Source of the DNA: Thiobacillus denitrificans
GTDB lineage: Bacteria; Pseudomonadota; Gammaproteobacteria; Burkholderiales; Thiobacillaceae
Assembly (NCBI GenBank): GCA_020723405.1
Contig: DYIY01000022.1
Location: 1 to 53,176 of the forward strand
Length of the DNA stretch: 53,176 nucleotides
Direction of reading: 5' to 3'
The translations under genes were made by a program, and so were the position numbers. The notes under the pieces were generated by a model, which saw nothing but the letters and a program-made list of their open reading frames with translations, ran no database searches and was not told the origin of the DNA. Shown here one piece after another: positions 1-53,176 of this stretch. Numbering within the stretch: position 1 is the stretch's first letter; each line of letters begins with the position of its first letter.

Positions 1-53
<53 letters not shown>

Positions 54-68
54 ACACGCGAGCCGCGC

Positions 69-97
69 ATTCTAGGGATCGAACCCCATCTTGTAAA
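69..97 (-). promoter_or_regulatory. Sigma-70 promoter of tRNA-Ala(GGC)
   Basis: Read on the minus strand, TTTACA (92-97) is followed after exactly 17 bases by TAGAAT (69-74). The -10 box ends about 15 bases ahead of the mature tRNA 5' end. Both hexamers are close to consensus. Confidence 0.75.
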
Positions 98-151
98 CCC
101 CTTTTTACATCGGAGAAGAAGATTTTGTGACGGCGGGCTATAGTCCCGGCC

Positions 152-1105
152 ATGCGCATCGTGCTGATCACTCCCTACCTGCCCGGGGTCCGCAACGGCA
201 ACGCCCACACGGCGGTGCGCTGGCGACGCTTCCTGCGCCGGGCCGGGCATCGGGTGGACATGGCGCTGGATTGGGACGGCCGGCCGGCAGACCTGCTGAT
301 CGCCCTCCACGCCCGGCGCAGCCACGGACCCCTGGCCCGTTTCGCCTTGGCCCATCCGGACCGGCCCCGGGTGCTGATGCTCACCGGCACCGACCTGTAC
401 CGGGACATCCGCAGCGACGCCGACGCCCAGGATTCCCTGGCGCGGGCCACCCACATCGTGGTGTTGCAGGACCAGGGGCTGGCGGAGCTGGCGCCGGACA
501 TCCGCGCCAAGGCCCGGGTGATCCACCAGTCGGCCCCGTCCCTGGCGGCGGCCCGGCGGCCGGTGCGCCATTTCGACGTGTGCATCGCCTCCCATCTGCG
601 CGACGAGAAGGACCCCTTTCGCGGCGCCCTGGCGTCCCGCCTGCTGCCCGCCGCCAGCCGCATCCGCCTGATCCACGTGGGCGGCCCCCTGCAGGAGGGC
701 ATGGCCGAGGCGGCCCGGGACCTGGCGGGACAATGCCCCCGCTGGCGCTGGCTGGGGGCCCGCAGCCACGGCGAGACCCGGCGGCGCATCGCCCGGGCCC
801 ATCTGCTGCTGCTCAGCTCGCCCATGGAAGGCGGCGCCAACGTGATTTGCGAAGCGGTGACCAGCGGGACGCCGGTGCTGGCCTCACGGGTGCCCGGCAA
901 CGTGGGCATGCTGGGGGAGGACTATCCGGGCTATTACCCCTTCGGCGACACGGCGGCCCTGGCGGCGTTGCTGGAACGGACGGAACGGGATGGGGGCTTC
1001 TACGCCGCCCTGCGGGCCGCCTGCGCCTCCCGGGCGCCCCTCTTCGCCCCGGCGCGGGAAGCCGCCCTGGTGGCGGCCCTGGCGGAGGATTGCCGATGCG
1101 CCTGA
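152..1105 (+). CDS. senB: SenB-like selenosugar synthase (GT-B glycosyltransferase, TIGR04348 family)
   Basis: 317 aa. The N-terminus (RIVLITPYLPGVRNGN) and the internal patterns LIALHARRSH, TGTDLYRDI, LREEKDP-like LRDEKDPF and SSPMEGGANV match the betaproteobacterial TIGR04348 family as I know it. That family was later assigned to SenB, which makes a selenosugar from selenophosphate and a UDP-sugar on the way to selenoneine. The fold is a two-Rossmann GT-B transferase and no membrane segment is seen. Its usual partners senA (EgtB-like) and selD are not adjacent: a tRNA lies upstream and rlmH overlaps the 3' end by 10 bases. The family call is firm; the selenium role here is inferred, because the partners are out of view. 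Confidence 0.75.
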   Translation: MRIVLITPYLPGVRNGNAHTAVRWRRFLRRAGHRVDMALDWDGRPADLLIALHARRSHGPLARFALAHPDRPRVLMLTGTDLYRDIRSDADAQDSLARATHIVVLQDQGLAELAPDIRAKARVIHQSAPSLAAARRPVRHFDVCIASHLRDEKDPFRGALASRLLPAASRIRLIHVGGPLQEGMAEAARDLAGQCPRWRWLGARSHGETRRRIARAHLLLLSSPMEGGANVICEAVTSGTPVLASRVPGNVGMLGEDYPGYYPFGDTAALAALLERTERDGGFYAALRAACASRAPLFAPAREAALVAALAEDCRCA

Positions 1106-1563
1106 CCCTGCTGGCGGTGGGCGACAAGCTGCCCGGATGGGCCGAGGAGTCCACCGCCGAGTACCTGAAGCGCATGCCCCGGGAAGCCCGGGTGGAACTG
1201 GTGACGGTGAAGCCGGAGAAGCGGGCCGGTCAGCCTGCGGAGGCCCTCAAGCAGGCCGACACGGCCCGGCTGCTGGACAAACTGCCTGCCGGGGCCCGGG
1301 TGGTGGCCCTGGACGAGCACGGCCGCCAGGTGACCACCAAGGAATTGGCGGAGCTGCTGGCCCGCTGGCTGGAATCGGGCCGGGACACCTGTCTGGTGAT
1401 CGGCGGCGCCGACGGCCTGGCCCCGGCCCTGCTGGACCGGGCGGAAACCACCCTGGCCCTGTCCCGCCTCACCCTGCCCCACGCCCTGGCCCGGGTGCTG
1501 CTGGCGGAACAACTCTACCGGGCCGCCAGTCTGCTCAACAACCACCCCTATCACCGGGAGTAG
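1096..1563 (+). CDS. rlmH: 23S rRNA (pseudouridine1915-N3)-methyltransferase RlmH
   Basis: 155 aa, the normal family length. This SPOUT-class SAM methyltransferase modifies pseudouridine 1915 in helix 69 of 23S rRNA. The SAM-binding knot is visible in the C-terminal half (VIGGADGL, LSRLTLPHALAR, EQLYRA), and the protein ends in the typical NNHPYHRE. The ATG lies inside the end of senB, and the 10-base overlap suggests co-translation. In most relatives rlmH follows nadD-rsfS, so coupling to senB is a local rearrangement. Confidence 0.95.
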   Translation: MRLTLLAVGDKLPGWAEESTAEYLKRMPREARVELVTVKPEKRAGQPAEALKQADTARLLDKLPAGARVVALDEHGRQVTTKELAELLARWLESGRDTCLVIGGADGLAPALLDRAETTLALSRLTLPHALARVLLAEQLYRAASLLNNHPYHRE

Positions 1564-1609
1564 GCGTCCCGCCTATGATGAGGGGGAAACGAGAAGAAGG
1601 CCCTCCATC

Positions 1610-2773
1610 ATGAACCCCCACACCCCCGCCCTGCGCCGCTGGATTCCGCGTCTGGCACTGCTGATCCTGCTGGCCGGCGCCGCCGTCCTGGGCTGGCGCC
1701 ACTACGCCGAGCCCGAGCCGGTCGAGGTGAGCGTGGCCCAGGTGGAGACGGGCCGGGTGGAAGCCACCGTGGCCAACACCCGGGCCGGCACCGTGAAGCC
1801 CTGCCGGCGGGCCAAGCTGTCGCCCCAGGGGGGCGGCCAGATCGCCCGGCTCCTGGTGAAGGAAGGCGACCGGGTGGAGGGGGGCCAGGTGCTCATGGAA
1901 TTGTGGAACCAGGACCTGACCGCCCAGGTGCGCTTGGCCGAGGAACAGGTGGCCACCAGCCGGGCCCGGCAGGTGGAGGCCTGCGCCGCGGCGGCCGCCG
2001 CCCGACGCGAGGCGGACCGGCAGAAGAGCCTGGCGGCCCAGGGCTTCGTCAGCGAGGCGGGGGTGGACAAGGCGGTGAGCGAAGCCCAGGTGCGGGAGGC
2101 CACCTGCCAGGCCGCCCAGACCGAGATCGGCGCCGCCCGGGCCCGGGTGGACACGGCCCGGGCCGCCCTGAGCCGCACCGTGCTGGCCGCGCCCTTCGCC
2201 GGCATCGTCGCCGAGGTCACCGGGGAGCAGGGGGAATACAGCACCCCCTCGCCGCCCGGCATTCCCACCCCGCCGGCCATCGACCTCATCGACGACGCCT
2301 GCCTCTACGTGACCGCGCCGGTGGACGAAGTGGACGCCCCCCGCCTGAAAGTGGGCCAGCCGGCGCGCATCGCCCTGGACGCCTTTCCCGGCCGGCATTT
2401 CCCCGGCCACGTGCAGCGCATCGCCCCTTACGTGCTGGAAGTGGAGAAGCAGGCCCGCACCGTGGACGTGGAGGTGGCCTTCGACCGGCCCAAGGAAGCC
2501 GGCGGCCTGCTGGTGGGCTACAGCGCCGACGCCGAGGTGATCCTGGACGCCCGGGACGGGGTGCCCCGCCTGCCCACCCAGGCGGTGATGGAGGGCGACA
2601 AGGTGCTGGTGCTGGAAGCGGGCCTGCTCCGGGAACGGCAGATCGAAACGGGCCTGGCCAACTGGGAATACACGGAAGTCCGCAAGGGCCTGGCCCCGGG
2701 GGCCCGGGTGGTCACCTCCCTGAGCGTGGAAGGGGTGAAGGCCGGCGCGGCGGCGGTGGCCAAGGCGAAATGA
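1610..2773 (+). CDS. HlyD/MacA-family periplasmic adaptor of an ABC exporter
   Basis: 387 aa. It has one N-terminal membrane anchor (about residues 10-28), then a biotinyl-lipoyl-like segment (GGGQIARLLVKEGDRVEGGQ). A long alpha-helical hairpin rich in Ala, Glu and Arg follows (about 105-185), and then beta-barrel and membrane-proximal segments. This is the MacA/HlyD plan for linking an inner-membrane ABC transporter to an outer-membrane channel. It opens a four-gene operon and its stop overlaps the ATPase start (ATGA). No outer-membrane factor is encoded nearby, so the exporter must borrow one or act only to the periplasm. The substrate is unknown. Confidence 0.88.
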   Translation: MNPHTPALRRWIPRLALLILLAGAAVLGWRHYAEPEPVEVSVAQVETGRVEATVANTRAGTVKPCRRAKLSPQGGGQIARLLVKEGDRVEGGQVLMELWNQDLTAQVRLAEEQVATSRARQVEACAAAAAARREADRQKSLAAQGFVSEAGVDKAVSEAQVREATCQAAQTEIGAARARVDTARAALSRTVLAAPFAGIVAEVTGEQGEYSTPSPPGIPTPPAIDLIDDACLYVTAPVDEVDAPRLKVGQPARIALDAFPGRHFPGHVQRIAPYVLEVEKQARTVDVEVAFDRPKEAGGLLVGYSADAEVILDARDGVPRLPTQAVMEGDKVLVLEAGLLRERQIETGLANWEYTEVRKGLAPGARVVTSLSVEGVKAGAAAVAKAK

Positions 2774-3444
2774 TCCGGCTCTCCGGCATCACCCGTGATT
2801 TCCCCGTGGGGGACCAGGTGGTCCACGCCCTGGCGGGGGTGGACCTGCACATTCCCGCAGGCCAGTTCGCCGCCATCATGGGGCCGTCGGGTTCGGGCAA
2901 GTCCACCCTGCTCAACCTGCTGGGACTGCTGGACCGGCCCACCCGGGGCCGCTACGAGCTGGACGGGCGGGACGTGACGGAACTGGACGAGGCCGAGACC
3001 GCCCGGGTGCGGCGGGACCGCATCGGCTTCGTCTTCCAGTTCTTCCATCTGGTGCCCCGGCTCACCGCCGCGGCCAACGTGGCCCTGCCCATGATGCTGG
3101 CCGGCGTGCCGCCCCGGGAGCGGGCGGCCCGGGTGGCGGAACTGCTGGCCCAGGTGGGGCTCACCGAGCGGGCCGACCACAAGCCGGCCCAGCTGTCCGG
3201 CGGACAGTTGCAGCGGGTGGCCATCGCCCGGGCCATGTCCATGGGCCCCGCCCTGCTGCTGGCCGACGAGCCCACCGGCAACCTGGACCGGGCCACGGGC
3301 CGGGAGATCATGGGCCTGCTGGAAAACCTCAACCAGGCGGGCACCACCCTGCTGGTCATCACCCACGACGCCGAGGTGGGGGCCCGGGCCCAGCGGCGCA
3401 TCGTCATGGAAGACGGCCGGGTGGTGGGGGACGACAAGCCATGA
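2770..3444 (+). CDS. MacB/LolD-type ABC transporter ATPase
   Basis: 224 aa, a stand-alone nucleotide-binding subunit. The Walker A (GPSGSGKST), Q-loop (FVFQFFHL), signature (LSGGQLQR), Walker B (LLLADEPTG) and H-loop (ITHD) are all intact. The EPTGNLD context is typical of the MacB/LolD/FtsE group, which powers extraction or efflux rather than channel transport. The start overlaps the adaptor stop by four bases, and the next permease begins 10 bases downstream. Confidence 0.93.
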   Translation: MIRLSGITRDFPVGDQVVHALAGVDLHIPAGQFAAIMGPSGSGKSTLLNLLGLLDRPTRGRYELDGRDVTELDEAETARVRRDRIGFVFQFFHLVPRLTAAANVALPMMLAGVPPRERAARVAELLAQVGLTERADHKPAQLSGGQLQRVAIARAMSMGPALLLADEPTGNLDRATGREIMGLLENLNQAGTTLLVITHDAEVGARAQRRIVMEDGRVVGDDKP

Positions 3445-3454
3445 GCGGCCGGCC

Positions 3455-4663
3455 ATGACCCTAGCCGACACCTTCCGCCTGGCCTGGTCCGCCCTGGCCA
3501 GCCAGCCCCGGCGCAGCGCCCTCATCGCCCTGGCCATGAGCATCGGCGTGGGGGCGGTGGTGGTACTCACCGCCCTGGGGGAAGGGGCCCGGCGCTACGT
3601 GCTGGACCAGTTCGCCGGCCTGGGCACCAACCTGGTCATCGTCATCCCCGGCCGGGCGGAGACCACCGGCGCGGCCCCCGGCGTGCTGTCCGGCCAGACC
3701 ACCCGGGACCTGAGCCTGGCCGACGCGGAAGCCCTGCGCCATCTGCGCGGCGTGGCCCGGGTGGCGCCCCTCAACGTGGGTTCCGCCCAGGTGAGCCGGG
3801 GCGCCCTGTCCCGGGACACGGTGGTCCTGGGCTCCAGCGCCGAGATGCTGGAGGTGCGCCACATGAAGCTGGCCCAGGGCCGCTTCCTGCCCCCCGGACC
3901 CCTGGACCGGGCCACGCCGGTGTGCGTGCTGGGCGAGACCATCCGGGCCGAGCTGTTCGGCGGCGAGGGGGGCCTGAACCAGTGGGTGCGCATCGGCGAC
4001 CGGCGTTTCCGGGTCATCGGCGTGCTGGCGCCCCAGGGCCAGCAGATGGGCTTCAACACCGACGAGACGGTGATGGTGCCGGTGGCCGCAGCCCAGCAGA
4101 TGTTCAACGTCACCTCCCTGTTCCGCATCCTGGTGGAAGCCCAGGGCCGGGCCGCCGTGCCGACGGTGAAGGAGGCCCTGGTGGCCACCCTGAAGGCCCG
4201 CCACGAGAACACCGAGGACGTGACGGTCATCACCCAGGACGCGGTGCTGGCCACCTTCGACCAGATCCTCACCGCCCTGACCCTGGCGGTGGCCGGCATC
4301 GGCGCCATCAGCCTGGCGGTGGCCGGCATCCTCATCATGAACGTGATGCTGGTGTCGGTGACCCAGCGCCGCCACGAAATCGGCCTGCTCAAGGCCCTGG
4401 GGGCCCCGGGGCCCACGGTGCGCCGGCTGTTCCTGGCCGAGGCGGCCCTGATGGCCGGGCTGGGGGCCCTGGGCGGGGTGCTGACGGGCCAGGCGGCCAG
4501 CGCCGCCCTGCGCGGCCTCTACCCCGTCCTGCCCGCCGCCGCCCCGGCCTGGGCCCTGGCGGCGGCGGTGGGCACGGCCCTGGGGGCGGGTCTGCTGTTC
4601 GCCTGGCTGCCGGCCCGCAACGCCGCCCGGCTGGACGCCGCCCAGGCCCTGGCGAGGCGCTGA
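3455..4663 (+). CDS. MacB/FtsX-type ABC permease, first copy
   Basis: 402 aa. The organisation is TM1 (about 20-45), a large periplasmic MacB_PCD-like domain (about 50-265), then three C-terminal TM helices of an FtsX domain. The pattern MNVMLVSVTQRRHEIGLLKALGA is the usual FtsX cytoplasmic elbow. Its stop is shared with the next start (TGATG), so the two permeases are translationally coupled and probably form a heterodimer. No fused ATPase is present, unlike canonical MacB. Confidence 0.9.
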   Translation: MTLADTFRLAWSALASQPRRSALIALAMSIGVGAVVVLTALGEGARRYVLDQFAGLGTNLVIVIPGRAETTGAAPGVLSGQTTRDLSLADAEALRHLRGVARVAPLNVGSAQVSRGALSRDTVVLGSSAEMLEVRHMKLAQGRFLPPGPLDRATPVCVLGETIRAELFGGEGGLNQWVRIGDRRFRVIGVLAPQGQQMGFNTDETVMVPVAAAQQMFNVTSLFRILVEAQGRAAVPTVKEALVATLKARHENTEDVTVITQDAVLATFDQILTALTLAVAGIGAISLAVAGILIMNVMLVSVTQRRHEIGLLKALGAPGPTVRRLFLAEAALMAGLGALGGVLTGQAASAALRGLYPVLPAAAPAWALAAAVGTALGAGLLFAWLPARNAARLDAAQALARR

Positions 4664-5862
4664 TGCGCTCCACCGATCTCCTCGCCCTGGCCGGGGGCTC
4701 CCTCACCAGCCACCCCCTGCGCAGCGCCCTGTCGGCCCTGGGCATCGCCGTGGGGGTGGCGGCGGTGATCCTGCTCACCGCCCTGGGCGAGGGGCTGCAC
4801 AGCTTCGTCATCGGCCAGTTCACCCAGTTCGGCACCCACCTGATCGCCGTGGCCCCGGGCAAGAGCAAGACCCACGGGGCCGAGGTGGGCATGTTCGGCA
4901 ACACCCGGCCCCTGACCATCGACGACGCCCTGGCCCTGGCCCGGCTGCCCGACGTGGAAGGGGTCTGCCCGGTGGTCCAGGGCAACGCCGAGATCACCGC
5001 CGCCGGCCGGGCCCGGCGGGTCACCCTCTACGGCGTGGGCCCGGACTTCGAGAAGGTGCTCCAGGCCCGCATCGCCACCGGCCGCTTCCTGCCCGACGAC
5101 GACCAGCGGGCGCCCCGGGCCCTGGTGGCCCTGGGCCCCAAGGCGGCCCGGGAGCTGTTCGGCAGCGCCAACCCCCTGGGCCAGCTCATCCGGGTGGGGG
5201 GCCAGCGTTACCGGGTGGTGGGGGTGCTGGCCTCCAAGGGCCAGATGCTGGGCTTCGATCTGGACGATACGGTGTTCATCCCGGCGGCCCGGGCCCTGGA
5301 ACTGTTCAACCGGGACAGCCTGATGGAAATCGACGTGCTGCACCGGGCCGAGGCGCCGCCGGAGCGGGTGGTGGCGGACATGGCCCGGCTCCTCAAGGCC
5401 CGCCACGGCGGCGAGGACTTCACCATCACCACCCAGCAACAGCAGCTCTCCGTGCTGGATTCCGTGCTCTCCGTGCTGACCTTCGCCGTGGCCGCCCTGG
5501 GCAGCATCTCCCTGCTGGTGGGCGGGGTGGGCATCCTCACCCTGATGACCATCGCCGTCACGGAACGCACCGGGGAAATCGGCCTGTTCGGCGCCCTGGG
5601 GGCCCGGCGCGGCCAGGTCATGGCCCTGTTCCTGGCCGAAGCGGCGGGCCTGGCGGCCCTGGGAGGACTGGCGGGACTGGCCCTGGGACTGGGCCTGGCC
5701 CAGTTGCTGGGCCTGCTGGTGCCGGCCCTGCCGGTGCGCATCGCCTGGGATTACGTCCTGGCCGCCGAAGCGGTGGCCGTGGGCATCGGCATGCTGGCCG
5801 GCGTTGCGCCGGCCCGCCGCGCCGCCCGCCTGGACCCGGTGGAGGCCCTGCGGGCGGAGTGA
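4663..5862 (+). CDS. MacB/FtsX-type ABC permease, second copy
   Basis: 399 aa. It has the same plan as the preceding permease (TM, periplasmic MacB_PCD-like domain, three TM FtsX domain) and clear sequence similarity to it (ALGEGL, GTHLIAVAPG, ERTGEIGLFGALGA). The pair looks like an old duplication that now supplies the two halves of a heterodimeric transporter with the ATPase and adaptor upstream. It is the last gene of the operon; the convergent gene on the other strand begins four bases later. Confidence 0.9.
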   Translation: MRSTDLLALAGGSLTSHPLRSALSALGIAVGVAAVILLTALGEGLHSFVIGQFTQFGTHLIAVAPGKSKTHGAEVGMFGNTRPLTIDDALALARLPDVEGVCPVVQGNAEITAAGRARRVTLYGVGPDFEKVLQARIATGRFLPDDDQRAPRALVALGPKAARELFGSANPLGQLIRVGGQRYRVVGVLASKGQMLGFDLDDTVFIPAARALELFNRDSLMEIDVLHRAEAPPERVVADMARLLKARHGGEDFTITTQQQQLSVLDSVLSVLTFAVAALGSISLLVGGVGILTLMTIAVTERTGEIGLFGALGARRGQVMALFLAEAAGLAALGGLAGLALGLGLAQLLGLLVPALPVRIAWDYVLAAEAVAVGIGMLAGVAPARRAARLDPVEALRAE

Positions 5863-5866
5863 GGTC

Positions 5867-8332
5867 TCAATTCTTCAGGAGGGTGATCATCACCGCTTCG
5901 CCGTCGCCGGAGAGGGTGATGGCCGGGCTGAGGGTCACCGTGTAGGAGGTGGCGTTCTCGGTGACGGAGGGGGTGGAGACCACGTGGCCCGCGGGGGAGA
6001 AGCGGTGCATGGTGGCCGTCACGGAGCCGGTCCAGCCGTCCTTGTTGAAAGTCATGCTTTGCAGGCTGGCGGACACGACCTGACCGCTGGCGGCAGTGAC
6101 CGTGACCACGCGCCGGGCGCCGTCGTCCACCGAGCTGAACTGGGTGGTTTCCAGATCGCTGGCGGAACCGGTGACGGTGGCGTAGTTGGCTTCCACTTCC
6201 AGGGCGGCGTTGCCGAAGAAGCTGTGGAAGGTCTTCATGGCCTCGTCGGGGGCAGTGCCCGCCACGCCGTTGCCCGTATCCCAACCGTAGATGCTGACCC
6301 GGGTTTCATCCGGGCCCATGCCCCGGTGATAGTGCCAGGCCAGGTGGTTGCCCAGTTCGGAAGTCGCCACGGCCGCACCCTGGCCCGCTTCGGCGGCCCG
6401 GATGCCGACGGTTTCGGTAACCCACAGGCCCCGCAGGGTGCCCACGCCACGCCACTTGTCCCAGATCAGGTCCAGGTTGCTGGAAGAGCCGGGGTAATGC
6501 ACGGTGAGCAGGTGCACCAGGTCGGTGACTTTCTTGCCGGCCAGGCTGGGGGCGTAGGTGCCATCCACCTGGTAGTCCAACAGGGCGTCGATGAAGGCGC
6601 GGGCGCCGGCATTGCCGCCGTTGCCGATGGAGCCCAGGGCCACGGTGACGGCTTGCTCGTCGCCGTAGAAATTCAGGCTGGACTGGCGGATCGCTTCAAC
6701 GGTGGGGGCTAGGTAGTACTCGACGTAGTAGGGAATCATCTCCTGGTCGTATTCCTGGCTGGAACCCGGGACGGTGATGCCACGGCTGGCGGCCCAGGCG
6801 CGCAGGGTGTCGCTGAAGTTCTGCTTGGTGATCTCGTTGCCGAGTTGGTAGATCAGCTTGTCGGCATCCGGGTCCAGGGGAGACAGGGCATCCACCTGGG
6901 CCATCACCACGCTTTGCCAGGTGGCCAGGCCACCGGCCCGCAACAGGTCGAACAGGTCGCCCATGGTGGTCATTTCCTGGTCGGAGTCGCCGCCGAAGCC
7001 GGCGATGGTGACGATCTGGTCGCGGGACTGGATGCGGTTGCCGACTTCCGTGGCCAGGGAGTTGACCTTGCCGGTGTTGTCCAGCAGGTTGATGCCGGTC
7101 AGGTAACCGAACCAGGAACGTTCCATGGTGGCCCAGGAGGCACCGGTCCACTGGGAACTCCAATATTCGTTCCAGGGACGCGGGAAGGCGCTGTCGTCCA
7201 GGGTCACGGTGATGTTGGAGGTCTCGCTGTCGGTGGTCTTGCCATCGCTGACCTTGAAGGTCACGTTGTAGCTGCCGTGCTTGCCGGTACCGGGACGGGC
7301 GCGGAAGGTGCGGCCGTCGAAGCTCATCCAGCTTTGCAGGCCGGTGGCGGTGACGGTCAGGGCATCGCCATCCTCGTCGCTGCCGCTGATGGGCAGGCTC
7401 AGGGCACGGCCTTCACCCACGCGCCAGGCACCCACGGGATTCAGGACGGGAGCCCGGTTGGTGTCGTTCACCACCAGGGTGACGGTGGACTTGGTCTGCT
7501 TGGCGCCATCGCTGGCGGTGAAGGTCACGGAATAGCTGCCGGCCTTGCTGTGATCCGGGGTGGCGGAGAACTTGCTGCCATCGAAGCTCATCCACGCAGC
7601 CTGCATGCCGCTGGCGGTGATGGTCACCGGGCTGCCATCCGGGTCGGTGGCAGTGACGGTGCTGTTCAGGGTGCTGCCTTCCGCCACGGTGAAACTGCCG
7701 AAGGCGCCGAAGACGGGCGCCTGGTTCACATCGGTGACGGTGATGGTCTGCACGGCAGAAGTGCTGAGCTTGCCGTCGCTGGCGGTGATGGTGACGGTAT
7801 GGGTGCCGGCATCGCTGTAACCCGGGGTGGCGGTGAAGGTGGTGCCGACGAGCTTCATCCAGCTCTTCAGGGGAGAAGCCGTCAGGGTGACCACGTCCTT
7901 GTCCGCATCGGTGGCGGTGATGCCCCAGGACAGGGAACCCCCTTCGGCCACGGTACGGCTGGTCAGGGCATTGATGGTGGGCGCCTGGTTGACGTTGGTC
8001 ACCGTGATGGGCACGGCCAGGGTAGTCGCCTTGCCGGAGGTGTCCTTGGCGGTGAAGGAGACGGAATAACTGCCGGAATTGCTCAGGCTGGGCGTGGCCG
8101 TGAGGACGTTGTTCTTGAACGTCATCCAGGTCTTCAGGCCCTTGGCGGTGATGGTGACGGCCGTGCCTTCCGGATCGGTGGCGGCCACGGTGAAGGTCAG
8201 GGTCTGTCCCTCGGCCACCGTCTTGGCGGGAATGGCAGTGAAAGTGGGGGCGAGATTGGCGGCGGAGGCGTGGCCGGCAAAGGCCAGGGCCATCAGGGCG
8301 GTCAATCGGGCATATTTTGTACGGTTGGTCAT
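5867..8332 (-). CDS. Secreted protein with four Ig-like repeats and a clan GH-A-like glycosidase domain
   Basis: 821 aa. A signal peptide (residues 1 to about 25, ending ASAAN) is followed by four putative Ig/cadherin-like repeats of about 90 residues (about 28-117, 118-205, 206-293, 294-380). Each opens with AP and carries an AEG or GEG motif and a WM-x-F motif. The remaining 440 residues look like a TIM-barrel glycosidase: YQLGNE puts a Glu at 500 after Asn (acid/base position of clan GH-A) and WVTE puts a Glu at 640 (nucleophile position), with VHYPG between. A short beta domain ends the protein. I chose the ATG at 8332 because AAGGAG stands six bases upstream. It is preceded by a c-di-GMP riboswitch. 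The glycosidase family and substrate are not identifiable by eye. Confidence 0.8.
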   Translation of the reverse strand: MTNRTKYARLTALMALAFAGHASAANLAPTFTAIPAKTVAEGQTLTFTVAATDPEGTAVTITAKGLKTWMTFKNNVLTATPSLSNSGSYSVSFTAKDTSGKATTLAVPITVTNVNQAPTINALTSRTVAEGGSLSWGITATDADKDVVTLTASPLKSWMKLVGTTFTATPGYSDAGTHTVTITASDGKLSTSAVQTITVTDVNQAPVFGAFGSFTVAEGSTLNSTVTATDPDGSPVTITASGMQAAWMSFDGSKFSATPDHSKAGSYSVTFTASDGAKQTKSTVTLVVNDTNRAPVLNPVGAWRVGEGRALSLPISGSDEDGDALTVTATGLQSWMSFDGRTFRARPGTGKHGSYNVTFKVSDGKTTDSETSNITVTLDDSAFPRPWNEYWSSQWTGASWATMERSWFGYLTGINLLDNTGKVNSLATEVGNRIQSRDQIVTIAGFGGDSDQEMTTMGDLFDLLRAGGLATWQSVVMAQVDALSPLDPDADKLIYQLGNEITKQNFSDTLRAWAASRGITVPGSSQEYDQEMIPYYVEYYLAPTVEAIRQSSLNFYGDEQAVTVALGSIGNGGNAGARAFIDALLDYQVDGTYAPSLAGKKVTDLVHLLTVHYPGSSSNLDLIWDKWRGVGTLRGLWVTETVGIRAAEAGQGAAVATSELGNHLAWHYHRGMGPDETRVSIYGWDTGNGVAGTAPDEAMKTFHSFFGNAALEVEANYATVTGSASDLETTQFSSVDDGARRVVTVTAASGQVVSASLQSMTFNKDGWTGSVTATMHRFSPAGHVVSTPSVTENATSYTVTLSPAITLSGDGEAVMITLLKN

Positions 8333-8340
8333 CTCCATCT

Positions 8341-8368
8341 CCTTGCGCGTTGCACAACCGACGCAAGG
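8341..8368 (-). promoter_or_regulatory. Hairpin that can mask the ribosome binding site of the secreted glycosidase-like gene
   Basis: On the minus strand CCTTGCG (8362-8368) is the exact complement of CGCAAGG (8341-8347), with a 14-base loop. The 3' arm supplies most of the AAGGAG Shine-Dalgarno of the start at 8332. Together with the aptamer upstream this suggests control of translation initiation. Confidence 0.55.
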
Positions 8369-8446
8369 GGAGGGAAGCAAACCGGTGTGAGGAATAGCAG
8401 GCAGGACCGCCTCGAACCAGACACGCACTCGCAGTACGCGTCTTCG

Positions 8447-8535
8447 CGATTGGCAATCCCGCTGCCGTAGAACTGGGTTCCTTAGGCCGGTGATTTTGCG
8501 TCCCCGTCTTTCGACGGGTTTGCCCTTTGCAATCG
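8447..8535 (-). promoter_or_regulatory. c-di-GMP-I (GEMM) riboswitch aptamer
   Basis: The minus strand matches the GEMM-I consensus in order. A closing stem CGATTG (8530-8535) pairs with CAATCG (8447-8452). Inside are AAAGGGCAAACC, a CCGTC-GAAA-GACGG hairpin with GNRA tetraloop, GGGACGCAAA, CCGGCCTAA and GGCAGCGGGATTGCC. The AGGG at the ligand contact keeps the G typical of c-di-GMP aptamers, where the cGAMP-selective variant has A. A 10-bp hairpin follows immediately downstream without a T-run, and the RBS-masking hairpin lies about 80 bases further on. The controlled gene is the secreted glycosidase-like protein. Confidence 0.9.
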
Positions 8536-8569
8536 GTGTCTGGGTGCCTTGGCACACACAGACGGTTTC

Positions 8570-8598
8570 AAGTTACGTCAAAGTTTGGACTGTGTCAA
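8570..8598 (-). promoter_or_regulatory. Sigma-70 promoter of the riboswitch-controlled gene
   Basis: On the minus strand a perfect TTGACA (8593-8598) is separated by exactly 17 bases from TAACTT (8570-8575). Transcription would begin near 8563, about 28 bases before the aptamer, giving a leader of about 230 bases before the start codon at 8332. Confidence 0.72.
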
Positions 8599-8609
8599 CA
8601 GGACATTGA

Positions 8610-8644
8610 GGTATGAATTGCATTTTTACTGGTCAATTCATACC
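8610..8644. repeat. Perfect inverted repeat between tRNA-Ser and the riboswitch promoter
   Basis: Arms GGTATGAATTG (8610-8620) and CAATTCATACC (8634-8644) are exact complements over 11 bases with a 13-base spacer. It lies nine bases beyond the 3' end of tRNA-Ser and just upstream of the TTGACA promoter. It could be a transcript-end hairpin for the tRNA (no T-run is present) or an operator. Confidence 0.6.
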
Positions 8645-8652
8645 AGGATGGC

Positions 8653-8740
8653 TGGCGGAAGCGGTGAGATTCGAACTCACGGATGGTTGCCCATCGCCGG
8701 TTTTCAAGACCGGTGCCTTAAACCCCTCGGCCACGCTTCC
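8653..8740 (-). tRNA. tRNA-Ser(TGA)
   Basis: 88 bases including an encoded CCA. The acceptor stem is GGAAGCG/CGCTTCC with G discriminator. The anticodon stem CCGGT/ACCGG closes the loop CTTGAAA, so the anticodon is TGA. A long variable arm (GCGATGGGCAACCATCCGT) and the T-arm GAGTTCGAATCTC are present, as expected for class II serine tRNA. Confidence 0.97.
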
Positions 8741-8854
8741 GGTAGGGGAAACATTGTAAACCGTGGCAGGTCCAGGCGGTTTCCCTGCCCGCTCAAAGGG
8801 ACATTGTTGTAGGCTTGCCAGTCATTTCAAGCACGAAGACGAGTAGGAACGAAC

Positions 8855-9235
8855 ATGCAGAAAAGCATCATCGCCACCAGCGACGCCCCCCAGGCCATCG
8901 GCACCTATTCCCAGGCCGTCCGGGTCGGCGACACGGTCTACCTGTCCGGCCAGATCGGCCTGGACCCGGCATCCATGGCCCTGGTGGAGGGCATCGAGGC
9001 CCAGATACACCAGGTCTTCGGAAATCTTGCCGCCGTAGCCAAGGCGGCAGGCGGCGGTCTGGGGAATGTGGTGAAGCTGAACATCTTCCTCACTGACCTG
9101 GGCCATTTCGCCAAGGTCAACGAGATCATGGCCCAGTACTTCCCGCAGCCTTACCCTGCCCGGGCCGCCGTGGGGGTGGCCTCCCTGCCCCGGGGCGCCC
9201 TGGTCGAAGCGGACGGCGTACTGGTTCTGGACTGA
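8855..9235 (+). CDS. ridA: RidA family enamine/imine deaminase
   Basis: 126 aa, the full RidA length. It hydrolyses reactive 2-aminoacrylate-type enamines and imines made by PLP enzymes and acts as a cytoplasmic trimer. The RidA signatures are visible: IGTYSQAV near the start, [10 protein letters not shown], the ligand-contacting Arg in [13 protein letters not shown], and the C-terminal [12 protein letters not shown] stands about 9 bases upstream of the ATG. ridA near recG and ubiC is a common betaproteobacterial neighbourhood, here interrupted by the c-di-GMP enzyme gene. Confidence 0.93.
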
Positions 9236-9296
9236 GGCGAGCTGCTGAAGCGATAGCAAAAAATACGACATACAGGCGGATCGAACGGGAGCGTTC

Positions 9297-11429
9297 ATGG
9301 AAAGCAAGGGGAAAGACCCGGGGTGCCTGCGGGACTCCCAGGTGGCGGACGTGGTTTACCAGATCATCCGGGATGGCGTGGCCCTGGCCGATGCCAACCA
9401 CCGGATCGTGGAAGTGACCCAGGCCTTCCGCGACATCACCGGCTACGACGACGCGGAACTGGTGGGACGATCCCCCCTGATGCTGGGCTCCCCCCACAAC
9501 GACCCGGGCCAGTTCCAGAGCCTGGAAGAGTCCCTGCACCTGACCGGCTGCTGGCAGGGGGAAGTGCTGAACCGGCGCAAGAACGGCGAGGAATACGCCG
9601 CCCTGTTGCGCATCCAGGCCCGCTACGGACCAGAGCATGAACTGCTCGGCTATGTGGCCGTGCTGACCGACATCCACGTACTCAAGCACGTACAGGAACA
9701 ACTGGCCTACCTGGACAGCTATGACGGCCTCACCGGCCTGCCCAACCGGCGCATGCTGGGCGACGGCCTGCACCAGGCGGTGGAACGGGCCCGGCGGGAC
9801 AATCGCCTGCTGGGGGTGGTGTATCTGGATCTGGATGGCTTCAAGGCCATCAACGACCACTATGGCCACGCCACCGGGGACACCCTGCTGGTGATGATCG
9901 CCCAAAGCCTGCGGGAACTGGTGGACGGCGACGGTCTGGTGGCCCGCATGGGGGGGGACGAATTCGCCCTGGTGCTGGAGGGCCTGAACAACATGGATGA
10001 ACTGGAGTCCATGGCCCGACGCATCCTGGTCATGGCCGGATCTTCCTTCGACATCGACGGACACAAGCATCATCTCTCGGCCAGCCTGGGGGTCACGATC
10101 TTCCCCATGGACGGCGCCGATCCGGAAACCCTGCTGCGCCACGCCGACCAGGCCATGTACCAGGCCAAGCAGGCGGGCCGCAACCGCTTCCACCTGTTCG
10201 ACGCCCGCCAGGATCAACTGGCCCTGAGCCGCCGGCAGATGCGGGAAAGAATGCTGGATGGCCTGATCAACGGCGAGTTCGAGCTGTTCTACCAGCCCAA
10301 GGTCAACCTGCGCAGCGGCGTGGTGATCGGCGCCGAGGGCCTCCTGCGCTGGCGGCATCCGGAACGCGGCCTGTTGCTGCCCGGGGAGTTCCTTCCCCCG
10401 GTGGAACATGACGACCTGATCATCGACATCGGGGAATGGGTCATCCGGACCGCCCTGGCCCAGATCCGCACCTGGCGGACCCTGGGCCTGGAGTTGTCGA
10501 TCAGCGTGAACATCGCCGCCCGGCAATTGCAGCGGCCGGACTTCATCGACTGCATGGAGCGTTGCCTGGCCGACTTCCCCGACACCCCGGATGGCCGCCT
10601 GGAACTGGAAATCCTCGAATCCGCCGCCCTGGAGAACACCGCCCACGTGCGCCAGGTCATCAGCACCTGCCAGCGCCTGGGGGTGGGCTTCGCCCTGGAC
10701 GACTTCGGCACCGGCTACGCCTCCCTGTCCTACCTGCGGGACATTCCCGCCGACGTGCTGAAGATCGACCAGTGCTTCGTCCGGGACGTGCTGGACGACA
10801 GCGACGACCTGACCCTCATCGACGGCATCATCAGCCTGGCCAACGCCTTCCGCCGCATCGTCGTGGCGGAGGGGGTGGAGACCCCGGAACAAGGTGTGCT
10901 GCTCATGCGCCTGGGCTGCGACATCGCCCAGGGCTACGGCATCGCCCGCCCCATGCCGGCCTCGGCCATGCCCGACTGGGTGGCCGGCTACAAGCCGGAT
11001 CCCCAATGGAGCCTGTGGGCCGATACGCCCTGGGAGATGGCCGACTTCCCCCTGCTGGTGGCCCAGTACGACCACATCAAGTGGGTAAAGCAGATCGCCC
11101 TGTACGTGGAGGGCGGCAACCTGCAAATGTCCGACCACGAAATCGTCGATCACCACCAATGCCGTTTCGGCCACTGGTATTACAGCCATGGCAACCTGCG
11201 CTACGGCCATCTGGTGGCTTTCCGGCAACTGGAAGACATCCACGCCCGGGTCCACCGGGTGGGTTCGGAGATCGTGGGCCTGCGTGCCGTGAACCGCCAG
11301 GACGATGCCCGCCACGCCCTGGCCACCCTGCTGGGCCTCAAGGACGAGGTTCTGCTGCGCCTGGCCAACCTGCAGAAGGCGGTGGTGGCCAGCGCCGCCC
11401 CGCCCCTGCTGGGCGGCACGCCCCGCTGA
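9297..11429 (+). CDS. PAS-GGDEF-EAL-CZB c-di-GMP turnover protein
   Basis: 710 aa, no membrane segments, so a cytoplasmic sensor. Order: PAS (about 15-130, with GYDDAELVGRSP), GGDEF (about 138-300), EAL (about 315-565), then a chemoreceptor zinc-binding (CZB) domain (about 585-690). The cyclase motif is intact (ARMGGDEF, 217-223), but the RxxD product-inhibition site is lost. The phosphodiesterase motif reads EGL rather than EAL (347-349), while DDFGTG, LKID and AEGVE are kept. CZB zinc ligands are likely His593, Cys622 in HHQCRFGHWY, and His649/653. Zinc, or oxidants acting on it, could tune c-di-GMP. A c-di-GMP riboswitch lies about 0.8 kb away. GGGAG gives a good ribosome site. Confidence 0.92.
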   Translation: MESKGKDPGCLRDSQVADVVYQIIRDGVALADANHRIVEVTQAFRDITGYDDAELVGRSPLMLGSPHNDPGQFQSLEESLHLTGCWQGEVLNRRKNGEEYAALLRIQARYGPEHELLGYVAVLTDIHVLKHVQEQLAYLDSYDGLTGLPNRRMLGDGLHQAVERARRDNRLLGVVYLDLDGFKAINDHYGHATGDTLLVMIAQSLRELVDGDGLVARMGGDEFALVLEGLNNMDELESMARRILVMAGSSFDIDGHKHHLSASLGVTIFPMDGADPETLLRHADQAMYQAKQAGRNRFHLFDARQDQLALSRRQMRERMLDGLINGEFELFYQPKVNLRSGVVIGAEGLLRWRHPERGLLLPGEFLPPVEHDDLIIDIGEWVIRTALAQIRTWRTLGLELSISVNIAARQLQRPDFIDCMERCLADFPDTPDGRLELEILESAALENTAHVRQVISTCQRLGVGFALDDFGTGYASLSYLRDIPADVLKIDQCFVRDVLDDSDDLTLIDGIISLANAFRRIVVAEGVETPEQGVLLMRLGCDIAQGYGIARPMPASAMPDWVAGYKPDPQWSLWADTPWEMADFPLLVAQYDHIKWVKQIALYVEGGNLQMSDHEIVDHHQCRFGHWYYSHGNLRYGHLVAFRQLEDIHARVHRVGSEIVGLRAVNRQDDARHALATLLGLKDEVLLRLANLQKAVVASAAPPLLGGTPR

Positions 11430-11435
11430 GCCACG

Positions 11436-13481
11436 ATGGGGGGCGCCCGGGACCCGGATGCCGTCGCCCGCCGGCTGGGCCATCCCGACGCCCGGGCGCT
11501 GATCCTGCATCTTCCCCTGCGCCACCTGGACGAAACCCGGCTCACCCCTCTGGCGGAAGCCAGTCCGGGGGAGTTCGCCCAGGTGGAAGGCGTGATCCGC
11601 CGCGCCGAAGTGCAGCGGCGGCCCCGCCAGCAACTGGTGGTGGAGGTGGGCGACGAGGCCGGAACCGGACTGCTGTTTTTCCGCCTCCTGCACTTCTATC
11701 CCAGCCAGGTGGCCCAGTTGCAGGCCGGGGCCCGGGTGCGCCTGCTGGGGGAGGTGCGGCCCGGCTTCTTCGGCGCGGAGATGGTCCATCCCCAGTTCCG
11801 CCTGGTGCGGCCCGGCACCCCCCTGCCCGACCGCCTGACCCCCATCTACCCGGCGGTGGCCGGCCTGTCACAACAGGCCATCCGCCAGGCGGTGGCCAGC
11901 AGCCTGGCCACCGCGGACCTGGCCGACAGCCTGCCGGATGCCCTCCTGGAAAAACTGGGCCTGCCCGGTTTCGCCGCCGCCCTGGAACGGCTCCACCATC
12001 CGGCCCCCGGCAGCGATCTGGCCGCCCTGGAATCCCGTACCGATCCGGCCTGGCGGCGCATCCAGTTCGACGAACTGCTGGCCCAACAACTTTCCCTGCG
12101 TCTGGCCGCCCGGCGCCGCCATGCCCTGCGGGCCCCCATCCTGGCCGGCGGGGGTGGACTGCACAGCCGTCTGCTGGCCGCCCTGCCCTTCCCCCTCACC
12201 CGGGCCCAGGGGCGGGCCCTGGCGGAAATCCACTCGGATCTGGCCCGGGCCCATCCCATGAACCGCCTGCTGCAAGGGGACGTGGGCAGCGGAAAGACCC
12301 TGGTGGCCGCCCTGGCCGCCTTGCCGGCTCTGGAATGCGGCGGCCAGGTGGGGGTCATGGCCCCCACCGAAATCCTGGCGGAACAGCTTTACCTGAAGTT
12401 CCGCGAATGGCTCGCCCCCCTGGGCCTGGAAGTGGTCTGGCTGTCTGCCGCCACCAAGGGCAAGGCCCGCCGCCAGGCCCTGGATGCCCTGGCCGCCGGC
12501 ACCGCCCGGGTGGCCGTGGGCACCCACGCCCTGTTCCAGGCCGGGGTGGTCTTCCACAAACTGGTGCTGGCCATCGTCGACGAGCAGCACCGCTTCGGCG
12601 TCGCCCAGCGCCTGGCCCTCCGGGAAAAGGGGCAACTCCCCAAAGAAGAGCAGGGGAGCGTGCCCCATCTGTTGATGATGTCGGCCACGCCCATCCCCCG
12701 CTCCCTGGCCATGAGCTACTACGCCGACCTGGACGTGTCGGTGATCGACGAACTGCCGCCGGGGCGCACGCCCATCGCCACCCGGCTGGTGTCCCTCAAC
12801 CGCCGCGACGAGGTGGTGGGCCGGCTGCGCGACTACTGCCTGTCCGGAGCCCAGGCCTACTGGGTCTGCCCCCTGGTGGAGGAGTCGGAGAAGCTGCAAC
12901 TGCGGGCGGCGGAGGACAGCCACGCGGAACTCGCCGCCCTGCTGCCGGAACTCCGGGTGGGCCTGGTCCACGGCCGCATGAAGCCCGACGGGAAGGCCGC
13001 CGTCATGGCCGCCTTCAAGGCCGGGGAGATCCACCTGCTGGTGGCCACCACGGTCATCGAGGTGGGGGTGGACGTGCCCAACGCGGCCCTCATGGTCATC
13101 GACCATGCCGAGCGCTACGGCCTGGCCCAGTTGCACCAGTTGCGCGGCCGGGTGGGCCGGGGCCAGCGGGAATCCACCTGCCTGCTGCTGTATGGCGAGC
13201 CCCTGTCGGACACCGCCAAGCGCCGCCTGCGGGTCATCAAGGAGAACGCCGACGGCTTCGCCATCGCCCGGGAGGACCTCCACCTGCGGGGCCCCGGGGA
13301 GTTCCTGGGGGCCCGCCAGTCGGGCCAGCAGATCCTCCGCTTCGCCGACCTGGAACGGGACGAAGACCTGCTGGACCAGGCCCGGCAGGTGGCCGAACAC
13401 CTGCTGGACGGCCATCCCGGTGCCGTGGAACGGCATCTGCAACGCTGGCTGCCCCACGGACTGGACTACCTGCGGGCATAA
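11436..13481 (+). CDS. recG: ATP-dependent DNA helicase RecG
   Basis: 681 aa, full family length. RecG remodels stalled replication forks and Holliday junctions. The N-terminal wedge/OB region (about 40-135) is followed by superfamily 2 helicase motifs: Walker A GDVGSGKT, the RecG-type motif II DEQH, MMSATPIPR (motif III), and ATTVIEVGVDVPNA, HQLRGRVGRG in the second lobe (motifs V, VI). It starts six bases after the c-di-GMP enzyme stop and precedes ubiC. Confidence 0.96.
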   Translation: MGGARDPDAVARRLGHPDARALILHLPLRHLDETRLTPLAEASPGEFAQVEGVIRRAEVQRRPRQQLVVEVGDEAGTGLLFFRLLHFYPSQVAQLQAGARVRLLGEVRPGFFGAEMVHPQFRLVRPGTPLPDRLTPIYPAVAGLSQQAIRQAVASSLATADLADSLPDALLEKLGLPGFAAALERLHHPAPGSDLAALESRTDPAWRRIQFDELLAQQLSLRLAARRRHALRAPILAGGGGLHSRLLAALPFPLTRAQGRALAEIHSDLARAHPMNRLLQGDVGSGKTLVAALAALPALECGGQVGVMAPTEILAEQLYLKFREWLAPLGLEVVWLSAATKGKARRQALDALAAGTARVAVGTHALFQAGVVFHKLVLAIVDEQHRFGVAQRLALREKGQLPKEEQGSVPHLLMMSATPIPRSLAMSYYADLDVSVIDELPPGRTPIATRLVSLNRRDEVVGRLRDYCLSGAQAYWVCPLVEESEKLQLRAAEDSHAELAALLPELRVGLVHGRMKPDGKAAVMAAFKAGEIHLLVATTVIEVGVDVPNAALMVIDHAERYGLAQLHQLRGRVGRGQRESTCLLLYGEPLSDTAKRRLRVIKENADGFAIAREDLHLRGPGEFLGARQSGQQILRFADLERDEDLLDQARQVAEHLLDGHPGAVERHLQRWLPHGLDYLRA

Positions 13482-13516
13482 TCTCGTCCCTCCGACTATC
13501 GATGCAGGAACCCTTG

Positions 13517-14041
13517 ATGACCACCCAGTGGCTGGCCTGGGCACCGCCGGCAGGCCCCTGGCGGGACTGGCTGACCGACCACGGCTCTCTCACCCGCCGG
13601 CTCAAGGGCCTCGCCCGGCAATTCAGGGTCCGGCGCCTGGCCCAGGGAGCGGCGCGTCCCCACCGGGACGAGGGGGTCCTGCTGGACCTGGGGCCCGGGT
13701 CCCTGGCCTTGGTGCGTGAAGTGCTGCTCCTGGATGGAGATACCCCCCTGGTGTACGCCCACAGCGTCATCCCCCGGTCCGCCCTGCGAGGGCCCTGGAC
13801 CCAGTTGACGGGCCTGGGCAACCGGCCCCTGGGGGAGGCCCTGTTCAGCAACCCCCGGGTGGGCCGCCATCCCCTGCAATACCGCCGGGTGGACCGGCGC
13901 CATCCCCTGTACCGGAAGGCCGTGGCCCACCTGGACCGGGCGCCGGCCAGCCTGTGGGCCCGCCGCTCCCTGTTCACCCTGGCCGGCCGGGGCCTGCTGG
14001 TCACCGAAGTGTTCCTGCCCGCCACCCTGGAACTGCGATGA
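13517..14041 (+). CDS. ubiC: Chorismate--pyruvate lyase UbiC
   Basis: 174 aa. It converts chorismate to 4-hydroxybenzoate, the ring precursor of ubiquinone. Recognisable parts are the conserved Arg-containing [19 protein letters not shown] segment, [11 protein letters not shown], and the C-terminal [17 protein letters not shown] with the conserved Glu. I prefer the ATG at 13517 (AGGA upstream) over the in-frame ATG at 13502. The stop overlaps the ubiA start (ATGA), so the first two committed steps of ubiquinone synthesis are coupled. Confidence 0.93.
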
Positions 14042-14907
14042 ACCTGAAAGAACGCCTGGACGAATACGAAAAGCTGATGCGCCTGGACAAGCCCATCGGC
14101 ATCCTGCTGCTGGCCTGGCCCACCCTGTGGGCCCTGTGGCTGTCCAGCGCCGGGCAGCCGGACTGGATGGTGTTCTGGATCTTCGCCCTGGGGGTGGTGC
14201 TCATGCGCTCCTCGGGCTGCGTCATCAACGACTACGCCGACCGGAATATCGACCGGCACGTGGCGCGCACGAAGAACCGCCCCCTCACCGCCGGCCGGGT
14301 CTCGGAAAAGGAAGCCCTGCTGCTGGCCGCCGGGCTGGCCATCCTGGCCTTCCTGCTGATCCTGCCCCTGGGCAACTGGCTGCTCGTCAAGCTGTCCTTC
14401 GCCGCCGCCTTCCTGGCCGCCACCTACCCCTTCACCAAGCGTTTCTTCGCCGTGCCCCAGGCCTACCTGGGCATCGCCTTCGGCTTCGGCATTCCCATGG
14501 CCTATGCCGCCCACCTGAACAGCATCCCCACCCTGGCCTGGTGGCTGCTGGCCGCCAACGTGGCCTGGGCCGTCGCCTACGACACGGAATACGCCATGGT
14601 GGACCGGGAGGACGACCTGAAGATCGGCATCAAGACCTCGGCCATCACCTTCGGCCGCTTCGACGTGGCCGCCGTCATGCTCTGCTACGCCCTGACCCTG
14701 GGCCTGCTGGCCTGGGTGGGCCACAAGGCGCGCATGCCCTGGCCCTATGACCTGGGCCTGGCGGCGGCGGCCGGCATCGCCGCCTACCACTACACCCTGA
14801 TCAAGGACCGGGACCCGGCCCGCTGCTTCAAGGCCTTCCTGCACAACAACTGGTTCGGCGCCGCGGTGTTCGCCGGCATCGCCGTGAGCCTGGCCTTCTT
14901 CCGATGA
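14038..14907 (+). CDS. ubiA: 4-hydroxybenzoate polyprenyltransferase UbiA
   Basis: 289 aa with eight to nine predicted membrane helices. It prenylates 4-hydroxybenzoate at the inner membrane. Both Asp-rich Mg-diphosphate motifs are intact: [10 protein letters not shown] near residue 63 and [12 protein letters not shown] near residue 182. Overlaps of four bases on both sides (ubiC upstream, tcdA downstream) show one translational unit. Confidence 0.96.
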
Positions 14908-15641
14908 GCGGGGTGACGGGTTCCATCCCGCCCCAGTTCGAGCGGGCGGCCATCCTGGTGGGCCGGGATGGCCTGGAACGGCTGGCCGGCCGCCACGTGT
15001 TCCTGGCGGGCCTGGGGGGCGTGGGCTCCTGGTGCGCCGAAGCCCTGGCCCGGGCCGGCGTGGGCCGGCTCACCCTGGCCGACATGGACGTGGTGGCGGT
15101 GTCCAACATCAACCGCCAACTGCCCGCCCTGCTGTCCACCGTGGGCCGGCCCAAGGCCCAGGTGATGGCCGAGCGCATCCGCGACATCAACCCGGACTGC
15201 CGCCTGTCCCTGGTCACCGACTTCCTGGTGCCGGACAACATCCCCGCCCTGATGCCCGCCGACGCCGACTACGTGGTGGACTGCATCGACTCCCTCAATT
15301 GCAAGGTGGCCCTCATCGTCGAGGCCCGCCGCCGGGGCCTGCCGGTAGCCGCCAGCATGGGGGCCGGCAACAAGCTGGACGTGACCCGGGTGCAGGTCTC
15401 GGACCTGAGCCAGACCCAGGTGGACCCCCTGGCCCGCCTCATGCGCAAGCGCCTCAAGCGCCAGGGGGTGGAATCCGGCGTGCTGTGCGTGTGGAGCGAC
15501 GAGGCCGGCAAGCCCCCCCTGCCCCCCGAGGCCGTGAGCCAGGGCCGGGCCCGGGCGGTGAACGGCACCATCGCTTACCTGCCGCCCCTGTTCGGCCTGA
15601 TGCTGGCCGGGGCGGTGGTCAAGAGGCTGCTGGAGGCCTGA
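14904..15641 (+). CDS. tcdA: tRNA threonylcarbamoyladenosine dehydratase TcdA
   Basis: 245 aa, E1-like/ThiF fold. It uses ATP to cyclise t6A37 to ct6A37 in ANN-decoding tRNAs. Evidence is the nucleotide-binding [17 protein letters not shown], the [13 protein letters not shown] segment, DCIDSLNCK and the Cys-containing region near [12 protein letters not shown]. The family is often annotated as YgdL/CsdL. The start overlaps the ubiA stop, and the last 23 bases overlap the convergent mog gene. Confidence 0.9.
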
Positions 15642-16170
15642 CCGCCGACTTGGGCCGGAAGGCCTTCACCACCTCTTCCCGGGTCTCCAGGTAGGGGCCG
15701 CCGACGAGGTCGATGCCGTAGGGCACGGCGGCGAACACCCCGTCCAGGGTCTCCTTGATGGCCTTGGGCTGGCCGGGCAGGTTGAGGATCAGGCAGGCGC
15801 CCCGCACCACCCCCACCTGGCGGGAGAGGATGGCGGTGGGCACGTACTTCAGGCTCACCGCCCGCATCTGCTCGCCGAAGCCCGGCAGCACCTTGTCGGC
15901 CACCGCCAGGGTGGCTTCCGGCGTCACGTCCCGGGGCGCGGGCCCGGTGCCGCCGGTGGTGAGGACCAGGCAGCAGCGCTGCGCCAGTTCCTTCAAGGTG
16001 GCTTCAATGACCGGCTGTTCGTCGGGGATCAGCCGTTCGACGAATTCCAGGGGGTTGTGCAGGGCGGCGGCGAGCCATTCCCGCAGGGCGGGCAGGCCCT
16101 TGTCCTCGTAGACGCCGGAACTGGCCCGGTCGCTGATGGAGACGAGGCCGATGGAGGCGGACTGGTACAT
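15619..16170 (-). CDS. mog: Molybdopterin adenylyltransferase Mog
   Basis: 183 aa. It activates molybdopterin with ATP before molybdate insertion. The MoCF signature TTGGTGPAPRDVTPEAT is complete, and LNLPGQPKAIKE and the N-terminal SISDRAS segment are also present. The length fits Mog rather than the longer MoeA. GGAAG precedes the ATG by seven bases. It is convergent with tcdA, and its start is about 70 bases from the divergent thioredoxin-like gene. Confidence 0.94.
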   Translation of the reverse strand: MYQSASIGLVSISDRASSGVYEDKGLPALREWLAAALHNPLEFVERLIPDEQPVIEATLKELAQRCCLVLTTGGTGPAPRDVTPEATLAVADKVLPGFGEQMRAVSLKYVPTAILSRQVGVVRGACLILNLPGQPKAIKETLDGVFAAVPYGIDLVGGPYLETREEVVKAFRPKSAVRPPAAS

Positions 16171-16241
16171 GCGTAGGCTTCCTTTCTGGCTGGACGGGGA
16201 AGAATATCCCCGCCCACCAAGGACACCAAACGGAGACTCCC

Positions 16242-16727
16242 ATGCGCCGCCTCGTTCCGCTGCTCTTCGCCGGCCTGCTGGGCTCCGCCCTGGCCGACCC
16301 GCCGCCGGGCTACCCCTTCAAGGATCACGACGCGGGCCTGCGCCAGGCCAGGGCGGAGAACAAGCCCATCCTGCTCTACTTCGGCCGCTACGGCTGCGCC
16401 TGGTGCGACCACGTGAACCGCAAGACCTTCTCCGACCCGGGCCTGAAGCAGATCTTCAGCGACCACTACGCCCTCATCTACGTGGACGCCGAAGGCGGCA
16501 AACGCCTCCGCCTGCCCAGCGGCGAGCGGGTCACCGAAGGGGAGCTGGGCACCCGGCTGGGGGCCTACGCCACCCCCCTGTTCGTGTTCATGAGCCCGGA
16601 GGGCAAGGTGCTGGCCAAGATCCCCGGCTTCAAGACCGTGCAGGATTTCCAGGACTACGACCGCTACGTGCGCGGCGGGCATCACCAGAAGCAGTCACTC
16701 ATGGAGTTCCTGGGGAGCAAGCCGTGA
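16242..16727 (+). CDS. Periplasmic thioredoxin-like protein (SoxW/DUF255-like)
   Basis: 161 aa with a signal peptide (residues 1 to about 18, ending SALA). A thioredoxin fold carries the redox motif CAWC in YFGRYGCAWCDHVN and the cis-Pro in YATPLFVF. The extension around the middle resembles SoxW-type thioredoxins. GGAG provides the ribosome site. The stop overlaps a GTG start of the next gene (GTGA), suggesting that the two periplasmic proteins are made together. The substrate is unknown. Confidence 0.82.
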   Translation: MRRLVPLLFAGLLGSALADPPPGYPFKDHDAGLRQARAENKPILLYFGRYGCAWCDHVNRKTFSDPGLKQIFSDHYALIYVDAEGGKRLRLPSGERVTEGELGTRLGAYATPLFVFMSPEGKVLAKIPGFKTVQDFQDYDRYVRGGHHQKQSLMEFLGSKP

Positions 16728-17896
16728 GGCTGGGCGCCTGGCTCCTCGGGCTGTGGGCCCTGTCGGCCCAGGCCGCCACCCCCGTCGATCTGGCCAGCGG
16801 CGGCCCGGGCACCTTCATCCACCTGGACGCCTCCGGCCGCCAGGCCCTGGCCCTGTCCGGGGAGTGGGTGGCCCTGGCCTGGGAAGACAACCGCAGCGGC
16901 GCCCCCCGCTGCCACCTGGCGGTGGCCCGGGGCGGCGGCCCGTTCCAGACCCACGGCTTCGGCCGCGGCGAATGTTTCGAACCCGCCGTGGCCCCCCTGG
17001 CGGACGGCCGCTTCCTGCTCATCTGGGAAGACGAGGCCGGCGTGGCGGCGGCCCTGGTGGACGAACAGGGCCCCGGCCCCCTGCTGGCCCTGGCGCCGGC
17101 GGGGGGCCAGGGCAGCGTGGCCTGGCACCCCGGCCAGGGCGCCCTGGCCGCCTGGAGCGCGCCGGACGGTCGCTGGCGGCGGGTGTGGCTGGCCCCCCTG
17201 GCGGTGGACGGCCGCAATCTGGCGGCGGGTCCGGTCCGGCCCGTCGACCCCGTCCCCCCCGTCGACGACCAGACCTATCCGGTGCTGGCCGCCGCCGCGC
17301 CGGGCCCGGCCCTGGTCTGGGAGGACCGGCGGGCGGGCCACACGGTGATCTTCTACAGCCGGCGCGGCGCGTCCGGCGACTGGACGCCGCCCCACCGCCT
17401 GAGCGGCAACCCCACCGGCAAGGCCCAGGGGGACCTGGGCCGGGGCACCGGCGCCATGCGCCCGGCCCTGGCGGCCTTCGCCGACCGGCTGGCCGGCGTG
17501 TGGCTGGACAAGCGGGACTTCCTTTCCGGCTACGACGTCTACGCCGCCCTGGACCGGCCCGACGGCAGTTTCGCCAAGGACGGCAAGGCCCAGGACAGCT
17601 TCGGCGACGCCATCGCCCAGTGGCACCCGGCGGCGGCGGGCAACGGCCGGGGGGAACTGGTCATCGCCTTCGACGACGAGCGGGACGGCACCACCGACAT
17701 CTGGCTGGCCCGCCTGACCCCCGCGGGCTGGGGGGAGAACTTCACCCTGCCTGCCCTCTCCGGCCCGGGCCGGCAGAGCGACCCGGCCCTGGCCCTGGAC
17801 GAGGCCGGCCACCTGCACCTGGCCTGGCTGGACCAGGACGGGGAGGGCCGGGTGCGCCTGCGCTATCTGCGCCAGCCGGCCCCGACCGGGCAGTAA
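16724..17896 (+). CDS. Secreted beta-propeller-like protein, function unknown
   Basis: 390 aa from a GTG start that overlaps the previous stop; GGGGAG lies upstream. A short signal peptide ends AQAAT. The body shows recurring strand blocks with Asp-box-like or sialidase-like turns, for example LAWEDNRSG, LIWEDEAG, LVWEDRRAG, GVWLDKRD, IAFDDERDG and HLAWLDQDG. These are spaced about 45-65 residues apart, as in a six-bladed propeller. I do not see a sialidase catalytic Arg triad or FRIP motif, so an enzymatic role is not claimed. The last codon overlaps a box shared with the downstream glycolipid genes. Confidence 0.7.
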   Translation: MRLGAWLLGLWALSAQAATPVDLASGGPGTFIHLDASGRQALALSGEWVALAWEDNRSGAPRCHLAVARGGGPFQTHGFGRGECFEPAVAPLADGRFLLIWEDEAGVAAALVDEQGPGPLLALAPAGGQGSVAWHPGQGALAAWSAPDGRWRRVWLAPLAVDGRNLAAGPVRPVDPVPPVDDQTYPVLAAAAPGPALVWEDRRAGHTVIFYSRRGASGDWTPPHRLSGNPTGKAQGDLGRGTGAMRPALAAFADRLAGVWLDKRDFLSGYDVYAALDRPDGSFAKDGKAQDSFGDAIAQWHPAAAGNGRGELVIAFDDERDGTTDIWLARLTPAGWGENFTLPALSGPGRQSDPALALDEAGHLHLAWLDQDGEGRVRLRYLRQPAPTGQ

Positions 17897-17908
17897 CCGA
17901 AGCTTCAC
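17896..17908 (+). promoter_or_regulatory. Putative response-regulator box ahead of the first ArnT-like gene
   Basis: ACCGAAGCTTCAC here recurs exactly at 20173-20185, ahead of the GT2 gene; both copies are followed shortly by GCCCGT. It lies 48 bases before the ATG at 17957. The half-site spacing near 11 bases (better seen in the second copy) fits OmpR/PhoB-family response regulators such as PmrA. The regulator is inferred, not known. Confidence 0.45.
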
Positions 17909-17956
17909 CGGCCCGTCACCGGCCTGAAGCCGGCCCGTGGCAGGGTGGCGGGCTCC

Positions 17957-19489
17957 ATGCCCTCCACCGCCACCCTTTCCACCACCCTGCCCCGGGCCCC
18001 GGCGAGCCGGGCCCGGTCACCCCTGGCCTGGCTGCTGGCCGCCCTGGCCCTGCTCACCGTCTGGCGGGTCCTGGCCGCCCTGCACGCCGCCCCGCCCCTG
18101 TTCTTCGACGAGGCCCAATACTGGGACTGGTCCCGGCACCCGGACTGGGGCTACTTCTCCAAGCCGCCCATGGTGGCCTGGCTCATCGCCCTGAGCACCG
18201 GCCTGTTGGGCCACAGCGAGCCAGCGGTCAGGGCGGCGGCCTTCCTGCTCTACCCCGCCACCGCCTGGCTCATCTACCTGGTGGGCCGGCGCCTGGCCGG
18301 CCACTACCCCCCGTCCAGCCCGACCGCCCGGCACGGCCCCTGGCTGGCCGCCCTGCTGTTCGCCAGCCTGCCCATGACCGCCATGGGCACCTGGCTGATC
18401 ACCACCGACGCGCCCCTGCTGTTCTTCTGGAGCGCCGCCCTGCTCTTCTACCTGCGCGCCCTGGCGGACGATCGCGGGAGGGACTGGCTGGCCCTGGGCC
18501 TGGCCCTGGGCCTGGGCCTGCTGTCGAAGTACAGCATGGCCCTGTTTATCCCGGCGGCCCTGGGGCATCTCCTGGCCAGCCCGGACCGGCGCCGGCTGCT
18601 GGCGGCTCCGGGCCCCTGGCTGGCCGCGGCACTGGCCCTGGCGGTGCTTTCCCCCAACCTGGCCTGGAATCTGCAGCACGACTTCGCCAGCTTCCGCCAC
18701 ACGGCCGAGATCAGCCAACTGGACCGGGCCCTGCTGCACCCGGACAAGTTACTGGACTTTGTGCTGGCCCAGTTCGCCGTGTTCGGCCCCCTGGCCATGG
18801 CCGCCCTGGCCTGGCTGGCCCGGCGCCCGGGACGCCTGCTGGGGGAGCCCGCCCTGGCCCCCCTGGCCTGGTTCGCCCTGCTCCCCCTGGCCCTGTTCCT
18901 GGTCCAGGCCCTGCTGGCCCGGGCCTTCGCCAACTGGGCGGTCACCGCCTACGTGGCGGCGGCCCCCCTGGTGGCCTTCTGGCTGCTGTCCCGGGGCCGT
19001 CGGACCTGGCTGGCGGCGGCCATCGCCGTCAACCTGGTGCTGGGGGCGGCGGCATACCACTGGCATGATCTGGCCCGTTGGTCCGGCGTGGAACTGGGGC
19101 GCAGGACCGACCCCTACAGCCGCCTGCTGGGCTGGCCGGAGGTGGGCGGGGAAGTGGCCCGCCGCCTGGCCGCCCACCCCGGGGCCCGGCTGCTGACCCA
19201 CGACCGCACGGAATACTGTGAGCTGGCCTATTACGCCGGGCCCCGGGCGCGGCCGGCCTATTACCTCAATCCCTCCCGGGCAGTGAGCCATCACTACGCC
19301 CTGACGGCCGACGTGGCCGGGGCCCCGTCCGGGGAGTTCCTGCTGGTGAGCGACAGCCGGCGGCCGGAAACCCTCACCGTCCTGTTCGCCGAAGCCCGGG
19401 AACTGGCCCCGATCCAGGTGGCCGTCTACCCGGACCTGGGCCGCCATTACCGGACGTTCCTGGTACGTGATTTCCGGGGCTATCCATGA
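17957..19489 (+). CDS. ArnT-like lipid-linked glycosyltransferase (PMT_2/GT83), first copy
   Basis: 510 aa with about 11-12 membrane helices. The first periplasmic loop carries the catalytic acidic pair in FFDEAQYWDW, followed by the GYFSKPPMVAWL segment conserved in ArnT/PMT-type enzymes that use polyprenyl-phosphate sugars. The soluble C-terminal part includes YAGPRARPAYYLNPSR. I prefer the ATG at 17957 over the GTG at 17945. Its stop overlaps the PAP2 gene (ATGA). It opens an apparent envelope-glycolipid island. The acceptor could be lipid A or another glycolipid; no arnA, arnB or arnD is in view. Confidence 0.82.
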   Translation: MPSTATLSTTLPRAPASRARSPLAWLLAALALLTVWRVLAALHAAPPLFFDEAQYWDWSRHPDWGYFSKPPMVAWLIALSTGLLGHSEPAVRAAAFLLYPATAWLIYLVGRRLAGHYPPSSPTARHGPWLAALLFASLPMTAMGTWLITTDAPLLFFWSAALLFYLRALADDRGRDWLALGLALGLGLLSKYSMALFIPAALGHLLASPDRRRLLAAPGPWLAAALALAVLSPNLAWNLQHDFASFRHTAEISQLDRALLHPDKLLDFVLAQFAVFGPLAMAALAWLARRPGRLLGEPALAPLAWFALLPLALFLVQALLARAFANWAVTAYVAAAPLVAFWLLSRGRRTWLAAAIAVNLVLGAAAYHWHDLARWSGVELGRRTDPYSRLLGWPEVGGEVARRLAAHPGARLLTHDRTEYCELAYYAGPRARPAYYLNPSRAVSHHYALTADVAGAPSGEFLLVSDSRRPETLTVLFAEARELAPIQVAVYPDLGRHYRTFLVRDFRGYP

Positions 19490-20166
19490 GCCGGCCCACC
19501 GCCTGGCTGATTTCCGCCCTGGCCCTGGCGGGCCTGTTCCTGGCCTTTCCCGGGCTGGATCTGCTGGCGGCCGGGCTGTTCCACGATCCGCTCCGGGGCT
19601 TCGCGGGCCGGGGGGTGCCCCTCCTGGAATGGCTGCACGACCAGGTGGGCGTGCTGGCCTGGTCGGCCTGCCTCGCCCTGCTGGCCGGCCTGGCCCTGGC
19701 CAGCCGGTCGGCCCGGGCCGCCACCTGGCTTCCCCGGCGCCGGGTCATGGCTTATCTCGCCCTGGTGCTGCTGCTGGGTCCCGGCCTGACGGTGAACGTG
19801 CTCTTCAAGGACCAGTGGGGCCGGGCCCGTCCGTCCCAGGTGACGGAATTCGGCGGCGACGGGCGTTTCACCCCCGCCTGGGTGGTCAGCGACCAGTGCC
19901 ACCACAACTGCTCCTTCGTCTGCGGCGACGCCTCCGTGGGCTTCAGCCTGCTGGCCGGCGCCTTCCTGGCGCGGCGCCGCCGCTGGTTCGTCCTGGGCCT
20001 GCTGGCGGGCGGAGGCCTGGGCCTCATGCGCATGGCCCAGGGGGGACACTTCCTCAGCGACGTGGTGTTCTCCTTCTATGCCGTGCTGGCCGTGGCCTGG
20101 CTGCTCCATCGCCTGCTCTTCCCGGCGCGGCGGGAACCCCGTCCGGCACTGGCCCCGGCCGCCTGA
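19486..20166 (+). CDS. PAP2-family lipid phosphatase, first copy
   Basis: 226 aa with about six membrane helices. The three PAP2 motifs are visible: KDQWGRARP (motif 1), CSFVCGDAS in place of PSGH (motif 2) and RMAQGGHFLSDV (motif 3, catalytic His plus Asp). The motif 2 variant CGD recurs in the LpxE/LpxF-like subgroup that dephosphorylates lipid A or related lipids. It is coupled to the upstream ArnT-like gene by a four-base overlap, which suggests that removing a phosphate and adding a sugar act on the same lipid. Confidence 0.83.
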   Translation: MSRPTAWLISALALAGLFLAFPGLDLLAAGLFHDPLRGFAGRGVPLLEWLHDQVGVLAWSACLALLAGLALASRSARAATWLPRRRVMAYLALVLLLGPGLTVNVLFKDQWGRARPSQVTEFGGDGRFTPAWVVSDQCHHNCSFVCGDASVGFSLLAGAFLARRRRWFVLGLLAGGGLGLMRMAQGGHFLSDVVFSFYAVLAVAWLLHRLLFPARREPRPALAPAA

Positions 20167-20172
20167 ACTGTC

Positions 20173-20185
20173 ACCGAAGCTTCAC
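20173..20185 (+). promoter_or_regulatory. Second copy of the putative response-regulator box
   Basis: ACCGAAGCTTCAC is identical to 17896-17908, here within CTGTCACCGAAGCTTCAC. Read that way it gives TCAC half-sites 11 bases apart. It lies just after the PAP2 stop and 65 bases before the preferred GT2 start at 20251. A small inverted repeat GGGTCG-TTT-CGACCC (20225-20239) follows in the leader. Confidence 0.45.
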
Positions 20186-20250
20186 AGCCCGTTGATCCCG
20201 GTGTCATGGTCCCGGGGCAAGATCGGGTCGTTTCGACCCCTGGCCGACCC

Positions 20251-21237
20251 ATGCGCCTCGCCGAACCCCTCATCCCCCTCCGGGACGGCATCCAGGTTTC
20301 CCTGATCGTCCCCATCCACAACGAATTCGACAACCTGGCCGAACTGGTGGACCGGGTGGAACAGGCCATGGCCGGCACGGGCCGGTCCTGGGAGCTGATC
20401 TGCGTGGACGACGGTTCCCGGGACGGCAGCGACCGTCTGCTGGCCCAACTGGCCGCCCCCCGTCCCTGGCTGCATGCCCTGTTCCTGCGCCGCAACTATG
20501 GCCAATCCACCGCCATGCAGGCGGGGTTCGACGCCGCCCTGGGGGAGGTGCTGGTAACCCTGGACGGGGACCTGCAGAACGATCCGGCGGACATCCCCCG
20601 CCTGCTGGCCCTGCTGGATGCCCAGCCGGACATCGACATCGTTTCCGGCTGGCGGCGGCAGCGCAAGGACAAGGCCCTGAGCCGCCGCCTGCCCTCCATC
20701 CTGGCCAACCGCCTGATCTCCTGGACCACCGGCGTGGCCCTCCATGACTACGGCTGTTCCCTCAAGCTGTACCGGAGGGAAGCGGTGCGCTACGTGAAGC
20801 TTTACGGCGAACTGCACCGCTTCATCCCGGCCCTGGCCCACGAGTTCGGCGCCCGGGTCATGGAGGCCGAGGTGAACCACCGGGCCCGCACCCGGGGCAC
20901 CTCCAAGTACGGCATCGACCGCACCCTGCGGGTCCTCCTGGACCTGCTCTGGGTGAAGTTCCTGCTGCGTTTCCTGCATCGCCCCCTGCACGCCTTCGGC
21001 GCCATCGGCGCGGCCATGTTCGTGCCCGGGCTCCTGATCCTGCTCTGGCTCACCGGAGTCAAGCTGCTGCTCGGCCAGGACATCGGCCAGCGCCCCCTGC
21101 TCATGCTGGGGGTGATGCTGAGCCTCATGGGCACCCAGTTCATCGGCATGGGCATCCTGGGCGAACTGCTCACCCGCATCTGGCACGAACCCGGCGGCAA
21201 GCGCCAATACCTGCTGCGGGATCCCCTCCAGGAATGA
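20251..21237 (+). CDS. ArnC/DPM1-like family 2 glycosyltransferase
   Basis: 328 aa. An N-terminal GT-A domain (VSLIVPIHNE, CVDDGSRDGS, TLDGDLQNDP, and a GTSKYG acceptor-side motif) is followed by two C-terminal membrane helices (about 245-270, 280-305). This is the ArnC/GtrB/DPM layout, which loads a sugar onto undecaprenyl phosphate at the cytoplasmic face. An upstream in-frame ATG at 20206 exists, but the ATG at 20251 gives the usual N-terminal length and leaves room for a promoter after the shared box. It probably supplies the lipid-linked donor for the ArnT-like enzymes on either side, with which it is tightly packed. Confidence 0.86.
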   Translation: MRLAEPLIPLRDGIQVSLIVPIHNEFDNLAELVDRVEQAMAGTGRSWELICVDDGSRDGSDRLLAQLAAPRPWLHALFLRRNYGQSTAMQAGFDAALGEVLVTLDGDLQNDPADIPRLLALLDAQPDIDIVSGWRRQRKDKALSRRLPSILANRLISWTTGVALHDYGCSLKLYRREAVRYVKLYGELHRFIPALAHEFGARVMEAEVNHRARTRGTSKYGIDRTLRVLLDLLWVKFLLRFLHRPLHAFGAIGAAMFVPGLLILLWLTGVKLLLGQDIGQRPLLMLGVMLSLMGTQFIGMGILGELLTRIWHEPGGKRQYLLRDPLQE

Positions 21238-22748
21238 ACGCCCTGCTCCGGGCCCTCCTGGCCCTGGCCCTGCTGGTGCCCTGGCTGGGCTTTGCCGGCT
21301 TTCCCCTGTTCGACCTGGACGAGGGGGCCTTCACCGCCTCCACCACGGAGATGTTCCTGCGCGGCGACTGGCTGTCCACCTGGCTCAACGGCGCCCCCCG
21401 CCACGACAAGCCGGTGCTGGCCTACTGGCTGCAGGCGGCGGGCGCCAGCCTGGCCGGCTTCACCGAGGCGGGCTTCCGCCTGCCCTCGGTCCTGGCGGGC
21501 AGCGCCTGGGTCTTTCTCACCTGGGCTTTCACCGCCCGCCAGGCCGGCCCCCGGGCCGGGGTGCTGGCCGCCGTCATGGTGGCCGCCAGCCTGGGCCCCC
21601 TGCTCATCGCCAAGGCGGCCACCGCCGATGCCCTGCTCAACCTGTTCCTGGCGGCGGCCGGCTACGCCGCCTGGCTATGGCTGGACAGCCGGGAACGGCG
21701 CTGGCTCCGGCTGTGCTGGGCCGCCATGGCCCTGGGCTTTCTCACCAAGGGGCCGGTGGCGGTGCTGGTGCCGGCCGGCACGGTCCTGGCCTGTCTGGCC
21801 CTGGACCGGGACTGGCGGCGCATGGGGGACTTCCTGGGGGACTGGCGGGCCTGGGCCCTGTTCCTGGCCATCGCCGCACCCTGGTTCGCGCTGCTGACCC
21901 TGCGCGACGGCCTGGGCTTTCTGGCGGGCTTCTTCCTCAAGCACAACCTGGGCCGTTTCTCGGCGCCCATGGAAGGCCACGGCGGCTCCCCCTTCTACTA
22001 CCTGCCGGTGCTGTTCCTCTCCCTGCTGCCTTTCTCCGGCCTGCTGTTCAGCCTGGCCGGCCGCTTGGGGGAGGCCTGGCGCACCCCCTGGCTGCGCTTC
22101 GGGCTGGTCTGGTTCCTGCTGGTGCTCCTGCTCTTTTCCGCCTCGGGCACCAAGCTGCCCCACTATCTCTACTACGGCTACGGCGGCCTCATTCCCGCCC
22201 TGGCCTGGGCGGCCCTGGCCACACGCCGGCCGGGCCTGCTGTTGCTGCCGGCCCTGCTGGCGGGCCTGGCCGTCTTCTTCCTGCCGGACCTGCTGCTGGC
22301 CTTCGGCGACCGGGTGAAGGCCGAGTACGCCCCGGCCCTGGCCACACTGGACCAATACTTCGGCAACCTGTTCCGCCTGGCCCTGGGCCTGGCCGTCGTC
22401 GCCGCCGCCGGCCTCATCCTGGCCCGCCGCCCGGGGGCCCCGGAACGGCTGGGGCTGGCCGGCCTGGCCCTGGCCGGCGCCGTGAGCTTGGCCCTGCTGC
22501 CCGCCGCCGGCGGACTGCTCCAGGGGCCGGTGCGGGCCGCCGGCCAGGCTGCCCGGCAACTGGACGGGCCCCTGGTCATGGTGGGCCTCAACACGCCCAG
22601 CTTCCAGACCTACGCCGGCCGGCTGGTGGCCCGCCGCCCGCCCCGTTCCGGGGATCTGGTGCTGGTGCCCACCCGCCGCCTGGACACCCTTCCCCCCCGC
22701 CTCCAGACCTGGGACTTCGGCGCCGTGAGCCTGGCCCGCATCCGTTGA
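21234..22748 (+). CDS. ArnT-like lipid-linked glycosyltransferase (GT83), second copy
   Basis: 504 aa with 11-12 membrane helices. The first loop has the acidic catalytic motif FDLDEGAFTAST, then HDKPVLAYWLQ. Further on come FLTKGPVAVLVP and GTKLPHYLYYGY, all typical of the ArnT/PMT_2 family. It differs substantially from the first copy, so donors or acceptors may differ. The ATG overlaps the GT2 stop (ATGA). The 3' neighbour is a second PAP2 enzyme seven bases on, repeating the transferase-phosphatase pairing. Confidence 0.85.
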   Translation: MNALLRALLALALLVPWLGFAGFPLFDLDEGAFTASTTEMFLRGDWLSTWLNGAPRHDKPVLAYWLQAAGASLAGFTEAGFRLPSVLAGSAWVFLTWAFTARQAGPRAGVLAAVMVAASLGPLLIAKAATADALLNLFLAAAGYAAWLWLDSRERRWLRLCWAAMALGFLTKGPVAVLVPAGTVLACLALDRDWRRMGDFLGDWRAWALFLAIAAPWFALLTLRDGLGFLAGFFLKHNLGRFSAPMEGHGGSPFYYLPVLFLSLLPFSGLLFSLAGRLGEAWRTPWLRFGLVWFLLVLLLFSASGTKLPHYLYYGYGGLIPALAWAALATRRPGLLLLPALLAGLAVFFLPDLLLAFGDRVKAEYAPALATLDQYFGNLFRLALGLAVVAAAGLILARRPGAPERLGLAGLALAGAVSLALLPAAGGLLQGPVRAAGQAARQLDGPLVMVGLNTPSFQTYAGRLVARRPPRSGDLVLVPTRRLDTLPPRLQTWDFGAVSLARIR

Positions 22749-22755
22749 GACCATC

Positions 22756-23592
22756 ATGAACACGCCCTTCCTCCTGCCCGAGCACCACCCCCTGGCCCTG
22801 AATTCCTGGCGGGTCTGGGCCGTGCCCCTGGCCGCCCTGCTGGGGGCCCTGCTCATCGCCACGCCGGAACGCAACACCCAGGTCTTCCTGGCCCTCAACC
22901 ATCTGGCCGCCGGCGGCCTGGAGGCCCCCTGGGAATGGCTCACCGCCCTGGGCGACGCCCTGACCGCCCTGTGCATCGTTCTCATGCTGGCCCGGCTGCG
23001 TCCCGGCCTGGTGCTGTCGGCCATCCTGGCCGCCCTGCTGTCCACCCTGCTGATCAACGGCCTGAAGGATCTGCTGGACGTGCCCCGGCCGCCGGCGGTG
23101 CTGGGCGAAGCGGTCAACGTGGTGGGCGACGCCCTGCGCAAGGGGGCCTTCCCCTCTGGCCATACCGCCACCGCCTTCACCCTGGTGGGCGTGCTGGCCG
23201 CCTACGTCCGCTCCGCCCGCCTGCTGGCGGGCCTGGTGCTGCTGGCCACCCTGGTGGGCTTCTCGCGCATCGCCGTGGGGGTGCACTGGCCCCTGGACGT
23301 GTGCGGCGGCGCCTTCCTGGGCTGGACGTCGGGACTGGCCGGGGTGTACCTGGCCCGGCGCTGGGGTTGGGAAGGTCGTCCCCGGGTGCTGGGCGGAGTC
23401 CATCTCCTGCTGCTGGGGTGCGCCCTGGTCCTGCTGCTGGGCCACGACAGCGGCTATCCCCAGGCCGATCTGCTGGAAAAGGGGGTGGCCCTGGCCGCCC
23501 TGGCCATCCATCTGGCCCTGCGGCCGGGGGCGGGGCTGCCCGGGGCTCAGGCCGGCCGCCTGCCCCAGGCGGCGAAGAGCGGATCGGCGTAG
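22756..23592 (+). CDS. PAP2-family lipid phosphatase, second copy
   Basis: 278 aa with six or more membrane helices. The canonical PAP2 motifs are present: KDLLDVPRP, PSGHTATAF and SRIAVGVHWPLDV. It is more classical (PgpB/BacA2-like) than the first copy and could recycle undecaprenyl pyrophosphate released by the lipid-linked sugar reactions, or act on lipid A. The last 46 bases overlap the convergent methyltransferase gene. Confidence 0.88.
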   Translation: MNTPFLLPEHHPLALNSWRVWAVPLAALLGALLIATPERNTQVFLALNHLAAGGLEAPWEWLTALGDALTALCIVLMLARLRPGLVLSAILAALLSTLLINGLKDLLDVPRPPAVLGEAVNVVGDALRKGAFPSGHTATAFTLVGVLAAYVRSARLLAGLVLLATLVGFSRIAVGVHWPLDVCGGAFLGWTSGLAGVYLARRWGWEGRPRVLGGVHLLLLGCALVLLLGHDSGYPQADLLEKGVALAALAIHLALRPGAGLPGAQAGRLPQAAKSGSA

Positions 23593-24671
23593 GCCCGCTG
23601 GTCCCGGTACTTGTCGTCGTCGGGCCGGGCCAGGCCGCGCAGGGTTTCCGTCTCCAGTCTGGTGAAGCCGGCCTCCCGGAGCAGGGCCAGGACCAGGGCC
23701 AGGCGTTCGAAGGCGTGCAGTTCCGTCCAGACCCGGACGGCCTTGTCGGGGAACCAGCGGTCCGAGAAGCTCACCAGGCAGAGGCCACCGGGCTTGAGTA
23801 CCCGCCCGGCCTCGCGCAACACCTCCCGGGGCCGCAGCAGGTATTCGATGGAGGCCACGCACAGCACGGCGTCGAACACGCCGTCGGCCCAGGGCAGGCC
23901 GCTGCGTTCGTTGAGGTCCTTCACCACCCTTTCCGCCAGCCGGGGGTTGGCGGCCAGTTCCTCCCGGTTCATGCCCAGGCCGGCCACGTGCAGGCCGGCC
24001 GGCAGGTCCGGCAGGTGGGATTCCCAACTGGCCATGAGGTCCAGCACCCGTTGTCCGGGAGCCAGAAAGCGGCCGTGCAGGCGGGCGATCTCGGCCCGGC
24101 AGGCGGCGTCCAGATGGTGGACCAGGCGGGGCTGGGCGTAGAACAGGGCATCCCTCGCCTCATCCTGGCGGGCCAGGCCCTCCAGTGACAGGTAGGCGGC
24201 GCCCGGGTCGGCGGGGGGAATTTGCAGGCCGGGGCCGTTGAAGAGTTCCGCCAGCCGGGTGCCCGGGGCGGGCGGCAACGGGGAAGGGAGGAATTCCATG
24301 TCCACCTGCCGGCCAGCCAGGGGATGGTTGGGATCCACCCGCAGGCCGTCGGAACCGGCGGCCAGCACCCGGGCCGGGCGCAGGTCCCGGGGCCCCTGGC
24401 CCAGGCCGGCGAAGGCCAGCTGCGGATAACAGCGGCCCGGCAGGGGCGGCGCGTGGAGCCGGAAGGCAGACCGGGACAGGCGGGCTTCCGCCAGGCCGGC
24501 AGGTTGCAGCCAGGGGCTTGCGTCCAGTTTCGCCCGGCCCGTCTTGCCCAGGACGCCCAGGGCTTTCAGCCAGCGACCGTCGGCCTGGCAGGCGGACTCG
24601 TGAACCACCAGCCGGTCCCGATGGCACGCCCCTTCGCTGGTCCAGGTGAGGCGGGCTTCCAGGGCGGCCAT
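23547..24671 (-). CDS. Class I SAM methyltransferase with a SlyD-like N-terminal segment
   Basis: 374 aa. The C-terminal half (about 205-370) is a Rossmann methyltransferase: VLDLMASWESHLP (motif I variant), LPWADGVFDAVLCVASIEYL (motif IV region) and AGRVLKPGGLCLVSFSDRW. The first half contains VDPNHPLAG at 112-120, the hallmark of FKBP/SlyD-type prolyl isomerases, in a context (GLR-VDPNHPLAG-RQVDMEF) that resembles the SlyD C-terminal strand. The rest of the FKBP domain is weak, so this may be a degenerate fusion. The substrate is unknown. It lies downstream of surA on the same strand, 10 bases apart. Confidence 0.72.
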   Translation of the reverse strand: MAALEARLTWTSEGACHRDRLVVHESACQADGRWLKALGVLGKTGRAKLDASPWLQPAGLAEARLSRSAFRLHAPPLPGRCYPQLAFAGLGQGPRDLRPARVLAAGSDGLRVDPNHPLAGRQVDMEFLPSPLPPAPGTRLAELFNGPGLQIPPADPGAAYLSLEGLARQDEARDALFYAQPRLVHHLDAACRAEIARLHGRFLAPGQRVLDLMASWESHLPDLPAGLHVAGLGMNREELAANPRLAERVVKDLNERSGLPWADGVFDAVLCVASIEYLLRPREVLREAGRVLKPGGLCLVSFSDRWFPDKAVRVWTELHAFERLALVLALLREAGFTRLETETLRGLARPDDDKYRDQRAYADPLFAAWGRRPA

Positions 24672-24681
24672 GGCGGCAGGT

Positions 24682-25986
24682 CTATTCGTCCAGGCGCAAT
24701 TCCACGTAGGCCCGGTCCCGCTGCTGGCGGACCCAGTCCTCGAAGGCTTCCTCGGACTTGCGTTCGCGGATGGCCCGGCGGGCCTCCAGGCGCTTGCGCT
24801 CCTGGGTCACGTCCTGGTCCCGCCGTTCGATGACCTGGATGATGTGCCAGCCGAAGGGGGACTGGACCGGTTCCGAAACCTGGCCGGGTTGCAGGCTGTC
24901 CATCATGCGTTCGAAATCCGGCACGGTGTCCCCCGGGTTGAGCCAGCCCAGGTCGCCGCCCTTGCTGGCCGACAGGTCGTCGGAATGGAGCTTGGCCAGT
25001 TCATCGAAGGGGGTGCCGTTCTCGATGCGCTCCTTGAGCTGGAGCAGACGGTTTCTGGCGTCGGCGTTGCCCACCACTTCATTGGTGCGCACCAGGATGT
25101 GCCGGGGGTGGGTCTGGCGCACCACCAACTGGGCGTTCTTGCCCCGTTTTTCCAGGAGCTTGAGGATGTGGAAGCCGTTGCCGCTCTTCAGCACCGGGGA
25201 CACGTCGCCGGACTTCATGTCGGCCAGGGGGGCGGTGAACAGGCTGGGCAACTGGGCTTCGGTGCGCCAGCCCAGGACGCCCCCCTGGAGGGCGTTCTGG
25301 GCGTCGGAATAGGCGGCGGAAACCTGGGCGAAATCGGCACCGGCCTTGAGTTCGGCCAGGGCCTTTTCCGCCTTGTCCTTCAACTCCGCCAGCTTTTCCG
25401 GGCTGGCCCCTTCCGGGGTCAGCACCAGGACGTGGGCCAGCTTGTATTCGTCCTGCTGGGGCGCGGTCTGGGCGGGATTGGCAAGGAAGTTCTCGATCTC
25501 GGCATCGGTGACCACCAGCCTGCTGTCCACCTCCCGTTCCTTGAGGCGGGCCACCGTCATTTCCATGCGGATCTGCTCCCGGAAGGTCTTGTAGTCCACG
25601 CCGTCGGCTTCCAGGGCCTGGCGGAAGGCCTCCGGGGTCATGTTGTTGCCCTGGGCGATGCGCGCCACGGCCCGATCCAGGGCCAGGCCTTCGAAGCGGA
25701 TGTTGGTGTCTTCGGCCACCTGCATGATGACCTTCTCGGTGATCATGCGCTCCAGCAACTGCTTGGCCAGCAGGCTGCGGGGGGGCGGGTTGGTCTTCTG
25801 GGCTGCCAGTTGCCTGAGGGTCTGTTCCACCCGGCGCTTGAGTTCGAATTCGGTGATGACCGTGTTGTTGACCACGGCCACGATACGGTCCACTTCGAGG
25901 GGCGCGGCCTGGAGAGGCGCCTGGAGGACCAGGGCCAGGGCCAGGGCGGCCAGGCTTCGGCGCGGGTCAGGGTAGATTGAATTCAT
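24682..25986 (-). CDS. surA: Periplasmic chaperone and prolyl isomerase SurA
   Basis: 434 aa. It carries outer-membrane protein precursors, including LptD, across the periplasm. A signal peptide ends near LQAAPLE. The SurA N-domain (DRIVAVVNNTVITEFEL) is followed by two parvulin/PpiC domains (about 180-285 and 290-390), each with the HILV or HVLV opening and a GGVLGW or GGDLGW motif. I chose the ATG at 25986; the ATG at 25998 is possible. The gene overlaps the end of lptD by 20 bases, giving the conserved lptD-surA order. Confidence 0.96.
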   Translation of the reverse strand: MNSIYPDPRRSLAALALALVLQAPLQAAPLEVDRIVAVVNNTVITEFELKRRVEQTLRQLAAQKTNPPPRSLLAKQLLERMITEKVIMQVAEDTNIRFEGLALDRAVARIAQGNNMTPEAFRQALEADGVDYKTFREQIRMEMTVARLKEREVDSRLVVTDAEIENFLANPAQTAPQQDEYKLAHVLVLTPEGASPEKLAELKDKAEKALAELKAGADFAQVSAAYSDAQNALQGGVLGWRTEAQLPSLFTAPLADMKSGDVSPVLKSGNGFHILKLLEKRGKNAQLVVRQTHPRHILVRTNEVVGNADARNRLLQLKERIENGTPFDELAKLHSDDLSASKGGDLGWLNPGDTVPDFERMMDSLQPGQVSEPVQSPFGWHIIQVIERRDQDVTQERKRLEARRAIRERKSEEAFEDWVRQQRDRAYVELRLDE

Positions 25987-28255
25987 CGCTCTTGGCATAA
26001 CCGGTGATGCTCCGTTTCAGCACTTCCAGGGGGTTGGGGCCCAGTTTGGTCAGACCGCGCATTTCCAGTTGCAGGAAGAAGGCCCTGGTGGCGGTGTTCT
26101 CGGTGGTGGCCAGGCGTTGCAGCACGCCGCGCAGGGACCAGCAGCCAGGGTTGTATTCGAAGCCGGCCAGGCCTTCCACCAGGCGCTTGTCCTCGATGGA
26201 GTAGTTGAGGCGGCCCACCCCGTACCACTTGGGCGCCAGGGGCCACTGGGCGGACAGATCGATCTGGTTCAGGGCGTTCTGGGTGTAGCGGTAGTCGGCG
26301 TTGAACACCCGGCCCGGGCCATCCCGGTAGGCGCCGCCGAAATTGGCCTTGACCAGGCTGCCGTCGTTGGTGCTCACCTGGACGCCGGAGGTGAGGCGCC
26401 ACTTGTTGGTGATCTGGCCGCTGACCTGGGCGATCAGGTCGGTGGTGTCGGCCACCCCGGCGGCGGCGGTGGGAGTAAGCCCCACCCGCTGGTCCTCGAA
26501 GTAGTAACGCTGGCCGAAGGTGACCTGCAGGCGCTCCACCCCGGTCTCCTGTTCCAGGAAGCGGGAGGTGAGGGCCAGGGTCACCTGGTTGGCGTCGTTG
26601 AAGCGGTCCACCCCGGTGAACTGGTTCTCGCTGAACAACTGGTCCAGGGACAGGTCGCTCAGGGAACTGTCGAACACCGGGATGCGGTCCTGGTTGCGGT
26701 AGGGGGCATAGACGTAGAACAGCCGGGGCTCCAGGGTCTGGATGAAAGCACTGGAAAAGAGCCGGGTTTCCCGTTCCATCAGCAGGGTGGCGTCCAGGCT
26801 GAACACCGGCACGCTGCGGGTGTCGTCGGCATAGCCCCCCACGCCGTTGACCTGGGCCTGGGTATAGACGCTGTCCGGACTCATGCGCGAGGCGTCGTCC
26901 AGGCGGTAATGGGTGAGGTGCCAGCCCAGCCGGGGGGTGACGCTGGAGAAGGTGGTTTCGAAGGGCACCGCCAGGCTGGGATACACGTGCAGGCGGCTGC
27001 CCTGCACCCGGTTGCTGGTGGGATGGTCGAAATACACGTACTCCCCGGCCAGGTCGAAGCGGGCCCGCTCCACCCCCAGCACGTTTTCCCGCTGGGCGGT
27101 GAGCCCCAGGCGGGGCAGGCGATGGTAGGGATCCACGATGGGGTTGGCGGGATCCTGCAGGGTCTGGAACTTCTGCACCATGCCGCTGGCCTGCCACCAG
27201 CCGCCGTCGTAGCTCAGGCTGGCCTGTTCAGGCAGGTTGACCCGGGACGTCTGGCTCACCTGGCTGGACAGGTCGGAGAAATAGGCGTCGTCGGACACCC
27301 GTTCGTATTCCACCTTGCCGCTCCAGCCACCGCCCAGGTCCTGGCCGTGCTTCCAGTAGGTGCGGAAGCGGTTGCGGTTGGCGACCTGATCGTTGGCCAG
27401 GTATTCCAGGTTCAGTTCACCCCCGTAGGCCGGTTCAAGGTAACGGAATTCCCCGCCCAGTTGCAGGCCCCGCTTGGTCATGAGCCGGGGCATCAGGGTG
27501 GCGTCCCGGTTGGGGGCGATGTTCCAGTACCAGGGGACCATCAGTTCCAGGCCCCGCTCGACAGAAACTCCATAGGTGGGGGCCAGCAAGCCGGTCTTGC
27601 GGCTGTCGTCCAGGGAGAAGTCCATCCAGGGGGTGTAGAGGATGGGCACGTCCAGGAATTCCACGTGAACCTGGCGGGCTTGGCCCACCCGGGAGACGTA
27701 ATCCAGCTTCAGGTCCCCGGTCTTCAGGATCCAGTCCTGGTTGCCGGCCGGGCAGGAGGTGTAGCTGGCCTGGTCGAATTCGTACCTGTCCACCCCGGCG
27801 AAGGTCAGAGTCCTGGCCTCGCCCCGGGCCCGCCGCCCGTCGTCGCTGTACACCTCGTAGCGCACGTCCTGAAGGGTCCCCAGGCGCTGGGTGAGCTTGA
27901 GCTTCAGGTGGCTGCCCTCCAGGCGGTCCTTGTCCCGGATCAGCACCACTTTGCCCCGGGCCTCCGCCTCGTCGGTGGCTTCGTCGTAGCGCAACCAGTC
28001 GGCTTCCAGGCTTTCCCGCAGATTGCGCATGATCACGTGGCCCTCGGCCACCACGTCCTTGTCCTTGTGGCCTTCCACCTTGTCCGCCTCGATGTGGGTA
28101 GGACCCGGGGCCGGTTCCGCCTTGGGGGAAGGCCCGGAGATCTGGCCCGACGGGCGCAGGTTCAACAGGGGCTGATCGGCATGGGCATCCGCGAAGGCCG
28201 CCGCAAGACAGAGGGGCAGGATCAGGCGCGCGAAGGGAGGCACGGCGGGCTGCAT
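25967..28255 (-). CDS. lptD: LPS-assembly outer-membrane protein LptD
   Basis: 762 aa. It forms the beta-barrel, with LptE, that inserts LPS into the outer leaflet. A signal peptide ends ADAHA. The OstA-like periplasmic jellyroll follows (about 52-180, THIEADKVEGHKDKDVVAEG), then a long LptD barrel rich in alternating aromatic strands, ending YAKSDEFNLP. The gene diverges from amgK across 58 bases. A TATAAT (28296-28301, minus strand) there could be its -10 box, but no good -35 stands with it. Confidence 0.95.
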   Translation of the reverse strand: MQPAVPPFARLILPLCLAAAFADAHADQPLLNLRPSGQISGPSPKAEPAPGPTHIEADKVEGHKDKDVVAEGHVIMRNLRESLEADWLRYDEATDEAEARGKVVLIRDKDRLEGSHLKLKLTQRLGTLQDVRYEVYSDDGRRARGEARTLTFAGVDRYEFDQASYTSCPAGNQDWILKTGDLKLDYVSRVGQARQVHVEFLDVPILYTPWMDFSLDDSRKTGLLAPTYGVSVERGLELMVPWYWNIAPNRDATLMPRLMTKRGLQLGGEFRYLEPAYGGELNLEYLANDQVANRNRFRTYWKHGQDLGGGWSGKVEYERVSDDAYFSDLSSQVSQTSRVNLPEQASLSYDGGWWQASGMVQKFQTLQDPANPIVDPYHRLPRLGLTAQRENVLGVERARFDLAGEYVYFDHPTSNRVQGSRLHVYPSLAVPFETTFSSVTPRLGWHLTHYRLDDASRMSPDSVYTQAQVNGVGGYADDTRSVPVFSLDATLLMERETRLFSSAFIQTLEPRLFYVYAPYRNQDRIPVFDSSLSDLSLDQLFSENQFTGVDRFNDANQVTLALTSRFLEQETGVERLQVTFGQRYYFEDQRVGLTPTAAAGVADTTDLIAQVSGQITNKWRLTSGVQVSTNDGSLVKANFGGAYRDGPGRVFNADYRYTQNALNQIDLSAQWPLAPKWYGVGRLNYSIEDKRLVEGLAGFEYNPGCWSLRGVLQRLATTENTATRAFFLQLEMRGLTKLGPNPLEVLKRSITGYAKSDEFNLP

Positions 28256-28313
28256 GGGGGCAATGTTAGAATTCGGGCGCTTTTTTGACCGCCGGATTAT
28301 AGCTTTGGAACGG

Positions 28314-29300
28314 ATGACCCGCTTGCGGGAATGGACCCAATCGGTCCTTCCCGACCCTCTCCTCGCCCTGGAACCCGCCTCCGCCGACGCCAGTTTCCGC
28401 CGCTACTTCCGGGCCGTGACGGCGGCCGGGCCCCACATCGTCATGGACGCCCCCCCCAGCCACGAGGACTGCCGCCCCTGGCTCCACGTGGCCCGGCTGT
28501 TCCGCGCCGCCGGGGCCAATACGCCGGACATCCTGGCGGAGAATCTGGAAGAGGGCTTCCTGCTCATCTCCGACCTGGGGTCCACCACCTACCTCATGGC
28601 CCTGGACGACACCAGCGCCGACCGGCTCTACCGGGACGCCAACGCCGCCCTGGTGAAGATCCAGGCCGCCAGCCGGCCCGGGGAATTGCCCGACTACGAC
28701 CGGGCCCTGCTGGAGCGGGAATTGCGCCTGTTCCCCGACTGGTACCTGGCCAAGCACCTGAACGTGACCCTGAGCCCGGAGCAGCAGGACGTCATGGAGG
28801 CCGCCTTCGAAAAGATCCTGGCCAACAACCTGGCCCAGCCCCGGGTGTTCGTCCACCGGGACTGGCACTCCCGCAACCTGATGGTCACCGAGCCGGACAA
28901 CCCGGGGGTCATCGACTTCCAGGACGCGGTGTACGGCCCCATCACCTACGACCTGGCCTCCCTCTACAAGGACGCCTACATCCGCTGGGAGGAAGACCGG
29001 GTGCTGGACTGGGTGGTGCGCTACTGGGAAGCCGCCCGCAAGGCCGGCCTGCCGGTCCATGCCGACTTCGGCGAGTTCTACCGGGACTTCGAGTGGATGG
29101 GCGTGCAGCGGCACATCAAGGTGCTGGGCATCTTCGCCCGCCTCTGCCACCGGGACGGCAAGGACGGCTACCTGAAGGACATGCCCCTGGTCATGGACTA
29201 CCTGCGCCGGGCCTGCGGCCGCTACAACGGCCTGGGGGATTTCCTCCGCCTGCTGGACGAGATCGAAGGCAAGGCCGTGGAAGTCGGCTACACCTTCTGA
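28314..29300 (+). CDS. amgK: N-acetylmuramate/N-acetylglucosamine anomeric kinase AmgK
   Basis: 328 aa, APH-like phosphotransferase. It phosphorylates MurNAc at C1 in the recycling route that bypasses GlcNAc-dependent de novo synthesis. The catalytic loop [13 protein letters not shown] and the metal-binding [19 protein letters not shown] are intact. The immediate partner murU follows one base after the stop. I chose the ATG at 28314 (GGAACGG upstream). Confidence 0.94.
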
Positions 29301-29301
29301 C

Positions 29302-30039
29302 ATGCCCCTTTCCCCCTCGCCCCTCACCCCGCACCACTTCAAGGCCATGATCCTGGCCGCCGGCCTGGGGGAACGCATGCGCCCCCTCACCGACCACACC
29401 CCCAAGCCCCTGCTGCGGGCCGGCGACAAACCTCTCATCGTCTGGCAGATCGAACGGCTGCGGACCGCCGGCTTCACCGAACTGGTGATCAACCACGCCC
29501 ACCTGGGCCGGCAGATCGAGGATTTTCTGGGTGACGGCAGGGACTTCGGCGTATCCATCGCCTGGTCCCGGGAACCGGAACCCCTGGAAACCGCCGGCGG
29601 CATCGCCACCGCCCGACCCTTGCTGGGCGACGCCCCCTTCCTGGTCACCAACGGCGACGTCTATTCCGAATTCGACTACGCCCGCCTGGCCCCGGTACTG
29701 GCCGCCATGGCCGGCGATCCGGACCACCTGGCCCACCTGGTGCTGGTGGACAACCCCCCCCACCACCCGGAAGGGGACTTCACCCTTGCCGACGGCTGCG
29801 TCCACCTCCCCACTCCCGCGGGAGAGGGGAGGCTCACCTTCTCCGGCATCGGCTGCTATCGCCCGGAACTGTTCTCCGGCATTTCCATCGGTCACAAGGC
29901 CAAGCTCGCCCCCCTGCTGCGGGCTGCCATGGACCAGGGCCAGGTGAGCGGGGAACATTTCAGCGGCCGCTGGGAAGACGTGGGCACTCCCCAGCGTCTG
30001 GCCAAACTCGACGAGGAACTCGCCCCCCATGCAGCCTGA
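29302..30039 (+). CDS. murU: N-acetylmuramate alpha-1-phosphate uridylyltransferase MurU
   Basis: 245 aa nucleotidyltransferase. It converts MurNAc-1-P to UDP-MurNAc, the step after AmgK. The signature [30 protein letters not shown] and [10 protein letters not shown] fit the RmlA-like fold. The N-terminus carries about 15 extra residues before the usual Met, so a shorter start at 29347 is possible. The last 11 bases overlap pepP. Confidence 0.93.
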
Positions 30040-31351
30040 CCTGACCTTCCACCGGGCCCGCCGCCGGCGCCTGCTCCAGACCCTGGGCGAGGGCGTGCTG
30101 ATCCTGGCCACGGCCCCCGAGGCCATCCGCAACCGGGACGCCCACTATCCCTACCGGTTCGACAGCCACTTCTATTACCTGACCGGCTTCCCGGAACCGG
30201 AAGCGGTGTTGGTACTGATCGCCGCCGGCCACAGCAATGCACGGCCGAGACAGATTCTCTTCTGCCGGGAGAAGAACGAGGAACGGGAAATCTGGGACGG
30301 TTTCCGCTACGGCCCCAAAGCCGCCAAGGCCGCCTTCGGCTTCGACGCCGCCTATCCCATCGCCGAACTGGACAAACGCCTGCCCGGCTTGCTGGAAAAC
30401 CAGACCCGGCTCGCCTACCCCTTCGGCGCCGACCCGGCCTGGGACACCCGGGTCATGGGCTGGATCAACACGGTGCGCAGCAAGGCCCGGGCCGGGGTCA
30501 GCGCCCCCGCCACCCTCACCGACGCCCATGCCCTCATCGACCCCATGCGGCTGGTCAAGGACGAACACGAGATCGAACTCATGCAGCGGGCCGCCGACCT
30601 CTCCGCCGCCGGCCACCGGGCGGCCCTGGCCGCCTGCCGGCCGGGCAAGGGGGAATGGGAAATTGAAGGGGCCCTGCTGGGAGCCTTCCGCCAGGGGGGC
30701 TGCCAGGCCCCGGCCTACACCCCCATCGTGGCCGGCGGCGCCAATGCCTGCGTGCTGCATTACGTGAGCAACGACCAGGTGCTGCGCGACGGGGACCTGC
30801 TGCTCATCGACGCCGCCGGGGAATACCACGGCTACGCCGCCGACATCACCCGCACCTTCCCGGTGAACGGCCGCTTCAGCGGCCCCCAGCAGGACGCCTA
30901 CGAGATCGTCCTGGCCGCCCAGGCCGCCGCCATCGACGCCGCCCGCCCCGGCAACGGCTGGAACGCCCCCCACGAGGCTGCCCTGCGGGTCCTCACTCAG
31001 GGCCTGGTGGACCTGAAGATCCTGGCAGGCGACCTGGACAACCTCCTGGAAAAGGAAGCCTACAAGCCCTGGTACATGCACCGCACCGGCCACTGGCTGG
31101 GCCTGGACGTCCACGACGCCGGGGAATACAAGCAACCCGGCGGTGCCTGGCGCACCCTGGAACCGGGCATGGCCCTCACCGTGGAACCGGGCCTCTACCT
31201 GCGCCCCGGCCCCCAGGTGCCGGCGGCCCTGGAGAACATCGGCATCCGCATCGAAGACGACGTGGTGGTCACCGCCGCCGGCCCCCGGGTGCTCACCGCA
31301 GGGGCGCCCAAGACCATCGAGGACATCGAGGAGGCCATGCATGGCGACTGA
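30029..31351 (+). CDS. pepP: Xaa-Pro aminopeptidase PepP
   Basis: 440 aa, full length. An N-terminal AMP_N domain ([19 protein letters not shown]) precedes a pita-bread metallopeptidase domain. The dinuclear metal ligands are visible: Asp in [18 protein letters not shown] (two Asp), His in [13 protein letters not shown], and Glu in TVEPGLY and IGIRIEDD. It removes N-terminal residues preceding proline. The pepP-ubiH order is the classical one; ubiH begins inside the pepP end (11-base overlap). Confidence 0.95.
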
Positions 31352-32519
31352 CCCCGTCCGCGCCCCGGAACACGCCGACATCGCCATCATCGGCGGCGGC
31401 CCGGTGGGCATGTCCCTGGCCCTGGGCCTGGCGGATTCCGGCCTGTCCGTGGTCCTGCTGGAGGCCCGGGAACGCCTGGAAGCCCCGGACCCCCGGGCCC
31501 TGGCCCTGTCCCAGGGCACCCGCCTGATCCTGGAACGGCTGGGGGCCTGGACCGGGCTGGAATCCAAGGCCACGGCCATCGAGACCATCCACGTCTCCCA
31601 ACGGGGCGGCCTGGGCCGGGCCGAGCTCACCGCCGCCCAGGCCGGCGTGCCGGCCCTGGGCTACGTGGCGGAGTACGGCGATCTCTACGCCGCCCTGGCC
31701 GCCCGTCTGCCAACTTGCGGCGCCACCCTGCTCACCGGCGCCCAGGTGACCGGCGTGGGGGCAACCTCGGGCTACGGCAGCATCCGGTTCACCCGGAGCG
31801 GGAGTGAGCACCTGCTCACCGCCAACCTGGTGGTGCTCTCGGAAGGGGGCAAGAGCCTGCCCGCCGAACTGCGCCGGGACAAGGATTACGGCCAGTCGGC
31901 GGTGATCGCCACGGTGCGGACCCAACTGCCCCACGCCCGCCGGGCCTACGAGCGCTTCACCCCGGAAGGCCCCATCGCCCTGCTGCCCCTGGGGGACGAC
32001 TACGCCCTGGTGTGGACCACCCCCAACGACCGGGTGGCAGCCCGCCTGGCCCTGTCCGACGCGGCATTCCTGGCCAGCCTGCAAGCCGCCTTCGGCGACC
32101 GCCAGGGGGCATTCACCGGCACCGGCCCCCGGGCCGCCTTTCCCCTGAAGCTGCATCTGGCCAGCCCCTCCGCTTCCCCAAGGCTGCTGCGCATCGGCAA
32201 CGCTGCCCACGTATTGCATCCGGTAGCCGGCCAGGGCTTCAACCTGGGGGTGCGGGACGCCTGGAAACTGGCCCAGGTCATCCTGGACACCCCCCGGGAA
32301 CGCCTGGGGGAAGCCGCCATGGCGGCGGCCTACGCCCGCACGCGCCGCCAGGACGTGGCCGGGGGCAGCCTGATGACCGACATCCTGGTGGAAACCTTCT
32401 CCAACGACCACGCCCTGCTGGGCCACGCCCGGGGCGCCGCCCTGGCCCTGCTGGACCTGGCCCCGCCCCTGAAGAACCTGTTCGCCCGCAAGATGATGTT
32501 CGGCGCCCAGGCCTGGTGA
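31341..32519 (+). CDS. ubiH: Ubiquinone biosynthesis FAD hydroxylase UbiH
   Basis: 392 aa aromatic-ring monooxygenase. The FAD-binding IIGGGPVGMSLALGLA opens the protein. The second flavin motif is GNAAHVLHPVAGQGFNLG; the GN (not GD) at its start is characteristic of UbiH among the UbiH/I/F group. UbiH hydroxylates C6 of the benzoquinol ring. It is translationally coupled to pepP and lies six bases before a second hydroxylase gene. Confidence 0.9.
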   Translation: MATDPVRAPEHADIAIIGGGPVGMSLALGLADSGLSVVLLEARERLEAPDPRALALSQGTRLILERLGAWTGLESKATAIETIHVSQRGGLGRAELTAAQAGVPALGYVAEYGDLYAALAARLPTCGATLLTGAQVTGVGATSGYGSIRFTRSGSEHLLTANLVVLSEGGKSLPAELRRDKDYGQSAVIATVRTQLPHARRAYERFTPEGPIALLPLGDDYALVWTTPNDRVAARLALSDAAFLASLQAAFGDRQGAFTGTGPRAAFPLKLHLASPSASPRLLRIGNAAHVLHPVAGQGFNLGVRDAWKLAQVILDTPRERLGEAAMAAAYARTRRQDVAGGSLMTDILVETFSNDHALLGHARGAALALLDLAPPLKNLFARKMMFGAQAW

Positions 32520-32524
32520 AGCCC

Positions 32525-33670
32525 ATGAAAAGTTGCGACATCCTCATCCTGGGCGGCGGCCTCAACGGCGCGGCCCTGGCCTGCGCCCTGGCCGCCGGCC
32601 CCCACAGCGTGGTCCTGGTGGAACCCCACCCCCCCGGCCCGGCGGAAGACGCCTGGGACCCGCGCATCTATGCCTACAGCCCGGGCAACGTGGACTGGAT
32701 CAAGTCCCTGGGGGGCTGGGACGATCAGGTCCGCGCCGAAGCCGTGCGCCAGATGCGGGTGTGGGGCGACGCCGGCGGCCGCCTCACCTTCGACGCCCTG
32801 GACGCGGGCCTGTCCGAACTGGCCTGGATCGCCGAGAACAACCGCCTCCAGGCCAGCCTGTGGCGGGCCATCGGCCGTGCCGGCAACGTGACCACCCTGG
32901 CCGCACGGGCGGAAGCCGTCACCTGGAACGCCAACGGCCCCCACACCCTGCACCTGGCCGACGGCCGGGCCATTTCCGCCCGCCTGCTGGTGGCCGCCGA
33001 CGGCGCCCATTCCTGGTTGCGCACCCAGGCCGGCATCGGTTTCAAGGCCGAGGACTACCGGCACGTGGGCGTGGTGGCCAACTTCGCAACCGAGAAGCCT
33101 CACCGGGGCATCGCCTTCCAGTGGTTCCGTCCCGACGGGGTGCTGGCCTGGCTGCCCCTGCCCGGCCGGCGCATGAGCATGGTCTGGTCCACCCCGCCGG
33201 AGCACGCCGCCCAACTCCAGGCCCTGGCGCCGGAGGACCTGGCGGCCCGGGTGGCCGAAGCCGGCCTGCACACCCTGGGGGCACTCGCCTGCATCACCCC
33301 GGCGGCCGGCTTCCCCCTGGTCCGCCGCCGGGCTGATACCTGGGTGCGCCCCGGCCTGGTGCTGCTGGGGGACGCCGCCCACACCGTCCACCCCCTGGCC
33401 GGCCAGGGGGTCAACCTGGGTTTCCGGGATTCCCGCCTGCTGGCCGAGGTGCTGAAGAACGGCGGCGATCCCGGGGAGATCGGCCGCCTCACCGCCTACG
33501 CCGCCCGGCGCCTGGAGGACGTGGCCAGCATGCAGTTCACCACCGGCGGCCTGAAGAAACTTTTTGCCCGGGATGACGGACTTACCCGCACGGCCCGCAA
33601 CTGGGGCATGCGCCTGGCCGGCGGCTTCGACCCGGTGAACCAGGCCCTGACCCGCCACGCCATTCTCTGA
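32525..33670 (+). CDS. UbiI/UbiF/VisC-type FAD-dependent hydroxylase
   Basis: 381 aa, paralogous to the preceding UbiH. It has LILGGGLNGAALACALA at the N-terminus, VAADGAHSWLR (DG motif) and GDAAHTVHPLAGQGVNLGF (GD motif), as in UbiI, UbiF or UbiM. In ubiquinone synthesis such enzymes hydroxylate C5 or C6. Regioselectivity cannot be read from sequence by eye, so no symbol is given. The pair ubiH plus this gene probably covers two of the three hydroxylations. Confidence 0.87.
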   Translation: MKSCDILILGGGLNGAALACALAAGPHSVVLVEPHPPGPAEDAWDPRIYAYSPGNVDWIKSLGGWDDQVRAEAVRQMRVWGDAGGRLTFDALDAGLSELAWIAENNRLQASLWRAIGRAGNVTTLAARAEAVTWNANGPHTLHLADGRAISARLLVAADGAHSWLRTQAGIGFKAEDYRHVGVVANFATEKPHRGIAFQWFRPDGVLAWLPLPGRRMSMVWSTPPEHAAQLQALAPEDLAARVAEAGLHTLGALACITPAAGFPLVRRRADTWVRPGLVLLGDAAHTVHPLAGQGVNLGFRDSRLLAEVLKNGGDPGEIGRLTAYAARRLEDVASMQFTTGGLKKLFARDDGLTRTARNWGMRLAGGFDPVNQALTRHAIL

Positions 33671-33699
33671 TTGCCTTTCGACCCGATTCTGGAGTGTTC

Positions 33700-34434
33700 A
33701 TGAAGTCTCGCCTTGCCCTGCTTCCCCTGGCCCTGCTGCTGGCCGCCGCCCTCACCCCGGCCCGGGCCGGCGACGCCGAAATCCGCCAGGCGGTGCAGAC
33801 CCTGGCCCCCGGCGCCCAGGTCAAATCCGTCGTCAAATCCCCCCTTCCCGGCGTCATGGAAGTGACCCTGGACGGGGCCCAGGGCCCCATGGTGGTCTAC
33901 GCCGACGACAAGGGCGAATTCATCATGGCCGGCGACCTGCTGGACGTGAAGAACCGGCGCAACCTGACCAAGGAGCGCATGGACAAGCTCACCGAGGTGA
34001 AGTGGGACAGCCTGCCCCTGGAGAACGCCATCAAGGTGGTACGCGGTGACGGCAAGCGCAAGATCGCCGTGTTCTCCGACCCGGACTGCCCCTATTGCAA
34101 GAAGGTGGAGCAGGAACTGTTCAAGCTCTCCGACATCACCGTCTACGTCTTCGCCTACCCCCTGCCCATGCACGCCGACGCCACCCGCAAGTCCAAGCTG
34201 GTCTGGTGCAGCAAGGACCGGGCCAAGGCCTGGCTGGACCTGATGCTCAAGAACAAGGTGCCGGAGGGCAAGGCCACCTGCGACACCCCCATCGAGAAAA
34301 ACCTGGAACTGGGCCGCAAGCTGCGGGTGGAAGGCACCCCGGCCCTGATCTTCCCCAACGGCAAGCGGGTGCCGGGCTACATGGACGCCCCCCGCCTGGA
34401 AGCGGCCCTGAACCAGGCCAACGGCGGCAAGTAA
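33700..34434 (+). CDS. dsbC: Periplasmic thiol:disulfide isomerase DsbC
   Basis: 244 aa. A signal peptide ends PARAG. An N-terminal dimerisation domain (about 22-80) is joined to a thioredoxin domain with the catalytic CPYC (SDPDCPYCKKVE) and cis-Pro in EGTPALIFPNG. A second Cys pair (WCSKD, KATCDTP) matches the structural disulfide of DsbC. GGAG five bases before the ATG at 33700 decides the start over an upstream GTG. It shuffles wrong disulfides in exported proteins. Confidence 0.94.
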   Translation: MKSRLALLPLALLLAAALTPARAGDAEIRQAVQTLAPGAQVKSVVKSPLPGVMEVTLDGAQGPMVVYADDKGEFIMAGDLLDVKNRRNLTKERMDKLTEVKWDSLPLENAIKVVRGDGKRKIAVFSDPDCPYCKKVEQELFKLSDITVYVFAYPLPMHADATRKSKLVWCSKDRAKAWLDLMLKNKVPEGKATCDTPIEKNLELGRKLRVEGTPALIFPNGKRVPGYMDAPRLEAALNQANGGK

Positions 34435-34662
34435 CTCAAGCGGCAAGCCTTCGGAAGGGTTTGCACGGTCCGTCTGACAAGCGATTCCCAATCCTTTAGG
34501 AACGGCATGGGTTGGGGGGGCCTTCCCGCCAGGCTCGCGTAAGGCTGGAGACGTTGGCCGGGAGCCCCCCCGAAGCCGAGCCGGGCAATCACGTGCCGAG
34601 CAGCAAGGACCCTGAACTCAGCACCCGTTCAGAACGGCTTGCCCTCGGAGCGAAGTTCTTGC
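34435..34662. other. Structured convergent intergenic region after dsbC
   Basis: No gene is seen in these 228 bases between two convergent genes. Three hairpins stand out. GCAAGCC (34443-34449) pairs with GGTTTGC (34458-34464). A larger imperfect one has a G7 run near 34513-34519 and a C7 run near 34567-34573 at its outer edge. CCGTT-CAG-AACGG lies at about 34626. None has a T-run. They probably end both transcripts. Confidence 0.4.
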
Positions 34663-35445
34663 CTATTTGCACCCTGCCGCCGGATCCACCTTCATCCACT
34701 GCTTCAACCACGCCTCCGCCCTTTGCCGGGCATGACGGGTGGCGATCTTCTCCTCCGGCGTCTGGTCGGCACGGAAATCAAAGGCCCGGCGGGCCATGGG
34801 ATAGACCTGGTATTCCACCGGCACGCCCCGCTCCCACAGGGCATAGAAGGCCCGGCCGCCGTTGATGCGGCGCAGCTCGAAGTCCGACTCGCCGATCAGG
34901 TAGAGGATGGGGGTGGTGATGCGCATGACTTCCGGGGCCACCCGGAACAACTGGTCCGGCTCCGGGGCGTTGGGGTTCTGCATGTGCCCGTAGTAGCTGA
35001 CGATGGCGGCGACGTCCTTGCCCCGCTTGTCGGCCAGGCGGATGGCGTAGTAGGGGCCCCGGGACAGGGCGACGATGCCCGCCGGCTGCTTGCAGGCCTC
35101 GGGCAGGGCCAGCAGGTAATCGAGCCCCGCCTCCACGTCCAGTTCGGTCTCCGGGTTGTGCTCGGCGGGCCAGCGTTCAATCATGCGGCCGCTCTGCCAG
35201 TCGGGGGCCACCACCAGGAAACCCTGGCGGGCCAGTTCCGTGATGTGGCGCCGCTCGTTCTCGTCGTAGCCCCGCTTGGCATGGATGAACAGCACTGGCG
35301 GAAACGGGCCCTTGCCCGGTGGCACGGCCACTTCCAGGGGCACGTCCACATCGCCGGATTTCAGGGTGATGGTGCGCAGTTGCACGTCTTCTGCGGCCAG
35401 GGCCGGTGCGGCGAGCAGGGCCAGCAGGCAGGCGAGTCGTCTCAT
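34663..35445 (-). CDS. Secreted dienelactone-hydrolase-like protein, catalytic His apparently replaced
   Basis: 260 aa with a signal peptide (MRRLACLLALLAAPALA). The alpha/beta hydrolase fold is clear (PPVLFIHAKRG, LARQGFLVVAPDW). The nucleophile elbow reads ALSRG and the acid GESDFE. The family usually keeps GxHxF near the C-terminus; here the same place reads YPMARRAFDF, with Arg where the catalytic His is expected. Enzymatic activity is therefore uncertain. GAGGA precedes the ATG at 35445. It is divergent from tonB with an 80-base gap. Confidence 0.72.
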   Translation of the reverse strand: MRRLACLLALLAAPALAAEDVQLRTITLKSGDVDVPLEVAVPPGKGPFPPVLFIHAKRGYDENERRHITELARQGFLVVAPDWQSGRMIERWPAEHNPETELDVEAGLDYLLALPEACKQPAGIVALSRGPYYAIRLADKRGKDVAAIVSYYGHMQNPNAPEPDQLFRVAPEVMRITTPILYLIGESDFELRRINGGRAFYALWERGVPVEYQVYPMARRAFDFRADQTPEEKIATRHARQRAEAWLKQWMKVDPAAGCK

Positions 35446-35525
35446 GGCGGGGTCCTCGGTGGTGGGAGCGCGACGGATCATAACGGCCTGGGGGCCGGGG
35501 GTCATGGGCCCTTTATACTTGTCCC

Positions 35526-36284
35526 ATGGCGACGACCTACCACCCGGCATGGCCCAGGCTTCTGCGGGACCCCATCGGCGGGGGACTGCTGCTGTCGGCT
35601 GCCCTGCATCTGGCGGTGCTGGTGGTGATTCAGCCCACGCCGGGGGGCGGTGCGCCGCGCACCCTGGTGATCAATGCCCGCCTGGAAGCGGCGCCGGCCC
35701 CCCCCCCCGAAGTGCCGCCAGTGGAAACCGGGGCGGAACCGGAGACGCCCCCCCCACCGCCGGAAGAGCCGGCCCCATCCCCTCCCTTGCCGCAGCTCAC
35801 CACACCCGAGCCCTCGCCCATCAGCCTGCCCCCCACCCCGGCCGAGCCGCTGCCGGCCATCCCGTCGCCGGCCATCCCGTCGCCGGCCAGGGCCGTCCCC
35901 GTTCCGACGGCCCCCACCCCGCCCGCACCCCGGGCGGGTCCGGCGGCCGGCAGTCCCCTGCCCAGCCTGCCTCTGGGCATCGACCCCACCTGGTACAACG
36001 CCCGCCAGGTGGACAGCCAGCCCAGGCCCATCGGCGACATCCAGCCGGCCTACCCCGAGGAAGCCAAACGCATCAACCTGGAAGGCAGTGTGAAGATTCT
36101 GCTGAAGATCGACGAACTGGGCCGGGTCCAGGAAGCGGAGGTGGTGGAGGCGTCACATCCCGGCGCCTTTGACGGCGAGGCCCTGCGGGCTTTCCGCCAG
36201 GCCCGCTTCAAACCGGCCATGAAGGACGGCCGGCCGGTGCGTTACCAGGCCTACATGCGGGTGGATTTCAGGCTGGAAGACTGA
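35526..36284 (+). CDS. tonB: TonB-family energy transducer
   Basis: 252 aa. A single N-terminal membrane helix (about 19-36) is followed by a long Pro-rich periplasmic spacer (about 45-150, including a tandem PAIPS repeat from duplicated 15-base units near 35852-35881). The TonB C-terminal domain (about 170-250) includes YPEEAKRINLEGSVKI, IDELGRVQEAEVV and AFRQARFKPAMKDGRPV. It transmits the proton motive force to outer-membrane receptors. No exbB, exbD or receptor gene is adjacent. The domain is closer to the TonB-like proteins of betaproteobacteria than to E. coli TonB. Confidence 0.85.
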   Translation: MATTYHPAWPRLLRDPIGGGLLLSAALHLAVLVVIQPTPGGGAPRTLVINARLEAAPAPPPEVPPVETGAEPETPPPPPEEPAPSPPLPQLTTPEPSPISLPPTPAEPLPAIPSPAIPSPARAVPVPTAPTPPAPRAGPAAGSPLPSLPLGIDPTWYNARQVDSQPRPIGDIQPAYPEEAKRINLEGSVKILLKIDELGRVQEAEVVEASHPGAFDGEALRAFRQARFKPAMKDGRPVRYQAYMRVDFRLED

Positions 36285-36296
36285 ACGGAAGCCGGA

Positions 36297-36497
36297 TCAG
36301 GCGAAGGTGTCCACGTTGCCCCCCACCCCTTCCGGGTTGCTGGGGGCCTGGACGGTCTGGGCCTGTTCCTCGGCCTGGCGGGCCAACAGATCGGCCACGG
36401 CCTGCTGGCTCTGGGCTTCCAGGCGAATGGCCAGGATGCTGGCCTGTTGCGGGGTGCTGGCCAGGGTTTGGGCAGTTGCAGCGATGTCGTCGATCAT
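36297..36497 (-). CDS. Small YjfB-like putative motility protein
   Basis: 66 aa, predicted helical and soluble. The N-terminal helix with Gln/Ala pattern (TAQTLASTPQQASILAIRLE) and the C-terminal GGNVDTFA match the YjfB family (PF14070, putative motility protein), whose members end in a G-x-x-(V/L)-D-T-x-A motif. The function of that family is unproven, and no flagellar gene is nearby. It lies downstream of mltA on the same strand, separated by a small hairpin (ATAGCG-TCGG-CGCTAT, 36509-36524). Confidence 0.65.
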   Translation of the reverse strand: MIDDIAATAQTLASTPQQASILAIRLEAQSQQAVADLLARQAEEQAQTVQAPSNPEGVGGNVDTFA

Positions 36498-36525
36498 GAT
36501 GGGGCTCGCATAGCGTCGGCGCTAT

Positions 36526-37839
36526 TCACTGTAGTCCCACCTTGCCGTTTGTGCCATTGCCGGGAACGGCGGCGGTGCTGATGGGAAAGTCCCGGGGCAG
36601 GAGGGCCCACATGCGGCCCCGCTGCTTCATGGCCCCGGCCTGACGGCCGGCTTCCTCGCCGAAGCCCCAGAAGAAGTCGGCGCGCACGTTGCCACGGATG
36701 GCGCCGCCCGTGTCCTGGGCCAGCATGAGCCGGTTCAGGGGTTCCGGGGAATTGGGCCGGGTGGTGGCGAGCCAGACCGGGGCGCCCAGGGGAGTGCCCC
36801 GGGGGTCGATGGCGATGCTCCGCTCGGCGCTGAGGGGCACCCCCAGGGCGCCCAGGGGGCCGGCCAGGCCGTTGGGCAACTCCCGGAAGAACACGTAGCT
36901 GGGATTGGCGTTGAGCAGTTCCGGCAGGCGTTCCGGGTTCCTCCGCCCCCAGTCCTTGATGCCCTGCATGGAGGCCTTGTCCAGGGTCAATTCCCCCTTC
37001 TCCACGAGCCACTTGCCGATGGAGCGGTAGGGATGGCCGTTCTGGTCGGCGTAGCCCACCCGCACCACGTCGCCGTTTTCCAGCTTAACCCGGCCGGAGC
37101 CCTGGATCTGCAGGAAGAACAGGTCCACCGGGTCGTCCACCCAGACCAGTTCCTTGCCGCGCATGGGCGCCGATCCGGCCTCGATTTCCGCCCGGTTGAA
37201 GTAGGGCACCACCTTGTTGCCCTGGATGCGGCCGCGCAAGCGCAGGTTCTTCAATTCCGGATAGACCGAGGACAGGTCCACCACCAGCAGGTCGTCCGGC
37301 GGCGCGTGGATGGGAAACCGGTATTTGGCCGTGGGATAGCGGCTGCCCCGCAGCAGGGGCTCGTAGTACCCCGTCACCAGCCCCTCGGCGCCCCCCTCGG
37401 CCTGGTTCACCTGCCAGGGCTGGAACTGCTGTTCGAAGAAAGCCCGCACGGTGGGGGAATCCGGCGGCGCAGGCAGACGGGCGGCCTGTTGGCATACCCC
37501 GGTCCAGGCCGGGTTGTTGCGCAGGCCGACACAGGATTGCAGCAGGGCGGGCCAGGCCTGGGCCAGGTCATCCTCCTGCCAGCCGGGCAACTGCTCCCAG
37601 GCAGCCGGCTTGTACCAGGGCATGACACTGGTGGCGGGCTTGGCCGGCTCCAGGGGAGGAACCGGCGTCACCGGCGGGACAGTTTCACTGGGAGCGGGGG
37701 CGGGCGGCGGGGTCACGCTGGGCGGCCCGGGCTGGACCGGCGGCTGGGCAGGCGCCGGTTCCGGCGGGGGCTTGGGCAACCAGCCGGCGCAACCCGTCAG
37801 GGCGAGGGACAGGATCAGGACGAGGGAGGAGGCATGCAT
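36526..37839 (-). CDS. mltA: Membrane-bound lytic transglycosylase MltA
   Basis: 437 aa outer-membrane lipoprotein. The lipobox LALTGC places the lipidated Cys at residue 17. A Pro-rich linker (about 22-70) follows, then the MltA barrel (about 95-330: GLVTGYYEPLLRGS, VVDLSSVYPEL, VDLFFLQIQGSGR, GYADQNGHPYRSIGKWL) and the 3D domain with catalytic Asp region LAQDTGGAIRG and RADFFWG. It cleaves peptidoglycan to 1,6-anhydro-MurNAc products, which links it to the amgK-murU recycling genes upstream in this window. Confidence 0.95.
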   Translation of the reverse strand: MHASSLVLILSLALTGCAGWLPKPPPEPAPAQPPVQPGPPSVTPPPAPAPSETVPPVTPVPPLEPAKPATSVMPWYKPAAWEQLPGWQEDDLAQAWPALLQSCVGLRNNPAWTGVCQQAARLPAPPDSPTVRAFFEQQFQPWQVNQAEGGAEGLVTGYYEPLLRGSRYPTAKYRFPIHAPPDDLLVVDLSSVYPELKNLRLRGRIQGNKVVPYFNRAEIEAGSAPMRGKELVWVDDPVDLFFLQIQGSGRVKLENGDVVRVGYADQNGHPYRSIGKWLVEKGELTLDKASMQGIKDWGRRNPERLPELLNANPSYVFFRELPNGLAGPLGALGVPLSAERSIAIDPRGTPLGAPVWLATTRPNSPEPLNRLMLAQDTGGAIRGNVRADFFWGFGEEAGRQAGAMKQRGRMWALLPRDFPISTAAVPGNGTNGKVGLQ

Positions 37840-37889
37840 GGGTGACTGCCCTGCCGGATCAGGGTCGGTGATGTGGGGCCGGAAGAAGT

Positions 37890-38273
37890 TCAATGCAGGA
37901 CCCGGGGTACCGCCAGGATGAACTCGGGAATCTCCGCTTCGAACTGGGTGCCATCCTCGGCCACCATCTGGTAGGTACCCTTCATGGCGCCCACCGGGGT
38001 GGCGATGGCGGTGCCGCTGGTGTATTCGAAACTCTGCCCGGGCTTGAGCAGGGGTTGTTCCCCCACCACCCCCAGGCCGCGGACTTCCTGCACCTTGTCG
38101 TGGGCATCGCTGATGAGCCAATGGCGGGAGATCAATTGCGCCGCCACCTGGCCGGTGTTTTCAATGGTGATGGTGTAGGAGAACACGTAGCGGTTGTCGG
38201 CTTCGTCGGACTGCTCCGGTACGTAGGTGGTCCGGGCCGATACGGTGATGTGGTATTTCCTGACTTCTGCCAT
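37890..38273 (-). CDS. apaG: ApaG (DUF525) domain protein
   Basis: 127 aa, the normal length. The fibronectin-like ApaG fold shows FSYTITIENTG, QLISRHWLISDAHDKVQEVRGLGVVGEQP and FEYTSGTAIATPVGAMKGTYQM, the hallmark block. The biochemical role is not established in general; mutants of the family affect cobalt and magnesium sensitivity. The gene stands divergent from rpe and just upstream of mltA, as in many betaproteobacteria. Confidence 0.96.
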   Translation of the reverse strand: MAEVRKYHITVSARTTYVPEQSDEADNRYVFSYTITIENTGQVAAQLISRHWLISDAHDKVQEVRGLGVVGEQPLLKPGQSFEYTSGTAIATPVGAMKGTYQMVAEDGTQFEAEIPEFILAVPRVLH

Positions 38274-38390
38274 GGTTTTTGTGCAGGGTATACAGCGGTG
38301 GACGGGGATTGCACACGAATCAACCAAGCCTGTCCAGTGCGGGGACTGCCCGGGTAAAATGGACGGGTTTTTTTCCCCAGGAACCAGAAA

Positions 38391-39077
38391 ATGGCCGACT
38401 ATCAGATTGCTCCTTCCATCCTCTCCGCCAACTTCGCCCGGCTCGGCGAGGAAGTGGACAACGTGCTGGCCGCCGGCGCCGACATCGTCCACTTCGACGT
38501 GATGGACAACCACTACGTGCCCAACCTGACCATCGGCCCCCTGGTCTGCGAGGCCCTGCGCAAACACGGCGTCACCGCGCCCATCGACTGCCACCTGATG
38601 GTCAAGCCCGTGGACCGCATCATCCCCGACTTCGCCAAGGCCGGCGCCACCTACATCACCTTCCACCCGGAAGCCTCCGAGCACATCGACCGGACCATCG
38701 GCCTCATCAAGGAAAGCGGCTGCAAGGCCGGCCTGGTGTTCAACCCGGCCACCCCCCTGGACGTGCTGGAATACACCCTGCCCAAGCTGGACATGGTGCT
38801 GCTCATGTCGGTGAACCCGGGCTTCGGCGGGCAGAAGTTCATCCCCTACGTGCTGGACAAGGCGAAGAAGGTGCGCGCCATGATCACCGCCGGCGGCTAC
38901 GCCTGCCGCCTGGAGATCGACGGCGGCGTGGGCCCCGCCAACATCGCCGAAGTGGCCCGCGCCGGCGTGGACACCTTCGTGGCCGGCTCCGCCATCTTCG
39001 GCGCCGCCAAGGAAGGCGACCCCCACCGCTACGACAGCGTGGTGGCCGCCATGCGCGCGGAACTGGCGAAGGTGTGA
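38391..39077 (+). CDS. rpe: Ribulose-phosphate 3-epimerase
   Basis: 228 aa TIM barrel of the pentose phosphate pathway. Motifs: [32 protein letters not shown] (metal and Asp), [19 protein letters not shown] and [13 protein letters not shown] stands upstream of the ATG. It is followed by gph after an unusual palindromic repeat element. rpe-gph-trpE is a conserved proteobacterial order. Confidence 0.97.
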
Positions 39078-39083
39078 GAAAGG

Positions 39084-39202
39084 CAGTCGGTAGGGGGTAG
39101 TTGGTAGTTCGTAGCTGTTTACGGCGCGCCCCTGGCGCGGAAACACAAGCTACAAACTACCGACCACTAGCTACCGACTACCAAAATACCGACTACCAAC
39201 TC
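39084..39202. repeat. Palindromic TAGTTGG/TAGTCGG repeat element between rpe and gph
   Basis: A left arm (39087-39116, repeating GGTAGTTGGTAGTTCGTAG) faces a right arm (39147-39200). The reverse complement of the right arm repeats GGTAGTCGG-GTAGTTTGTAG-like units. The first 29 bases of the arms match at about 22 positions. The loop holds a nested perfect hairpin CGCGCC-CCT-GGCGCG (39125-39139). TACCGACTACCA occurs twice in tandem at the right end. It resembles a REP/MITE-like intergenic palindrome. Confidence 0.7.
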
Positions 39203-39205
39203 CCC

Positions 39206-39886
39206 ATGACCACTCCCCTGCCCATCAAAGCCGTCGTCATCGACCTGGACGGCACCCTCCTGGACACCGCCGGCGACCTGGCCGACGCGGCCGCGGCCAT
39301 GCTGCGGGAACTGGGCCTGCCCCACGTGGACCTGGACGAGATCAAGACCTACATCGGCAACGGGGTGTCCCGGCTGGTGAAGCGCTGCCTCACCCGGGAC
39401 ATGCAGGCGGAACCCGAGCCCGCCCTGTTCCAGACCGCCCTGGCCAGCTACGAGAAGCACTACGGCGCCCACGTGTCGCGGCGCAGCCGGCCCTTCCCCG
39501 GCGTGGTGGAAGGCCTGCAGGCCATGCAGGCCCAGGGTTACCGGCTGGCCTGCATCACCAACAAGGCGGCCCGCTTCACCCACCCCCTGCTCAAGGACAC
39601 GGGCCTGTTCGACTTCTTCGAACTGATCCTCTCCGGCGACACCCTGCCGAAGAAGAAGCCGGACCCCCTGCCCCTGCTCCACGCCTGCCAGGTGTTCGGC
39701 GTGGACCCCGCCGACCTGCTGCTCATCGGCGACTCCCTCAACGACACCCAGGCCGCCCGGGCCGCCGGCTGCCACGTGTTCTGCGTGCCCTACGGCTACA
39801 ACCGGGGCCGGCCGGTGGACGAACTGGACCTGGACGCGGTGGTCCCCACCCTGGCCGACGCGGCCCAGATGATCGTCAAGAAATGA
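39206..39886 (+). CDS. gph: Phosphoglycolate phosphatase Gph
   Basis: 226 aa HAD hydrolase. It removes phosphate from 2-phosphoglycolate arising from DNA repair or photorespiratory-type metabolism. Motif I DLDGTLLDTAGDL, motif II ITNK, motif III Lys in KKKPDP and motif IV LIGDSLNDTQAA are all present, and the cap domain (about 20-90) has IGNGVSRLVKR. No strong Shine-Dalgarno precedes the ATG, because the repeat element occupies the leader. Confidence 0.94.
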   Translation: MTTPLPIKAVVIDLDGTLLDTAGDLADAAAAMLRELGLPHVDLDEIKTYIGNGVSRLVKRCLTRDMQAEPEPALFQTALASYEKHYGAHVSRRSRPFPGVVEGLQAMQAQGYRLACITNKAARFTHPLLKDTGLFDFFELILSGDTLPKKKPDPLPLLHACQVFGVDPADLLLIGDSLNDTQAARAAGCHVFCVPYGYNRGRPVDELDLDAVVPTLADAAQMIVKK

Positions 39887-40003
39887 AAGGCTTCCTGAAC
39901 ATGTCCGGACAGCGATGGCGTTAGGTGACTGACCAGCCAGCCACCCGCGTTGCCCCCCCTGCGGCAGCGACGAACCCCCATCCCGTCCCATGAGGTTTCC
40001 ACC

Positions 40004-41494
40004 ATGTTCAACGAAGAGAAATTCAACAACCTGGCCCGCCAGGGCTATAACCGGATCCCGGTGATCCGCCAGTTCCCGGCGGACCTGGACACGCCCCTTT
40101 CCATTTACCTCAAGCTGGCCAACGGCCCCTATTCCTACCTGCTGGAATCGGTGGTGGGGGGCGAGCGCTTCGGCCGCTATTCCTTCATCGGCCTGCCGGC
40201 CCGCACCGTGCTGCGGGTCCACGGCCACTTCGCCAGCATCGAGACCAACGGCCTGCCCGTGGAGCAGAGCAACTGCGAGGATCCCCTGGATTTCGTGGAG
40301 AAGTACCTGGCCCGCTTCAAGGCCGCGCCGGTGCCCGGCATGCCCCGCTTTCCCGGCGGCCTGGGGGGCTACTTCGGCTACGACACGGTGCGCTACATCG
40401 AGAAGAAGCTGGGCCGCACCCACAAGCCCGACGCCATCAACACCCCGGACATCCTGCTCATGCTCACCGACGAGCTGGCGGTGGTGGACAACCTGTCCGG
40501 CAAGCTGACCCTCATCGTCTACGCCGACCCCCTGGAAGACCAGTCCTACCTGAAGGCCCACCGCCGCCTGGCGGAACTGGCCAAGCAATTGCGCAAGCCC
40601 GCCATCCCGCCGAAGAGCGGCAACGGCGAAGTCCACGAAGCCGAATCGGAATTCGGCGAGGCGGCCTTCAAGGACGCCGTGGCCCGGGCCAAGCAATACA
40701 TCCTGGACGGGGACATCATGCAGGTGGTCCTGTCCCAGCGCATGAGCCGGCCCTTCAGCGCCCATCCCCTGTCCCTCTACCGGGCCCTGCGCGGCCTCAA
40801 CCCGTCCCCCTACATGTTCTATTACGACATGGGCGGCTTCCACGTGGTGGGCTCCTCGCCGGAAATCCTGGTGCGCCTGGAAGGCCAGGGGGAGGAGAAG
40901 CGGGTCACGGTACGGCCCATCGCCGGCACCCGGCCCCGGGGCGCCAGCCGGGAAGAGGACCTGGCCCTGGAAGCGGAACTGCTGGCCGACCCCAAGGAGC
41001 GGGCCGAGCACGTCCAGCTCATGGATCTGGGCCGCAACGACACCGGCCGGGTGGCCGTGGTGGGCAGCGTCAAGGTCACCGAGAACATGACCATCGAGCG
41101 CTACTCCCACGTGATGCACATCGTCTCCAACGTGGAAGGCACCCTGAAGCCGGGCCTCAACGCCATGGACGTGCTGCGCGCCACCTTCCCCGCCGGCACC
41201 GTGTCCGGCGCCCCCAAGATCCGCGCCATGGAGATCATCGACGAACTGGAGCCCAGCAAGCGCGGCGTCTATGCAGGAGCCGTGGGCTACGTGGGCTTCA
41301 ACGGCGACATGGACGTGGCCATCGCCATCCGCACCGCCGTGGTGAAGGACAAGACCCTCTACGTCCAGGCCGGCGCCGGCATCGTCGCCGACTCCATCCC
41401 GGAAAACGAATGGCAGGAAACCCGCAACAAGGCCCGGGCCGTGTTGCGCGCCGCCGAACTGGCCCAGGCGGGTTTCGAGGGCGAAGCCGACTGA
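40004..41494 (+). CDS. trpE: Anthranilate synthase component I TrpE
   Basis: 496 aa. It converts chorismate to anthranilate with the glutamine amidotransferase TrpG. The N-terminal tryptophan-sensing motif LLES ([15 protein letters not shown]) suggests feedback inhibition. The chorismate-binding domain (about 235-490) shows [37 protein letters not shown] and [16 protein letters not shown] lies about eight bases before the ATG at 40004. trpG does not follow directly: a FemAB-like gene is next, so the other subunit is encoded elsewhere or further away. Confidence 0.96.
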
Positions 41495-41519
41495 TACCGG
41501 CGGGCCAGGCCTCGGCGCC

Positions 41520-42674
41520 ATGGACAGCCTCCAGGTCGAGCCCCTGGCGTCTCTGCCCCCGGCGGAGTGGGACGCCCTGGTGGCGGCGGCCGGCGCCGAT
41601 CCGGCCGACCCCAACCCGTCCCTCAGCCACGCCTTCCTGGCGGCCCTGGAAAGCAGCGGTTGTGCGACCCCCGCCACGGGCTGGGAGCCCCGCTTCATCA
41701 CCCTGCGCCGGGACGGCCGCCTGGCGGGCGCCCTGCCCCTCTACGCCAAGAGCCATTCCTGGGGCGAGTTCGTGTTCGACTGGGCCTGGGCCGACGCCTA
41801 TCGCCAGCACGGCCTGGCCTATTACCCCAAGTGGATCGCCGCCTCTCCCTTCACGCCGACGCCCGGCCCCCGCCTGCTGGCCGCCAGCCGGGCAGACCGG
41901 GCCAGCCTGCTGGCAGCGGCCCTGGACCAGGCCCGGGCGGCGGGCGTCTCCTCCCTGCACCTGCTCTTTCCCCAGGAGGCCCAGGCCCGGGAGATGGCCG
42001 GCCAGGGCCTGATGCTGCGCCAGGGCGTGCAGTTCCACTGGCACAATCCGGGCTACGGGGATTTCGCCGGCTACCTGGCCCACCTGCGCCGGGACAAGCG
42101 CAAGAAGATCCAGCAGGAACGGCGGCGGGTCCGGGACGGGGGCTTCACCTTCCGCCACCTGACCGGCCGGGAAGCCACCGAAGGCGACTGGCGGCATTTC
42201 ATGGCCTGCTACGCCCGGACCCACCAGCAATACCACGCCCCCATGGCCCTGAACCTGGATTTCTTCCTGACCGCCGCGGCCACCCTGCCCGACCACCTGC
42301 TGCTGGTCATCGCCGAACGGGAAGGCCGGCCCGTGGCCGCCGCCTTCAATCTGCTGGGGCCGAAGACCCTCTACGGCCGGGCCTGGGGCAGCCTGGAATA
42401 CCACCCGGGCCTGCACTTCGAGACCTGCTACTACCAGGCCATGGATTTCTGCCTGGCCCGGGGCATCGCCCGCTTCGAGGGCGGCGCCCAGGGGGAGCAC
42501 AAGCTGGCCCGGGGCTTCCTGCCCACGGTCACCTGGTCGGCCCACTGGCTGGCCCATCCCCGCTTTTCCAGGGCCGTGGAGGACTACCTGGCCCGGGAAG
42601 GCGCCGGCATGGCGGGCTACCTGGACGAACTCAACGAGCGGTATCCCTTTCGCCACACGTCCAGTGCTGAATAA
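41520..42674 (+). CDS. GNAT/FemAB-like protein (DUF482, peptidoglycan-related family)
   Basis: 384 aa, cytoplasmic. It matches the PF04339 family pattern in LSHAFLAALESSGC near the start, GALPLYAKSHSWGEFVFDW, AYYPKWIAASPFTPTPGPR, the basic HLRRDKRKKIQQERRR, and FEGGAQGEHKLARGFLP. This family belongs to the acetyltransferase-like superfamily that includes FemABX, but its substrate is unknown. It begins 26 bases after trpE and may be co-transcribed with it. Confidence 0.85.
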   Translation: MDSLQVEPLASLPPAEWDALVAAAGADPADPNPSLSHAFLAALESSGCATPATGWEPRFITLRRDGRLAGALPLYAKSHSWGEFVFDWAWADAYRQHGLAYYPKWIAASPFTPTPGPRLLAASRADRASLLAAALDQARAAGVSSLHLLFPQEAQAREMAGQGLMLRQGVQFHWHNPGYGDFAGYLAHLRRDKRKKIQQERRRVRDGGFTFRHLTGREATEGDWRHFMACYARTHQQYHAPMALNLDFFLTAAATLPDHLLLVIAEREGRPVAAAFNLLGPKTLYGRAWGSLEYHPGLHFETCYYQAMDFCLARGIARFEGGAQGEHKLARGFLPTVTWSAHWLAHPRFSRAVEDYLAREGAGMAGYLDELNERYPFRHTSSAE

Positions 42675-42708
42675 CCGATTGCGTTGGAGGGCTTTTCTGC
42701 GCCGCAAT

Positions 42709-42724
42709 ATAAGCATATGCTTAT
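42709..42724. promoter_or_regulatory. Perfect 16-bp palindrome, probable operator
   Basis: ATAAGCATATGCTTAT is an uninterrupted 16-base palindrome in an otherwise GC-rich gap, about 80 bases before the small membrane-protein gene. Such sites usually bind dimeric winged-helix repressors (ArsR/SmtB, GntR or similar). No regulator gene is adjacent, so the binder is unknown. Confidence 0.5.
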
Positions 42725-42806
42725 CCGAACCAAGGTATCCCATCCCACGCATGGACTGGCCTGGAGGAGAAAACGTGACCCTTTTGCTCTTGGAGCCCCG
42801 CACATC

Positions 42807-42974
42807 ATGGAAACCTTCTCCACCCCCCTGGTCATCTACATCCTCTCCGCCCTCAGCATCGCCGCCCTCATCAGTCTGTCGGTGATGGCCATCATCGCCG
42901 GTGAAGTGGGCGTCATGGTCTACAAGCGCTTCTTCCCCTCCGCCCAGCCGCCGGCCACGCCCGCCGGCAAGTAA
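42807..42974 (+). CDS. Small single-pass membrane protein, unknown function
   Basis: 55 aa. A membrane helix spans about residues 8-32 (LVIYILSALSIAALISLSVM), followed by a short basic cytoplasmic end (MVYKRFFP). Codon third positions are strongly GC, as in genuine genes here. GGAG lies 11 bases upstream, a rather long spacing. A stronger GGAGGAG sits further up, before a short out-of-frame GTG frame at 42775. The promoter region contains a perfect palindrome. I do not recognise the family. Confidence 0.6.
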   Translation: METFSTPLVIYILSALSIAALISLSVMAIIAGEVGVMVYKRFFPSAQPPATPAGK

Positions 42975-43005
42975 TCCGCCCATCCTCCCCCCGACGGGGC
43001 GGCGC

Positions 43006-43057
43006 GGGTGGGGCACAGCACCCCGGCTCGGCCCGGATCGGGGCATTTGCCCCACCC
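43006..43057. terminator. Inverted repeat downstream of the small membrane-protein gene
   Basis: GGGTGGGGCA (43006-43015) is exactly complementary to TGCCCCACCC (43048-43057). A nested CCCC...GGGG pairing lies inside the loop. It stands between two plus-strand genes, 30 bases after the first stop, and has no T-run, so it is a possible but unproven transcript end. Confidence 0.4.
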
Positions 43058-43179
43058 ACCCCGGCGACAGCCGCCCCACGACGCGGGCAACCCGTTGATT
43101 TATCGCCCAGAATCGAACAGGCCCGGCTGGCACGTTCGGTGCTGAGAGACGTCAGTCTTCCTCTCACCGAGCCATTTCC

Positions 43180-44310
43180 ATGCCACCCCGTGCTCTGCCC
43201 CTGGCCCTGCTGGCCCTGCCCCTTTCCGCTCCCGCCGCCTCCCTCTCCACCAGCCAGACCCTGAGCGACCTGGTCCTGCTCTCGCCCAGTCACGTGAGCG
43301 TCTCCGACACCAGTCCGGACGGGGCCGCCCCCTTGCTGACCGACACCCTCACCCTGGGCTTCGCGGCCTTCGACCCGAACCAGGGCGTGCTGACCGGGGT
43401 GAGCGGCCAGGTGGCCGTGGACCCGGGCCATGCCCTCATGGCCTATCGCAACGAAAGCGGCGGCGACTGGGACAGCGTGGCCTACGTCCGCAGCACCTGG
43501 ACCCTGGGCAGCACCGCCCTGGCCAGCGGATCCACCACCATGCAGACCGTGACCGCCAACCGGGACACCCCCGTGGTGATCGGCACCGCCTGGACGCCCA
43601 CCGCCTTCTCCGCCGCCAACCTGGACGGCTTCGTGGGCACCGGCACCCTGAACAGCAGCTTCACCAGCCATCTGGGCGCCTTCATCGACGATGGCGGTGG
43701 CGGCTCGGTGGCCATCGCTTCCGTGCTGGAGACCGCAGGCGCCGGCACCGTGCCGGACACGGACGGCCTCACCGGCAGCGCCACCTGGGAATACCAATGG
43801 CTGCGCCACGCCGACCTGTCCTTCGCCGGCGCCGCCAACCTGGACGGCCTGGCCCTGGACCTGGCCAATGGCCCGGCCGACTTCCTGGTGCACGCCCTGG
43901 GGGACGAATTCAGCACCGGCGCCGATCTGCTGGGCTGGACCTGCAGCGGCGACTGCGCGTCCTTTGCCCTGCAAATGGATGACGTCAACGGCCTGGCGGT
44001 CGGCGCCACCGCCGCCGGCAGCGTCAATTTCCTGGGTGGCGGCGGCAGCCATGCCGCCCGGTTCACCCTGCATTTCGCCGACGACGATGCCATCGGCGCA
44101 GCCGCGACGCGGCTCGGCCACGACCTGGTGCTGGACGTCGCCGTCACCCCGGTCCCGGAACCGGGCACCTACGCCCTGTTCCTGGCAGGGCTGGGACTGC
44201 TGGCGCTGGCGACGGGCCAGCGCCGCAGGCCCGCTCACCAGCCGGCACGCACGGCGTCCATCACCTGCAAAGCCAGGATCGAATCCTCCAGCGGCATCAC
44301 GGGGCTCTGA
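43180..44310 (+). CDS. PEP-CTERM sorting-domain protein with an extra C-terminal tail
   Basis: 376 aa. A signal peptide ends APAAS. The middle is a Gly/Ala/Thr-rich, low-Cys beta-like extracellular region. Near the end VPEPGTYALFLAGLGLLALA is followed by TGQRRR, a complete PEP-CTERM signal (Pro-Glu-Pro, helix, Arg cluster) recognised by an exosortase. The frame then runs about 26 residues past the Arg cluster, overlapping the convergent oxidoreductase gene by 76 bases. PEP-CTERM proteins normally stop at the basic cluster, so the stop may have been lost or a frameshift may be present. No exosortase gene is in view. Confidence 0.85.
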   Translation: MPPRALPLALLALPLSAPAASLSTSQTLSDLVLLSPSHVSVSDTSPDGAAPLLTDTLTLGFAAFDPNQGVLTGVSGQVAVDPGHALMAYRNESGGDWDSVAYVRSTWTLGSTALASGSTTMQTVTANRDTPVVIGTAWTPTAFSAANLDGFVGTGTLNSSFTSHLGAFIDDGGGGSVAIASVLETAGAGTVPDTDGLTGSATWEYQWLRHADLSFAGAANLDGLALDLANGPADFLVHALGDEFSTGADLLGWTCSGDCASFALQMDDVNGLAVGATAAGSVNFLGGGGSHAARFTLHFADDDAIGAAATRLGHDLVLDVAVTPVPEPGTYALFLAGLGLLALATGQRRRPAHQPARTASITCKARIESSSGITGL

Positions 44311-45314
44311 GTCAGACCCTCGCGCAGGCAGCGCATGACCTCCTCGGCCTGATGCGCGTGGCGGTGCGGGTTTGCCGGAAAGCGCAGGACCGGGTGACCG
44401 GGCCGCTGCGCCGGCGCACCCGCCCCCCCGCACAGGCGCTTGCGCAACCTGGCTCCGAGGGAGGCGGGCGCTGCCGGCGGAGCCATGCACGCGCCGGCGG
44501 GCAAGGGAATGGCCCGGTCACCGGACGACCGCCAGACCTCCACGTCTTCGGCCTCGATGAAGGAGGGACCGATGCGCAGACCGCCGGCACGGCAATGGAC
44601 CTGGAGCTGATTGCCCAAGGCATTGCACAGACTCAGATTCAGGCTGGCCTGGCCCTCCGGAAAGCGAAGGAGCACCGAGCATTGCTCATCGACCCCCGTG
44701 CGCCCGAAGGTCGCCTGCGCATGAACCGCACTTGGGGTACCGAACAGCATGGTGGCCAGGGAAATGCCGTACACGCCCAGATCCAGCAGTGCGCCCCCCC
44801 CCAATGCGGGGTTGAAAAACCGCCCCTGGGGATCAAATGGAATGGCATGGCCAAGATCGGCATGCATGGCTACGGGAGCGCCCACCCCCGTCTGGGCGAT
44901 GACGGCACCGAGGCGACGATACAGGGGCAGGAAACGGGTCCACATGGCTTCCATGCAAAACAGGCCCTTCTCCCGGGCCAGGGCGGCGATTTCCCTGGCC
45001 TGGGCAGCATCCATGGCCAAAGGCTTCTCGCACAGGACCGCCTTTCCCGCATTCAGAGCCAACAGGGTCGTCGGGTAATGCAGGGGGTGGGGCGTGGCCA
45101 CGTAAACCACGTCCACACCCGGATCGTTCACCAGACCCGACTCGTCGTCATAAGCCTTGTCGCCGCCCCAGCGCTGCCTGAAAGCCTCGGCCCGGGCCTT
45201 GTCCCTGGAGGCCACGGCGGCAATCCGCGCCCCCTCGACCGCCGCCAGGGTGATGGCAAACCGCTCAGCCATCCAACCCGTTCCGATGAAACCCCACGCA
45301 ATCGGGCTCTTCAT
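44235..45314 (-). CDS. Gfo/Idh/MocA-family NAD(P)-dependent oxidoreductase, second of a pair
   Basis: 359 aa. The Rossmann start WGFIGTGWMAERFA and the family motif EKPL (VLCEKPLAMDA) are clear. The C-terminal alpha/beta substrate domain includes GGGALLDLGVYGI. Such enzymes oxidise or reduce sugars, inositols or, for some, trans-dihydrodiols. The ATG at 45314 has GGTGG six bases upstream; the ATG at 45320 overlaps the previous stop and is an alternative. The substrate is unknown. Confidence 0.87.
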   Translation of the reverse strand: MKSPIAWGFIGTGWMAERFAITLAAVEGARIAAVASRDKARAEAFRQRWGGDKAYDDESGLVNDPGVDVVYVATPHPLHYPTTLLALNAGKAVLCEKPLAMDAAQAREIAALAREKGLFCMEAMWTRFLPLYRRLGAVIAQTGVGAPVAMHADLGHAIPFDPQGRFFNPALGGGALLDLGVYGISLATMLFGTPSAVHAQATFGRTGVDEQCSVLLRFPEGQASLNLSLCNALGNQLQVHCRAGGLRIGPSFIEAEDVEVWRSSGDRAIPLPAGACMAPPAAPASLGARLRKRLCGGAGAPAQRPGHPVLRFPANPHRHAHQAEEVMRCLREGLTQSPVMPLEDSILALQVMDAVRAGW

Positions 45315-45316
45315 GG

Positions 45317-46570
45317 TCATCCACCCACCCAGGGCGGGGGCTGGACGGCCGGCGCCCTGGTGGTCATGTCCTGCCAACCAGCATGGGTCGTGCCGTCCTG
45401 GATCGCGTAGGTCACCTCGGTGATGTGGGCACTGAAATCGCCCCCCAATCCATAGGGTTGGCCGGAAGCAATGGCCAGCATGAACTCGGTCACCCCGCGC
45501 ATCTTGTCGTCACCGACCCCAAAAGCCCGGTCGGCAGGATCGAGCAGATAATCGCGCAAGCGCCAATGCCGGTAATACCAGGGTTTGGACAAACCCTTGG
45601 GGTCCCACACCGGCTCACTGACCGGTGCCACCGTCTCCGTCAGCCAGGGCCTGGCGTGCTGGACCAGGGTCACCGGACAGGCGAACGGCCATACGTGATC
45701 GACCTTCAGATAACCGGTCTCGCCAACCACGTACAAGCCATGGTTCGGCGGCGTGACCACGCTGGAATTGATCTGGGCCACCACGCCATTCTCGAACTCC
45801 AGCATGGCCGTGGCGTAATCCGGCGCCATTTCCCCGACGGGGATGGGAATCCCCTTGTCCGGAAAGAACACTTTCGAATAGTTCATCACCCGGCGCACGG
45901 AACCGAAAAAGGCCACCATCCACGTCAACACGTAGCCCGCATGCTCGGCGGTGCAGCCCACCCGATATTCATCCCAGGCCGGCCACTTGGCCCCCGACGG
46001 ATTGATCAGGGTTTCCGCCAGGTTCTGATGGTGGGATGCCCCTTCGTCCAGGTTGGCGATGACCATCCGGGGCTGTCCGATCTGACCGCGGCGCAAAGCC
46101 CGCCACAGGGTTTGGGCGGCTTCCCCGAACAGGCTCGACGGCGCGCACCCCACCTGCAAACCGCGGGCCTCGGCCAACTGGGCCAACGCCCTGGCTTCGC
46201 CCACGGTGGTCGCCAGGGGCTTTTCCGAATAGACATGCTTGCCAGCCTCCAGCAAGGCCTTGGTGACGGCAAAGTGCTCGGAGGGATTGGTCAGATTGAG
46301 GACGATGGAAATGGAAGGATCTCCCAGGATCGCCTCCAGGGAATCCACCATGGGAGTGCCGAAGTAATCCTTCACCTGTCTGGCCCGGGCCGTGTCCCGG
46401 TCGAAGACCGCACGCAGATCCAGCCAGGGATGCAGATGGTGGGTCTGCATGTAGGCATCGAACACGAACCCCGCCCCCACGCAGCCGATCCCCACGGGCT
46501 GGAGACCATCGACGACCGACTGGGGAAGATGGAATCGCTTGGGTCTGGGTCTTTGCGCTTTGGTCTTCAT
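45317..46570 (-). CDS. Gfo/Idh/MocA-family oxidoreductase, first of a pair
   Basis: 417 aa. IGCVGAGFVFDAYM forms the nucleotide-binding loop and YSEKPLATTVGEA the EKP motif. AETLINPSGAKWPAWDEYRVGCTAEHAGY and INSSVVTPPNHGLYVVGETGYLKVDH lie in the catalytic and dimerisation domain. The stop overlaps the second oxidoreductase, so the two form a unit and perhaps act in sequence on one sugar. A perfect hairpin (CACCCCG-TCGGA-CGGGGTG, 46579-46597) stands in the leader just before the ATG. This is the last host-like gene before the cassette array. Confidence 0.87.
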   Translation of the reverse strand: MKTKAQRPRPKRFHLPQSVVDGLQPVGIGCVGAGFVFDAYMQTHHLHPWLDLRAVFDRDTARARQVKDYFGTPMVDSLEAILGDPSISIVLNLTNPSEHFAVTKALLEAGKHVYSEKPLATTVGEARALAQLAEARGLQVGCAPSSLFGEAAQTLWRALRRGQIGQPRMVIANLDEGASHHQNLAETLINPSGAKWPAWDEYRVGCTAEHAGYVLTWMVAFFGSVRRVMNYSKVFFPDKGIPIPVGEMAPDYATAMLEFENGVVAQINSSVVTPPNHGLYVVGETGYLKVDHVWPFACPVTLVQHARPWLTETVAPVSEPVWDPKGLSKPWYYRHWRLRDYLLDPADRAFGVGDDKMRGVTEFMLAIASGQPYGLGGDFSAHITEVTYAIQDGTTHAGWQDMTTRAPAVQPPPWVGG

Positions 46571-46815
46571 GACGTTGGCACCCCGTCGGACGGGGTGATG
46601 CGGGATGCGAAAGTCGAATTAGACCATCAAGACAGGGACACCGGACAGGCAGGACCAGGGGTGGGCGAGTGAAGAGGCCAGACCGCCATGACGTCCCGGG
46701 TCGCATCGCAGACGTAGCGCAGAGGCAACAAGGGAAGCTCGCTGGCGGAGTGAACCCCACGGGAACGTCACGGCCGCAGAAGACAACCGGCGTCAGGAAG
46801 TGTTCAGTAACACGT
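46571..46815. other. Intergenic region between host genes and the cassette array
   Basis: No gene is seen. The first 30 bases hold the leader hairpin of the oxidoreductase gene (46579-46597). The remainder has intermediate GC and no frame longer than about 50 codons with convincing codon use. It probably holds the promoter of the minus-strand oxidoreductase pair. Confidence 0.5.
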
Positions 46816-46896
46816 ACATAACGTCTAGCTTGAAGGGCGCGGAAACAGGCGGCGAAGCCGGCTGTTGGAGCGTCCCACTCGAAGCGCTTGTTGGGC
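46816..46896 (-). repeat. attC site A (terminal site of the cassette array)
   Basis: 81 bases. The outer boxes on the plus strand are ACATAAC (46816-46822) and GTTGGGC (46890-46896), so on the minus strand it reads GCCCAAC to GTTATGT. The inner imperfect complement AGCTTGA-GGGCGC / GCGTCCC-TCGAAGC gives the usual folded stem. It lies at the 3' end of the first minus-strand cassette gene. Its core is nearly identical to the site at the right edge. Confidence 0.85.
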
Positions 46897-46898
46897 AA

Positions 46899-47909
46899 TC
46901 ATGCTAAGGTTATATTGAAAGAGCCCTGTAATTGCACCAACATTTTTGCTTCCAGATACTTCATTGTGGTAATAAAACGCCCTTGAAATCGGTTGTCCTC
47001 AAGTACCCCTTGGGCTTCGGCTACTACGTGGCAAGAAAGGTTAATAGGTAACTTAAATTCGGACCAAGTATTGAGATCAAGGAGTACTTCGCCGGCCGGT
47101 AGTATTACTGTGTGTTCATAGAGAAACGTAGTGGGTGACTGAGGATTTACTGACAGTGCGCTGTCATGGCTAATCATCTCGAATGTCGATAACCCTAGGC
47201 GCTCGTTTAGTTCCTGTAATGAGCGACTCGGGCCATACGTCCTCATATATGCAACAAGCCGCCCTTCTTCATCACGTTCCACTGCACCTTCTGAAATACC
47301 AGTCTGGAGTTCATTTAGGACTCTATGGTCTAGGCTGTTCTGCTCATATTTAATTAGTCCATTGGCAATTCTGGCGACGGAGCGTAGGCCAGGGCCTAGG
47401 GGTTCACCGGCATCCAGTTCAACGTGGGGGTGATCGCGGATAATTGCAGTTGGAGCCAGAAGGTTTTCGATTCGTGTAAAGGACTCATTAAGTTGGTCAT
47501 ATTCGACCTCTAAGAGTGGCCTATGGTCTGGCCCCATATTTGTTTGGTACACGACAAACCGTCGACCATTGGATAGAACAAAATATATTGCTCTTACCTC
47601 CGGATGGTTGGCGTATGTATAGGCCTGCTCTACCACCTCTGAGTCGATTTCCACATCAGGAGCTTTTGCCTCGATTACCCATCGTGCTGAGTTTTTAACT
47701 TGCAGAATGTAATCCGCCTTTCCTCTTAGAAGCGGATCATGCCCCGGCTTCTTCCTGCCAAGAAAAGCTCTGGGGTACCTGAGCGACTGCTCTCTGATTA
47801 CGGCATTCTCTGTGCCAGATCTATACCCCAAGCGTTTAACAAGGGGAGCAAGAATCTCTTCCCTCACGTCGGTTTCGTTTAGGTTGGTGAAATCCAACGG
47901 CTCGAACAT
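46899..47909 (-). CDS. Cassette gene: HsdR N-terminal-type nuclease-like protein
   Basis: 336 aa. The N-terminal 130 residues match the type I restriction R-subunit N-domain (HSDR_N). A PD-(D/E)xK core is visible with Asp66 in GKADYILQ and Glu80-x-Lys82 in WVIEAKAP. A QxxxY helix follows (EQAYTYA, 95-99), then YFVLSNGRRFVVYQ. The C-terminal 200 residues are unassigned and there is no helicase domain, so it is not a full HsdR. Base composition is far more AT-rich than the host genes. The stop lies three bases from attC A. I chose the ATG at 47909; a GTG at 47915 is possible. DNA cleavage is inferred. Confidence 0.78.
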   Translation of the reverse strand: MFEPLDFTNLNETDVREEILAPLVKRLGYRSGTENAVIREQSLRYPRAFLGRKKPGHDPLLRGKADYILQVKNSARWVIEAKAPDVEIDSEVVEQAYTYANHPEVRAIYFVLSNGRRFVVYQTNMGPDHRPLLEVEYDQLNESFTRIENLLAPTAIIRDHPHVELDAGEPLGPGLRSVARIANGLIKYEQNSLDHRVLNELQTGISEGAVERDEEGRLVAYMRTYGPSRSLQELNERLGLSTFEMISHDSALSVNPQSPTTFLYEHTVILPAGEVLLDLNTWSEFKLPINLSCHVVAEAQGVLEDNRFQGRFITTMKYLEAKMLVQLQGSFNITLA

Positions 47910-47923
47910 AGTCACTTGTCTAG

Positions 47924-48013
47924 GCCCAACGCAGAGCTAACCGGCGCGAGTGACCACGCCAACAAAGACCAAAATCGGCATTTCGAGCGTCTGGGTTGAA
48001 CGCCTTGTTGTGC
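47924..48013 (-). repeat. attC site B
   Basis: 90 bases with plus-strand outer boxes GCCCAAC (47924-47930) and GTTGTGC (48007-48013). Inner segments GAGCTAACCGGCGCG and GCGTCTGGGTTGAACGCC are imperfect complements. It separates two minus-strand cassette genes and sits 14 bases from the next stop codon, as expected for an attC at a cassette 3' end. Confidence 0.8.
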
Positions 48014-48026
48014 AAAACGATGTCAG

Positions 48027-49475
48027 TCACATAGCCACTCTTGCATGAGGGAAAACAATATCCTGCTGTAATGCTTTAACGAAGGAATTTGTGCTCTCAT
48101 CCCAAGAGAAACGCCTGCTAATTAGACGGTACCCGTTGTCGCTGGGGGTGTTTGTTATGTCGTACATGCTAACTGCCCTGTGCCTAGTTCCGACCTCAGA
48201 TACTTTGGCAGAAGACGCAGACATTATGTGTGCAAATGGACGCCCGCTAAGGTGTGAAATAACACTTCCAAGCTTGTTGGCAGCAAAATTAAGATTCTTG
48301 CGCTGTTGCGGCGAAAACGATTTCTTAATTCTGGAGTACAAATCCAATATTTCCTGTTTGTCAAACAATCCTGCCTGACGTACCTCGGATCGACTGTTCA
48401 AGTACTTAAATAGCTCGTCCTTAAGTATTGATGGCGATTCAATGCTTCGAGCTAGTATTGCAATAATTTCTTCAACGTGTTTATCTGTAAGTGGAGCCCC
48501 CTTTGTCTTGCTTAAGACAAGAACGCCAAGGAGCAGCCGAAATAGCTTGGCCGGTATGTTGCCATCTTCATCATATGAGAGAGGCAAAGAACGCATTCCC
48601 AAGCTTCTCCTTACATAGTTAAACGCGAGTCGAATTTTTGCCCTCGGATCAAATTTATCCGAATAACTGAGTAGCTGTACATCTGCAATATGCTTGTGGC
48701 CACACAGCAAAACATCGAAATCGGACATGGCAATGTTCTGAAACGCGGCTTTTTTGTCATTTAATTGAAGTAAAGGTTCAGCGCGAGAATCAGATGGCTC
48801 AAATAGATAATGGTGCATAACGATGAGCTTAATGGAAGCAAGAAATTGGCCTGATGGTATCATGTTGCCTAAATCGTCTTGCAATTCGCCCCGGAGTCCA
48901 CTGTCGTAAAGCGAAAGTATTTGTTCAGATTGCTTTTTAGATATCTTTCCTTTTCCTATCTTGTCGATGGTGATTGTTGTTGTGAGATGATCCGTTTCAG
49001 GATCGCCCAAATAGCAAGAATCAAGCAAACAAGCAAATATTTGCTCATTACCTCTGCTAATCCACCTGTAGTTAACGCCGTATTTTCCGTCATCAGGTTT
49101 GTGAGCATGAAAAACACTGTAGTAATTCGTCAGACCAGATTGCCAGCGCTTTAAGTCAGCCCCGGATTTTGGTGCGTTGAATGCGTCATGATTGCCAGGA
49201 ACAATCATGACACCACGATTTTTCGCAACGCACTCCAATCCGTAATATTCACCGGATGAATAAATCTTGTCATGAATCCATTGGTAGGCACGTTCGAGGT
49301 TAAGGGTGTCACCAATGTTAGTTATGTCTCCCGTAACCACTACGAAGTCGGGAGATTCGCTGTTCAATAGTTTTTCAATCTCCCGAAGGCAATCAAGTGA
49401 ATGCCTATAACGAGAAGCGGCGCCATCGCTTGATTCATAGAAATGAATATCTGACAAATGAGCTATTCGGATCAT
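48027..49475 (-). CDS. Cassette gene: calcineurin-like metallophosphoesterase with a long C-terminal domain
   Basis: 482 aa. The dinuclear metal motifs are complete: DIH (HLSDIHF, residues 9-11), GD (VVTGDITN), GNHD (IVPGNHDAF), H (IVMHHYLF) and GHKH (LLCGHKHIADV). These fill the first 270 residues. The rest (about 210 residues) is helical and unassigned. No signal peptide or membrane helix is seen. It is strongly AT-rich relative to the host. Phosphodiesterase or nuclease activity on DNA, RNA or cyclic nucleotides is likely for the fold, but the substrate is unknown. Confidence 0.84.
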   Translation of the reverse strand: MIRIAHLSDIHFYESSDGAASRYRHSLDCLREIEKLLNSESPDFVVVTGDITNIGDTLNLERAYQWIHDKIYSSGEYYGLECVAKNRGVMIVPGNHDAFNAPKSGADLKRWQSGLTNYYSVFHAHKPDDGKYGVNYRWISRGNEQIFACLLDSCYLGDPETDHLTTTITIDKIGKGKISKKQSEQILSLYDSGLRGELQDDLGNMIPSGQFLASIKLIVMHHYLFEPSDSRAEPLLQLNDKKAAFQNIAMSDFDVLLCGHKHIADVQLLSYSDKFDPRAKIRLAFNYVRRSLGMRSLPLSYDEDGNIPAKLFRLLLGVLVLSKTKGAPLTDKHVEEIIAILARSIESPSILKDELFKYLNSRSEVRQAGLFDKQEILDLYSRIKKSFSPQQRKNLNFAANKLGSVISHLSGRPFAHIMSASSAKVSEVGTRHRAVSMYDITNTPSDNGYRLISRRFSWDESTNSFVKALQQDIVFPHARVAM

Positions 49476-49525
49476 GTGCGCCTCGGTAGTAGTAAATTAG
49501 GGTGAAAACTAATGCTCGTTGTGGT

Positions 49526-49623
49526 GCCCAACGAAATGGCTCGTATCCCTCGCCCCCCCAAGGCGAGTCGGCGTGGCTTACCGGTGTCGCCAACCGGGGG
49601 GCGAGGGATACGAGGTGTTGGAC
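49526..49623 (-). repeat. attC site C with an unusually perfect stem
   Basis: 98 bases with plus-strand outer boxes GCCCAAC (49526-49532) and GTTGGAC (49617-49623). The inner arms CTCGTATCCCTCGCCCCCC and GGGGGGCGAGGGATACGAG are complementary over all 19 bases. Typical attC sites have unpaired extrahelical bases, so this one is atypical. Its position between a cassette gene and the next insert fits the array. Confidence 0.7.
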
Positions 49624-49779
49624 TGAAGCGCCGGGCTCAGGGGCGGGGTGAATGTAAATTGAATGAGCCGACGCAGAAGAACCGAAGGGCAGAGACGACA
49701 TGCTGGTGAAGCCTCCCGAAGCGAACGCGGAATTGGAATGGGTTATGCGCGACCGGTAATGGGCTCAGACGATGGCAAA
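49624..49779. other. Cassette remnant left of the IS91-like element
   Basis: No convincing gene is seen. Composition is intermediate between cassettes and the mobile element. GTTATGC, the usual outer attC box, occurs at 49742-49748 without an obvious partner. This is probably what remains of the third cassette after the insertion. Short open frames here lack codon bias or a ribosome site. Confidence 0.4.
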
Positions 49780-49814
49780 GGCCCTGCCAACTGTCAACCC
49801 ACCCACAGCGTCCC

Positions 49815-49898
49815 CGGTCCCCGCCCGGGGGACAACAGCACGCATCGCGGAAGACGAACTCAACCATGGCCAGGCGGCCCCCGCACGGGGGGCAACAG
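49815..49898. repeat. Pair of 24-base direct repeats, each with a hairpin, at the transposase 3' end
   Basis: Copies at 49815-49838 and 49875-49898 agree at 21 of 24 positions (CGGnCCCCGCnCGGGGGnCAACAG). Each contains a CCCCG/CGGGG hairpin. The second copy overlaps the end of the transposase gene. The placement suggests a replication-origin-like end of the IS91 element. Confidence 0.6.
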
Positions 49899-51017
49899 GC
49901 CCCCCCAGCACAAGCGCCCCACCCCACAAGCTGGACAGCGGTGGATATCCACCCCCAAGACCCGCCAGGCGAAGTCCGCCACCGACTCCACCGCCACCGG
50001 CGCGACCGGGGCCGCGGCCAGGGCGGCCCGGGCCTTGGCCAGATTCACCGCCTTGAAGCGATTGGCCAGCAAGCCGTAATGGCGGATGCGCTGGAACCCC
50101 TTGGGCAGCACATGGTGCAGAAAGCGCCCCACGAACGCCTCGCCCGGCAAGGCCAGCACACGGACCCGGTTGGCATGGGCCCGATCCCGCCACCGAAAGC
50201 GCACCAGCGCATCATCCATGCCCAGCAGACGCTGATCACCGATGGCCGTCCGGTGGGTATAGCGGCCCAGATAAGCCAGCACCTGGGCCGGCCCCCCGCA
50301 GGGCGGCTTGGCATAGACCACCCAATCCTGACGGACCAGCCCCGCCAGCCACGCAGCCTGGGGCAAGGCCGACGGCAAACGCAGCCGCCCCTGGGCCAGG
50401 GCCGACTCCAGCGCCGCCATGAAACGCCCCCGGAAGACCCGGGACAGGGCCCGCACCGGAAACAGGAAATGGGGCTTCGCAGACACCCACTCGCCCGTCG
50501 CCGACAGCCCACCCCCGCTCACCAGGCAATGGACATGGCGGTGCACCCGCAATTGCTGATCCCAGGTATGCAGAATCGCCGTAATGGCCGGCTCCGCCCC
50601 CAACCACCGGGGATTGTGGGCGAAGTCCAGCAAGGTCTGGGCCGCACAGGAGAACAACAGCCCGTCCAGCCCCCGGGAGGGCACCAGAACATTCAGCCCA
50701 TGGGGCAGGGTAAAGACCACATGGAAGTACTCCACGGGCAAAGCCTGGGCCCCCTGGCTCGCCACCCAGCGCTCCTTGGCCAGGGCCTGGCACTTGGGGC
50801 AATGGCGATTGCCGCAGGAATGGAAACGCAGTTCCTCATGACCGCAGTGGGGACACACATAGCGCTGCCCCCCCAGGGCCGGGGTGCGGCACGCCGTGAT
50901 GGCCTCCAGGGCCCGGCGCTGGAATCCGGCCAGAACATGGCCCTCGACGTAAGCCGGTGCGAAGCGGCGCAGCACCTCCGCCAGGGTCAACCCGGGCGAT
51001 GGCCAGGCAGGATGCAT
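49860..51017 (-). CDS. IS91-family transposase
   Basis: 385 aa. The N-terminal zinc-binding domain has CPHCGHEELRFHSCGNRHCPKCQ-type spacing of Cys and His (about residues 55-77). The HUH endonuclease motif is HRHVHCLV, and the conserved YLGRYTHRTA near residue 250 supplies the catalytic Tyr region. IS91 enzymes move by rolling-circle-like replication. The frame looks intact. The ATG begins three bases after the recombinase stop. Confidence 0.93.
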   Translation of the reverse strand: MHPAWPSPGLTLAEVLRRFAPAYVEGHVLAGFQRRALEAITACRTPALGGQRYVCPHCGHEELRFHSCGNRHCPKCQALAKERWVASQGAQALPVEYFHVVFTLPHGLNVLVPSRGLDGLLFSCAAQTLLDFAHNPRWLGAEPAITAILHTWDQQLRVHRHVHCLVSGGGLSATGEWVSAKPHFLFPVRALSRVFRGRFMAALESALAQGRLRLPSALPQAAWLAGLVRQDWVVYAKPPCGGPAQVLAYLGRYTHRTAIGDQRLLGMDDALVRFRWRDRAHANRVRVLALPGEAFVGRFLHHVLPKGFQRIRHYGLLANRFKAVNLAKARAALAAAPVAPVAVESVADFAWRVLGVDIHRCPACGVGRLCWGGLLPPVRGPPGHG

Positions 51018-51020
51018 GGC

Positions 51021-51880
51021 CTAGGGGGCGAGGCCGGCCAACAGGTTCATGGGGGAAGCCGTGGACAGGACCCGTTGTTGCGCCAGATGGAAGTAGCGCA
51101 TGGTGGTACTGAGGGAACGGTGTCCCATGAGGGTCTGGATGGTGTGCACGTCCACGCCCTCTTCCAGCAGATGGGTGGCGAAGGCATGGCGCAGGCCATG
51201 GATGCCGGTGTGCTTGGCGATGCCCGCCCGGCGCTTGGCCAGATAGAACCACTTCTGGGCCTGGCCGGGATCGATGGGCACATCCCCATGACGCTGGGGA
51301 AACAGCCAGGTCAGGGGCCGATAGGCCCGCCAGTAGATGCGCAGGGCGTCCAACAGGGCGGGTGGAAGCAGGCTATAGCGATCCTTGGCGCCCTTGCCCT
51401 GCTCGATGCGCAGGGCCATACGGGCACTGTCGATGTCGGTGACACGCAGGTGGCTGAGTTCGGAGACGCGCAGGCCGGCGGCATAGGTGGTCATCAGGGC
51501 GGTGCGGTCCCGCAGATTGGCAGCGGCATCGATGAGCCGGGCCACCTCTTGCCGGCTGAGGATCTCGGGCAGCCGCTGGGGCACCCGGGGATTGGGCAAG
51601 GGATCGGTGATGGCTTGGCGCTTGAGCGCTTCGCGCCAGAAGAAGCGCAAGGCGTGCAAGGCTTGGGTGCAGGTGCTGTAGGACAGGTGCTGTAGGACAG
51701 GTGCCGCTCGCGCAGCAGGTGGAGCAGATAGGCTTCCAGGGCGGCGCTGTCGAGTTGGTCGGGGCGGCTGTGGGTGTGGCGGGCCAGGTCTTCCACCCAG
51801 TGCACATAGGCTTCCCGGGTGCGCACGGCAAAGCCGCGCAGTTCCATGGCGTCGAGCAGGGCTTGGCGTAACGGGCTCAT
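51021..51880 (-). pseudogene. Tyrosine recombinase (phage-type integrase) broken by a 14-bp duplication
   Basis: The first piece (from ATG 51880) carries the SAM-like core-binding domain (MSPLRQALLDAMELRGF...). The second (51021 to about 51690) carries the catalytic domain with Arg in AAGLRVSEL, Lys in GKGAKDR, HGLRHAF and GHRSLSTTMRYFH with the nucleophilic Tyr. Between them a 14-base unit is repeated (51673-51686, 51687-51700) and shifts the frame. Removing one copy restores RHLSYSTCTQALHALRFF across the joint. There is no integron-integrase insertion between the Arg and His motifs, so this is not IntI. A shortened product from an internal start would lack the core-binding domain. Confidence 0.88.
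51670..51704. repeat. 14-bp tandem duplication that disrupts the recombinase gene
   Basis: GTGCTGTAGGACAG occurs twice head-to-tail (51673-51686 and 51687-51700), with flanking bases extending the period. A 14-base insertion shifts the frame, and both copies are identical, which suggests a recent slip. Confidence 0.95.
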
Positions 51881-52005
51881 GACGGTCTCCTCGTCGGGTG
51901 GGTGACCCTTCGAGGGTAGGTCGATAGCGCCGCTGTTTCCGGCTCGCTTAACCAGTCAACTTCAGCCCGGCAACGCCGGCAAGTCCACCGCCGGTAGGCG
52001 GTTTA
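51881..52005. other. Leader of the recombinase gene and right flank of the IS91-like element
   Basis: No gene is seen. A small inverted repeat CGCCGGC...GCCGGTAGGCGG lies near 51973-52001. The right end of the element and the remaining part of the third cassette must lie here, but I cannot place the junction. Confidence 0.35.
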
Positions 52006-52083
52006 GTTCAACGTGAAGCTAAGGGGCGCGCCGAAGGCGCGTCCCAGCCCCCGAAGGGGGCGAACTTGAGCGTAGGGTTAGCC
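52006..52083 (-). repeat. attC site D
   Basis: 78 bases with plus-strand boxes GTTCAAC (52006-52012) and GTTAGCC (52077-52083). Inner arms AAGCTAAGGGGCGCGC and GCGTCCC...AACTTGAGCG form the usual imperfect fold. The stop codon of the next cassette gene lies inside the right-hand box. Confidence 0.85.
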
Positions 52084-52596
52084 ATTTGCACCTGCTTGAG
52101 CAGGGTTTGTAGATTTTGCTTCTTGCTGGGCTAAAGTCATCACGTTAAGCGTAGAGGCATTTTCCGCCTCAATGGCACCCTCACAACGCTCGACGAAGTA
52201 GATAAATGCGGCTTGGGGTGACTTGAACTCTTTGTATCCGCCTTCTCCCGTGAGGAAAAGAACTTGTTCACGACCTAAAAACTGCTCTGTGGAGCGGTAG
52301 TTTTTCCACTGCTCGCGATAGTGGTAGACACTCTCTAGCGCGACGAAAGCTGCCACCACAAGGCTAATAATTGAGGCAACTACATCTTTTCCAGGAATGG
52401 CGCTGTTCACTATGACCGGAACCACAACCCCACCAAGAACGATAGTTGTGCGCATACGGAGGTAACTGCTTTTCGCCGTGACGGCTTTATTGTCATACCA
52501 CGCCTGATATTGCTTTGCGCGTTGCTCAATATAATCCGATGGCTTCCAGCTTCCAAATAACTCAGAACCTTCAGCGTTCGTTTTAAGGTCGGACAT
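52078..52596 (-). CDS. Cassette gene: DUF4231/SLATT-like two-TM protein
   Basis: 172 aa. A soluble N-terminal helix (YIEQRAKQYQAWYDNKAVTA) leads into two membrane helices (about 53-72 and 76-100: IVLGGVVVPVIVNS, VVASIISLVVAAFVALESVY). A C-terminal helical part has FLGREQVLFLTGEGGY and AFIYFVERCE. The AWYDNKA/LRMRT pattern fits DUF4231, part of the SLATT group of two-TM proteins found next to nucleotide-signalling defence genes and proposed to be pore-forming effectors. GGGAG stands five bases before the ATG at 52596. The partner sensor typical of SLATT systems is not in this cassette. Confidence 0.75.
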   Translation of the reverse strand: MSDLKTNAEGSELFGSWKPSDYIEQRAKQYQAWYDNKAVTAKSSYLRMRTTIVLGGVVVPVIVNSAIPGKDVVASIISLVVAAFVALESVYHYREQWKNYRSTEQFLGREQVLFLTGEGGYKEFKSPQAAFIYFVERCEGAIEAENASTLNVMTLAQQEAKSTNPAQAGANG

Positions 52597-52612
52597 GCGT
52601 ACTCCCAATAAT

Positions 52613-52702
52613 GGCTAACGTAGAGCTAAGGGGCGCCCGCGCAAGCGCCAGCAAAAACCAAAGCCGGTATTTCGGGCGTCCCGCTTGAGCGCAATGTTAT
52701 GC
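52613..52702 (-). repeat. attC site E
   Basis: 90 bases with plus-strand boxes GGCTAAC (52613-52619) and GTTATGC (52696-52702). Inner arms AGAGCTAAGGGGCGCCC and GGGCGTCCCGCTTGAGCGC are imperfect complements. It overlaps the stop of the next cassette gene, as site D does. Confidence 0.85.
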
Positions 52703-53104
52703 ACAGATACTGTTGGATAACGCATGACTAAAAATGATGTTTGATTCATCGCCGGATTCTGCGCGAATGTTTACATGAAAAAGCTTAATCTTTAGATCGT
52801 GCTTCGATTTTGCAATTTGAGCGCAGTAGACTTTTTTAACGTCGGAAGCGAGGCTTACCAGATATTCATTGGTCTTTGCATCCGGGTGAGCCTCAACTGA
52901 AACATCAAAAATTGCGTACGCCCTGTCGTCTGAAAAGTTGACCGTCTCTAAGTCAAGTTCGCTATGAAGCTTTTGCAATTCATGTGCATATGCTTCACCA
53001 AAATCTGACTGTCTGAGTTCTGTAAGCCACCACGCTATACCAGCAAGCGCCAGCAACCCCAGCTTAACGGTGAATCTCAGCCATTTCGCAGAGTTAGGTT
53101 TCAT
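52697..53104 (-). CDS. Cassette gene: small membrane-anchored protein, unknown function
   Basis: 135 aa. One N-terminal membrane helix (about 12-28, LGLLALAGIAWWLTEL) is followed by a soluble domain of about 100 residues. It is AT-rich relative to the host. Two Cys occur (VYCAQIA, NSICA). I do not recognise the family. The protein may be a periplasmic-facing membrane protein or an uncleaved signal-anchor protein. The stop overlaps attC E. Confidence 0.7.
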   Translation of the reverse strand: MKPNSAKWLRFTVKLGLLALAGIAWWLTELRQSDFGEAYAHELQKLHSELDLETVNFSDDRAYAIFDVSVEAHPDAKTNEYLVSLASDVKKVYCAQIAKSKHDLKIKLFHVNIRAESGDESNIIFSHALSNSICA

Positions 53105-53118
53105 CGGCTACCGAGTAT

Positions 53119-53176
53119 GCATAACGTCTAGCTTGAGGGGCGCGGAAACAGGCGGCGAAGCCGGCTGTTGGAGCGT
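53119..53176 (-). repeat. attC site F, cut by the window edge
   Basis: It begins with GCATAAC (53119-53125) and continues identically to attC A except for the first base and one A-to-G change, for all 58 visible bases. The other half lies beyond the right edge, so at least one more cassette follows. Confidence 0.85.

Follow-up and report, generated by a model that had tools for sequence, protein, structure and literature searches.

The locus

The window, that is, the whole stretch of 53,176 nucleotides of Thiobacillus denitrificans DNA analysed here, carries on its minus strand a c-di-GMP-I riboswitch aptamer which, judged by an inferred transcript start, belongs to the 5′ leader preceding a gene for a protein of 821 amino acids (Table 1). 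The end of this gene stands four bases from the end of an opposite-strand MacB/FtsX-type frame, and it therefore appears to be monocistronic. Upstream of the aptamer, at a distance of about 120 nt, follows a tRNA-Ser gene (8653-8740), and beyond it a divergently oriented gene encoding a PAS-GGDEF-EAL-CZB protein, which accounts for one of the 58 GGDEF matches in the window genome.

An earlier note had placed a TTGACA-17-TAACTT promoter ahead of the aptamer. The site is present, with TTGACA at 8598-8593 and TAACTT at 8575-8570 (minus strand) separated by a spacer of 17 nt, but its -10 box is weak (3/6 consensus letters) and it is absent from the listing of a consensus promoter scan. The promoter is nevertheless supported because the orthologous leader of a second species (genome G021) keeps the hexamers as TTGACA-17-TAGCTT despite a diverged spacer. 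A perfect 11-bp inverted repeat with a 13-nt spacer and no T run after it occupies positions 8610-8644, in the interval from the tRNA-Ser gene to the -35 box. It is possibly a regulator site or a processing signal; inspection by eye revealed no counterpart in the G021 stretch.

The frame of the gene (5867-8557) remains open upstream through the whole aptamer as far as a GTG at 8557, and likewise in G021, probably by chance. This GTG was rejected as the true start, since the ATG at 8332 has both AAGGAG before it and a signal-peptide-like stretch after it, and since the linker preceding the hairpin around the ribosome-binding site is poorly kept.

Table 1. Features of the locus, in window coordinates
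Feature	Position	Strand	Basis
Riboswitch-controlled gene, 821 aa, four Ig-like domains and a C-terminal GH-A-like domain	5867..8332	-	Translation, Pfam, relatives
C-terminal domain (P0001 residues 382-821), putative glycosidase	5870..7189	-	Low-confidence models, Foldseek
Glu640 codon (WVTE), putative nucleophile	6413..6415	-	P0004 E259; just past predicted strand 254-258, taken as barrel strand 7
Glu500 codon (QLGNE), putative acid/base	6833..6835	-	P0004 E119; three residues past predicted strand 112-116, taken as barrel strand 4
Expression-platform hairpin CCTTGCG/CGCAAGG burying the Shine-Dalgarno sequence AAGGAG (8344-8339)	8334..8375	-	Folding, G021 conservation
c-di-GMP-I (GEMM-I) riboswitch aptamer with outer P1 helix	8447..8535	-	RF01051 over 8449-8534
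Probable sigma-70-type promoter TTGACA-17-TAACTT	8570..8598	-	Read in sequence; G021 counterpart
Divergent neighbour PAS-GGDEF-EAL-CZB, predicted c-di-GMP turnover enzyme	9297..11429	+	Pfam; beyond the tRNA; context

The aptamer

When the whole window was scanned with the covariance model RF01051 (c-di-GMP-I), a match of 86.7 bits (E 7.6e-16) was found at 8534-8449 on the minus strand, against a gathering score of 35 bits. The assignment to GEMM-I made in the earlier note, which had named the RF01051 threshold as its test, is thereby confirmed. The alignment is full length (model positions 1-87) with no non-standard pairs marked, and a perfect outer P1 helix, in which CGATTG at 8535-8530 pairs with CAATCG at 8452-8447, extends the element beyond the match to precisely the ends that the note had given. 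The aligned sequence contains a GAAA tetraloop hairpin (GUCGAAAGAC) and a receptor-type CUAA segment (CCUAAG...CUACGG, with the 3′ half CUACGG standing against cuAuGa in the model). At the three positions that contact the ligand, which we take to be G20, A47, and C92 in Vc2 numbering, it reads G, A, and C. In folding energy, the 87-nt stretch has only a moderate advantage over its dinucleotide shuffles (z -2.13, 6/200 at least as stable), so that the strong evidence for the aptamer is the covariance score. The aptamer is an ordinary member of its known riboswitch class.

The expression platform

The aptamer is separated from the start codon by 116 nt in the window (ATG 8332), 121 nt in G021, and 74 nt in the ortholog from another genus (genome G1210). 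The AAGGAG that precedes the ATG is enclosed in a hairpin of -19.2 kcal/mol (z -2.89, 0/200 shuffles as stable), and the G021 leader forms a CCTTGCG/CGCAAGG hairpin as well (-19.6 kcal/mol, z -2.48, 3/200 shuffles). In the G1210 leader (L122), a different hairpin, GUACUC/GAGUAC, buries both the Shine-Dalgarno sequence and the start region (z -3.25, 1/200), which brings the count to 3/3 ortholog leaders. Comparison of window and G021 yields identical columns at 18/29 for the promoter, 16/41 between promoter and aptamer, 82/86 for the aptamer, 30/82 for the linker, and 33/37 for the hairpin. Because three leaders bury the Shine-Dalgarno sequence, one of them by a different sequence, the aptamer probably controls ribosome access, i.e., translation initiation. 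A transcription terminator was rejected as the platform: a terminator scan found none in the leader, its sole terminator-like site, at 8885-8869, being upstream of the tRNA gene.

At equilibrium, most of the Shine-Dalgarno sequence is paired both in the free fold and when the aptamer is forced, and no switch is visible (the L122 aptamer could be forced only in part). The free fold of the leader differs from the aptamer fold in the window and in G021, and imposing the latter costs 12.9 and 3.5 kcal/mol, respectively, in a calculation that includes neither ligand nor tertiary contacts. One competing pairing, between GACGCAA of the aptamer core and the anti-Shine-Dalgarno segment UUGCGUC, would free the ribosome-binding site without ligand and thus turn expression off with it. 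The energy of this pairing exceeds that of the free ensemble by 8.6 kcal/mol in the window and by 10.3 kcal/mol in G021; relative to the aptamer-forced ensemble, it is 4.3 kcal/mol lower in the window and 6.8 kcal/mol higher in G021. No match of this type was seen in the G1210 leader, and other leaders show comparably long complementary runs at unrelated places. Being energetically unfavourable and absent from L122, the pairing was dismissed as the switch and kept as a weak pointer. As for the direction of control, the balance tips slightly towards repression at high c-di-GMP. According to the available portion of PMC6366702, class I c-di-GMP switches act both ways and need case-by-case testing.

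The Ig-repeat protein and its C-terminal domain

The large downstream protein with Ig-like repeats that the earlier note had described is indeed encoded here: bacterial Ig/cadherin-like domains cover four stretches at about residues 27-378 above Pfam cut-offs, while the NCBIfam matches to the 821-residue protein are all below cut-offs, the best of them over the Ig half. Its proposed secretion fares less evenly. The N-terminus, which opens at ATG 8332, looks signal-peptide-like by eye, but the search confirmed no type II secretin (best 185.5 bits against a cut-off of 351.35).

The C-terminal domain gave nothing above cut-off in Pfam or NCBIfam, and its PDB-sequence matches include no glycosidases; in these three comparisons its sequence matches no known GH family. 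AlphaFold2 models were calculated for this domain and for its stand-alone paralog in G021 from three-sequence alignments. Mean pLDDT values are 60.8 and 63.0, respectively, with the N-terminal part poorly modelled in both; helices and strands alternate in both models and are followed by a beta-sandwich. In Foldseek searches of the PDB, ranks 1-25 for the window domain are all glycosidases (GH66, GH44, and GH35/beta-galactosidases). For the G021 paralog, glycosidases fill 49 of the best 50 rows, the remaining one being a phage tail, and comprise GH51, GH5, GH30, GH44, dextranases, heparanase, fucosidases, and others. TM-scores of these matches are at most 0.46 at 6-14% identity, and the comparison with a (beta/alpha)8 barrel draws on two low-confidence models whose N-terminal part is not resolved.

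In clan GH-A, the acid/base and nucleophile glutamates are located at the ends of strands 4 and 7, the former preceded by an Asn. Two motifs of the window domain, GNE (Glu500) and W.TE (Glu640), are invariant in 5/5 sequences with 28-78% identity to it. Their glutamates adjoin the ends of the second and fifth resolved strands, which would be strands 4 and 7 if two further strands, not resolved in the models, precede them at the N-terminus. The fold matches of the models, together with the conserved Glu positions, suggest a putative GH-A-type glycosidase, and the reading as a glycosidase gains strength from the two stand-alone paralogs located where exopolysaccharide clusters end. The term GH-A-like used in the earlier note is thus backed by the fold comparison, within the limits of low-confidence models, and by the two glutamates, though not by any sequence family.

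Relatives and the exopolysaccharide link

A search with the whole protein in 61 genomes (the own genome and 60 relatives) yielded matches in 11, nine of which extend only over the Ig-like half; full-length matches among these 61 are the window gene and one gene in G021, with 79% identity. A further full-length relative occurs in G1210 (46% identity over 812 columns). A profile of the C-terminal domain found it in 3/117 family genomes, namely, the window genome (two copies), G021 (two copies), and G1210 (one copy). The domain is rare, since samples of the class (1/369 genomes, searched with a single protein), the order (1/399), and the phylum (1/398; both searched with the profile) each returned the window genome alone. 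A gammaproteobacterial match (L007, 48% over query residues 651-680) is antisense to a frame and was rejected as chance. A search for viral relatives of the domain left none (28 pattern matches, 0 confirmed).

RF01051 aptamers precede 3/3 Ig-fused genes, with 86.7 bits in the window, 84.4 bits in G021, and 69.2 bits in G1210. The pairing of riboswitch and glycosidase-like gene put forward in the earlier note thus recurs in two genera. None was found near the two stand-alone domain copies within the 9-10 kb stretches scanned. Both of these copies, one in the window genome and one in G021, are situated at the end of exopolysaccharide clusters. In the window genome, the stand-alone copy P0005 (L072) follows Poly_export/SLBB, Wzz, Polysacc_synt, and Wzy_C genes (Pfam), with a one-base overlap between the Wzy stop codon and its ATG; a Bac_transf priming enzyme is encoded about 23 kb upstream, with two sulfotransferase genes in between. 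The riboswitch-controlled copy and this cluster reside on different contigs. In G021, the stand-alone copy belongs to a cluster that looks similar by eye and is arranged tail to tail with the riboswitch-controlled gene. G1210 has the Ig-fused copy and no stand-alone copy in the profile search, which weakens the case for a strict pairing of fused and stand-alone forms.

The sulfotransferase genes of the exopolysaccharide region in the window genome are consecutive (L074:10013-11775 and L075:3644-6329, Pfam), and three similar sulfotransferase-like frames were seen by eye in G021. Such genes suggest that the polysaccharide may be sulfated.

Other c-di-GMP-I aptamers in related genomes

At least one RF01051 aptamer is present in 89/100 family genomes searched, a frequency that points to riboswitches as a major outlet for c-di-GMP signalling in the family. 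The genes following 51 aptamers were classed by similarity to reference proteins, mostly named after Pfam, using start sites chosen by script, some of which may be wrong. This set comprises 46 of the 48 leaders tallied in the genus of the window (the other two having no listed places) and five hand-picked from other genera, G1210 being excluded. The most frequent neighbours encode DUF1631 proteins (18), type IV minor pilins PilV/PilX (13), and very large adhesin-like proteins (5). The rest consists of S53-type peptidases with Ig domains (3, the S53 naming being derived from a PDB match to tripeptidyl-peptidase 1, as Pfam gave Ig domains only), Ig-GH proteins (2), an S8 protease (1), a phytase-like protein (1), other singletons (5), and no gene (3). 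By these assignments, the cohort would largely serve surface attachment and comprise exported hydrolases, which suits a role in the matrix.

Three features of this collection deserve mention in their own right. The DUF1631 genes, its commonest members (L008, L009, and 16 others), are followed in L008 by an EAL/HDOD-like frame recognized by eye; a search of the open-access literature found no paper that treats DUF1631 together with c-di-GMP. Six of the 51 aptamers (L011:5066-5141, L103, L104, L105, L111, and L112) have GCC (or GCT) ACACC and CGGAAA instead of GGCAAAC and CGCAAA. The pair concerned, presumably the equivalent of Vc2 G21-C46, has become C-G with both sides changed; in five of the six, the next gene encodes a very large adhesin-like protein, and L011 is devoid of much of P3. 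Finally, in L088, L095, L098, L099, and L100, two same-strand aptamers stand about 1.6-1.8 kb apart, one before a PilV-type and the other before a PilX-type minor pilin gene, an arrangement that looks like one signal read twice in an apparent single operon.

Interpretation and alternative explanations

The explanation that we favour, with a probability of roughly 0.7, is that the leader contains a c-di-GMP-I riboswitch, most likely acting on translation initiation, and that its target is an exported protein combining Ig repeats with a glycosidase domain of GH-A type. Binding of c-di-GMP would fold the aptamer and thereby alter access to the ribosome-binding site held in a stable hairpin before the start codon. 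The single-gene transcript would then give rise to the exported protein, which would probably bind and cut a polysaccharide of the cell's own matrix. Own-matrix polysaccharide is the presumed target because a Wzx/Wzy exopolysaccharide cluster of the same genome encodes at its end the domain that the catalytic-type domain duplicates. The locus might serve biofilm matrix remodelling via c-di-GMP, and the adhesin, minor pilin, and protease neighbours of the aptamers in the genus would fit such a role.

Each part of this scheme has its competitors. The aptamer could act on transcription, by a Rho-dependent mechanism or by pausing, rather than on ribosome access; Shine-Dalgarno accessibility does not change in equilibrium folding, and the poorly conserved linker (30/82 columns) separates the aptamer from the hairpin. 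We nevertheless consider this unlikely, as the leader has no terminator-like site, the Shine-Dalgarno hairpin is the element kept besides the aptamer and the promoter hexamers, and in the other genus (G1210) a different hairpin takes over the same task. An explanation that accepts the riboswitch and questions its target regards the protein as structural and adhesin-like, with a C-terminal domain that binds polysaccharide without cutting it. Ig-like repeats make up more than 40% of the protein, genes for very large adhesin-like proteins follow other aptamers in the genus, and the domain models are of low confidence. Two glutamates in glycosidase-like motifs by strand ends, invariant in 5/5 sequences down to 28% identity, argue against a mere binding module, and this proposal, too, seems rather improbable.

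Rivals that concern the ligand or the present function of the aptamer are less probable still. One Rfam family takes in both c-di-GMP and cGAMP RNAs, and the aptamer might accordingly sense 3′,3′-cGAMP, as do the GEMM-Ib RNAs of Geobacter. This is very unlikely, given a G at the position equivalent to Vc2 G20: the cGAMP-bound form is G20A in the available part of PMC6274999, and G rather than A would speak for c-di-GMP over cGAMP if, as is assumed here, a single letter sets selectivity. It is even harder to believe that the aptamer is a product of chance or a fossil without present function. In the accessible portion of PMC6366702, the 16 c-di-GMP riboswitches of C. difficile 630 include five described as non-functional; against such a fate here stand the 82/86 columns kept between window and G021, while the linker retains only 30/82, and the retention of the aptamer at the same gene in another genus (G1210).

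Starting from the favoured explanation, a glycosidase-domain protein under c-di-GMP control, a broader scenario can be sketched, to which we would give somewhat less than even odds. The domain may found an undescribed GH-A glycosidase family for a sulfated exopolysaccharide, one copy of which would be made with the synthesis machinery as a permanent trimmer of the polymer, with c-di-GMP gating matrix cleavage by the Ig-fused duplicate directly via RNA. According to the portion available, PMC6366702 describes c-di-GMP riboswitches mainly before motility, chemotaxis, and adherence genes, and a search of the open-access literature by title or abstract start found no paper on c-di-GMP-I aptamers in Betaproteobacteria. 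What is new within that literature is the controlled gene, which represents a putative GH-A family whose Ig-fused form has retained the aptamer across two genera. If true, the arrangement would constitute a direct RNA link from c-di-GMP to a matrix-cutting enzyme and would offer a simple test of how second-messenger levels couple matrix synthesis to matrix release. The unclassified glycosidase-like family is itself worth a structure and an assay.

Comparison with known systems

PslG-type glycosidases are encoded in exopolysaccharide operons, exported, and made beside the polysaccharide machinery. The same may hold for the paralogs P0003 and P0005. Unlike PslG-type enzymes, however, the window domain reaches no Pfam or NCBIfam cut-off, and the copy under riboswitch control is fused to four Ig-like domains and, in the window genome, located on a different contig from the cluster. 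With barrel-type glycosidases (GH51, GH44, GH30, GH5, and others), which supply its best PDB matches, the modelled domain would share a C-terminal beta-sandwich and two glutamates by strand ends, whereas the resemblance is confined to structural matches of 6-14% identity with TM-scores of at most 0.46. Class I riboswitches of Clostridioides difficile likewise control surface or exported functions, as stated in the available part of PMC6366702. That paper presents the functional ones as OFF switches that terminate transcription, whereas no terminator was seen in the window leader. Vc1 of the Gram-negative Vibrio cholerae, located before gbpA, is another c-di-GMP-I aptamer followed by a gene whose product is exported and carbohydrate-associated (PMC4744006, accessible portion) and, to judge from the available text of PMC6366702, resembles the window leader in using no transcription-terminator switch. 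In the part of PMC4744006 at hand, Vc1 raises expression, and GbpA is an attachment factor for GlcNAc-containing surfaces; the target in the window, by contrast, combines Ig-like repeats with a putative GH-A domain that has paralogs in exopolysaccharide clusters.
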